A stretch of DNA of 34,177 bases from an uncultured Acidobacteriia bacterium (GTDB taxonomy: Bacteria > Acidobacteriota > Terriglobia > Bryobacterales > Bryobacteraceae). A program made the position numbers and the translations under genes. The notes beneath the pieces are model-generated. The model saw only the letters and a program-made list of their open reading frames with translations. It searched no databases and was not told the DNA's origin. Numbering within the stretch: position 1 is the stretch's first letter; the number at the start of each line of letters is the position of its first letter. Positions 1-34,177 of this stretch are shown here, piece by piece. The stretch is from contig CAIYDY010000215.1 of NCBI GenBank assembly GCA_903925015.1, positions 1 to 34,177 of the forward strand. The letters run 5' to 3'.

Positions 1-563
1 CCTGGACCGTCCCCAACACGCTCGTCCTCATCGTCGGCCCCGCCCGCCGCCAGGGCCGCGAATTCGTCGAAAAGTGCCAATCCATGCTCCGCAACATGGG
101 CGTCCGGCCTGTCGCCGCCCCCGGCCACGAGAATTCCATCGCCCTCAAAAACGGCTCACGAATCATCGGGATCCCCGCCAGGGAGGCCACCATCCGCGGC
201 TTCTCCGCCAACCTCCTGTTCATTGACGAGGCCGCCTTCGTCCCCGACCCCATCTACCACGTCCTGAACCCCATGCTCGGTGCCACCAACGGCGACCTCT
301 GGCTCCTCTCCACCCCCAACGGCAAGCAGGGCTTCTTCCACGAAACCTGGGCCTACCACCAGGGATGGGTCAAATTCTTCTCCCCATCCACCCAGTGCCC
401 CCGCATCTCCCCCCAATTCCTGGAGGAGGCCCGCAACACCATCGGTGCCGCCAAGTTCGCAAGGGAATACCTCTGCGAATTCCAGGAGTCCGAAGACGCA
501 CTCTTCAGCCAACTATGCATAGACCAAGCCATGGACGACACCATCCCAGCCCTCCCCCTCTAA
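1..563 (+). CDS. Terminase-like large subunit ATPase, 5'-partial, no nuclease domain
   Basis: The reading frame is open from base 3 at the window edge, so the start lies outside; an internal ATG at 84 is probably not the true start. The visible part matches the ATPase half of phage terminase large subunits. A hydrophobic Walker B strand ends in the acidic pair of LLFIDEAAF, and the coupling motif LLSTPNGKQGFF follows. Terminases of this family package DNA into procapsids. The protein then reads REYLCEFQESEDALFS and stops about 20 residues later, where the RNase H-like nuclease domain of a complete TerL should begin. Walker A is expected upstream, outside the window. No other phage genes are visible. 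It could be a prophage remnant or a domesticated terminase-like ATPase; the window cannot decide. Confidence 0.75.
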   Translation, partial: WTVPNTLVLIVGPARRQGREFVEKCQSMLRNMGVRPVAAPGHENSIALKNGSRIIGIPAREATIRGFSANLLFIDEAAFVPDPIYHVLNPMLGATNGDLWLLSTPNGKQGFFHETWAYHQGWVKFFSPSTQCPRISPQFLEEARNTIGAAKFAREYLCEFQESEDALFSQLCIDQAMDDTIPALPL

Positions 564-572
564 TCCCGTAGG

Positions 573-609
573 GCAGGCATTCTTGCCTGCGCCAGGCTTT
601 CAGCCTGGC
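573..609. repeat. Tandem REP-like palindromes
   Basis: Two perfect hairpins lie 10 bp after the terminase stop. The first has 7-bp arms (573-579 and 584-590) around a TTCT loop. The second has 8-bp arms (591-598 and 602-609) around a TTC loop. The paired GCAGGCA / GCCAGGCT palindromes look like repetitive extragenic palindromic elements, which are often dispersed in acidobacterial genomes. They could also fold in RNA and help end the upstream transcript, but there is no U-tract. Only this one copy was noticed in the window. Confidence 0.6.
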
Positions 610-826
610 ATGACCGAAACCCAGTACCAACCATTTAGCACCCCAAATAGGAACCCAAATGCACGACACATCACTACATCCCGGCCAGCACCCGCGACCA
701 AACACCATCGCCGCCATCAAGCAACACCTCGCCCACCGTCCCCAACAACCCCATCCTGAAACTCCATTCCCGCGCAGAACCATTTCCCCCGAAGCTGTTA
801 CAGTGACCATAAGGGAATTTTTCGCT

Positions 827-3800
827 ATGACCGTTCTTCGCCTGGCCCTAACCGTGGCGCTATCCGCCGGCTTCGCCTTGTCCCAACAAAACACAGGCAG
901 CATCACCGGCGCCATCACAGACCCGTCCGGTTCCGCCGTCCCCGGTGCCAACGTCTCCATCATCTTCTCCGAACGCAACGCCGTCGTCCGCACCGCCAAA
1001 ACCGACGATTCCGGCAGCTACAGCGCGCCGCTCCTCGAAACGGGCGAATACTCGGTTTCCGTGGAGGCCAAGGGCTTCAAGAAATCCGTCCGCAACCAAA
1101 TCAAACTCAACGTCACGGACGCCCTCACCGTAAATATCGCGCTCGAACTGGGCGATGCCACGCAGACCATCACGGTCGAATCCTCCCCCGTCCAAGTCGA
1201 ACTGCAAAATGGTTCGGAGCAATCCACCACCATCGAAGGCGCCCAAATCCGCGAATCGGCTCTGGTCACCCGCAACTATGAGCAACTGGTGGCCCTCATG
1301 CCCGGCGTCAGCTCGGCTTCCGTCGACCAGCTTTATGTCGGCGTTTCCCTCCCCTCCGGCCAAACCGCCACCATCCCCTTCGCCATTAACGGTGCCCGCA
1401 ACTCCGGCAGTTCCTGGCAGGTGGACGGCGCCGACAATGTCGACCGCGGTTCCAATCTGACGCTGCTCAACACGCCCAGCATCGACGCCATTGCCCAGTT
1501 CAAGGTGATGCGCAGCGGCTATTCCGCCGAATCCGGCCGCGCCGGTGGGGCCCAGGTGCAGGTCGTCACCAAGTCCGGCACCTCCCGGTTCCATGGCGAC
1601 GCCTACGAATTCTTCCGCAACAGCAAGCTTGCCGCCAACAATTTCTTCAACAACGCCACCCGGGTCAACGTGGATGCCAGCGGCAAGGCGCAGGTCGCCC
1701 CGCTCCACTACAATGATTTCGGCTGGACCCTCGGCGGCCCGCTCTACATCCCCGGCCACTTCAACACCGAGAAAAACAAGACCTTCTTCTTCTTCTCCCA
1801 GGAGTTCCGCCGCGTCATCACCTATTCCAACGGCACCGCCACCGTCCCCACCAAGGACCAGGCGAATGGCATTTTCCCCGGCGCGGTCTGCACGTCCTAT
1901 ACCGGCAGCACCTGCAACTCCACCTCGACCACCATCCCGGCCTCCACCATCAACCCGGTCGCACAGGCCTATCTCAAGGACATCTACTCCCACATCGCGC
2001 TGCCGACCACAGGCAACACCCTCGTCTCCCTCTTCCGCAACATCTACAACTTCGAGCAGGAGATCTACAAGATAGACCACCACTTCGGACCCCGCCTCCA
2101 CTTGGCCGCGCGCTACCTGCGGGACCAGATCCCGACCCAGGAACCCCAGGGCATCTTCGGCCTCGGCTCTTCGATTCCGAACATCGGCATCACCTCAACC
2201 AACGCCCCCGGCCGCAACCTGAACATCCATGCAACCTCGGCGCTCTCGCCCTCCTGGCTGAACGACGCCGGGTACAGCCTCTCCTGGGGCGCAATCCTGA
2301 GCGACCCCACCGGCTACATCAACTCCAACGCCTCCCCGGACATCAAGCCGAAGCTTCCCTTCCCCGTCACGCTCTCGCTGGTGCCGACCCTCACCTTCTC
2401 CGGCGGCACTTCGATCCCCGGTTACGGGCCCTACCGCGACTACAACCGCAACCACAACTTCTTCGACAATATGACGAAGGTGCTCGGCCCCCACAGCATC
2501 CGTTTCGGCGGGACGTTCAACAAGTACCAGAAGACCGAAAACGCTGGATCGGGCAACCAGGGAACCTTTGCCTTCGCCCCCGCGAGCACCCCCTCCACCA
2601 CGACGACTTTCCTACAGTCTTTCGCCAATTTCCTGCAAGGCAACGTCTCGACTTTCACCCAAGCGTCGGAGGATCTCACCCCGGACATCCGCGCCGTCCA
2701 ATGGGAGGTCTACGGGCTGGACGACTGGCGCGTCAAACCGAATCTGACCTTGAACATCGGCGTCCGCTACTCCATGTTCCGGCAGCCCTTTGACCAAAAA
2801 GGCGAATTGACCAACTTCGACCCCGGTTCCTACAAGGCGTCCGACGCACCCGCGCTCACCGCCGGCGGTCTGCTCACCACCAACGCCCAGAACTACCTCA
2901 ACGGCATCATCATCAACGGCAAGAACTCCCCCTGGGGACGCAAGGTCTCCAGCCAGGACAACGGCAACATCGCGCCGCGATTCGGTTTCGCCTGGGACCC
3001 GTACCGCGACGGCCGGACCTCCATCCGTGGCGGCTACGGCATCTTCTATGACTCCACCCTCGTGGGAACGTTTGAGCAGAACATCTTCGCCAATCCGCCC
3101 TACGTGAATTCGGTCACCCTGTCCAACGTCACGCTCGACAACCCGGCCGCCGGAACCGCGGCAGTCAGCTTCACTCCGAAAGTGCTTCGTGGAACGCCAA
3201 CGCAGTTCAAGACGCCCTACTCGCAGCAGTGGAGCCTCGAGCTGCAGCGTCAGGTGGCGCGGAACACGCTGGTGAGCGCGGCCTATGTCGGCACCAAGGG
3301 AACGCACCTGCTGGGCATCATCGATATCAACCAGGTTCAGCCGAATTTGGCCTACACCTCGGGATTCGCCCCGGCCAGCACCAACTACACCTCATCGGCC
3401 GCGGAACTACCCCTCAACGCACTCCGGCCCTACAAGGGATACAACGCGATCAACGTGGTGGAGCCGTGGTTCAACTCCAACTACCACTCGTTGCAGGTGT
3501 TCGCCCAGAAGCGGTTCAGCGGCGACAACCAGATTTCCGTCTCCTACACCTGGTCGCGCAACATGACCGACAACGGCAGTGACCGCTCCAACGCGCCCCA
3601 GAACAGCTACAACTTCAAGAGCGAGTACGCGCGCGCCACCTTCGACCGCCGCCAGATTGCCAACATCAACGGCATCTACATGCTGCCGTTCTACAAGAAA
3701 CAAAAGGGATTGGTCGGCAAGGCCCTCGGCGGCTGGCAGGTTTCCAGCATCGCCAGCCTGTACACGGGCCTGCCGTACACGGTCACGACGTCCAACTCCG

Positions 3801-4198
3801 ATCCCGCAGCACTGGGCCTTCTTGGTTCCAGCTCCGCCAGCGCCCGCCCGGACCTGCTGTGCGATCCCTATGCCGGTTGGACCAGCACACGAACATCCTG
3901 GTTCAATACCGCCTGCTTCAAGAACCCCGTCGCCGGCGACCACCACGTCGGCAACGCGGGCCGTACCATCCTCGTAGGCCCCGGCTTCCTCGGACTGAGC
4001 GCCTCATTCTCCAAGAACGTGACTTTCGGGCCCGAAAACCGTTTCCGGTTCCAGCTGCGTGCGGAGGCATCGAACGCCTTGAACCACACCAATCCCAGTG
4101 GTTTCGGTTCAACGAACAACACGAGCACGCTTTTCGGGACCATCACGGGCTACCGTGACCCCCGGATCGTCCAGTTGGGCGCAAAGCTGTATTTCTAG
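827..4198 (+). CDS. Oar-like TonB-dependent receptor with carboxypeptidase-regulatory domain
   Basis: This is a large outer-membrane protein of about 1123 residues. I place the start at the ATG at 827 because it gives a clean signal peptide (MTVLRLALTVALSAGFALSQ) and has an AAGGGA about 10 bases upstream. The frame is open back to 659, but that extension has no membrane-export character. After the signal peptide comes a carboxypeptidase-regulatory Ig-like domain (GSITGAITDPSGSAVPGA, about residues 20-105), then a plug-like region (VDGADNVDRGSN) and a long beta-barrel ending in KLYF with a terminal Phe, the usual outer-membrane insertion signal. Proteins of this Oar type are numerous in Acidobacteria and are thought to import large or polymeric substrates; the substrate here is unknown. 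Its 3' end faces mutL with only 16 bp between. Confidence 0.88.
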   Translation: MTVLRLALTVALSAGFALSQQNTGSITGAITDPSGSAVPGANVSIIFSERNAVVRTAKTDDSGSYSAPLLETGEYSVSVEAKGFKKSVRNQIKLNVTDALTVNIALELGDATQTITVESSPVQVELQNGSEQSTTIEGAQIRESALVTRNYEQLVALMPGVSSASVDQLYVGVSLPSGQTATIPFAINGARNSGSSWQVDGADNVDRGSNLTLLNTPSIDAIAQFKVMRSGYSAESGRAGGAQVQVVTKSGTSRFHGDAYEFFRNSKLAANNFFNNATRVNVDASGKAQVAPLHYNDFGWTLGGPLYIPGHFNTEKNKTFFFFSQEFRRVITYSNGTATVPTKDQANGIFPGAVCTSYTGSTCNSTSTTIPASTINPVAQAYLKDIYSHIALPTTGNTLVSLFRNIYNFEQEIYKIDHHFGPRLHLAARYLRDQIPTQEPQGIFGLGSSIPNIGITSTNAPGRNLNIHATSALSPSWLNDAGYSLSWGAILSDPTGYINSNASPDIKPKLPFPVTLSLVPTLTFSGGTSIPGYGPYRDYNRNHNFFDNMTKVLGPHSIRFGGTFNKYQKTENAGSGNQGTFAFAPASTPSTTTTFLQSFANFLQGNVSTFTQASEDLTPDIRAVQWEVYGLDDWRVKPNLTLNIGVRYSMFRQPFDQKGELTNFDPGSYKASDAPALTAGGLLTTNAQNYLNGIIINGKNSPWGRKVSSQDNGNIAPRFGFAWDPYRDGRTSIRGGYGIFYDSTLVGTFEQNIFANPPYVNSVTLSNVTLDNPAAGTAAVSFTPKVLRGTPTQFKTPYSQQWSLELQRQVARNTLVSAAYVGTKGTHLLGIIDINQVQPNLAYTSGFAPASTNYTSSAAELPLNALRPYKGYNAINVVEPWFNSNYHSLQVFAQKRFSGDNQISVSYTWSRNMTDNGSDRSNAPQNSYNFKSEYARATFDRRQIANINGIYMLPFYKKQKGLVGKALGGWQVSSIASLYTGLPYTVTTSNSDPAALGLLGSSSASARPDLLCDPYAGWTSTRTSWFNTACFKNPVAGDHHVGNAGRTILVGPGFLGLSASFSKNVTFGPENRFRFQLRAEASNALNHTNPSGFGSTNNTSTLFGTITGYRDPRIVQLGAKLYF

Positions 4199-4214
4199 AA
4201 CCTGGTCGAAGGAA

Positions 4215-6212
4215 CTAGATCCGATGGAATGCCTTGAGAATTTCCCGTGTCCCGTATTGCAGGGCCACGGGACGGCCGTGGGGGCAGGCCATCGGATACT
4301 CCGTTGACGCCAGCGTCCGGATCATCCACTCCATCTTCCGCTGATCGAGCGGCGTGTTGATCTTGATGGCGGCCCGGCAGGCAATCGACGCCGCGATCCC
4401 GCGCCTCAAATCCGCCAACGACACCGACCGCAGCTCGTTTTCCGCAATTTCCAGAATTTCCAGCACCACGCGCTCCAGATCGCCCATGCCGATGGCCGAG
4501 GGTGCGGCTTTCACGGCGATGGTGCGGTTGCCGAACGGTTCGGTGTCAAAGCCCGACGCCCGCAGTTCGTCCTCGATCCGCGCGTACTCAATCTGCTGCC
4601 CCGGCGTCAATTGCAGGATCACCGGCATCAGCAGCTGCTGCACCTCCACCTGACCCGCAGCCTGCTGTGCCAGAACCTGCTCGAAGAGGATGCGCTCGTG
4701 CGCCACGTGCTGGTCGATAATCCACAGGCCGTCCACCCCGGCCGCGATGATGAAGCTGTTGTGCAACTGGCCCAAGGGACGCAGTTCCCCGATGCGCTCC
4801 ATGTTCGCCGACATGCCAGTTCCCGACGCACCCGCCGGAAACGCCCCGTGCGTATCGGGAATCCGCAATTTCAACGGGACAACCGCCGCCGGTTCCGGCC
4901 GTGGCGACGGAGGCCCCTGGTTCACCGGGATACCAACATCCCCGAAGTCGAACCGACCGACCGGGGCCAGCGAAGGTTGCATGGTGAACTCGGAGACCGG
5001 CACCGGAGGATCGAAAACGGGCGGCATTTCGCCCAGCGGCGCACCCGGGTCCGCCCCGCGCGCCTCGTGGTCCCGCATCATCTGGGAAAACTCCGAATAC
5101 GGAAGTTCCACGCCCGCCTGTGCAACGGGAATCGGACCCGGAGAGGGGGGAATCGGTGAAACGGCAGCTGAGAATGATGGAGCCGGACGCGAGACCATCA
5201 ACTGCTCCCGGATCGAATCCCGCACAAAATCATGCACCACCGTCTGGTGCCGGAACCGGACCTCGGTCTTCGATGGATGGACATTCACATCCACCTCCCC
5301 CGGATCGCACTCCAGAAACAGCAGCGCGAACGGGAAACACGCCGGTGGCATCAGATTGTGGTACGCGGCGGAAATCGCGTGGAGAATCAACCGGTCGCGG
5401 ATCAGCCGTCCGTTCACAAAGATGAAAATCGAGTTCCTATTGTTCTTCTGGACCTGCGGCCGCGACACAAACCCGCGCACAGTGTACTCAAGGACCGGTT
5501 CCGACGGGTCTTCGTCGGGCAGCGACAGCTTCCGTTCGCCCAGCTCCAGCAGATCATCCAGCAGCGGAGCCCCGAATACCTGGAACACGCGCTCCCGCAA
5601 ACTTTCCACGGGAGTTGCATACAGCAGCGTCGAACCTCCGCTGTACAGCTCGAATGTCTTGTCGGGATGCGCGAGGCTGTAATGCGTCACCAGGGATGCG
5701 ATATGCGCAAGCTCGGTCTGTTCCGACCGCAGGAACTTCCGCCGCACCGGCACATTGAAGAAAAGGTCGCGGATCGAGATCGTCGTCCCGGCACCGCGAG
5801 CAATTTCGTCGCAACCCAGAATCTTCCCCCCGGCAATCTCCACCCGGGTGCCGGTCGATTCGTCCAGCGACCGCGTCTCCAGCAGCAGACGCGACACCGA
5901 AGCGATCGACGGCAGCGCCTCTCCCCGGAAACCCAGGGTGGCGATGCAGAACAGGTCCTTGATGTCGTGGAGTTTACTGGTGGCGTGCCGCTCGAAAGCC
6001 AGAAGCGCGTCGTCGTTGAGCATCCCGCAGCCATCGTCGGCCACGCGGATCAGACGGCGCCCACCGGACTCGATTTCGACACGGATACTCTTGGAGCCCG
6101 CGTCGAGTGAATTCTCGAGCAGTTCCTTTACGACCGAGGCTGGCCGTTCCACAACCTCGCCAGCGGCGATTTTGTTGGCGACGTTGTCGGAAAGTACCCG
6201 GATCCTTCCCAC
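4215..6212 (-). CDS. mutL: DNA mismatch repair protein MutL, endonuclease type
   Basis: This 665-residue protein has the full GHKL ATPase set: ELLENSLDAG (30-39, with catalytic Glu30), DDGCGM (59-64) and GFRGEAL (94-100). A proline-rich linker leads to the C-terminal dimerisation/nuclease domain. That domain carries DQHVAHERILFE (500-511), matching DQHA(X)2E(X)4E except Ala to Val, plus ACR (611-613) and CPHGRP (643-648). These mark the latent nicking-endonuclease MutL found in bacteria without MutH. It works with MutS to nick the error-containing strand after replication. The start is GTG at 6212. It is the last gene of a minus-strand run truA-ppa-mutL, 31 bp behind ppa. Confidence 0.96.
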   Translation of the reverse strand: MGRIRVLSDNVANKIAAGEVVERPASVVKELLENSLDAGSKSIRVEIESGGRRLIRVADDGCGMLNDDALLAFERHATSKLHDIKDLFCIATLGFRGEALPSIASVSRLLLETRSLDESTGTRVEIAGGKILGCDEIARGAGTTISIRDLFFNVPVRRKFLRSEQTELAHIASLVTHYSLAHPDKTFELYSGGSTLLYATPVESLRERVFQVFGAPLLDDLLELGERKLSLPDEDPSEPVLEYTVRGFVSRPQVQKNNRNSIFIFVNGRLIRDRLILHAISAAYHNLMPPACFPFALLFLECDPGEVDVNVHPSKTEVRFRHQTVVHDFVRDSIREQLMVSRPAPSFSAAVSPIPPSPGPIPVAQAGVELPYSEFSQMMRDHEARGADPGAPLGEMPPVFDPPVPVSEFTMQPSLAPVGRFDFGDVGIPVNQGPPSPRPEPAAVVPLKLRIPDTHGAFPAGASGTGMSANMERIGELRPLGQLHNSFIIAAGVDGLWIIDQHVAHERILFEQVLAQQAAGQVEVQQLLMPVILQLTPGQQIEYARIEDELRASGFDTEPFGNRTIAVKAAPSAIGMGDLERVVLEILEIAENELRSVSLADLRRGIAASIACRAAIKINTPLDQRKMEWMIRTLASTEYPMACPHGRPVALQYGTREILKAFHRI

Positions 6213-6243
6213 GCGTGTCTACTCTGAAAGCTTCTCTGTAAAG

Positions 6244-6807
6244 CTACTCGGAAACGGAGTCTTCAACAGGCGCGTGATCGGGCTTGTGCAGTGCCAAATA
6301 GCGGTTCCGGCAATCCGTAATGGCCTTCCGCGCCTCGCGTGGACCACCCCAACCGTGCATCGTCGTGACCTTGCCTTCCAATTCCTTGTAGATGGAGAAG
6401 AAGTGCTCGATCTCGCGCCGGACGTGCGGGAAGATCTGGTCCATCGTGTGGATCTGGTCGTAGCGCGGGTTGCGGTTGGGAACGGCGAGGATCTTCTGGT
6501 CCTGCTCGTCGCTGTCCACCATATTGAGAACGCCCACGGGCCGGACTTCGATCATGACGCCGGGATAGCTGGGTTGCTGCACCAGTACAAGTACGTCCAG
6601 CGGATCGTTGTCGTCTGCCAAGGTGCCGGGGATGAAGCCGTAGTCACCCGGATAGTGCAGCGGAGAATACAGCGCGCGGTCCAAGCGGAAAACACCCAGC
6701 TTGCCGTCGTACTCGTATTTGTTCGCCGAGTGCTGCGGGATCTCGACGAACATCCGGACTATTTCGGGCGAGTCGACGCCGGGGTCGAGGTCATAGAGGC
6801 AGGGCAC
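6244..6807 (-). CDS. ppa: Inorganic pyrophosphatase, family I
   Basis: The protein has 187 residues and hydrolyses pyrophosphate to two phosphates in the cytoplasm, pulling biosynthetic reactions forward. The family I signature DNDPLD is at residues 66-71, with further conserved positions YPGDYGFIPGT (52-62) and the D-x-K pair near 103-105. The length suits the bacterial hexameric enzyme, with a short extra C-terminal tail. The start appears to be GTG at 6807. It lies 12 bp after truA and 31 bp before mutL, so co-transcription is likely, although the three functions are not a recognised pathway. Confidence 0.93.
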   Translation of the reverse strand: MPCLYDLDPGVDSPEIVRMFVEIPQHSANKYEYDGKLGVFRLDRALYSPLHYPGDYGFIPGTLADDNDPLDVLVLVQQPSYPGVMIEVRPVGVLNMVDSDEQDQKILAVPNRNPRYDQIHTMDQIFPHVRREIEHFFSIYKELEGKVTTMHGWGGPREARKAITDCRNRYLALHKPDHAPVEDSVSE

Positions 6808-6819
6808 GGCTTCAGGGTA

Positions 6820-7569
6820 TCACGCCGGACCCGGCTCGTCCCCCGAGCACCAACCGGGGTATTCCACCGATACCAATGCCAGTCCCCGGGCGGGGGCTGT
6901 CGCACCACATTTGCGGGGTATCTTCGATCCGTCGAGGTTCCCGCGCCCCACCTCGATCAGTGTTCCCACCAAATTTCGCACCATGTGCTTCAGGAAGCCA
7001 GAGCCCCGGACGGTGTAAACCAGCTTGTCGCCGCTGCGCTCCAGTGTGGACAAAAAGATGGTCCTTACCTTGGAGCAACTCCTGTTATCCTTCGCTGCAA
7101 AACGGGTGAAATCATGTTCGCCTTCGAAGAGCCGAGCCGCAGAGATCATCTTCTCCTCGTCCAGAGGATACGGATGGTGGTAGACGTAGCGGTACTCGAA
7201 CGGAGAGCATGGATAGGTCCGCTGCATCGTGTAGCGGTAAGTCTTGGCGATGGAGTCGAAGCGGGGGTGGAAATCGGGGTGAACCTCGGCTGCCGACAGG
7301 ATCCGGATCGCCGGTGGCAGCAGCCGGTTGATCGCACGGAGAAGGTTGTCGGGAGGGATCGGATTTTCCAGTGTGAATGCCGCGACCTGGGCATGGGCAT
7401 GCACGCCGGCATCAGTGCGGCCGGACCCGGCCACGTGCACATGTTTCCCCTCAATGCCCTCCACAATGGTTTCCAGAATACCTTGGATCGTGTTCGGCTC
7501 GGGCTGGACCTGCCAACCATGAAAATCCGTTCCGTCGTATGAGAGTGTGATGCGAATCCGGCGGGCCAA
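6820..7569 (-). CDS. truA: tRNA pseudouridine synthase A
   Basis: TruA converts uridines 38-40 in the tRNA anticodon stem to pseudouridine. The catalytic aspartate lies in GRTDAGVHA (Asp53 in this numbering). The N-terminal RITLSYDGTDFHGWQ and the later FTRFAAK and GSGFLKHMVRNLVG stretches are typical of the family. The frame is open to 7884, but that would run deep into the divergent deacetylase gene. A TTG at 7569 gives a 249-residue protein of normal length starting just before the first conserved strand. A GTG at 7611 is the alternative; neither has a convincing ribosome-binding site. It heads the truA-ppa-mutL run. Confidence 0.92.
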   Translation of the reverse strand: MARRIRITLSYDGTDFHGWQVQPEPNTIQGILETIVEGIEGKHVHVAGSGRTDAGVHAHAQVAAFTLENPIPPDNLLRAINRLLPPAIRILSAAEVHPDFHPRFDSIAKTYRYTMQRTYPCSPFEYRYVYHHPYPLDEEKMISAARLFEGEHDFTRFAAKDNRSCSKVRTIFLSTLERSGDKLVYTVRGSGFLKHMVRNLVGTLIEVGRGNLDGSKIPRKCGATAPARGLALVSVEYPGWCSGDEPGPA

Positions 7570-7658
7570 ACTCCATGTTAGGCCCGGAATACCGCTGGAC
7601 CCGCGGACCACCGCCGGATCGGAACCGGCCTTGCGCGCCGACACCGGTGCAAGTGCAA

Positions 7659-7685
7659 AAATAGAGCTAGCGTTGTAAATAGAGC
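7659..7685. promoter_or_regulatory. Pair of 9-bp direct repeats between divergent genes
   Basis: AAATAGAGC occurs at 7659-7667 and again at 7677-7685, separated by 9 bp, in the short region between truA (minus) and the deacetylase (plus, ATG at 7689). The second copy sits where the deacetylase ribosome-binding site would be expected. It might be an operator half-site pair or an A-rich promoter element; no clear -35/-10 pair was identified. Confidence 0.25.
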
Positions 7686-7688
7686 CGA

Positions 7689-8654
7689 ATGGGAATTGGG
7701 AATCCACTGAAATCGGTCGTGCTGCGGGGGCTGCGGTCCACTGGAGCACTCTGGGCAGCAACCCGCTACCTGCGCCGGAACCAATTGGTGATCCTCTGCT
7801 ACCACGGCGTATCATTGCGTGACGAGCATCTCTGGGAAGGTGGCTTGTACATGCCTGCGGAGCTTTTCCGCCAGCGCATGGCATTTCTTCACGATTGGGG
7901 AGCCAATGTCCTGCCGCTGTCCGAAGCCTTGGTCAGGGTGAAGAACAAGACGCTGCCACCCAAAAGCGTCGTCATCACATTCGACGACGGCTTCCATGAC
8001 TTCTCGAAGCACGCCATGCCCGCCATGGCGAAATACAACTTCCCTTCCACCCTGTACCTCACAACTTGGTACATGAAATACCAGTTGCCTGTCTTCTCCC
8101 TGATGGTCAAATACCTGATGTGGAAGAGCGGCTGGGCCGAGTACGCTACTTCGGCAGCCCGTGAACAGGCCGTTGCGCGCTACGTGCAACAAGTCGACTC
8201 CGAATACCTGACCGCCGAGCAGTGCGACAAGGTTGCCCGTTGCCTTGCCGAAACAATCGGTCTCGACTACGATTCGATTCTGGCCGACCGCTTGTTCCAG
8301 TTGATGACACCCGAGGAGACCGCTGACGCATCGCGGGCGGGAGTCGATATCCAACTCCACACCCACAGGCACCGGACGCCGCACGACCGGAACCTCTTCC
8401 TGCGGGAACTCCGGGACAATGCATTGGAAGTCCGGGAGATAACTGGACGCGACCCAAAACACTTCTGCTATCCCAGTGGCGTCACGGCACCCGAATTTTT
8501 GCCATGGTTGCGGGAATTCGGCATAGAAAGCGCCACCACCTGCGAACACGGGCTAGTGTCCCGGCATGCCGACCCTCTCCTCCTGCCAAGGTATCTGGAC
8601 GGATGCGCGGTTACGGAACTGGATTTCGAAAGCTGGCTATCGGGAGTTCGCTAG
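7689..8654 (+). CDS. Polysaccharide deacetylase (NodB/CE4 domain)
   Basis: This 321-residue protein has the CE4 metal-dependent deacetylase core. TFDDG at 97-101 supplies the metal/base aspartates, LHTHRH near 223-228 supplies the histidine ligands, and FCYPSG at 259-264 is the motif 3 equivalent. CE4 enzymes remove N- or O-acetyl groups from polysaccharides such as chitin-like oligomers, peptidoglycan or exopolysaccharide. There is no obvious signal peptide, although an N-terminal amphipathic stretch (residues 5-36) precedes the ILCYHGV strand. A long insert (about 130-205) between the first two motifs is typical of the group found in surface-glycan loci. No glycan cluster lies next to it, so its substrate is open. 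Confidence 0.85.
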   Translation: MGIGNPLKSVVLRGLRSTGALWAATRYLRRNQLVILCYHGVSLRDEHLWEGGLYMPAELFRQRMAFLHDWGANVLPLSEALVRVKNKTLPPKSVVITFDDGFHDFSKHAMPAMAKYNFPSTLYLTTWYMKYQLPVFSLMVKYLMWKSGWAEYATSAAREQAVARYVQQVDSEYLTAEQCDKVARCLAETIGLDYDSILADRLFQLMTPEETADASRAGVDIQLHTHRHRTPHDRNLFLRELRDNALEVREITGRDPKHFCYPSGVTAPEFLPWLREFGIESATTCEHGLVSRHADPLLLPRYLDGCAVTELDFESWLSGVR

Positions 8655-8676
8655 TTCGCTAGCATCGGAAGTCGCG

Positions 8677-9369
8677 CTAGGCGGGTCGTGAGCCCGGTTT
8701 GACCACTGGATCGCCTGCCTTGCACATCGGGCAGGTCTCGGAATCATACGCGACCACGTGAAGAGTTTCCAGCGCTGCCCGCGGAATACCCAACTCGACG
8801 GCCCCGCCGCTCCGGTCGATGATGGAACCCGCAGCTACGGGAACCGCCCCGGCAGCGCGTACGATATCGATCACTTCACGGGTACTGCCACCGGTGGTGA
8901 TGACATCCTCGACCACAACGGCCAGTGCACCCTTTTTCAAGGAAAAACCTCGCCGCAATGACATCGTCCTGTCGATTGCCCGCTCCGTGAAAATGAACGG
9001 AACGCCCAATGCGCGTGCCACCTCGTGGCCGATAATCAGGCCGCCCAGCGCCGGAGCGATCACGACATCGATCTTTCTTCCGCCCGACAAGGACAAAATT
9101 CGGGCCGCCAAGGCCATCCCGAGCGTCTGTGCATGTTGGGGATGCTGGAGTACAATCGCCGACTGCAGATAGTTCGGGCTGTGAAGCCCGCTGGTCAGGC
9201 GAAAGTGGCCGGAGAGGTAGGCTCCGGTCTGCTGGAAAAGCTCGAGTACCGAGCCTGCTTGCGAGGTCACCAACGCTACTATACCATTGGAATTAGCCTC
9301 TCGCCCGTCTACAGGTTCAATTTTGGAGCCGGAACACGCCGCCAAAACTTTTTGAACCCACGGACGCAT
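8677..9369 (-). CDS. pyrE: Orotate phosphoribosyltransferase
   Basis: PyrE joins orotate and PRPP to make orotidine monophosphate in pyrimidine synthesis. The PRPP-binding loop VVVEDVITTGGSTRE is clear, as are FRLTSGLHSPNYLQ and the C-terminal CPMCKAG...KPGSR tail seen in many bacterial forms. The longest frame starts at ATG 9369 (230 residues), but the first 33 residues have no family character. A GTG at 9270 or TTG at 9273 gives about 197 residues, the usual length. A TATAGT box (minus strand, 9283-9278) just upstream of those starts would produce a nearly leaderless transcript. Neither start has a good ribosome-binding site. The gene is divergent from the TolC-type pair. Confidence 0.93.
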   Translation of the reverse strand: MRPWVQKVLAACSGSKIEPVDGREANSNGIVALVTSQAGSVLELFQQTGAYLSGHFRLTSGLHSPNYLQSAIVLQHPQHAQTLGMALAARILSLSGGRKIDVVIAPALGGLIIGHEVARALGVPFIFTERAIDRTMSLRRGFSLKKGALAVVVEDVITTGGSTREVIDIVRAAGAVPVAAGSIIDRSGGAVELGIPRAALETLHVVAYDSETCPMCKAGDPVVKPGSRPA

Positions 9370-9445
9370 TCAACCGTTACAGATACTTGAGCAACCGGTC
9401 CGGAATTAGTCGGTCCGACACACGACAGCCAGAGACACCAAACGA

Positions 9446-11365
9446 ATGAAGGTCCAACAAGATTCGCGTATGAGCTTCCGAGGCGCCACCGCCATTTGCC
9501 TGATCTTCTCCATGTTCTCCCTGGGGGTGGGGCCGCTCGGCGCGCAAAACGCCATCCGCATCGACCCGGCCCCGGACCTGGCCCACGCCGGCCGGGCCAA
9601 CGGGTTCCTGAAAAACTACATGCCGCGCGTGGTTCCGCCAATCAATCTGGCCAACACGTCCCGGTTGGATTCGCTGGTAAAGGCAGGCAACCTGTACCTG
9701 TCGGCCAAGGATGTTGTGGCTCTGGTTCTGGAAAACAACATCGATATCGAAGTACAGCGCTACGGCCCGCTGCTCGCACGCGAGGTCCTGCGCCGCGCCC
9801 AAGCCGGTGGATTGCTCCGCAGTGTCGGCCAAGGTGTGGCAGCCGGCCCGACCTCGGTCAGCCTGGCTGGAGTCAGCATCAATACGAACGGTGCCCCGGC
9901 GACGTCAGGCGGCGGCGTCAACTCGAGCGTCCTCACGCAGCTCGGCCCGTCGATACCCTCGCTTGACCCCTCCGTCACCGCATTCACCAATTTCGGCCAC
10001 AGCACCATTCCCCAAAGCAACACCGTCCTAAGCGGCATCCAGTCGTTGGTGATCAACACCCGGACCTTCCAGGCTTCCTACTCCCAAAACACTGATTTCG
10101 GCTTGTCCTCCACCTTGACCTTCGCCAGCCAGTACCAGAAGGTGAACAGCGCGTTCTACAGCCTGAACCCCTATACGAACGCCGATCTCGACCTAACCGT
10201 GACCCAAAATCTCCTGAATGGTTTCGGCCGCGCCGTCAACAACCGGAATATCAAGGTCCAGAAAAACCAGTTGAAGGTTACTGACCTTCAATTCAAACAG
10301 CAGGTCATTACCACCGTCACTGCCGCGCTCAACGTCTACTGGGATTTGGTCAGCTTCACGGAAGACTTGAAAGCCCGGCGCGCGGCACTCGAAACCGCGA
10401 AGCAATTGCTGGACAACAATCAGAAGCAGGTGCAAATCGGCACCCTCGCCGAAATCGAAGTGACTCGCGCCCAAGCCCAGTTGTTCACCGCGCAGCAGGA
10501 TGAGCTGATCTCCCAGACCAACCTGCTCCAGCAGGAAACGATTCTCAAGAACGTGCTCAGCCGCGCTGGCGTCGCCACCTCGGATCTGGCAAACGTCCAC
10601 ATCATGCCGATCGACAGTTTCTCCATCCCGGAAAAGGACAACATGCGCCCGGTCGAGGAACTGGTCGCGGCCGCCCTGAACAGCCGGGTCGAGATCGAGT
10701 CCGACAAGATCAATCTCGACAGCAACAAGATCAACCTGGTCGGAATCAAGAGCTCCCTCAAGCCCACGCTCCAAGCATTCGGCGAACTCACCAACAACGG
10801 CCTTTCCGGAGACGCCACGGCGTTCGCGGTGGCCCAGGGCGGTGTTCCAGTGTTCGCCGGTGGCTTCGGAAGCGCCCTCGGACAGATCTTCCGCCGCAAC
10901 TACCCGAACTATTCGGCTGGATTCTCACTCAACATTCCGTTGCGCAACCGGGCCGCGCAGTCCGATTACGCCACCAGCATGCTGGAACTGCGCCAAAACG
11001 AGCTGAACCTGCAAAAGCAGATCAACCAGGTCCGCGTCGATGTTCAGAACGCGGTCATCGGCATCCAGCAGGCCCGTGCGCGCTACGTCGCCGCAGTGCA
11101 GGCCCGCAAACTATCGCAACAGACATTCGACGGCGACAAGCGCAAGTACGACCTCGGGGCATCCACGGCATACCAAGTGGTCCAGGACCAGCGGGACTTG
11201 GCCTCAGCGCAAAGCTCCGAGGTTCAGGCGATGGCCAACTACAGCCATGCACGGATCGCGCTCGACCAAGCCATCGGAGCGACGCTCGAAGTCAACCACA
11301 TCTCCTTGACCGAGGCAATGGCCGGCAAGGTGAGCGAAGGCCCCTCAGCAGTACCTGTCAAATAG
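9446..11365 (+). CDS. TolC-family outer membrane efflux protein (first of tandem pair)
   Basis: This is a 639-residue exported protein with two outer-membrane-efflux repeats. The signal peptide ends near GPLGAQ; the start could be ATG 9446 or the in-frame ATG 9470. The first repeat begins near LYLSAKDVVALVLENNIDIEV, and long helical segments follow, such as KQLLDNNQKQVQIGTLAEIE. The last helices show the family pattern KYDLGASTAYQVVQDQRDLA with YSHARIALDQAIGATLE. TolC proteins form trimeric outer-membrane/periplasmic channels for efflux pumps or type I secretion. A Gly/Ser/Asn-rich insert (about residues 120-170) is unlike classical TolC. No RND, ABC or HlyD-like partner lies nearby, so partner and cargo are unknown. 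Confidence 0.88.
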   Translation: MKVQQDSRMSFRGATAICLIFSMFSLGVGPLGAQNAIRIDPAPDLAHAGRANGFLKNYMPRVVPPINLANTSRLDSLVKAGNLYLSAKDVVALVLENNIDIEVQRYGPLLAREVLRRAQAGGLLRSVGQGVAAGPTSVSLAGVSINTNGAPATSGGGVNSSVLTQLGPSIPSLDPSVTAFTNFGHSTIPQSNTVLSGIQSLVINTRTFQASYSQNTDFGLSSTLTFASQYQKVNSAFYSLNPYTNADLDLTVTQNLLNGFGRAVNNRNIKVQKNQLKVTDLQFKQQVITTVTAALNVYWDLVSFTEDLKARRAALETAKQLLDNNQKQVQIGTLAEIEVTRAQAQLFTAQQDELISQTNLLQQETILKNVLSRAGVATSDLANVHIMPIDSFSIPEKDNMRPVEELVAAALNSRVEIESDKINLDSNKINLVGIKSSLKPTLQAFGELTNNGLSGDATAFAVAQGGVPVFAGGFGSALGQIFRRNYPNYSAGFSLNIPLRNRAAQSDYATSMLELRQNELNLQKQINQVRVDVQNAVIGIQQARARYVAAVQARKLSQQTFDGDKRKYDLGASTAYQVVQDQRDLASAQSSEVQAMANYSHARIALDQAIGATLEVNHISLTEAMAGKVSEGPSAVPVK

Positions 11366-11380
11366 GAAAGGAAGACCAAC

Positions 11381-13288
11381 ATGCCGCGACCCTTCCTGTT
11401 CCATTTCCGCAAGCCGATGGCACTCGGGCTCTCCTTCTGCCTCCTGCAAGCCACGGCCTGGGCCCAAAACGCCGTATCCATCGAACCGGTTCGGCCTGTC
11501 GGGCCGATGTACAAGCGACCATACCTCGCAGTTTCCGTACCGGACGTGCGGCTCGGCAATTCCAGCCGCTTGGGTGCCCTCATCAAGGGCGGCAACCTTT
11601 ACCTGACGGCAGCGGACGCCATCGCGCTCGCCCTCGAAAACAACATCGATCTCGAAATCTCGCGCTACAACCCGGTCTTGCTCGCTTGGAGGTTGGAGCG
11701 CTCGGAAGCTGGCGGTGCCCTGCCCGGCGTCCAGAGCGGTTCCAGCCAAGCCAGTTCCAACACCAGCGGCCAAGGCGTCCTCGGGAGCCAGCAAGCCGCC
11801 GGAGTCAGCGGGGGTAACAGCGGCCAGGTGCGCGCCAACGGCAACGCCACGGTTTCCCAAATCGGCCCCGTCACCCAGACACTGGACCCGACCTTCCAGG
11901 AATCCACCTCCCTCAGCCACCGCAGTTTGCCGCAATCCAACGCGACCCAGTCCGTCACCCAGGTCATCGTGCAGAACAAGCGCGATTACAGCGGGTCCAT
12001 ACAACAGGGATTCCTCTCCGGCGGCTCGTTGACCGTCAGCTACGGCAACCACTTCCTGAATGAAAACGCGCCGTCCGACGTGCTGAACCCGTCCACGTCG
12101 ATGACGCTCTCGTTTTCCATGACCCAGAACCTGATGAACGGTTTTGGTGCCAAAGTGGGCGGTCGCAACATCACGATATCCAAGATGAACTTGGACGCCT
12201 CGGACCTGACGTTCAAGACCCAGGCCTCACGGACCGTTCTTTCGGTCCTCAACAGCTACTTCGCCTTGGTGGCCGACCACGAGGACCGGTCTGCCAAAAA
12301 GGGTGCATTGGAGGCTGCCGAGACGTTTCTGAAGGAAAACCAGCGTCGGCTCGAACTCGGCGCGGTTGCAGCTCTGGATGTCACCACGGCCGACAACCAG
12401 GTCGCCATCGCCCAACAGGCGCTGGTCAACTCCGAAATCGCCCTAGAACAACAGGAAGTCCAACTGAAGAATCTGATCAGCCGCACCGGGCTTGGGGCTG
12501 GCGAATTGGCCTCGGTGCGCATCGTGCCGCTCGACCACTTGGAGATGACCGCATCCGACGACCTACCGCCGGTTCCGGAACTGGTTCAGAAGGCAATGGC
12601 GAACCGCACCGACATCCAATCGGAGGAAGTTTCCTTGAAGACCGCGGAGGTCTCCTCGCTAGGCACTAGGAACGGCGTGCTGCCTGTTGGACAGGTGACT
12701 CTGAGCCGCAGCACCACCGGCCTTGCAGGCACAGCCCGGAGAGTGCGCGGCACCACGGCCGACCCCTACTTTGTCGGCGGCGTCGGCACCGCCCTGGGCC
12801 AGGTTGTCCGGCAGAACTTCCCCACCGAAAGTTTCGGCGGCGGCGCAAGGCTAACCCTTAATAACCGCCAAGCCTTGGCCGACCAAGGCATCGACCAACT
12901 CTCCCTGCGCCAGCAACAACTGGAGCACGCCCGAAGCGTCAACCAAGTCCAGGTGGATGTCTCGAATGCCGTCGTCGCCATCCGCCAAGCCCGTGCCCGC
13001 TACCAAGCGGCCGTGCAGAACCGGATTCTGCAGGAAAAACTCTTCGACGCCGAAAAGAAGAAGTTCGCGGCTGGCGAATCGACAACATACAACGTCACTC
13101 AACAGCAGCGCGATCTGGCCACTGCCAAGGCCAGCGAGATCTCGGCTTTGATCAACCACCGCAATGCGAGGACCAATCTCGACCAGACGACGGGCACCGT
13201 CCTCGAATCCAACGGGGTCAGCCTTGCCGACGGAAAGGCCGGGCGCGTGGTCCGCACATCTGTCCTGCCTGCCGAAGCGGCCAGGTAG
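11381..13288 (+). CDS. TolC-family outer membrane efflux protein (second of tandem pair)
   Basis: A 635-residue paralog of the preceding gene, 15 bp downstream, with a strong AGGAAAGGAAG ribosome-binding site before ATG 11381. The signal peptide ends near QATAWAQ. Shared landmarks include GNLYLTAADAIALALENNIDLEISRYNPVLLAWRLERSEAGG split over the first repeat, MTQNLMNGFGAKVGGRNI in the middle, and KFAAGESTTYNVTQQQRDLA at the end. The Ser/Gly/Gln-rich insert after residue 110 differs in sequence from its sister's, and the two have diverged throughout. Tandem duplication followed by specialisation is the simplest reading. The 3' end is 4 bp from the convergent selA. Confidence 0.88.
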   Translation: MPRPFLFHFRKPMALGLSFCLLQATAWAQNAVSIEPVRPVGPMYKRPYLAVSVPDVRLGNSSRLGALIKGGNLYLTAADAIALALENNIDLEISRYNPVLLAWRLERSEAGGALPGVQSGSSQASSNTSGQGVLGSQQAAGVSGGNSGQVRANGNATVSQIGPVTQTLDPTFQESTSLSHRSLPQSNATQSVTQVIVQNKRDYSGSIQQGFLSGGSLTVSYGNHFLNENAPSDVLNPSTSMTLSFSMTQNLMNGFGAKVGGRNITISKMNLDASDLTFKTQASRTVLSVLNSYFALVADHEDRSAKKGALEAAETFLKENQRRLELGAVAALDVTTADNQVAIAQQALVNSEIALEQQEVQLKNLISRTGLGAGELASVRIVPLDHLEMTASDDLPPVPELVQKAMANRTDIQSEEVSLKTAEVSSLGTRNGVLPVGQVTLSRSTTGLAGTARRVRGTTADPYFVGGVGTALGQVVRQNFPTESFGGGARLTLNNRQALADQGIDQLSLRQQQLEHARSVNQVQVDVSNAVVAIRQARARYQAAVQNRILQEKLFDAEKKKFAAGESTTYNVTQQQRDLATAKASEISALINHRNARTNLDQTTGTVLESNGVSLADGKAGRVVRTSVLPAEAAR

Positions 13289-13292
13289 TCGC

Positions 13293-14600
13293 TCACCCGG
13301 CTGTCGCGCTCCCTGAAATCGCGCGAACCACGGCATCCTCATCCTCCGCAAAGATGGTGCGGGGATCCAAAATCACCCGGTCCGCTTCGATGCGGGCTAT
13401 GATTGGCGGATCACCCAACCGGAGCCGACGCTCCAAAGCCGACGCCTTTTCTCTCCCTTGTAAGACTACCAGCCACGTCGGCAGAGCCAAAGCGGGCGTC
13501 GAGCCCCCACCGATTACCGATTCACCCGGCTCGACGGTCGCGCCGTGAATCCGGGCCGCCAAGCCTTCCGCGCGGACCCGGAGCGCATCGGATGTCAAGC
13601 GCATCATCCGCAACGCCGGAATCCGGTCGAAATCCCCCAGCAGCAGGTGACGCGCCACCGTTTCCAAGGCGTGGGTGGCAAGCTTGTCCTGCCGGAACGC
13701 ACGGAACAAAGGATTGCGCCGGATTCGCCCCACCAACACGGTATCCCCGGCAATGATGCCCGCCTGCGATCCACCCAGGAGCTTGTCGCCGGAAAACGAA
13801 ACCACGTTCGCGCCAGCCGCCAAGCTGTCCTGCACGGTTGGCTCGGGAATCCCATGGGCACGCAAATCCACCAGGCATCCGCTCCCCAAGTCTTCATAGA
13901 CCGGAATATTCCGTTCCCGACCCAAGGCCACCAATTCCGCCAGCTCCGGACGGGCTGTAAACCCGGTCATGCGGAAATTGCTCGGATGCACCCGCAGCAG
14001 GACCCGGGTCCGTTCCGTAATCGCATCCCGGTAGTCCTCGATCCGCGTCCGGTTCGTCGTCCCGACTTCCCGCAATTCCGTCCCCGACCGCCGCATGATC
14101 TCCGGAATCCGGAATCCGTCCCCGATCTCGATCAGCTCCCCGCGCGAAATGATGGTCTCGCCACCCGCCGCCAGCTCGTTCAGGATCAGGAACAGGGCTC
14201 CGGCATTGTTGTTCACCGCAATGGCCGGACACCCCAGCAACTCCTCCAGCAACCGCCCCGCATGGACATCACGCTTGCCGCGCCTTCCCGTGGCCAAATC
14301 ATACTCCAAATTGCTGTAGCCTGCAGTCGATGGCAATTCCGGCAGTGGGGCCCGCCCCAAATTCGTGTGCAAGACCACACCGGTAGCATTGATGACCCGG
14401 CGCTGGGACTGCGATTTCCACCCTCGAACCTCGTCCTCCGCCACCTGCAATGGAGACTTGCCGTGAACCTCACCCCGCAAAATCGACTCGCGCGCGGCAG
14501 CAATCACGGTTCTTGCCAGCACCACCAACCGCTCATGGGGCAACGATTGGTCCAACTGCCCCGCCAGTTCGTGGACGGACGGCAAATCGCGCAGGGTCAA
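13293..14600 (-). CDS. selA: L-seryl-tRNA(Sec) selenium transferase
   Basis: SelA is a PLP enzyme that converts seryl-tRNA(Sec) to selenocysteinyl-tRNA(Sec) using selenophosphate. This 435-residue protein has the N-terminal INATGVVLHTNLGRAPL segment, GTTNRT, HPSNF, EDLGSGCLVDL and the PLP lysine in SFSGDKLLGGSQAG (Lys273; family proteins usually have Pro where Ser278 is). It begins with a TTG at 14600 whose last bases overlap the prxQ stop (TTGA), implying translational coupling. Its presence predicts selC, selB and selD elsewhere in the genome; none is in this window. It is slightly shorter than the usual 460 residues. Confidence 0.95.
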   Translation of the reverse strand: MTLRDLPSVHELAGQLDQSLPHERLVVLARTVIAAARESILRGEVHGKSPLQVAEDEVRGWKSQSQRRVINATGVVLHTNLGRAPLPELPSTAGYSNLEYDLATGRRGKRDVHAGRLLEELLGCPAIAVNNNAGALFLILNELAAGGETIISRGELIEIGDGFRIPEIMRRSGTELREVGTTNRTRIEDYRDAITERTRVLLRVHPSNFRMTGFTARPELAELVALGRERNIPVYEDLGSGCLVDLRAHGIPEPTVQDSLAAGANVVSFSGDKLLGGSQAGIIAGDTVLVGRIRRNPLFRAFRQDKLATHALETVARHLLLGDFDRIPALRMMRLTSDALRVRAEGLAARIHGATVEPGESVIGGGSTPALALPTWLVVLQGREKASALERRLRLGDPPIIARIEADRVILDPRTIFAEDEDAVVRAISGSATAG

Positions 14601-15127
14601 TGTGAAGCGGCCCCCCCAAGAATCTCCAGCACCTGCCGATCGTGGTCCGACGTCCGGGCGGAGGGGATAACGGCTTTGATTCTTCCATCCCGTCCGATCA
14701 CGAACGTCGTGCGCTTGGAAATCCCGATAATCGGCATTCCGACGCCATACATCTTGATCAGCAAATGGTCGGGATCGGGCAGGATGCTGAACGGCAGGCT
14801 GTGGGCTGCGGCGAAGTTCGCATGGCTTTCCGCGCTGTCCGCACTGACTCCGATCACCACCGCCCCCGCGGCTTCAATCTTCTTGTAACCGTCCCGTAGC
14901 GAGCACGCTTGGGCCGTGCACCCGGGCGTGCCATCCTTCGGATAAAAATACAAGACGACATCGGACTTGCCCCGGAAATCCTGCAGCCGGATCGTCTTGC
15001 CGTGCTGGTCGACGCCTTGGAACGCGGGGGCCACATCGCCCTGTTTCAGGGCCGGACCCGCCCCCATCGCGACAAATACACCCACCCCAACAGCCAGCAG
15101 GACCAAGAACGCAACGCGGAGTTTCAT
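14597..15127 (-). CDS. Membrane-anchored or exported peroxiredoxin, PrxQ/BCP type
   Basis: This 176-residue thiol peroxidase reduces hydrogen peroxide or organic peroxides. The peroxidatic Cys70 is in YPKDGTPGC and the resolving Cys75 lies five residues on, the CxxxxC arrangement of the PrxQ/BCP subfamily. Both are TGC codons, so this is not a selenoprotein despite lying next to selA. Residues 1-23 form a hydrophobic signal or anchor segment, placing the enzyme outside the cytoplasmic membrane, unlike classical cytosolic BCP. Its ATG overlaps the rsmG stop (ATGA) and its stop overlaps the selA start, so the three genes form one tight operon. Confidence 0.92.
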   Translation of the reverse strand: MKLRVAFLVLLAVGVGVFVAMGAGPALKQGDVAPAFQGVDQHGKTIRLQDFRGKSDVVLYFYPKDGTPGCTAQACSLRDGYKKIEAAGAVVIGVSADSAESHANFAAAHSLPFSILPDPDHLLIKMYGVGMPIIGISKRTTFVIGRDGRIKAVIPSARTSDHDRQVLEILGGAASH

Positions 15128-15807
15128 ACTTTTATTCTAATGGCGCTGGTCGGAGCCAAAAGCCGGACCTCCACGATCCGGCGGCTACCCATCGAATCCG
15201 GCAGGTCGTAGCGCATCACTTCCACCGCCGTCGCCCGCAGCTTTTTCATTTGCGGAGCCGCCTCGGCGATTTCCTGCTCAATGTCCGGCCCCTTGTACAG
15301 GAGCCCCCGCGCACCGGATTTCAAGGCAGGTGCGAGAAACTCCAGCGCACGGCCCAACGGGGCAAATGCCCGAGCGGTCACCAGGTCGAACCGGACCGCC
15401 GTTGTCAGATCCTCCACCCGCTCTGCGGAAACCGCCGCGTTGGCCAAGCCGAGCGCCGCGATGGTATCAGCAACGAAACGGGCCTTCTTACCAGTCGATT
15501 CCGCCATCGTGATCCGCAAATCAGGCAGCGCAATCGCCAGCGGAATCCCTGGAAAACCCGCGCCTGTGCCGGCGTCCAGCAAGTGTTTCGCCCCAACGAA
15601 CAACCGCCATGGAATCAACGCATCCAGCACGTGCTTGATTGCTGCATCCCTGGGCGACACAATCCGCGTCAAATTGAAGAGCTTGTTGGTCTCCTCGATC
15701 CGCTCCAGATGCAGCGCCGTCTTTTCCACCACATCCGCGCGGTTCGGCAGGTCCGAAGGCAGCACGGCTTCCAGCTCACTCCGAAAGTCCACGTTCCATA
15801 ATTGCAT
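15124..15807 (-). CDS. rsmG: 16S rRNA (guanine-N7) methyltransferase RsmG
   Basis: RsmG (GidB) methylates N7 of G527 in 16S rRNA using S-adenosylmethionine. The SAM-binding loop LLDAGTGAGFPGIPL is at residues 76-90, preceded by FNLTRI and KHVLDAL, both typical. The ATG at 15807 gives 227 residues. The frame is open to 15861, but the extra 18 residues would overlap the divergent RNase III-like gene and are not family-like. It is the first gene of rsmG-prxQ-selA. Loss of this gene gives low-level streptomycin resistance in other bacteria; the copy here looks intact. Confidence 0.94.
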   Translation of the reverse strand: MQLWNVDFRSELEAVLPSDLPNRADVVEKTALHLERIEETNKLFNLTRIVSPRDAAIKHVLDALIPWRLFVGAKHLLDAGTGAGFPGIPLAIALPDLRITMAESTGKKARFVADTIAALGLANAAVSAERVEDLTTAVRFDLVTARAFAPLGRALEFLAPALKSGARGLLYKGPDIEQEIAEAAPQMKKLRATAVEVMRYDLPDSMGSRRIVEVRLLAPTSAIRIKV

Positions 15808-15812
15808 TTGAG

Positions 15813-16109
15813 GTGCTTTTGACCGGACAGGAACGTCGTCGCAAGATTTTGGAGGAGGCATGGATCGGGGATTCCGTGCTCAGCCTGTTTGCCCGGAAGC
15901 GCATCCTGCGCGACATCGGCGTGTTGGACAGCGCCCGATTTGAGCGCATGACCGCGAACCGGTTCCTATCCGCATTCGGGGACGCCTCGGAGGTTGAGGC
16001 CAGAATCGGGCGGGTCTACGAACAAGAGGGCATCGAGGCAGCCTTCGATTGGATCGAAAGCAACCTGATGCCCTTGTTTGAAAAACAGGAAGAGAAAAGA
16101 AATCGCTAG
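15813..16109 (+). CDS. Minimal RNase III-like domain protein
   Basis: A 98-residue all-helical protein, with GTG start at 15813, that resembles only the RNase III catalytic fold. ILEEAWIGDSVLSLFARKRIL (12-32, here described by position) parallels the ERLEFLGDAVL signature: Asp20 is kept but the Glu four positions before it is Ala, as in Mini-III. VEARIGRVYEQEGIEAAFDWI (61-81) parallels the second motif EALIGAIYLDGG, with Glu62 kept and the upstream Asp replaced. There is no double-stranded-RNA-binding domain. Mini-III trims 23S rRNA precursors in some bacteria. At 98 residues this one is shorter than Mini-III and may be a partial-activity or non-catalytic relative. It is divergent from rsmG by 5 bp and convergent with the helicase by 3 bp. 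Confidence 0.65.
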   Translation: MLLTGQERRRKILEEAWIGDSVLSLFARKRILRDIGVLDSARFERMTANRFLSAFGDASEVEARIGRVYEQEGIEAAFDWIESNLMPLFEKQEEKRNR

Positions 16110-16112
16110 AAG

Positions 16113-17420
16113 CTAGTTGCCGAAACGACGGCGGCCCGGACGGAACGACTGCGACTTGGACTGGTACGGTTGTTTCGCACCACCCTGCCCGCCACCCTGC
16201 GCACGACCTTCACCCTGCGACGAACCCCTGGAGGCATCGCGCTGGCCGTATTCCCGGCTCGGCATGACGATCACGGGAGCCGAACTGCGCTCCTCGCGCG
16301 CCAAACCTTGCGGAACGTCCTTCCGGTTCAGCTTCATCTTCAGAATCCGCTCAATGTTCCGGATGTCGTTGCGTTCGTGGCTGGTGGCGAACGTCGAAGC
16401 GACGCCCTCGGCCCCGGCGCGGCCCGTACGGCCCACACGGTGGATGAAATCTTCGGCGGCCTGCGGCAGGTCGTAGTTGACAACATGCGAGATGCCGTCG
16501 ACGTGGATGCCGCGTGCAGCTACGTCGGTGGCAACCAGAACGCGGTAGTAGCCTTCCTGGAAGCCCTTCAACGCTTGGTTGCGTTGGTTTTGCGAACGGT
16601 CGCCGTGGATCGCGGTCGACTTGAAGCCGCCCGTCGAAAGCTTCTTGGCGAGCTTGTCGGCACCGTGCTTGGTGCGCGCGAAGACGAGGAAGGAGCCCTG
16701 CTCGTTCTCAAGAAGCATCTTGAGGAGGCCGAGCTTGCGGTCCTGGTCCACTTCGTACACGTTCATTTCGATCTTGTCGGCGGGACGGGTGGTGGAACCA
16801 ACCGAAATCCGGACAGGATTCTTCATGTAGCGGGTGACCAGCTTTTCGGCAGCGCCCTCGAAGGTGGCCGAGAAGAACAGGGTCTGCCGTTCCTTTGCCG
16901 TCTTTTTGAGGATCGCTTCGACGGCGGGCTGGAAGCCCATGTCGAGCATGCGGTCGGCTTCGTCGAGAACAACGATGCGGACCAGTTCGAGCGAAACCAG
17001 GTTGCGGTCCAGGAAATCCTGGAGGCGGCCCGGGGTCGCGATCAGAACCTGCGCACCCTTGCGGAGCTGCTGGATCTGCTTGGATTCGCTCATGCCGCCG
17101 ACGATGGCGGCAGTCTTCAGGCCCGTGCCCATGGCGGCCCGGTTGAAGGCTTCTTCAATCTGGAGCGCGAGTTCGCGGGTGGGGCTGAGCACCAGTGCCA
17201 GCGGCTTGGAGCTCGCGGGACCCTTGCCCAGAAGTTCGATGATCGGAATCGAGAAGGCCAAGGTCTTGCCGGTGCCGGTTTGCGCTGTGGCAACCAGATC
17301 CTGGCCGAGCATGGCGGGGGGGATGGACTGCGCTTGGACCGGAGTGGGCTCCGTGATGCCTTGGCGAGTCAAGTTGGTCCGCAGGAGCGGAGATGTAACC
17401 AGTTCAGAGAAAGTGTTCAT
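16113..17420 (-). CDS. DEAD-box RNA helicase, RhlE-like
   Basis: An ATP-dependent RNA helicase of 435 residues with all core motifs: AQTGTGKT (46-53), PTRELA (80-85), TPGR (129-132), DEAD (153-156), SAT (184-186), ATDVAARGIHVDG and HRVGRTGR in the second RecA domain. The last 50 residues are a Gly/Gln/Arg/Ser-rich basic tail ending PGRRRFGN, which usually binds RNA non-specifically. Such helicases assist ribosome assembly and mRNA decay, often in the cold. The ATG at 17420 has no ribosome-binding site, but a long leader with a strong hairpin lies upstream, suggesting post-transcriptional control. Confidence 0.94.
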   Translation of the reverse strand: MNTFSELVTSPLLRTNLTRQGITEPTPVQAQSIPPAMLGQDLVATAQTGTGKTLAFSIPIIELLGKGPASSKPLALVLSPTRELALQIEEAFNRAAMGTGLKTAAIVGGMSESKQIQQLRKGAQVLIATPGRLQDFLDRNLVSLELVRIVVLDEADRMLDMGFQPAVEAILKKTAKERQTLFFSATFEGAAEKLVTRYMKNPVRISVGSTTRPADKIEMNVYEVDQDRKLGLLKMLLENEQGSFLVFARTKHGADKLAKKLSTGGFKSTAIHGDRSQNQRNQALKGFQEGYYRVLVATDVAARGIHVDGISHVVNYDLPQAAEDFIHRVGRTGRAGAEGVASTFATSHERNDIRNIERILKMKLNRKDVPQGLAREERSSAPVIVMPSREYGQRDASRGSSQGEGRAQGGGQGGAKQPYQSKSQSFRPGRRRFGN

Positions 17421-17733
17421 TCGAGGTTCAGTTTTGTTTGAGGAAGCAAAATCGGCGAAAGCCTATTTCAGGCCCGTCGTTTACGGACCTAGTTTTACGG
17501 ACGGCGACATGGGCCCGGCGTTGCCCGATTTCCGGGGCTCCGGGGATTCCATGTACGACTACGCGACCGCAAACTTCAAACACTGAATGCTCGAACAAAT
17601 GGTCGCGCCGGAAGGGATGGGCGTCAGCGAATCAACTTCAATTACTTTTCCAGTATAGCGCGTTGCACGGCGGCAAAGGGATGTTTCCGCACGGCGGGGA
17701 CTATCAGTACTATGCCCGCCCGGCAAGAGCCCA
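17421..17733 (-). other. Long intergenic leader upstream of the helicase
   Basis: No convincing gene lies in these 313 bases. Read on the minus strand, they hold a TATACT box (17657-17652), then about 230 nt of presumed 5' leader. Near the gene is a stem of 17471-17479 pairing with 17505-17515 (2-nt bulge at 17509-17510). Its loop contains two copies of GTCCGTAAA (plus-strand positions 17480-17488 and 17494-17502). I looked for a tRNA, tmRNA or other named RNA and found none. The leader may allow autoregulation or cold-response control of the helicase. Confidence 0.4.
17652..17657 (-). promoter_or_regulatory. Putative -10 box for the helicase transcript
   Basis: TATACT on the minus strand, followed by GG, about 230 bases before the helicase start. 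No good -35 hexamer is spaced 16-18 bp upstream. The same TATACTG core appears before yqhQ and before the second TonB-dependent gene, which is the main reason for listing it. Confidence 0.3.
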
Positions 17734-19002
17734 CTACATCCGTCCAATTTCGGCAATGATCGCCGCCACCGCCTTGCGGAATTCCGGCGCGGTCGACACG
17801 CTGTAAATCTTGGCGTCCAGCATTTTCACCACATGCTCCAACTCGTCCACTGGCATCGACGGCGCTGCCGGAATCGCGGACCCGTCCGGTGCCACCTGCA
17901 TGATCCGGGGCGGCGGCGGGCGGTACCGGACATAAAACACCCGCCGATTCGGATCCTTGGGGCCAATCGCGGGCTCCACTTTGTTCTGCCCGTCCAGGAA
18001 AACCGGGGAGCTCAGCACGATCACCACCCGCTTCGCCGCATCCCCCGTGGGCTCGTCGGCCTTTTCAAGCAGCTTGTCCCAGAAAAACTGCAGCATCTCC
18101 CGTTTTGCCGCCAACGATTGCGCGTCGATGATTCCCGGATTCGTATCCGCGAACGGCTCCCGCATCCGGTTCCAATCGAGGCCACGCGAAACCGCTTTCT
18201 GCTCCCAGGTCCTCCGGCGCACCAAATCGAGCAACCCGATGTCCATACTGCCGTTCTCCAAACGCATCCCGGCCAAAATCCGCAGCGCCGGAACCAGCAC
18301 GCCCATATTGCGACGGAAAATTCGCAAAGACCCCTGCGCCCGCTGCGACGGCGTCATGTTCATCACCAGATCCACATGGACCGGGCTCTTTGACGGCACC
18401 GGCAGCTTCAACCGGCCCCGCAGGTACGGCTGGAACCAGCTGTCCGGCGTCGCCAATGCCCGGACAAATTCAACGGACGGCAAATCCGCGTCCGAACCGG
18501 GCAGCGGATCCTTGCGGACCGGAGGCACCTTCAGCGCGACCTTCGCGAAACTGTGGTCCAAGCTCTTGCTGTCGCAGATGGCGAAGGAAACTGCGTAGTC
18601 GCCCGGACGGATGAAGATGTCCTGCGCCAACATTACAGTCTGGCCCTTGGCTCCGGCCGGAATCCTCGTCAGGTCGAAAATGTCGTGCGTGCGCCACTTG
18701 CGCCCCTGCGAATCCTGGAACTCAGCCAGAATGGCCAACTCCCTATTCCCGCCCGCCGGCTCACGCCGGGCCTCCACCTCCCCCTTGTCGATTTGGATCT
18801 CCATCCGCACCGACTGCCGTTGGTGGGCCGATAGCGTAGCCGGGAGGATCCTGTAGCTCCAGTGTAGACCCGACGCCGGACCCTCCTGCTGCCACTTTTC
18901 AAACGGGAATCGGTTGAAATAGCGGTCCCGCACGCCGCCCAGGGGCGGACCCGGCTGCCCGAACACCAGTACCGGCAGGAACAAAAGACACGCGAGTCGC
19001 AC
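17734..19002 (-). CDS. Exported protein of unknown function (tandem paralog 2)
   Basis: A 422-residue protein starting at GTG 19002 with a short signal peptide (MRLACLLFLPVLVFG). I do not recognise the family. It parallels the upstream gene along its length: PFEKWQQEG near the N-terminus, a beta-rich segment with LSAHQRQSVRMEIQID, a PGDYAVSFAICDSKSLDHSFA block, a VHVDLVMNMTPSQRAQG block, a strand AKRVVIVLSSPVFLDGQ, and a C-terminal EFRKAVAAIIAEIG helix. The alternation of strands and helices in the second half, with a VVIVLSSPVF strand, recalls a von Willebrand A-like fold, but no MIDAS (DxSxS) is visible. Three bases separate it from its sister's stop, so the two are almost certainly co-expressed. 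Confidence 0.75.
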   Translation of the reverse strand: MRLACLLFLPVLVFGQPGPPLGGVRDRYFNRFPFEKWQQEGPASGLHWSYRILPATLSAHQRQSVRMEIQIDKGEVEARREPAGGNRELAILAEFQDSQGRKWRTHDIFDLTRIPAGAKGQTVMLAQDIFIRPGDYAVSFAICDSKSLDHSFAKVALKVPPVRKDPLPGSDADLPSVEFVRALATPDSWFQPYLRGRLKLPVPSKSPVHVDLVMNMTPSQRAQGSLRIFRRNMGVLVPALRILAGMRLENGSMDIGLLDLVRRRTWEQKAVSRGLDWNRMREPFADTNPGIIDAQSLAAKREMLQFFWDKLLEKADEPTGDAAKRVVIVLSSPVFLDGQNKVEPAIGPKDPNRRVFYVRYRPPPPRIMQVAPDGSAIPAAPSMPVDELEHVVKMLDAKIYSVSTAPEFRKAVAAIIAEIGRM

Positions 19003-19005
19003 CCG

Positions 19006-20325
19006 TCAGGACCTTCCAATCTGATCGAGGATCACGCCCAATATTCGCCGGAACTCCTCCGGCGTGGAAGCGTCGAAAATCCGGGCACCGAGCGGCTCCA
19101 CGGAGCGCTCCAAGTCATCGGCGGGCATCGGCATCCTCGGAGCCTCATTCATGACCGGTGGGCGCATGCCCTGGCGCGCACGGCCCGGATATCCCCGCCC
19201 GAATCCGCTGGGTCCCCCACGGCCCACGCCGGGACGGAAAACCAGATTGCGTGTGCGTATGTAGAAGAGCCGCCGGTCGGGGTTGGGCGGCAGCGGCTCC
19301 GAAGGCACCGGCTCCTGATTGTCGAAAAAGGCGGGTCCTGAGATCACAATCACCACGTTGGTTCCATCCGTCCTCCGGTTCAGACGACGTTCCACCTCGT
19401 CCCGGAAAAACTGTCGCATCTTCCATTCGCCCGCCAACGTCGCAACGTCCACCAGACCGGGCTGCATGGCCTTGAAGAACTCCGCAAACCGGGGCCAGTC
19501 CAGCTTCCGGACATCGGTTTGCTCCACCGCGACCTTGTGGTGCGTCAGATCCAGCAACGCGGCGTCCATGGTTCCGTTTGCGAGCCGGATGTTCGACAGA
19601 ACCTTCAAGGCTGGAACCGCCAGCGCCATGTTGCGGCGCATCGCGGTCAAAAGGCCGGAATTGCGCTCGGACGGCGTCGTGTTCACCAGAATCTGCAGGT
19701 GGACCGGCCTTGAAGTCTTGAGCTCCAGGCTGGGCGTGCACTCAATCGAGGGCAGATACCAGACATCCGGCGGCTCGGTGATACCGGGGACGAACTCCAC
19801 TGTGGGCAGACCAACCCAGGACGCCGGGAGCGGTTCGGACTTCAATGGCGCAACCAAGACCTTGCGGATCGCAAAACTGTGCTTCAGGCTCCGCGGATCG
19901 CAGATCGCAATGGCGACCTGGTACTCGCCAGGCAGCACAAATGCGTGTTCGGTGATGTAGAGGTCCTGGGCCGCAATGCCCGCCCGCAGCTTGTTCAAGT
20001 CGATAACCGTGTGGTCCTGGCGCACAACCCCCGCGGAATCAGTGATCTGGACCAAAACCAGGAAATCGCCTTGGTCGCGGCGCGATTCGAGTTCGCGGCC
20101 GTCCACCCGGACAGAGATGCGCAAAACCAACCTCTGGTGGGAGGAGAGGGCGGCAGCTGGAATTTCCAAGCCCCACCGCAGCTGGGAGGTTCGCCCCTCC
20201 TCAACCCATTTTGCGAAAGGGACGCGGGCGAATTCGGCATCGGCCTTTTGAACGGACGCCGCACCGGAAATTGCTCCGGGAATTGCCAGAAGCGTGCCGA
20301 ATGCGAATTGTAGGAATCGGCGCAC
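19006..20325 (-). CDS. Exported protein of unknown function (tandem paralog 1)
   Basis: First of two tandem paralogs. The frame is open to 20463, but a GTG at 20325 (or 20328) begins a good signal peptide, VRRFLQFAFGTLLAIPGAISGA, giving about 439 residues, close to its sister's 422. Matching blocks are PFAKWVEEG, LSSHQRLVLRISVRVDG, PGEYQVAIAICDPRSLKHSFA, VHLQILVNTTPSERNSG, TNVVIVISGPAFFDNQE and the C-terminal EFRRILGVILDQIG. It has a Gly/Arg/Pro-rich insert (GVGRGGPSGFGRGYPGRARQG) near the C-terminus that the sister lacks. The function is unknown. The acidobacterial context suggests a lineage-specific secreted protein, possibly with a VWA-like half. The start is tentative, as no ribosome-binding site is evident. 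Confidence 0.72.
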   Translation of the reverse strand: MRRFLQFAFGTLLAIPGAISGAASVQKADAEFARVPFAKWVEEGRTSQLRWGLEIPAAALSSHQRLVLRISVRVDGRELESRRDQGDFLVLVQITDSAGVVRQDHTVIDLNKLRAGIAAQDLYITEHAFVLPGEYQVAIAICDPRSLKHSFAIRKVLVAPLKSEPLPASWVGLPTVEFVPGITEPPDVWYLPSIECTPSLELKTSRPVHLQILVNTTPSERNSGLLTAMRRNMALAVPALKVLSNIRLANGTMDAALLDLTHHKVAVEQTDVRKLDWPRFAEFFKAMQPGLVDVATLAGEWKMRQFFRDEVERRLNRRTDGTNVVIVISGPAFFDNQEPVPSEPLPPNPDRRLFYIRTRNLVFRPGVGRGGPSGFGRGYPGRARQGMRPPVMNEAPRMPMPADDLERSVEPLGARIFDASTPEEFRRILGVILDQIGRS

Positions 20326-20436
20326 CACAGCCACAGGGTACACCAAACTCCACTCAACCGGGTTATGAAGGAAATGTGGCTCCAGGACCACCCCACGCAT
20401 GGCAACGAACCGGAATCCCCAGCCAGCGCATCCAAC

Positions 20437-20442
20437 TATACT
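20437..20442 (+). promoter_or_regulatory. Putative -10 box for the yqhQ-prfA operon
   Basis: TATACT followed by GAAAGG. A transcript would begin near 20449, putting the GAGG ribosome-binding site (20451-20454) and the TTG start at 20463 in a very short leader. The -35 region is weak. The box lies in the gap between the divergent exported-paralog gene and yqhQ. Confidence 0.35.
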
Positions 20443-20462
20443 GAAAGGTTGAGGCTCCCCCA

Positions 20463-21470
20463 TTGACTCTCCGCAATTTCCTGCGCTTGTTCACCCACGT
20501 CCAGATGCTCCCGATTCTTGAAGGCGGCGAGGCCACCCTTGTCGGCGGGCAGGCCGTGATGGAGGGCGTCATGATGCGGGCCCCCCACAGTTATTGTGTT
20601 GCCGTCCGCAAGCCCGATGGCGGAATCGCCATGGAGGAATTGCCCATTGTCAGTCCCGCCCAAAAACACGCTTATTTCAAGTGGCCTGTTTTGCGTGGAA
20701 TCGGCGTCCTCGGCCAAGCAATGTCCCTGGGCATGAAGGCGCTCCAGTTTTCCGCCAACCATGCGCTGGCTGAAGAATCGGACGCCAAGACCGAAGGCAA
20801 GGAACCGGAAAAGCCCATCTCGAACTGGATGATGGGCGTCCAGCTCCTCTTCTCGTTGGCATTTTTCCTGTTTGCCTACAAATTTGTCCCGCTGAAGCTG
20901 ACGACAATGGTCTCGAAGTTCGTCCCGGCCCTGAACACGCCCGGCTTCGAGGGCCAAGTGCTATTCAACCTTGTGGATGGCCTCATCCGCCTGACCATCT
21001 TTATTACCTTCATGTGGCTGATGTCGCTGACCAAGGATATGCGCCGCATGTTCGAATACCATGGCGCGGAACACAAGGTTGTCTTCAATTTCGAATCCGG
21101 CCGACCGGTCTCAGTCGCCAACGCACAGACATTTGTCACCTGGCATCCCCGCTGCGGCACCAGTTTCATGTTCGTCATCATGTTGATCTCGATGATCCTG
21201 TACATGTTCATCCCGGTCCAGGGCATGCTGGCCAAAATGGCGATTCGGATCGCCCTGCTGCCGGTGGTGGTGGGCATCAGCTACGAGTTGATCCGGTTTG
21301 CCGCACGGAAGCGCGGGTCGTTCCTCTCGGTACTCACGGCTCCGGGGCTTTGGACCCAGCGGATTACGACCAAGCCGCCGTCGGACGACCAAGCGGAAAT
21401 CGCAGTGCGCGCCCTTGAGGGCGCAATGGATTTGGAAGCCCGCCAAGGCGGGGAACTGGTGATCGCGTAA
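20463..21470 (+). CDS. YqhQ-like DUF1385 membrane protein
   Basis: A 335-residue integral membrane protein of the DUF1385/YqhQ family, whose biochemical role is not established. Landmarks are VGGQAVMEGVMMRAP (27-41), membrane segments at about 123-141 and 178-194 and a pair near 240-280, plus the conserved EYHGAEHKVV and WHPRCGTSFMF motifs, whose His/Cys residues suggest metal binding. The start is TTG at 20463 with GAGG eight bases before it. ATG 20505 is an alternative that would still keep the GGQAVMEG motif but lacks a ribosome-binding site. It ends directly against the prfA ATG, a pairing seen in several phyla. Confidence 0.88.
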   Translation: MTLRNFLRLFTHVQMLPILEGGEATLVGGQAVMEGVMMRAPHSYCVAVRKPDGGIAMEELPIVSPAQKHAYFKWPVLRGIGVLGQAMSLGMKALQFSANHALAEESDAKTEGKEPEKPISNWMMGVQLLFSLAFFLFAYKFVPLKLTTMVSKFVPALNTPGFEGQVLFNLVDGLIRLTIFITFMWLMSLTKDMRRMFEYHGAEHKVVFNFESGRPVSVANAQTFVTWHPRCGTSFMFVIMLISMILYMFIPVQGMLAKMAIRIALLPVVVGISYELIRFAARKRGSFLSVLTAPGLWTQRITTKPPSDDQAEIAVRALEGAMDLEARQGGELVIA

Positions 21471-22550
21471 ATGCAGTACGGACAGAAACTCGACCAGATC
21501 GAGAAGCACTTTGAAGAAATGACCCAGCAGATGGCCGACCCGGCCATCATCTCCGACGGCGATCAATACCGCAAAGTCTCCAAGGCGCACAGCGACCTTT
21601 CCGAGATCGTCGGCAAGTACCGCGAATACAAGCGCGTCGACTCCCAGCTGGCCGACGCCCGGCAGATGCTGGGCGAGTCCGACCCGGAAATGCGGGAAAT
21701 GGCCGCGATGGAAGTCGCGGAACTGGAACCGCAACTTACCACGATCGACGATGAGTTGAAGTTCCTGCTGCTGCCAAAGGACCCGAACGACGACAAAGAC
21801 GTGGTGCTCGAAATCCGCGCTGGCACCGGCGGGGACGAGGCAACGCTGTTCGCCTACGAAGTCTTCCGCATGTACATGCGGTATGCGGAAACCCGGCGCT
21901 GGAAGGTGGAAGTCACCTCGTCGAGCGAATCTTCGGTGGGCGGCCTCAAGGAAGTACTGGCGCTCGTCAGCGGCAACAAAGTCTATAGCCGGATGAAGTA
22001 CGAAAGCGGCGTGCACCGGGTCCAGCGTGTCCCGGCGACGGAAACCCAGGGCCGCGTCCACACCTCGGCGATCACGGTGGCGGTGCTGCCAGAAGCGGAC
22101 GAAGTCGAAGTCAAGGTGGAGGAAAAAGATATCCGCGTGGATACCTTCTGCTCTTCGGGACCAGGCGGGCAGTCGGTGAACACGACCTACTCCGCGATTC
22201 GCATCACCCACTTGCCGACAGGCGTGATCGTTTCGTGCCAAGACGAAAAGTCGCAGATCAAGAACCGCGCCAAGGCGATGCGGGTGCTGCGTTCGCGGTT
22301 GTACGAGCTTGAGCTGGAGAAGCAGCAGGCCGCGATCGGGGCTGAACGAAGGACGATGGTCGGCACCGGCGACCGCAGCGAAAAGATCCGAACGTATAAC
22401 TTCCCGCAGAACCGTCTGACAGACCACCGGATCGGCCTGACACTGCATCAGTTGGACTTGGTCATGGAAGGCCGCTTGGACCAGATCATGGACGCGCTTA
22501 CGAATTTCTACCAGACCGAGAAGCTGCGGCTGGAGGGCCAGGCGGCGTAG
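21471..22550 (+). CDS. prfA: Peptide chain release factor 1
   Basis: RF1 recognises UAA and UAG stop codons and triggers peptide release on the ribosome. The protein is 359 residues, the normal length. The stop-codon-reading tripeptide PAT is at 188-190, which marks RF1 rather than RF2 (SPF), and the catalytic GGQ is at 232-234. Gln234 is the residue methylated by PrmC, whose gene lies 1.85 kb downstream. The ATG follows the yqhQ stop codon with no gap. In many bacteria prfA and prmC are neighbours; here two foreign-looking genes separate them. Confidence 0.97.
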
Positions 22551-22562
22551 GCTGGACACTAT

Positions 22563-23657
22563 ATGAGCCTCGCACTCGACAGTCTGACGATCCATCGCTT
22601 CCGAGGCCTTCGGGACATGACCTTCGAGGGACTGTCGGCTGTGAATGTTCTTGTAGGTGGAAATAATTCGGGGAAGACGAGTGTTCTGGAGGCTATTGCG
22701 CTCTATGCCAGGCCCACCGAAATTCGGACATGGGTAAGGATTGCACAACAACGAGATCTAAGGCCAAGCCAAGAATTAGAAGCTTCTGAGTACGTTTGGC
22801 TGTTTGGTGGGAACCCGGATCAAAGCGCTCAAGATGTATACCCAATAGACCTTGAAGGAACAATGTCGGGTCGCGACCACACAGTTGTAGCGGGCTGCGT
22901 CCCGATCGCTGGTACCGTCCTGGAGCCAAGCTACATCCGCGATGACGAAGGGGAAGTGGTCGATGCCATAGAACGTCAGTTGGCCCGTGAAGGCGTGGAA
23001 CTAAAAGTTCGCATCGACAACACGCCCGACGAGGTGTTCACAATCTGGCTGGACGCACGGGAACGTATCAAGAAGCAAATACCGTCGCCCAATTGGTTAC
23101 CGACCCGAACGATAACGCCATTCGCTCACCGGGTTGAGAGACCGCAAATAAGGGATCTATCCGAGGCGACCAAGCTATTCCGCAAAGAAGAGATCAGCAA
23201 ACTCCTGAGCGAGATAGATCCGCTGATCGTCAGCTTGGAGATTCTTTCTTCCGACGGGAAGCGTGCCAGCCTGTCAGTCCAGCACAAAGACCTTGGCATC
23301 GTCCCAATCAGTATGTTTGGCGATGGCATTAGGCGAATAGTGGCGATGGCACTGGCAATACCGTCTGCGAGCAATGGAGTCCTGCTGATCGACGAGATTG
23401 AGACGGCAATCCACACGTCCGCGTTGTCGAAGGTGTTCTCGTGGTTGGTGGCTTCATGCAGACAGTACAACGTGCAACTATTTGCCACAACCCACAGTCT
23501 CGAAGCGCTTGACGCCATCATGGGTTACCCGCAGCCTAACACCGAAGAGTTTACGCTCTACAAGATTTTTCCAGAAGGCAATCCAGACCGGGTGCAGCGC
23601 ATGGATGCAGACCTCGTGCGCCGACTTCGCGCAAACCGCGGCCTGGACGTAAGGTAG
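22563..23657 (+). CDS. AAA/ABC-type ATPase, OLD/AriA-like, of a putative defence pair
   Basis: A 364-residue SMC/ABC-like ATPase. Walker A is GGNNSGKTS (32-40), preceded by the IHRFRGLRDMTFEGL strand pair typical of AAA_15/AAA_21 proteins. The ABC-like signature is SMFGDGIRR (250-258), Walker B is VLLIDEIE (273-280), and the switch histidine is in TTHS (309-312). It lacks the C-terminal TOPRIM domain of full-length OLD nucleases; the next gene supplies one separately. This matches the architecture of PARIS (AriA plus AriB) and split OLD systems, in which the ATPase holds or activates a nuclease on sensing phage. It begins 12 bp after prfA and ends 4 bp before its partner. Codon use is visibly more A/T-rich than in prfA and prmC, suggesting acquisition by transfer. 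Confidence 0.85.
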   Translation: MSLALDSLTIHRFRGLRDMTFEGLSAVNVLVGGNNSGKTSVLEAIALYARPTEIRTWVRIAQQRDLRPSQELEASEYVWLFGGNPDQSAQDVYPIDLEGTMSGRDHTVVAGCVPIAGTVLEPSYIRDDEGEVVDAIERQLAREGVELKVRIDNTPDEVFTIWLDARERIKKQIPSPNWLPTRTITPFAHRVERPQIRDLSEATKLFRKEEISKLLSEIDPLIVSLEILSSDGKRASLSVQHKDLGIVPISMFGDGIRRIVAMALAIPSASNGVLLIDEIETAIHTSALSKVFSWLVASCRQYNVQLFATTHSLEALDAIMGYPQPNTEEFTLYKIFPEGNPDRVQRMDADLVRRLRANRGLDVR

Positions 23658-23661
23658 CGGG

Positions 23662-24405
23662 ATGGAACACGGATACCTCGTCGTCGAAGGGCCGCACGAC
23701 GTCGAATTCGTCGGTCGGCTGCTGAAAATGGCTGACCTTTCCCGCGTCAAATTCAGAAAAGACTTGGATTCCTACTGGCACCCAATCTTGCCGACTACTT
23801 GGCCAATAAACGACGATCTTCTCAAGCGCGTGGCGGTACCTGTTTTTTTTCAAGGCCCGACCCACTCACTGGCGGTAAGCAGCGCCGGAGGCGACTCGCG
23901 TATTGCAGAAGACATAGAGGAGATGCTCTCCCGGCTTAAGGATCCGCACGCCATCGGCGCCCTCCTCGACGCTGACGAGAAGCATGACCCCAAGACGCGA
24001 TTCAGCAGTTTTGTTCAAAGCCTTGGCAAGAGATTACCGCACCTAGCGATGCCTGTGGAGCCGGGCTGTGTATCTGGTACCAAACCGAGAGCGGGTATTT
24101 ACGTATTGCCCGACAACGCCAACCAAGGGGCACTCGAGGATCTCCTTGTGGATTGCGCCGAGCACTTCGCGCCCAGTCTCCTAGGACATGCGAGAGCGTT
24201 TGTCTCCAACGCCGAGCCAGATTTCGAAGAGAAGAAGCACTCCTCGCGAAAGAAGGCGCTGGTCGGCTGCATCTCGAACGTGTACAAACCAGCCAAGTCC
24301 ATCCAAACATCGATACAAGACAACAATTGGGTCTCTCAAGATACCGTCCGGCTCCCCAGAATCGCGGCCTTCGATTCATTCCTAAAGAATCTTTTCAACC
24401 TGTGA
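23662..24405 (+). CDS. DUF3226-type TOPRIM protein, probable nuclease partner
   Basis: A 247-residue protein with a TOPRIM-like core. YLVVEGPHDVEFV carries the acidic Glu9 after the first strand, and GALLDADE gives the D-x-D pair (Asp103, Asp105). YVLPDNANQGALEDLL (148-162) is characteristic of DUF3226, and the C-terminus ends in a helix, FDSFLKNLF. TOPRIM domains of this kind are metal-dependent nucleases in OLD and PARIS systems. Pairing with an AAA ATPase predicts a two-component abortive-infection module; neither activity nor trigger can be read from sequence. Its stop TGA (24403-24405) overlaps the GTG start of prmC. Codon use is again more A/T-rich than that of its housekeeping neighbours. 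A run of eight T bases occurs at 23842-23849. Confidence 0.82.
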   Translation: MEHGYLVVEGPHDVEFVGRLLKMADLSRVKFRKDLDSYWHPILPTTWPINDDLLKRVAVPVFFQGPTHSLAVSSAGGDSRIAEDIEEMLSRLKDPHAIGALLDADEKHDPKTRFSSFVQSLGKRLPHLAMPVEPGCVSGTKPRAGIYVLPDNANQGALEDLLVDCAEHFAPSLLGHARAFVSNAEPDFEEKKHSSRKKALVGCISNVYKPAKSIQTSIQDNNWVSQDTVRLPRIAAFDSFLKNLFNL

Positions 24406-25277
24406 CCGGATTTCTCACCGTCCGCGAGGCCCTTGGCCAGGGTCGGGATCTGTTGGAACGGGCTGGAATTCAGGCACCGCGCCTCAACGCGGAAATCCTT
24501 CTCGGACAGGCGCTGTCCGTTCCCGGGTCCCTCGGCTTCCGCCCGGATGCGGCCTGGTTCTACGCGCATTCCGACCGTGCCTTGCGCGAGGTGGAATGGA
24601 TCCACTACGGTCGGTACCTCCACCAGCGGCTGGCGGGCAAACCGACCCAGTACATAACCGGGCGCCAGGAATTCTACGGGCGGGAATTTGCCGTCACCCC
24701 CGACGTCCTGATTCCCCGCCCCGAGACCGAACTTCTGGTCGAATGCGCGTTGAAGCTGGGGTCGCGGTCGGGGATCGCGGTCGATGTCGGCACGGGATCA
24801 GGGGCGATCGCGATCACGCTGGCGCTCGAAGGCTGGTCCGGCCCCGTTCTGGGCATCGATATCTCAGCCCGCGCCCTGGAAATAGCGCACCGTAATGCGC
24901 GGAAACTGGGCGCGAAAACCGGGTTCGTCCATGCGGACCTGCTCAGCCCCTTCGCCGACCATACCCTCGACGCCGTCGTCTCCAATCCCCCATACATTGC
25001 CGAAGCTGACCGGCCCAGCCTTCAGCGCGAGGTTGTAGCCCACGAGCCCGGCCTGGCCCTTTTCGGCGGTACCGACGGCTACGGAATCTACTGCCGTCTC
25101 ATCCCGCAAGCCCTCCACGCCCTGAAGCCAGGCGGACTCCTCGCCATGGAAATTGGCATTGGACAGGCAGCAGAACTATCACAAATGCTGGCAGGTTGGA
25201 ACGACATCCAAACGTTCCCGGACCTGGCTGGCATTCCACGAGTCCTGACGGCCAGAACTCCCGCCAATCGCCGTTAG
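24402..25277 (+). CDS. prmC: Peptide chain release factor N5-glutamine methyltransferase
   Basis: PrmC (HemK) methylates the Gln of the GGQ motif in RF1 and RF2, raising release efficiency. The SAM-binding loop DVGTGSGAIAI is at 128-138 and the catalytic NPPY at 195-198; ITGRQEFYGREFAVTPDVLI and IPRPETE are also family hallmarks. The frame is open upstream to 24153, but the GTG at 24402 gives 291 residues and a correct N-terminus (VREALGQGRDLLERAGI). That GTG overlaps the stop of the TOPRIM gene (GTGA), so translation of prmC is probably coupled to the inserted gene. Confidence 0.95.
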   Translation: MTGFLTVREALGQGRDLLERAGIQAPRLNAEILLGQALSVPGSLGFRPDAAWFYAHSDRALREVEWIHYGRYLHQRLAGKPTQYITGRQEFYGREFAVTPDVLIPRPETELLVECALKLGSRSGIAVDVGTGSGAIAITLALEGWSGPVLGIDISARALEIAHRNARKLGAKTGFVHADLLSPFADHTLDAVVSNPPYIAEADRPSLQREVVAHEPGLALFGGTDGYGIYCRLIPQALHALKPGGLLAMEIGIGQAAELSQMLAGWNDIQTFPDLAGIPRVLTARTPANRR

Positions 25278-25297
25278 CGCTAAAGCACAACTTTCGA

Positions 25298-25303
25298 TAT
25301 ACT
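25298..25303 (+). promoter_or_regulatory. Putative -10 box for the second TonB-dependent gene
   Basis: TATACT followed by GGA, 30 bases before ATG 25333. A weak TTAGCG lies 18 bp upstream and could act as a -35. AAGGGG at 25312-25317 is a possible but distant ribosome-binding site. Confidence 0.35.
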
Positions 25304-25332
25304 GGACCACCAAGGGGTAGTTTTCAACACGC

Positions 25333-28300
25333 ATGAAATTCGCTGCGCGCCTAGCCGCCATTTCCATCCTTAGCGCCATTTGCGCCTTCGCCCAGAGCGG
25401 TGGAGCCACGCTCCAAGGGACCGTCAAAGATGCCACCGGAGCCGTCATGCCCGGCGTCAAAGTCAGCATCACCCACTTGGATACCGGTATTAAGTCCGGC
25501 ACGGTTTCGAACAATGACGGATTTTTCGTCTTTCCGCCGGTCCAGATCGGCAGCTACCGCGTCCGCTGCGAAGCCAAAGGCATGAAGGCGTGGGAGGAGA
25601 CCTTAGTCCTGGCCACCGGGCAACTGGCAGACATCAACCCTCGGCTCACACTGGGTGACGTAAACCAGACCGTTGAAGTCACCGACACGGCACCGCTGGT
25701 GACAACGACCGATCCGACCGACGCAACCACGCTTGACCAGCAGCGCATCAAGGAACTCCCGGTAAACGGTCGCGACCTCAACACGCTGATCTCCGACGTC
25801 ACCCCGGGCATCGAATACGGCGGCAATGTGAACGACGGCGCGCGCACCGGCGGCATGATGACCTACTCGACGAACTACTCGCAGGACGGCGCTTCCGCCA
25901 ACAACCGCGAGTTCGGCGGTTCCACCGGACTCCAGGGCCTCGAATCAATCGGCGAGGTCCGGATCGAGACCAGCACCGGCAACGCGAAATCGTCCTCCCC
26001 CGCTTCCATCATCATTACGACCCGTGGCGGCACCAACGCCTACCACGTTTCGGGCTACGAAACCGCACGCAACAACTGCTGCGGCGTCGCCAAGCACCTA
26101 CAGGATTTCAATCCCAACGGCACCCCCTTCCAACTGCCCAAGCTGATCCGCAACGAATTTGGCGGCTCCTTCGGCGGCCCGGTCGTCCTCCCGTCGTTCG
26201 GGTTGAACGGGAAAAAGTTCTACGACGGCCACAACCGGACCTTCTTTTTCGTCTCACGTGAAGCCGTCTACCTGCGCCAGGGTGTAGTCGGATCCTACTC
26301 CGTGCCCACCGCGGCGCAACGCAAGGGCGACTTCTCAGGCCTCGAAACAAGCACCGGGCTCCCGATCACGCTCTACGACCCCAACACCAGCGCCATCCAG
26401 ACCATCAACAACAGGCCGATCACCCTCCGCACCCCGTTTCCGAACAACACCATCCCGATCAGCCGTGAGAGTCCGCTCGCCAAGTACATGTACGGGATTA
26501 CGCCGATGCCGAACGACATCACGGAACCCAACATCACGGCGAACCTGAAGTACGCCTTCGGGAGCAGCGGCCTCCCCAACCAGAACAACAACCCGATGAC
26601 GATCCGTGTGGACCACCGGATCTCGCAGAAGGACAACTTCTTCGCCAAGGCCAACTGGGGCAAGCAGATTTCGTGGTTCCTCGGAACCAGCGGATCCAAC
26701 GGTGTACCCACAGCCAACTACGAGGCCAACGTCACCTACCTGCCGATGCAGAGCTGGGGTGCGGCACTGAGCGACACACACGTCTTTTCGACCAGTTTCT
26801 TCGTGGAAAACCTGCTCAACAAGACTTGGCAAACCACCAAGACCATCGCGGGCCCGCCGGATGCCCAGAAGGAATTCGCCACCAGCCTCGGGCTCCCCAA
26901 CCCCTACGGGCAGATCGGATTCCCCAACATCACTTCGATCGGATTCAGCAACTATATTGAAGGGGACAACCGCAGGTTCCTCTCCAGCGGCATCATGAAT
27001 GCCGCCCAAAACTACACGTGGATCAAGGGCCGCCACACGTTCCAATTCGGCTGGGCTTGGCACGACGAAGTGCAGCGGCTGCAGCCCGACCAAGGCAATA
27101 TCTCCGGTTCCGCGACGTTCAACAGTCTTGCAACATCCCTGGAGAGTTCCACCAGCGGATCCACAACTACGCCAACCACGGTTGGGAACACCGGTTATGA
27201 CGCAGCAAACTTCTTCCTCGGCGATGCCGCTACCTATAGCGTGTACCTCTCGCGCGGCGTGATGAAGGTCTCCCAAAAGACGATGGGCAACTACTTCCAG
27301 GACAGCTGGAAGGTGAGCGGACGCCTAACACTGACCCCGGGCCTCCGTTGGGACATCAACCCCGCATGGAAGGACAGCAACCACCTGCTGAATACCTTCG
27401 ACACGAAAAACCACAAGGTCGTCTTGTCCGAATCCGTTGATTACTACCTGCAGCACGGTGCCACGACCCAACAGGTGATCACCAACTTCCAGAAGGTGAA
27501 CGTACAATTTGAGAGCGCCAAGGACGCCGGCCTTTCCTCCAACCTGTTCCCGAACAACTTCTACGACTTCGGCCCGCGCATGGGAGCGGCCTACCGCTTC
27601 TTCGACGGCAAGAAGGCCTTTGTGTTGCGCGGCGGCTATGGACTCTATATTTCCGGCCTGCCCCTGCGCACACTCCTGGCACAGTTCTCCAGCCAGTTGC
27701 CCTTCAAGGCGACGTTCCAGTACAACCCGAACAGTTCCGCCTACAGCCCCGACGCGACCAACAGCTACCTGTTGACCCACGCCTCGCCGATCATTGCCGG
27801 ACTCAACTCGCAGAACCCCGTCGACATCACCAACCCCAATGCGCTGGGCGTTGGCCAGAGCGTGACCGGCCTCGCCACAGAGCTGCCGAGCACCAAGGTC
27901 CAGGAGTGGAACGCGGAAATCGAGAAGGATCTGGGGCACCAGATGGTGTTCCGGATCAAGTACAGCGGCAAACACGGGTCCAACCTCGACCAATTGGACA
28001 ACATCAACCCGCAGATGACGGACTACAACTGGTACACCACCACCCATCTGCCCACTCCGACCGGCACCTACGCCAACACGGCCCGCCGCATCTACGACAC
28101 GACTGCGTACACCACCATCAACCTGCTTTCCAAGACCGGCGTCAGCAACTCGGAAACCGGCACCGTGGAGATCGACAAGCGGTTCAGCAAGGGACTGCAA
28201 TTCCAGTGGTTCTATACGCTGACAAACGCCTACCGGCTGGCGGGCAATTCGTTCCGCGACGGCCTCGGCACGATCGCCGCCCAATATGCGCCGGGCTCGG

Positions 28301-29109
28301 TGCCCACGGACCCCGCCGCGCTGAACCACTTCCTGAACTACGCCCGCGACACCGGCGTGCCCCAGCACCGGATGCGCTGGAACTGGATTTACAACCTGCC
28401 GGTGGGTAAGCGCCAAGCGTTCCTGCATAACGCTCCGAAGTGGCTCGACACCATAGTCGGGGGTTGGACCATGACCGGCAGCGGCACGCTGGTGAGCTCC
28501 TGGTTTGCGCTCGACGCCTCCAACTGGAATTTCACCGACGCCGGTGTCCAGACCTACGGCAAGTCGGTGCCGATCCAGGACTGCACAGCGACCCCGGCCA
28601 CGGCCAAGACCAGCGCCGAGGCGCGCTGCTACTCGGCCTACCTTTACTGGAACGGCTATATCTCGCCCAGCCGCATCAACAGCAAGAACGCCAACGGCGT
28701 GCCGAACGGCTACATCGGGATTCCGGCCAACTACAAATCCGCTGTGACACCGCTGATTCCCTACGGCACTCCCGGTGCCGTGACCGGCGACTATGACACC
28801 AACGTGGTCTACATCCCGCTTTCGAACGGCGTCACCCAGCGGGTGGCGTACGACAACGGGCTGAATCCGTTCCGCAACCAGTACCGGCTTGGACCGTTCA
28901 ACTGGATCATGGATTCCTCCATGCGCAAGACGTTCAAGCTGACCGAGAAGCGGGGTACGCTGCGGGTGGGCATCGACGTGTTCAACGTGTTCAACAACCA
29001 GGGAATGAACGCGCCCGGCAGCAACGGCGTGGTGACCATGAACCGGTCGTTCAACCCGTATGGATTCCAACCCCGGCAGGTGCAGGGGAGTTTCCGGTTC
29101 GAGTTCTAG
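25333..29109 (+). CDS. Oar-like TonB-dependent receptor with carboxypeptidase-regulatory domain
   Basis: A 1258-residue outer-membrane protein. The signal peptide MKFAARLAAISILSAICAFAQ is followed by a carboxypeptidase-regulatory domain (TLQGTVKDATGAVMPGVKVSI, about 26-110). A plug-like region follows (LPVNGRDLNTLI; TRGGTNAYHVSGYE; LIRNEFGGSFGGPVVLP), then a long barrel with FFFVSRE and FNVFNNQGMNAPGSNG, ending QGSFRFEF with a terminal Phe. It is the same class as the gene at 827-4198 but only distantly similar. The last 339 bases are repeated at 32997-33335, showing that a close relative once lay just downstream. The substrate is unknown. Confidence 0.9.
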   Translation: MKFAARLAAISILSAICAFAQSGGATLQGTVKDATGAVMPGVKVSITHLDTGIKSGTVSNNDGFFVFPPVQIGSYRVRCEAKGMKAWEETLVLATGQLADINPRLTLGDVNQTVEVTDTAPLVTTTDPTDATTLDQQRIKELPVNGRDLNTLISDVTPGIEYGGNVNDGARTGGMMTYSTNYSQDGASANNREFGGSTGLQGLESIGEVRIETSTGNAKSSSPASIIITTRGGTNAYHVSGYETARNNCCGVAKHLQDFNPNGTPFQLPKLIRNEFGGSFGGPVVLPSFGLNGKKFYDGHNRTFFFVSREAVYLRQGVVGSYSVPTAAQRKGDFSGLETSTGLPITLYDPNTSAIQTINNRPITLRTPFPNNTIPISRESPLAKYMYGITPMPNDITEPNITANLKYAFGSSGLPNQNNNPMTIRVDHRISQKDNFFAKANWGKQISWFLGTSGSNGVPTANYEANVTYLPMQSWGAALSDTHVFSTSFFVENLLNKTWQTTKTIAGPPDAQKEFATSLGLPNPYGQIGFPNITSIGFSNYIEGDNRRFLSSGIMNAAQNYTWIKGRHTFQFGWAWHDEVQRLQPDQGNISGSATFNSLATSLESSTSGSTTTPTTVGNTGYDAANFFLGDAATYSVYLSRGVMKVSQKTMGNYFQDSWKVSGRLTLTPGLRWDINPAWKDSNHLLNTFDTKNHKVVLSESVDYYLQHGATTQQVITNFQKVNVQFESAKDAGLSSNLFPNNFYDFGPRMGAAYRFFDGKKAFVLRGGYGLYISGLPLRTLLAQFSSQLPFKATFQYNPNSSAYSPDATNSYLLTHASPIIAGLNSQNPVDITNPNALGVGQSVTGLATELPSTKVQEWNAEIEKDLGHQMVFRIKYSGKHGSNLDQLDNINPQMTDYNWYTTTHLPTPTGTYANTARRIYDTTAYTTINLLSKTGVSNSETGTVEIDKRFSKGLQFQWFYTLTNAYRLAGNSFRDGLGTIAAQYAPGSVPTDPAALNHFLNYARDTGVPQHRMRWNWIYNLPVGKRQAFLHNAPKWLDTIVGGWTMTGSGTLVSSWFALDASNWNFTDAGVQTYGKSVPIQDCTATPATAKTSAEARCYSAYLYWNGYISPSRINSKNANGVPNGYIGIPANYKSAVTPLIPYGTPGAVTGDYDTNVVYIPLSNGVTQRVAYDNGLNPFRNQYRLGPFNWIMDSSMRKTFKLTEKRGTLRVGIDVFNVFNNQGMNAPGSNGVVTMNRSFNPYGFQPRQVQGSFRFEF
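28771..29109 (+). repeat. Upstream copy of a 339-bp direct repeat (TonB receptor 3' end)
   Basis: This segment aligns without gaps to 32997-33335. By eye there are roughly 30 mismatches (about 90% identity), nearly all at third codon positions. Only three residues differ, counting from the PGAVTGDYD block to the terminal Phe. The two copies are in the same orientation and flank the whole minus-strand glycosyltransferase cluster. Confidence 0.9.
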
Positions 29110-29135
29110 GAGAACAGGAAGCTACTTGGGCTACA

Positions 29136-29843
29136 TCATGCTGATCCAGGCTGCCATCTTTCCGTCTGCCTTCCGCGCCAATTGATTCGCGGGTGCCCCA
29201 AGTGGAGCACCTCCACACCCGGCAGGAAAAGCCGCTGCCGCTCGGCAAACTGTAGTGCGAAATAGACGTCATATTCGGCGGCCGTCGGAAACTCCACCAA
29301 GTGTTTCGGCGCTGATTCCAAAGTGCAGTTCCAAAGTTGGAAATAGCCGGACAGCGCCGCAGGATTCCCCGTTGGACACTTGCCCCATACCCTGCCGTCG
29401 ATAATTGGCAGATCGGCGGTAGGAAAAGATTCCATCTTCCTCCGTCCAGCTGAAAACTCGAGCCAGTCGCTCTCTGAGAGGCACATTCGCCGCCTCGCCC
29501 CATACAGGGTGTCCGACACCAATCTCTCCCATTCCAGAAATAAATCACGGGGCAGAATGATGTCGGCGTCAAGCATTAGCACCCAACCGCAATTTTGGGT
29601 GGTGCGCACATGCCTCAGCCATTCATTGAGGGCTCGGGCTTTGTTGAACATACCGTTCTCGCGCCACGCGGTAGTTGCAAAAACATCGGCACCGTGCTCC
29701 AAGGCAAGAGACCGCGTACGCCGGTCCCACGGCGCGGTCAGCACAGTTATCCGGCCGGGTCGCGGTAGAACAAGCATATTCACAGGCAACGTCAAGCTCA
29801 AGAAATCGTCGTAATCCACGCAGCAGATTACGGTGTTCAACAT
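29136..29843 (-). CDS. GT-A family glycosyltransferase-like protein
   Basis: A 235-residue protein that looks like a small GT-A fold glycosyltransferase: an N-terminal alpha/beta unit (TVICCVDYDDFLSLTLPVN; RITVLTAPWD), FNKARALNEWLRH before the metal site, and the DxD motif in WVLMLDADIILP (Asp92, Asp94). The later LSGYFQLWN and EYDVYFALQF with LHLGHP resemble acceptor-side motifs of GT2 relatives. The start at ATG 29843 has GGAG nine bases upstream; the frame is open to 29903. It would transfer a sugar from a nucleotide donor, but donor and acceptor are unknown. It follows the RRE-like glycosyltransferase gene by 63 bp on the same strand and converges on the TonB-dependent gene. Confidence 0.72.
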   Translation of the reverse strand: MLNTVICCVDYDDFLSLTLPVNMLVLPRPGRITVLTAPWDRRTRSLALEHGADVFATTAWRENGMFNKARALNEWLRHVRTTQNCGWVLMLDADIILPRDLFLEWERLVSDTLYGARRRMCLSESDWLEFSAGRRKMESFPTADLPIIDGRVWGKCPTGNPAALSGYFQLWNCTLESAPKHLVEFPTAAEYDVYFALQFAERQRLFLPGVEVLHLGHPRINWRGRQTERWQPGSA

Positions 29844-29906
29844 GATATTACACTCCATGGCATCCGAGGTCCTTGGACCACTTCTGAACAGAAAGCGCAC
29901 CATACG

Positions 29907-31766
29907 TTACAGTTGGCGGCCCAACTCCACGCCCCTCGCTTTGAGCAAGTTTGCCGTATCAACAATCGCCGGCCACCAAATCAGCAACTCCGCGAAGCTA
30001 GCCGTGAGCGCCTGCAACCGAGCGGAAACGCACCCGGAGTCGGCGTTGGCTTCAAAGTCGAATATTTGCATTGGATCGGCGCATGCCGCAACTGCCGCAG
30101 CTTCCACCCGTTGGTTCAATTCCTCGATCCAAGCTTCGGGGACGAACGACCGGTGGTTAGCAATCCATACTTCGCATCGCCGGGCGAAACCGGCCGCGCG
30201 GGCGACCAAAACAGTTCGAACAATGTCTCGAAAATCCCTTTCACTGAGCCGACTAACCGAACGCAGGTGGCAGCCCAATGAGATCATGTTTTCCCTTGGC
30301 GTGGAGCCAGCGGATGGTTGCCAAGCTGCAACCAAGGCAGCGACCACATCGGAAACGCTCCCAAGTTTATCTCGTCCCGGCAGATATGCGCGCGGGGCAT
30401 CCGGCTTGTGTTCCATCGTGAAAGGCAAGTGGGCGGAAAAGCAATCGCTGTCGCACTTCGATAGAACCGCGGCAAAAAGTCTGTCCTGAGCCCGGTAGAT
30501 TGGGACATAGGGAGGGAGGATGTCGGTGTTGTCCAAGCCGAAGAACATCCCAAGCGAAGGGCTCTCGCCATGGATGACAGTAGGCGACTGAACTTGTCTC
30601 GCAAGCGCCCGCGACGCGAGGAGTGCTCGAAAGCCATGGGGATCGACTGCCAGCCGATCCAATGTTGATGGATTCGAGCTGGTCAGGATGCCGATGTCCG
30701 AACGGAATCCACTGTCTCCAACCGATCCGTTGTACGTCACCCTTACAGTACCCTTCCTGCGAAAAATCGCCTCGGTAGTGTGACCGCAAATATTATCCAG
30801 CATTTGCAGTAGATCCCCGCTTCCGGACTCCCAGGAGGTCCACGCCGATTCGCCAACGGTTCTCGAAAGAAATTGCTCGTGCTCCGCAAATGGATCCAAA
30901 AGAACAGGGACTACGTTTGAGACGGACGCCTCAATGTCTCTGGAACACCAGTATTCATAGTAATCACCGCCACAGACAAAGCTCGGGTGTGGCGACTTGC
31001 ATTCCGTTGAAGCGCGGCCGGTACGGCAGACGGTATCGTCATCGACAGATAGGATTCTGTCTCCCAGAGTCTGCAGTAAAATCGCATTCCGATTGGCGCC
31101 CGTCCGCACGGTTGCACGGGAATCCGAAGAACCAAGCAAGCCGAACGCAACGGTTTCGAGGGGCAAGTCGCCCTCGCTGCACAAGATCCTTGCGTATGAA
31201 GCCTTTTCCTTCGGCCCGGCGTAGTAGATTGCGACGTTGTGCGCCCTTGCCTCTCGCTCCAGTGCTGGGCGCGAAAGGTCGTCCTCGTCTGCCATAACAC
31301 AATACCTCAATTGGCGTCCAAACTGCTGCTGATTGGCGATGTAGCTTTGGAGTGCCCGCGCCAATTCCCTCGGACGCGATCCCGTGGGTATCGCAAGCCA
31401 ATCGATTTGGTACGGGCCCGAACGATCTCTTTTGGATGAACGGCACGCTCCCAGCAGTTCATCCTGGGAAATCAACGCTCCGGCAGCTTGGAGCTGCTTG
31501 AGTACCAGAGCCATTTCAGCCTGGCCAGATTCGAACGGAAACGCCGCTGCCAGACGTCGCGCGTGTTCTGGAACCGATGCGAACCCGAGGCAAGCGGTGA
31601 GCAGGTTGAGATCCCTCGACGCTGCGTTGATTGTACTGTCGGACAGGGGAAACCGAACCAATTCCCGACCGTTTCCGATTGGAAACCTGAGTTGAGGGCC
31701 CGGTCGAAACAGGCCCTCTCCGGCTTGGGTTGGCGATTGACTGTCGAGATGTCTGGATTCATTCAT
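29907..31766 (-). CDS. Large GT-A-like protein with N-terminal winged-helix/RRE-like segment
   Basis: A 619-residue protein with a good GAGG ribosome-binding site eight bases before ATG 31766. Residues about 45-105 (AASRDLNLLTACLGFASVPE through LKQLQAAGALISQDELL) have the helix-strand pattern of PqqD-like RiPP recognition elements or winged helices. Residues 120-160 (IDWLAIPTGSRPRELARALQ, FGRQLRYCVMADEDD) look like the first GT-A Rossmann unit. GANRNAIL with LSVDDDTVC (Asp242-244) supplies the DxD-type site. The C-terminal 370 residues contain many Cys/His but no motif I recognise. The inference is a glycosyltransferase guided to a peptide or protein substrate. RRE and GT assignments are by eye and need profile or structure confirmation. 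Base composition is lower in GC than the flanking genes. Confidence 0.5.
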   Translation of the reverse strand: MNESRHLDSQSPTQAGEGLFRPGPQLRFPIGNGRELVRFPLSDSTINAASRDLNLLTACLGFASVPEHARRLAAAFPFESGQAEMALVLKQLQAAGALISQDELLGACRSSKRDRSGPYQIDWLAIPTGSRPRELARALQSYIANQQQFGRQLRYCVMADEDDLSRPALEREARAHNVAIYYAGPKEKASYARILCSEGDLPLETVAFGLLGSSDSRATVRTGANRNAILLQTLGDRILSVDDDTVCRTGRASTECKSPHPSFVCGGDYYEYWCSRDIEASVSNVVPVLLDPFAEHEQFLSRTVGESAWTSWESGSGDLLQMLDNICGHTTEAIFRRKGTVRVTYNGSVGDSGFRSDIGILTSSNPSTLDRLAVDPHGFRALLASRALARQVQSPTVIHGESPSLGMFFGLDNTDILPPYVPIYRAQDRLFAAVLSKCDSDCFSAHLPFTMEHKPDAPRAYLPGRDKLGSVSDVVAALVAAWQPSAGSTPRENMISLGCHLRSVSRLSERDFRDIVRTVLVARAAGFARRCEVWIANHRSFVPEAWIEELNQRVEAAAVAACADPMQIFDFEANADSGCVSARLQALTASFAELLIWWPAIVDTANLLKARGVELGRQL

Positions 31767-31820
31767 ACTTGAGCCTCGGCAAACCAGCGAACGGCCTATG
31801 ATGGTCGAGCCAAGCCCTTC

Positions 31821-32696
31821 TCAATTCGGCGTGGGAGTTTTGTTCAATTTGTCGACGACCATAAACTGGGCTTGTACTTTTGCGGCCTTCATCTTCAATC
31901 CAAGTTGCTTCTCCAAGGCCGCCGCTACAGCCTTCGGGTCCATCTGGGGACCATCCTCGCCAACAGAAGCTGACTGTCCGTTGCGGAGTTCAGGCGGAAG
32001 CGGCCGAGGTGGAGCGGGAAAGGCAACGCGAAACAGGTACTTCCCCGCCAAACCCGTCTTGTCTTGGAATAGGACCCCTGGGAACAGCAACCCAAGGCGG
32101 CCTAGAAATACCCTCATGGAGGCCCCGACCAAGTTGATATGTGCAATCCCGTCCGAATATGTCATTTCGGCACCGCCAAGGCTAGGGACTGGAAATCCCT
32201 GCTTGTCCATCTTGGGAGGTTGGTTTGCAATTCTAGCGTCAGTTCCGAACGCGGGCGCTTCGGCAGACGCGAGCTTGTGGCCCCCTGAAGCCTGCGTTAT
32301 CACCCAACCGTCCAAATCCTTCGGGAATTCGTGGAACGCCAGACCGAACCTCGACACCAGCAGTCCAGCCACCATCTGCCGAAATTGAATCTGAGTTGTT
32401 CCAGGCGGCATCTTTGCCTCCAAAGCGTAATCAGAATCAAGCCACGAGGGGCCCGAGATCCGCTCAGGGTGGTCGAGATAGTCCGGGTAAGCGGTTCGAA
32501 TAAGCCACCTCGGAGAAGTCCGAGACCACGATGCGCGCTCAAAGCCGGGGCCGCCCGAGTACCGCTTGGGAATGTCCGGTGATACGGGCTTTAGGGAGGC
32601 AACAATGAATTCAGAGGGCTCTGAAGCATTGGAGACATGGAGACACAAGACTGCAAATCCGACGATTTTGAAATTTGCTTTCATTGAAATACTCAT
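31821..32696 (-). CDS. TIGR03435 family protein
   Basis: A protein of about 291 residues belonging to the acidobacterial TIGR03435 family, of unknown function. Hallmarks are FIVASLKPVSP after a signal peptide (ending near HVSNA), ISGPSWLDSDYALEAKMPPG, FRQMVAGLLVSRFGLAFHE, DKTGLAGKYLF and the C-terminal LEKQLGLKMKAAKVQAQFMVVDKLNKTPTPN pattern, here split by position. Solibacter relatives carry many paralogs. The start could be ATG 32696 (AGAAAG just upstream), ATG 32684 or GTG 32717. It is on the same strand as the two glycosyltransferase-like genes and 54 bp ahead of the larger one, so it may share their transcript. Confidence 0.88.
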   Translation of the reverse strand: MSISMKANFKIVGFAVLCLHVSNASEPSEFIVASLKPVSPDIPKRYSGGPGFERASWSRTSPRWLIRTAYPDYLDHPERISGPSWLDSDYALEAKMPPGTTQIQFRQMVAGLLVSRFGLAFHEFPKDLDGWVITQASGGHKLASAEAPAFGTDARIANQPPKMDKQGFPVPSLGGAEMTYSDGIAHINLVGASMRVFLGRLGLLFPGVLFQDKTGLAGKYLFRVAFPAPPRPLPPELRNGQSASVGEDGPQMDPKAVAAALEKQLGLKMKAAKVQAQFMVVDKLNKTPTPN

Positions 32697-32710
32697 CTTT
32701 CTGTTAAAAA

Positions 32711-32917
32711 TTACCACAGAACACTAGCACTGCGCCACCATAGCAAGTGGGTTGCCGAACAAGCCCATGTCGCAACGACCAGAATCGCCAGAACGATATT
32801 GATGATAAGCCCTTTGACTCTACTCATAATGTACTGCGTCCAATTACCTACGGGAAGGATACCATCGCTTTGTGAAGTGGTCAACATTGTTTTTATTTTT
32901 TCTTCGATGAAAATCAC
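32711..32917 (-). CDS. Possible small membrane peptide
   Basis: A 68-codon frame beginning at GTG 32917; an internal ATG at 32827 would give 38 residues. The C-terminal part holds one hydrophobic stretch, GLIINIVLAILVVATWA, followed by CSATHLLWWRSASVLW, with a basic residue pair before it, so it could be a single-pass membrane peptide. It ends 14 bases before the favoured start of the TIGR03435 gene and is the first frame of the minus-strand cluster. I recognise no family. It might be a leader peptide, a small partner protein, a modification substrate, or simply an open frame by chance. Confidence 0.3.
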   Translation of the reverse strand: MIFIEEKIKTMLTTSQSDGILPVGNWTQYIMSRVKGLIINIVLAILVVATWACSATHLLWWRSASVLW

Positions 32918-32993
32918 GACTTGACAGTGCTTCTACAGACGTCAGGGAATATTTCATGTTCTTGCAAAATAGCGTCGCACACTGGCCGCTATT

Positions 32994-33335
32994 ACCCCCG
33001 GTGCAGTGACCGGAGACTATGACACCAACGTGGTTTATATCAAGCTTACGAATGGCGTTACCCAGCGCGTTGCGTTTGACAACGGGCTGAATCCATTCCG
33101 CAACCAGTACCGGCTGGGGCCGTTCAACTGGATAATGGATTCCTCCATGCGGAAGACATTCAAGCTGACCGAGAAGCGTGGCACGCTGCGGGTCGGCATC
33201 GACGTATTCAATGTCTTCAACAACCAGGGCATGAACGCGCCGGGCAGCAACGGCGTGGTGACCATGAACCGGTCGTTCAACCCGTATGGTTTCCAGCCCC
33301 GGCAGGTGCAGGGAAGTTTCCGGTTCGAGTTTTGA
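32994..33335 (+). pseudogene. Truncated 3' end of a TonB-dependent receptor gene
   Basis: The last about 113 codons of a TonB-dependent receptor, from TPGAVTGDYD to QGSFRFEF and a TGA stop, in frame and undamaged. Upstream the homology stops abruptly at 32994, and the frame meets a TAG at 32970-32972, so no signal peptide, plug or most of the barrel remains. Compared with 28771-29109 the changes are mostly synonymous. This implies the two copies diverged as functional genes before this one lost its 5' part. It could be called from an internal GTG (33006), but a 109-residue barrel fragment without export signal is unlikely to function. Confidence 0.88.
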
Positions 33336-33443
33336 ATCGCGCAAGTACGGGCCTTGAGGGCACGGTACCGGAGGGAAAGCCGACTGCAGACCGGAAAGCA
33401 CTTCCCCACACGGAGGGGAGGGCTTTGGGCATATGATAGGTCC

Positions 33444-34177
33444 ATGCAAAAACTACTCACCGCCGCCGGGCTCGCGGCCTGCATCCTGGGTGGCACTGCG
33501 TCCGTTGGAAGATTGACGGCGCAGCGCAATGAAATTCTGGCTTGGGGTCCGAAGACCATCCAGCCTTCCGAGTGGACCGGGAACAACCGTCCGCATTATG
33601 TTTATGCCGATCTTTTGGCGCAGCACAAGGGCCAGTCGAACTGGCACCAAGTGGTGCTGGACGACGAACATCTAAAGGGTGTCTACATTTCGGAAGCGCC
33701 GGGCACGAAGACCCCACGCCGGTTCCATGCGGATACGCGCGAGTGGTGGGTGGTGACGCAGGGGCAGATCCGGTTCTCGATTGACGGCCAGGAGCCTTTT
33801 GTGGCGTCGAAGGGATGGCTGGTGCAGGTTCCGTACCGGACGATCTATAGCATGGAGACGATTGGGGATACCCCGTCAATCCGGCTGGAGACCAACATTG
33901 CCGGGGCGAAGACCTTGTATCCGATGGATGTGAAGCCGCCGAAGCTAGATGGTTTCGAGTTTGTGCCGGTGCGGATCGCCGGGCCTGTGTCGCAGGACTA
34001 CAAGACCAACCGGATTCACGCGACGTACGAGGAATTGGCGGCGGAGGCCGAGGCGACGCCTCGCCATCAGGCGACGTTGCGGTTTGCGCATGACGACCGC
34101 GGCACGGTGAATTTCATTTACGGGCGCGAGAGCGATTTGCCCGCGATCAATCCGGCGGACAAGGGCCACTACCATCC
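33444..34177 (+). CDS. Exported cupin-domain protein, 3'-partial
   Basis: The frame opens at ATG 33444 (AGG four to seven bases before) and stays open to the window end, giving at least 244 residues. A signal peptide-like start, MQKLLTAAGLAACILGGTAS, is followed by a cupin beta-barrel: FHADTREWWVVTQGQIRFSI and a following VASKGWLVQVPYRTIYSMET strand series. Near the edge GHYHP begins what may be a second cupin metal motif, so the complete protein may be a bicupin. Cupins range from dioxygenases and isomerases to sugar-binding proteins, so the activity is open. It starts 108 bp after the truncated TonB fragment and has a base composition like the core genome. Confidence 0.7.
   Translation, partial: MQKLLTAAGLAACILGGTASVGRLTAQRNEILAWGPKTIQPSEWTGNNRPHYVYADLLAQHKGQSNWHQVVLDDEHLKGVYISEAPGTKTPRRFHADTREWWVVTQGQIRFSIDGQEPFVASKGWLVQVPYRTIYSMETIGDTPSIRLETNIAGAKTLYPMDVKPPKLDGFEFVPVRIAGPVSQDYKTNRIHATYEELAAEAEATPRHQATLRFAHDDRGTVNFIYGRESDLPAINPADKGHYH

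Follow-up and report, generated by a model that had tools for sequence, protein, structure and literature searches.

In several described systems an ATPase is paired with a TOPRIM domain. Class 4 of the OLD family is defined by an ABC ATPase and a TOPRIM in separate adjacent genes (partial text of PMC12796447), and PARIS is defined with a DUF4435 TOPRIM partner, AriB (partial text of PMC9122126). In PARIS, AriB is sequestered by an AriA hexamer, and a phage anti-restriction protein sets it free to cleave tRNA (PMC11455837; partial text of PMC12409363). AbiL is likewise a pair of AAA and TOPRIM_OLD proteins, and toxicity assays in E. coli on two AAA:TOPRIM_OLD pairs found the TOPRIM protein neutralised by its ATPase; the pairs examined in that study include TOPRIM_OLD D60 of S. 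agalactiae (partial text of PMC10440598). For Bp OLD, the residues of two-metal cleavage are given as E400, E404, D455, D457, T506, E508 and K562 (partial text of PMC6755086). One archaeal OLD protein, Cran1, has a role in the cell cycle, apparently not in defence (partial text of PMC12796447).

We analysed here a window of 34,177 nucleotides (the whole stretch of DNA) from an uncultured Acidobacteriia bacterium, in which an ATPase gene and the gene of a TOPRIM nuclease candidate, hereafter M38A and M38B, lie between the release-factor genes prfA and prmC (Table 1).

Gene content and composition of the locus

Table 1. Features of the window around the cassette.
Feature	Position	Strand	Evidence
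M38A: ABC-type (AAA_21) ATPase, 364 aa	22563..23657	+	ORF; PDC-M38A (model PDLC04608) E 7.2e-70; Pfam
M38B: DUF3226 TOPRIM nuclease candidate, 247 aa	23662..24405	+	PDC-M38B (model PDLC04614) E 5.6e-12; Pfam; model
prfA, full-length gene of release factor 1, bounding the cassette on the left	21471..22550	+	PCRF + RF-1
prmC (release-factor glutamine methyltransferase), full length	24402..25277	+	PrmC_N + MTS
Low-divergence block against the sister species G017	22548..25931	.	7 differences in 3384 bp

Reading frames, Pfam matches and residues all agree with the initial annotation, which had described an ATPase and a DUF3226 protein, with their motifs, between prfA and prmC. M38A matches AAA_21 (PF13304, 86.2 bits for a cut-off of 27), and M38B matches DUF3226 (PF11536, 85.7 bits, same cut-off), the sole family retrieved for it at E <= 1; Pfam thus gives the partner as DUF3226 and not DUF4435, as had been proposed. 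The Pfam scan of the flanks also identified a DUF1385 protein gene upstream, alongside prfA. The genes are separated by 12 bp (prfA to M38A) and 4 bp (M38A to M38B), and the GTG start of prmC (24402) is overlapped by the TGA stop of M38B (24403-24405). From this arrangement, prfA, M38A, M38B and prmC apparently form one tightly packed operon.

The GC content of the cassette is 0.54 for M38A and 0.55 for M38B, with a GC3 of 0.60 and 0.65, against 0.58-0.64 (GC) and 0.73-0.81 (GC3) for the DUF1385 gene, prfA and prmC. The two genes are more A/T-rich than their operon mates, as had been claimed; however, mechanical ORFs at 29-33 kb of the window have a GC3 of 0.50-0.64, so that the low G+C content of the cassette is not extreme for the window. 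When the cassette ends (22501-22640 and 24331-24450) were compared for direct repeats, the longest common word was 8 bp, hence no clear attachment site or target-site duplication. A promoter scan of 20300-25400 returned 0 promoter-like sites for 1.8 expected, and nothing usable was found among the 5 terminator-like sites of this interval (5.4 expected).

Predicted structures, conserved residues and relatives of the two proteins

M38A carries a Walker A motif (residues 32-40), a signature (250-258), a Walker B motif (273-280) and an H-loop, TTHS (309-312), with a beta-rich insert at about 95-162. Residues G32, N34, K38, G253, D277, E278, H311 and S312 are each identical in 39/39 aligned relatives. 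Comparison of the M38A profile with solved chains gave matches to PtuA, Ts OLD (6p74), AriA, GajA, RecF and Rad50. Fold searches with the predicted structure (pLDDT 88.7) mostly retrieve heads of the PtuA, Rad50 and SMC types, which superpose with Z scores of 17-19 among the 50 fold matches listed. AriA, GajA and full-length OLD are absent from the 50 matches listed in either fold search; as all three are recovered by the sequence profile, their absence does not speak against kinship.

The M38B sequence contains E9, D103, D105, a PDN motif (150-152) and an LED motif (158-160). Its structure was predicted with a pLDDT of 92.4 and a pTM of 0.90, and the closest solved structure is PH0156 (2p62; Z 16.4, rmsd 3.6 over 215). 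The TOPRIM domains of Xanthomonas and Burkholderia OLD proteins follow at Z 9.5-10.4, unrelated folds starting from Z 6.7; by Foldseek, the match is clear for PH0156 only (E 3.9e-7), that to the OLD domain being no better than E 0.012. This check of the second protein supports a predicted TOPRIM fold. The split OLD/PARIS-like architecture of the initial annotation, an ATPase devoid of TOPRIM followed by a TOPRIM in the next gene, is borne out by Pfam, the predicted model and the structure comparison.

We then examined the candidate active site in an alignment of 44 M38B sequences, among them the nearly identical one of G017. E9 and D103 occur in all (44/44 each) and K198 in 43/44, whereas Asp and Glu share the other positions: 13 (35 D, 9 E), 105 (38 D, 6 E) and 159 (39 E, 5 D). 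The predicted TOPRIM fold of M38B thus comes with the invariant Glu and, allowing for the six E at D105, the DxD. E9, D13, D103, D105, E159 and K198 occur in the same order as E400, E404, D455, D457, E508 and K562 of Bp OLD, and the E+4 and DxD spacings agree; in this mapping, which follows sequence order and not superposed coordinates, T506 has no clear counterpart. M38B is predicted to be an OLD-type TOPRIM with candidate two-metal residues. A histidine at position 12 is found in 25/25 rows of the longer subclade of M38B; among the 19 rows outside it, 18 carry D and one carries N.

Both proteins are held in PADLOC-DB 2.0.0 (2023) as PDC-M38A and PDC-M38B, a phage defence candidate, so that the proposal of a distinct, hitherto unrecognised defence type is not supported in that form. 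Residues 1-364 of M38A align to positions 1-366 of the 367 of its model, that is, over the full length; M38A also matches an AriA model (E 7.9e-26) and AbiLi (E 7.3e-38). For M38B, six M38B models besides PDLC04614 match at E <= 1, and the best model gives 43.9 bits, with a best stretch at profile positions 176-263 of 281. Full-text literature searches, with most subscription papers and bioRxiv preprints outside their scope, found none naming 'PDC-M38' or 'DUF3226'.

The association of the two genes was examined among relatives. A pattern-seeded scan of a species-genome collection with the M38B alignment, which is not exhaustive, gave 48 loci; 47 of them (all but the G017 copy) were combined with the window, making 48 loci for the pair survey. 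A B frame is present in 46 of the 48, L107 and L111 having none (contig edge or short match), and in 46/46 an A frame lies directly upstream on the same strand, with an A-B gap of -160 to +6 bp. Distances among A and among B proteins are strongly correlated (Mantel r 0.91, n=37 pairs; 0/2000 permutations as high), also inside the long subclade (r 0.85, n=24; 0/2000). Three partner proteins of the close clade were tested, and all match M38B models.

The A tree divides into a short clade (13 rows) and a long clade (24 rows, window included), with a split support of 100/99, and each clade spans several phyla. The long clade covers Pseudomonadota, Planctomycetota, Cyanobacteriota, Bacillota, Myxococcota, Thermodesulfobacteriota and one Acidobacteriota row besides the window. 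Phylum labels are clustered, with 12 changes for a least possible number of 11 and a shuffled mean of 21.2. The scatter of phyla that frequent transfer between them would give had been expected but is not seen in this tree, the changes being near the minimum; transfer is argued instead from patchy presence and differing loci. One Acidobacteriia row is nested in Planctomycetota. As a separate observation, an Acidobacteriia bin (L095) and a Kuenenia bin (L101) have near-identical M38A genes, with end branches of 0.012 and 0, and the gene that follows also appears to be the same in both, the result of either a recent transfer or a mis-binned contig.

At the level of the phylum, DUF3226 matches were found in 11/297 sampled genomes (10 over the cut-off), and in 1/14 control genomes, that of Methanocaldococcus jannaschii. 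Eight of the 11 matches besides that of the window (L032-L038, L043) directly follow an ATPase-like frame; L039 and L041 gave no clear frames. Finally, L042 (260-1945) is a single frame of 561 aa, possibly a fused relative, with an ATPase at the N-terminus and a VEG-type segment at the C-terminus, whose DUF3226 match of 21.8 bits falls short of the cut-off.

The prfA-prmC junction in relatives

The pair was detected (E <= 1e-6) in 4/200 sampled genomes of the family, the window's own included, and in 2/19 genomes of the genus. It is patchy and not always present in relatives. The other three positive family genomes hold an A-B pair with neither prfA nor prmC in the flank, of about 1.5 kb at most, and the site is therefore no fixed partner of the pair.

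Junctions were surveyed in 140 family or genus genomes with both prfA and prmC among the matches listed. The two genes lie on one contig and strand in 130 of them; in the remaining 10 they are unlinked, nine times on different contigs and once far apart. Linkage is thus common, not universal. In G002, a C-terminal fragment of prfA is found at a contig end beside prmC (C41:212407-212517), with a full prfA on another contig. Junctions of at most 150 bp make up 122 of the 130 (median 23.5, measured between matched ends), which upholds the claim that the location inside a release-factor operon is unusual. Three junctions measure 173-371 bp and five exceed 1 kb: those of G000 and G017 (M38 cassette), G018, G046 and G404. 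In G046 the space holds a sensor kinase of 1028 aa, and in G404 the gene of a GT87 glycosyltransferase, neither of them defence-like. With carriers so few in family and genus, and most junctions so tight, the M38 cassette is an acquired insertion between prfA and prmC.

PrfA is 100% identical to that of the window in G017 and 95% in G018, the next-closest genome by this protein. In G018, prfA and prmC are 2878 bp apart, and the junction (L045:6750-9647) carries three antisense genes, whose products are a GmrSD_N (DUF262) protein, a HEPN protein of the MAE_28990 type and a C5-cytosine DNA methylase. The first matches the NsnA and PD-T4-2_A models of PADLOC, and the methylase matches DrmMII and type II methylase models; no PADLOC model was matched by the HEPN protein at E <= 1e-5. 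The methylase frame overlaps the 3' end of prfA by 65 bp. DNA similarity between the window and G018 stops at the end of prfA (window 22549) and restarts near the start of prmC (24411). Among the three genomes closest by PrfA, unrelated defence-like cassettes have thus entered the junction on at least two occasions. Two events are suggestive of a hotspot, not proof of one.

We also compared the window with its sister species G017, to which it is 96.8% identical over 14.7 kb. Synonymous divergence (dS) is 0.057 for the DUF1385 gene and 0.14 for prfA, and only 0.0076 for M38A, 0.0058 for M38B and 0.004 for prmC, about one-twentieth of the prfA value. Differences extend to 22547, immediately ahead of the prfA stop codon, and become numerous again from 25932; the block in between has 7 differences in 3384 bp, versus 32 in 1077 bp for prfA (Fisher p 3e-14). 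Other low-divergence stretches are present at about 19.9-21.9 kb and 27.4-29.1 kb, so that the region is a mosaic, in which the cassette block is not unique. Between 25932 and 27362, divergence from G017 rises inside the 25333-29109 frame, and it falls again near 27.4 kb, a jump that we read as mosaic inheritance along the contig. The simplest reading of the block itself suggests a recent homologous exchange of the cassette-plus-prmC segment between the two species. The recent arrival that had been claimed is therefore upheld as regards transfer and, for its recency, only as exchange between two sister species within a mosaic region.

Function of the pair and comparison with known systems

We favour, with moderate confidence, a horizontally acquired cassette of the PDC-M38 type that would work like a split OLD/PARIS system, by abortion of infection. 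By analogy, we infer the following steps, from expression and complex formation to restraint, trigger, substrate and defence outcome. Its place in the packed prfA-prmC operon would give the pair constitutive expression, with control acting after translation, as suits a system that its own ATPase keeps silent. As long as the cell is healthy, M38A would assemble with M38B and restrain the TOPRIM nuclease. M38B would then be released or activated by a cue from the phage, or when M38A senses an altered nucleotide or DNA state. Two metal ions would be held by E9, D13, D103, D105 and E159, with the help of K198, and M38B would cut DNA or RNA (tRNA, as AriB does, being one possibility), so that infection aborts. 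Restraint and sensing are attributed to M38A, and cleavage to M38B, because PARIS and the AAA:TOPRIM_OLD pairs behave in this way.

The pair may alternatively be a selfish toxin-antitoxin module, with M38B as nuclease toxin and M38A as antitoxin, kept by addiction and devoid of a dedicated antiviral role. We consider this unlikely, though it is the best of the alternatives. AAA:TOPRIM_OLD pairs do act so in E. coli assays (partial text of PMC10440598), a commentary counts PARIS itself among such systems (PMC11455837), and A-B pairing is consistent. However, deletion of either PARIS gene was non-toxic and abolished defence, which the authors interpreted as excluding a toxin-antitoxin system (partial text of PMC9122126).

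Plasmids bear on this point. With a query from the shorter clade (L112), 143 plasmid records were retrieved, including 135 from Klebsiella; one Klebsiella and one Acinetobacter record were examined. In the 3.84-kb Klebsiella plasmid (L130, NZ_CP040727.1), about 1.75 kb is taken up by an ATP-binding protein directly followed by a 210-aa DUF3226 protein, so that a related pair makes up nearly half of a tiny replicon, as addiction could explain; the order is the same in the Acinetobacter plasmid. Both Klebsiella proteins match M38 models, the ATPase scoring higher with AbiLi. Such plasmid pairs independently support the view that the wider family has a selected function. In the window's own M38B subclade, by comparison, no match was found in 50,697 phage records, in 72,556 plasmid records (none either with the L094 query) or in a pattern scan of viral contigs. 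A chromosomal operon site and a subclade lacking plasmid matches fit plasmid addiction poorly. The same absence from phages, plasmids and viral contigs counts against the defence reading, as many defence systems differ in this respect. The modest Foldseek value of the OLD domain, the clustering of phyla in the A tree and the cell-cycle role of Cran1 weigh on the same side.

The neighbourhoods of relatives were also inspected. From 160 mechanical ORFs around long-clade pairs, 97 neighbours were picked by hand and scanned, with matches to 132 PADLOC and 136 Pfam families. PADLOC models (DndC, DrmMI, HEC-01 and others) were hit 1-3 times each among the matches listed (25/132 families), and Pfam families were mostly ordinary (25/136 listed); the link to defence islands is thus weak for the window's subclade. 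From sequence reading, several lone pairs lie near core-type genes: the pair of L085 is flanked by Sua5/YrdC-like and RsmD-like genes, which we take to be tsaC/Sua5 and rsmD, and long-clade pairs of L088 and L090 are near topoisomerase I genes, presumably topA.

Such neighbours would suit a nuclease with a housekeeping or regulatory role, linked to the release-factor operon and acting in repair like RecF/Rad50, in RNA processing like RNase M5, or in the cell cycle like Cran1. The fold kinship of M38A with Rad50/SMC heads, the clustering of the A tree by phylum and the precedent of Cran1 (partial text of PMC12796447) point in the same direction. Against this, 196/200 family and 17/19 genus genomes have no match to the pair, and the three other positive family loci hold it away from prfA and prmC (about 1.5 kb of flank), making a housekeeping role improbable. 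Least of all do we believe in a neutral, decaying passenger stranded between prfA and prmC: presence is patchy and 2 of the 3 M38B differences from G017 alter an amino acid, but three differences have no statistical weight, both frames are intact in both species with active-site residues kept, and the M38B-prmC overlap is clean.

Beyond the split OLD/PARIS-like immune function that we favour, a broader proposal has two parts. The DUF3226 branch might be a mechanistically separate class of split-OLD immunity, with its own trigger and substrate, and the acidobacterial prfA-prmC junction might be an exchange slot for small defence cassettes, swapped through homologous recombination within the core genes on either side, with no integrase involved. 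Taken together, this is doubtful, and we put it forward as speculation. If the exchange-slot part is true, M38 occupies the slot in two species and the GmrSD_N/HEPN/methylase trio in the next. A core-gene junction holding two unrelated defence-like cassettes would be a simple natural example of spread with no evident mobile element, and the site of the M38 cassette is unusual and possibly reusable. As for the candidate family PDC-M38/DUF3226, it gains a structural and catalytic footing, with a predicted OLD-type TOPRIM, a candidate two-metal set and an ATPase of its own.

Compared with known systems, the window pair shares with PARIS (AriA and AriB) and OLD class 4 the separate, adjacent genes for ATPase and TOPRIM. 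It falls outside the definition of PARIS by its TOPRIM partner, DUF3226 in place of DUF4435 (AriB), and solved AriA chains have 464 aa against 364 aa, with a beta-rich insert, for M38A. The proteins of OLD classes 1 and 2 (Bp OLD, Xcc OLD, Ts OLD, GajA) resemble M38B in their TOPRIM and have the same ordered catalytic residues, but the window pair is split over two genes; moreover, in class 2 (Gabija) the GajB helicase adjoins, whereas the window pair is adjoined by prfA and prmC. With AbiL (AbiLi and AbiLii), the likeness is on the side of M38A, which matches AbiLi; the AbiL partner, AbiLii, is RloB-like, and M38B matches PDC-M38B models only (E <= 1), in a library that may lack an AbiLii model. 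PH0156 of Pyrococcus horikoshii (2p62) aligns with M38B through most of the extension at residues 28-72, but is an uncharacterised archaeal protein with 16% identity. Finally, the window pair is like PDC-M38 in the matches of both proteins, in the A-then-B order, on the same strand, and in adjacency, M38B differing by a moderate match and by belonging to the longer subclade with H12. The type of pair is already catalogued as the candidate defence system PDC-M38, and the unusual part is its insertion site.
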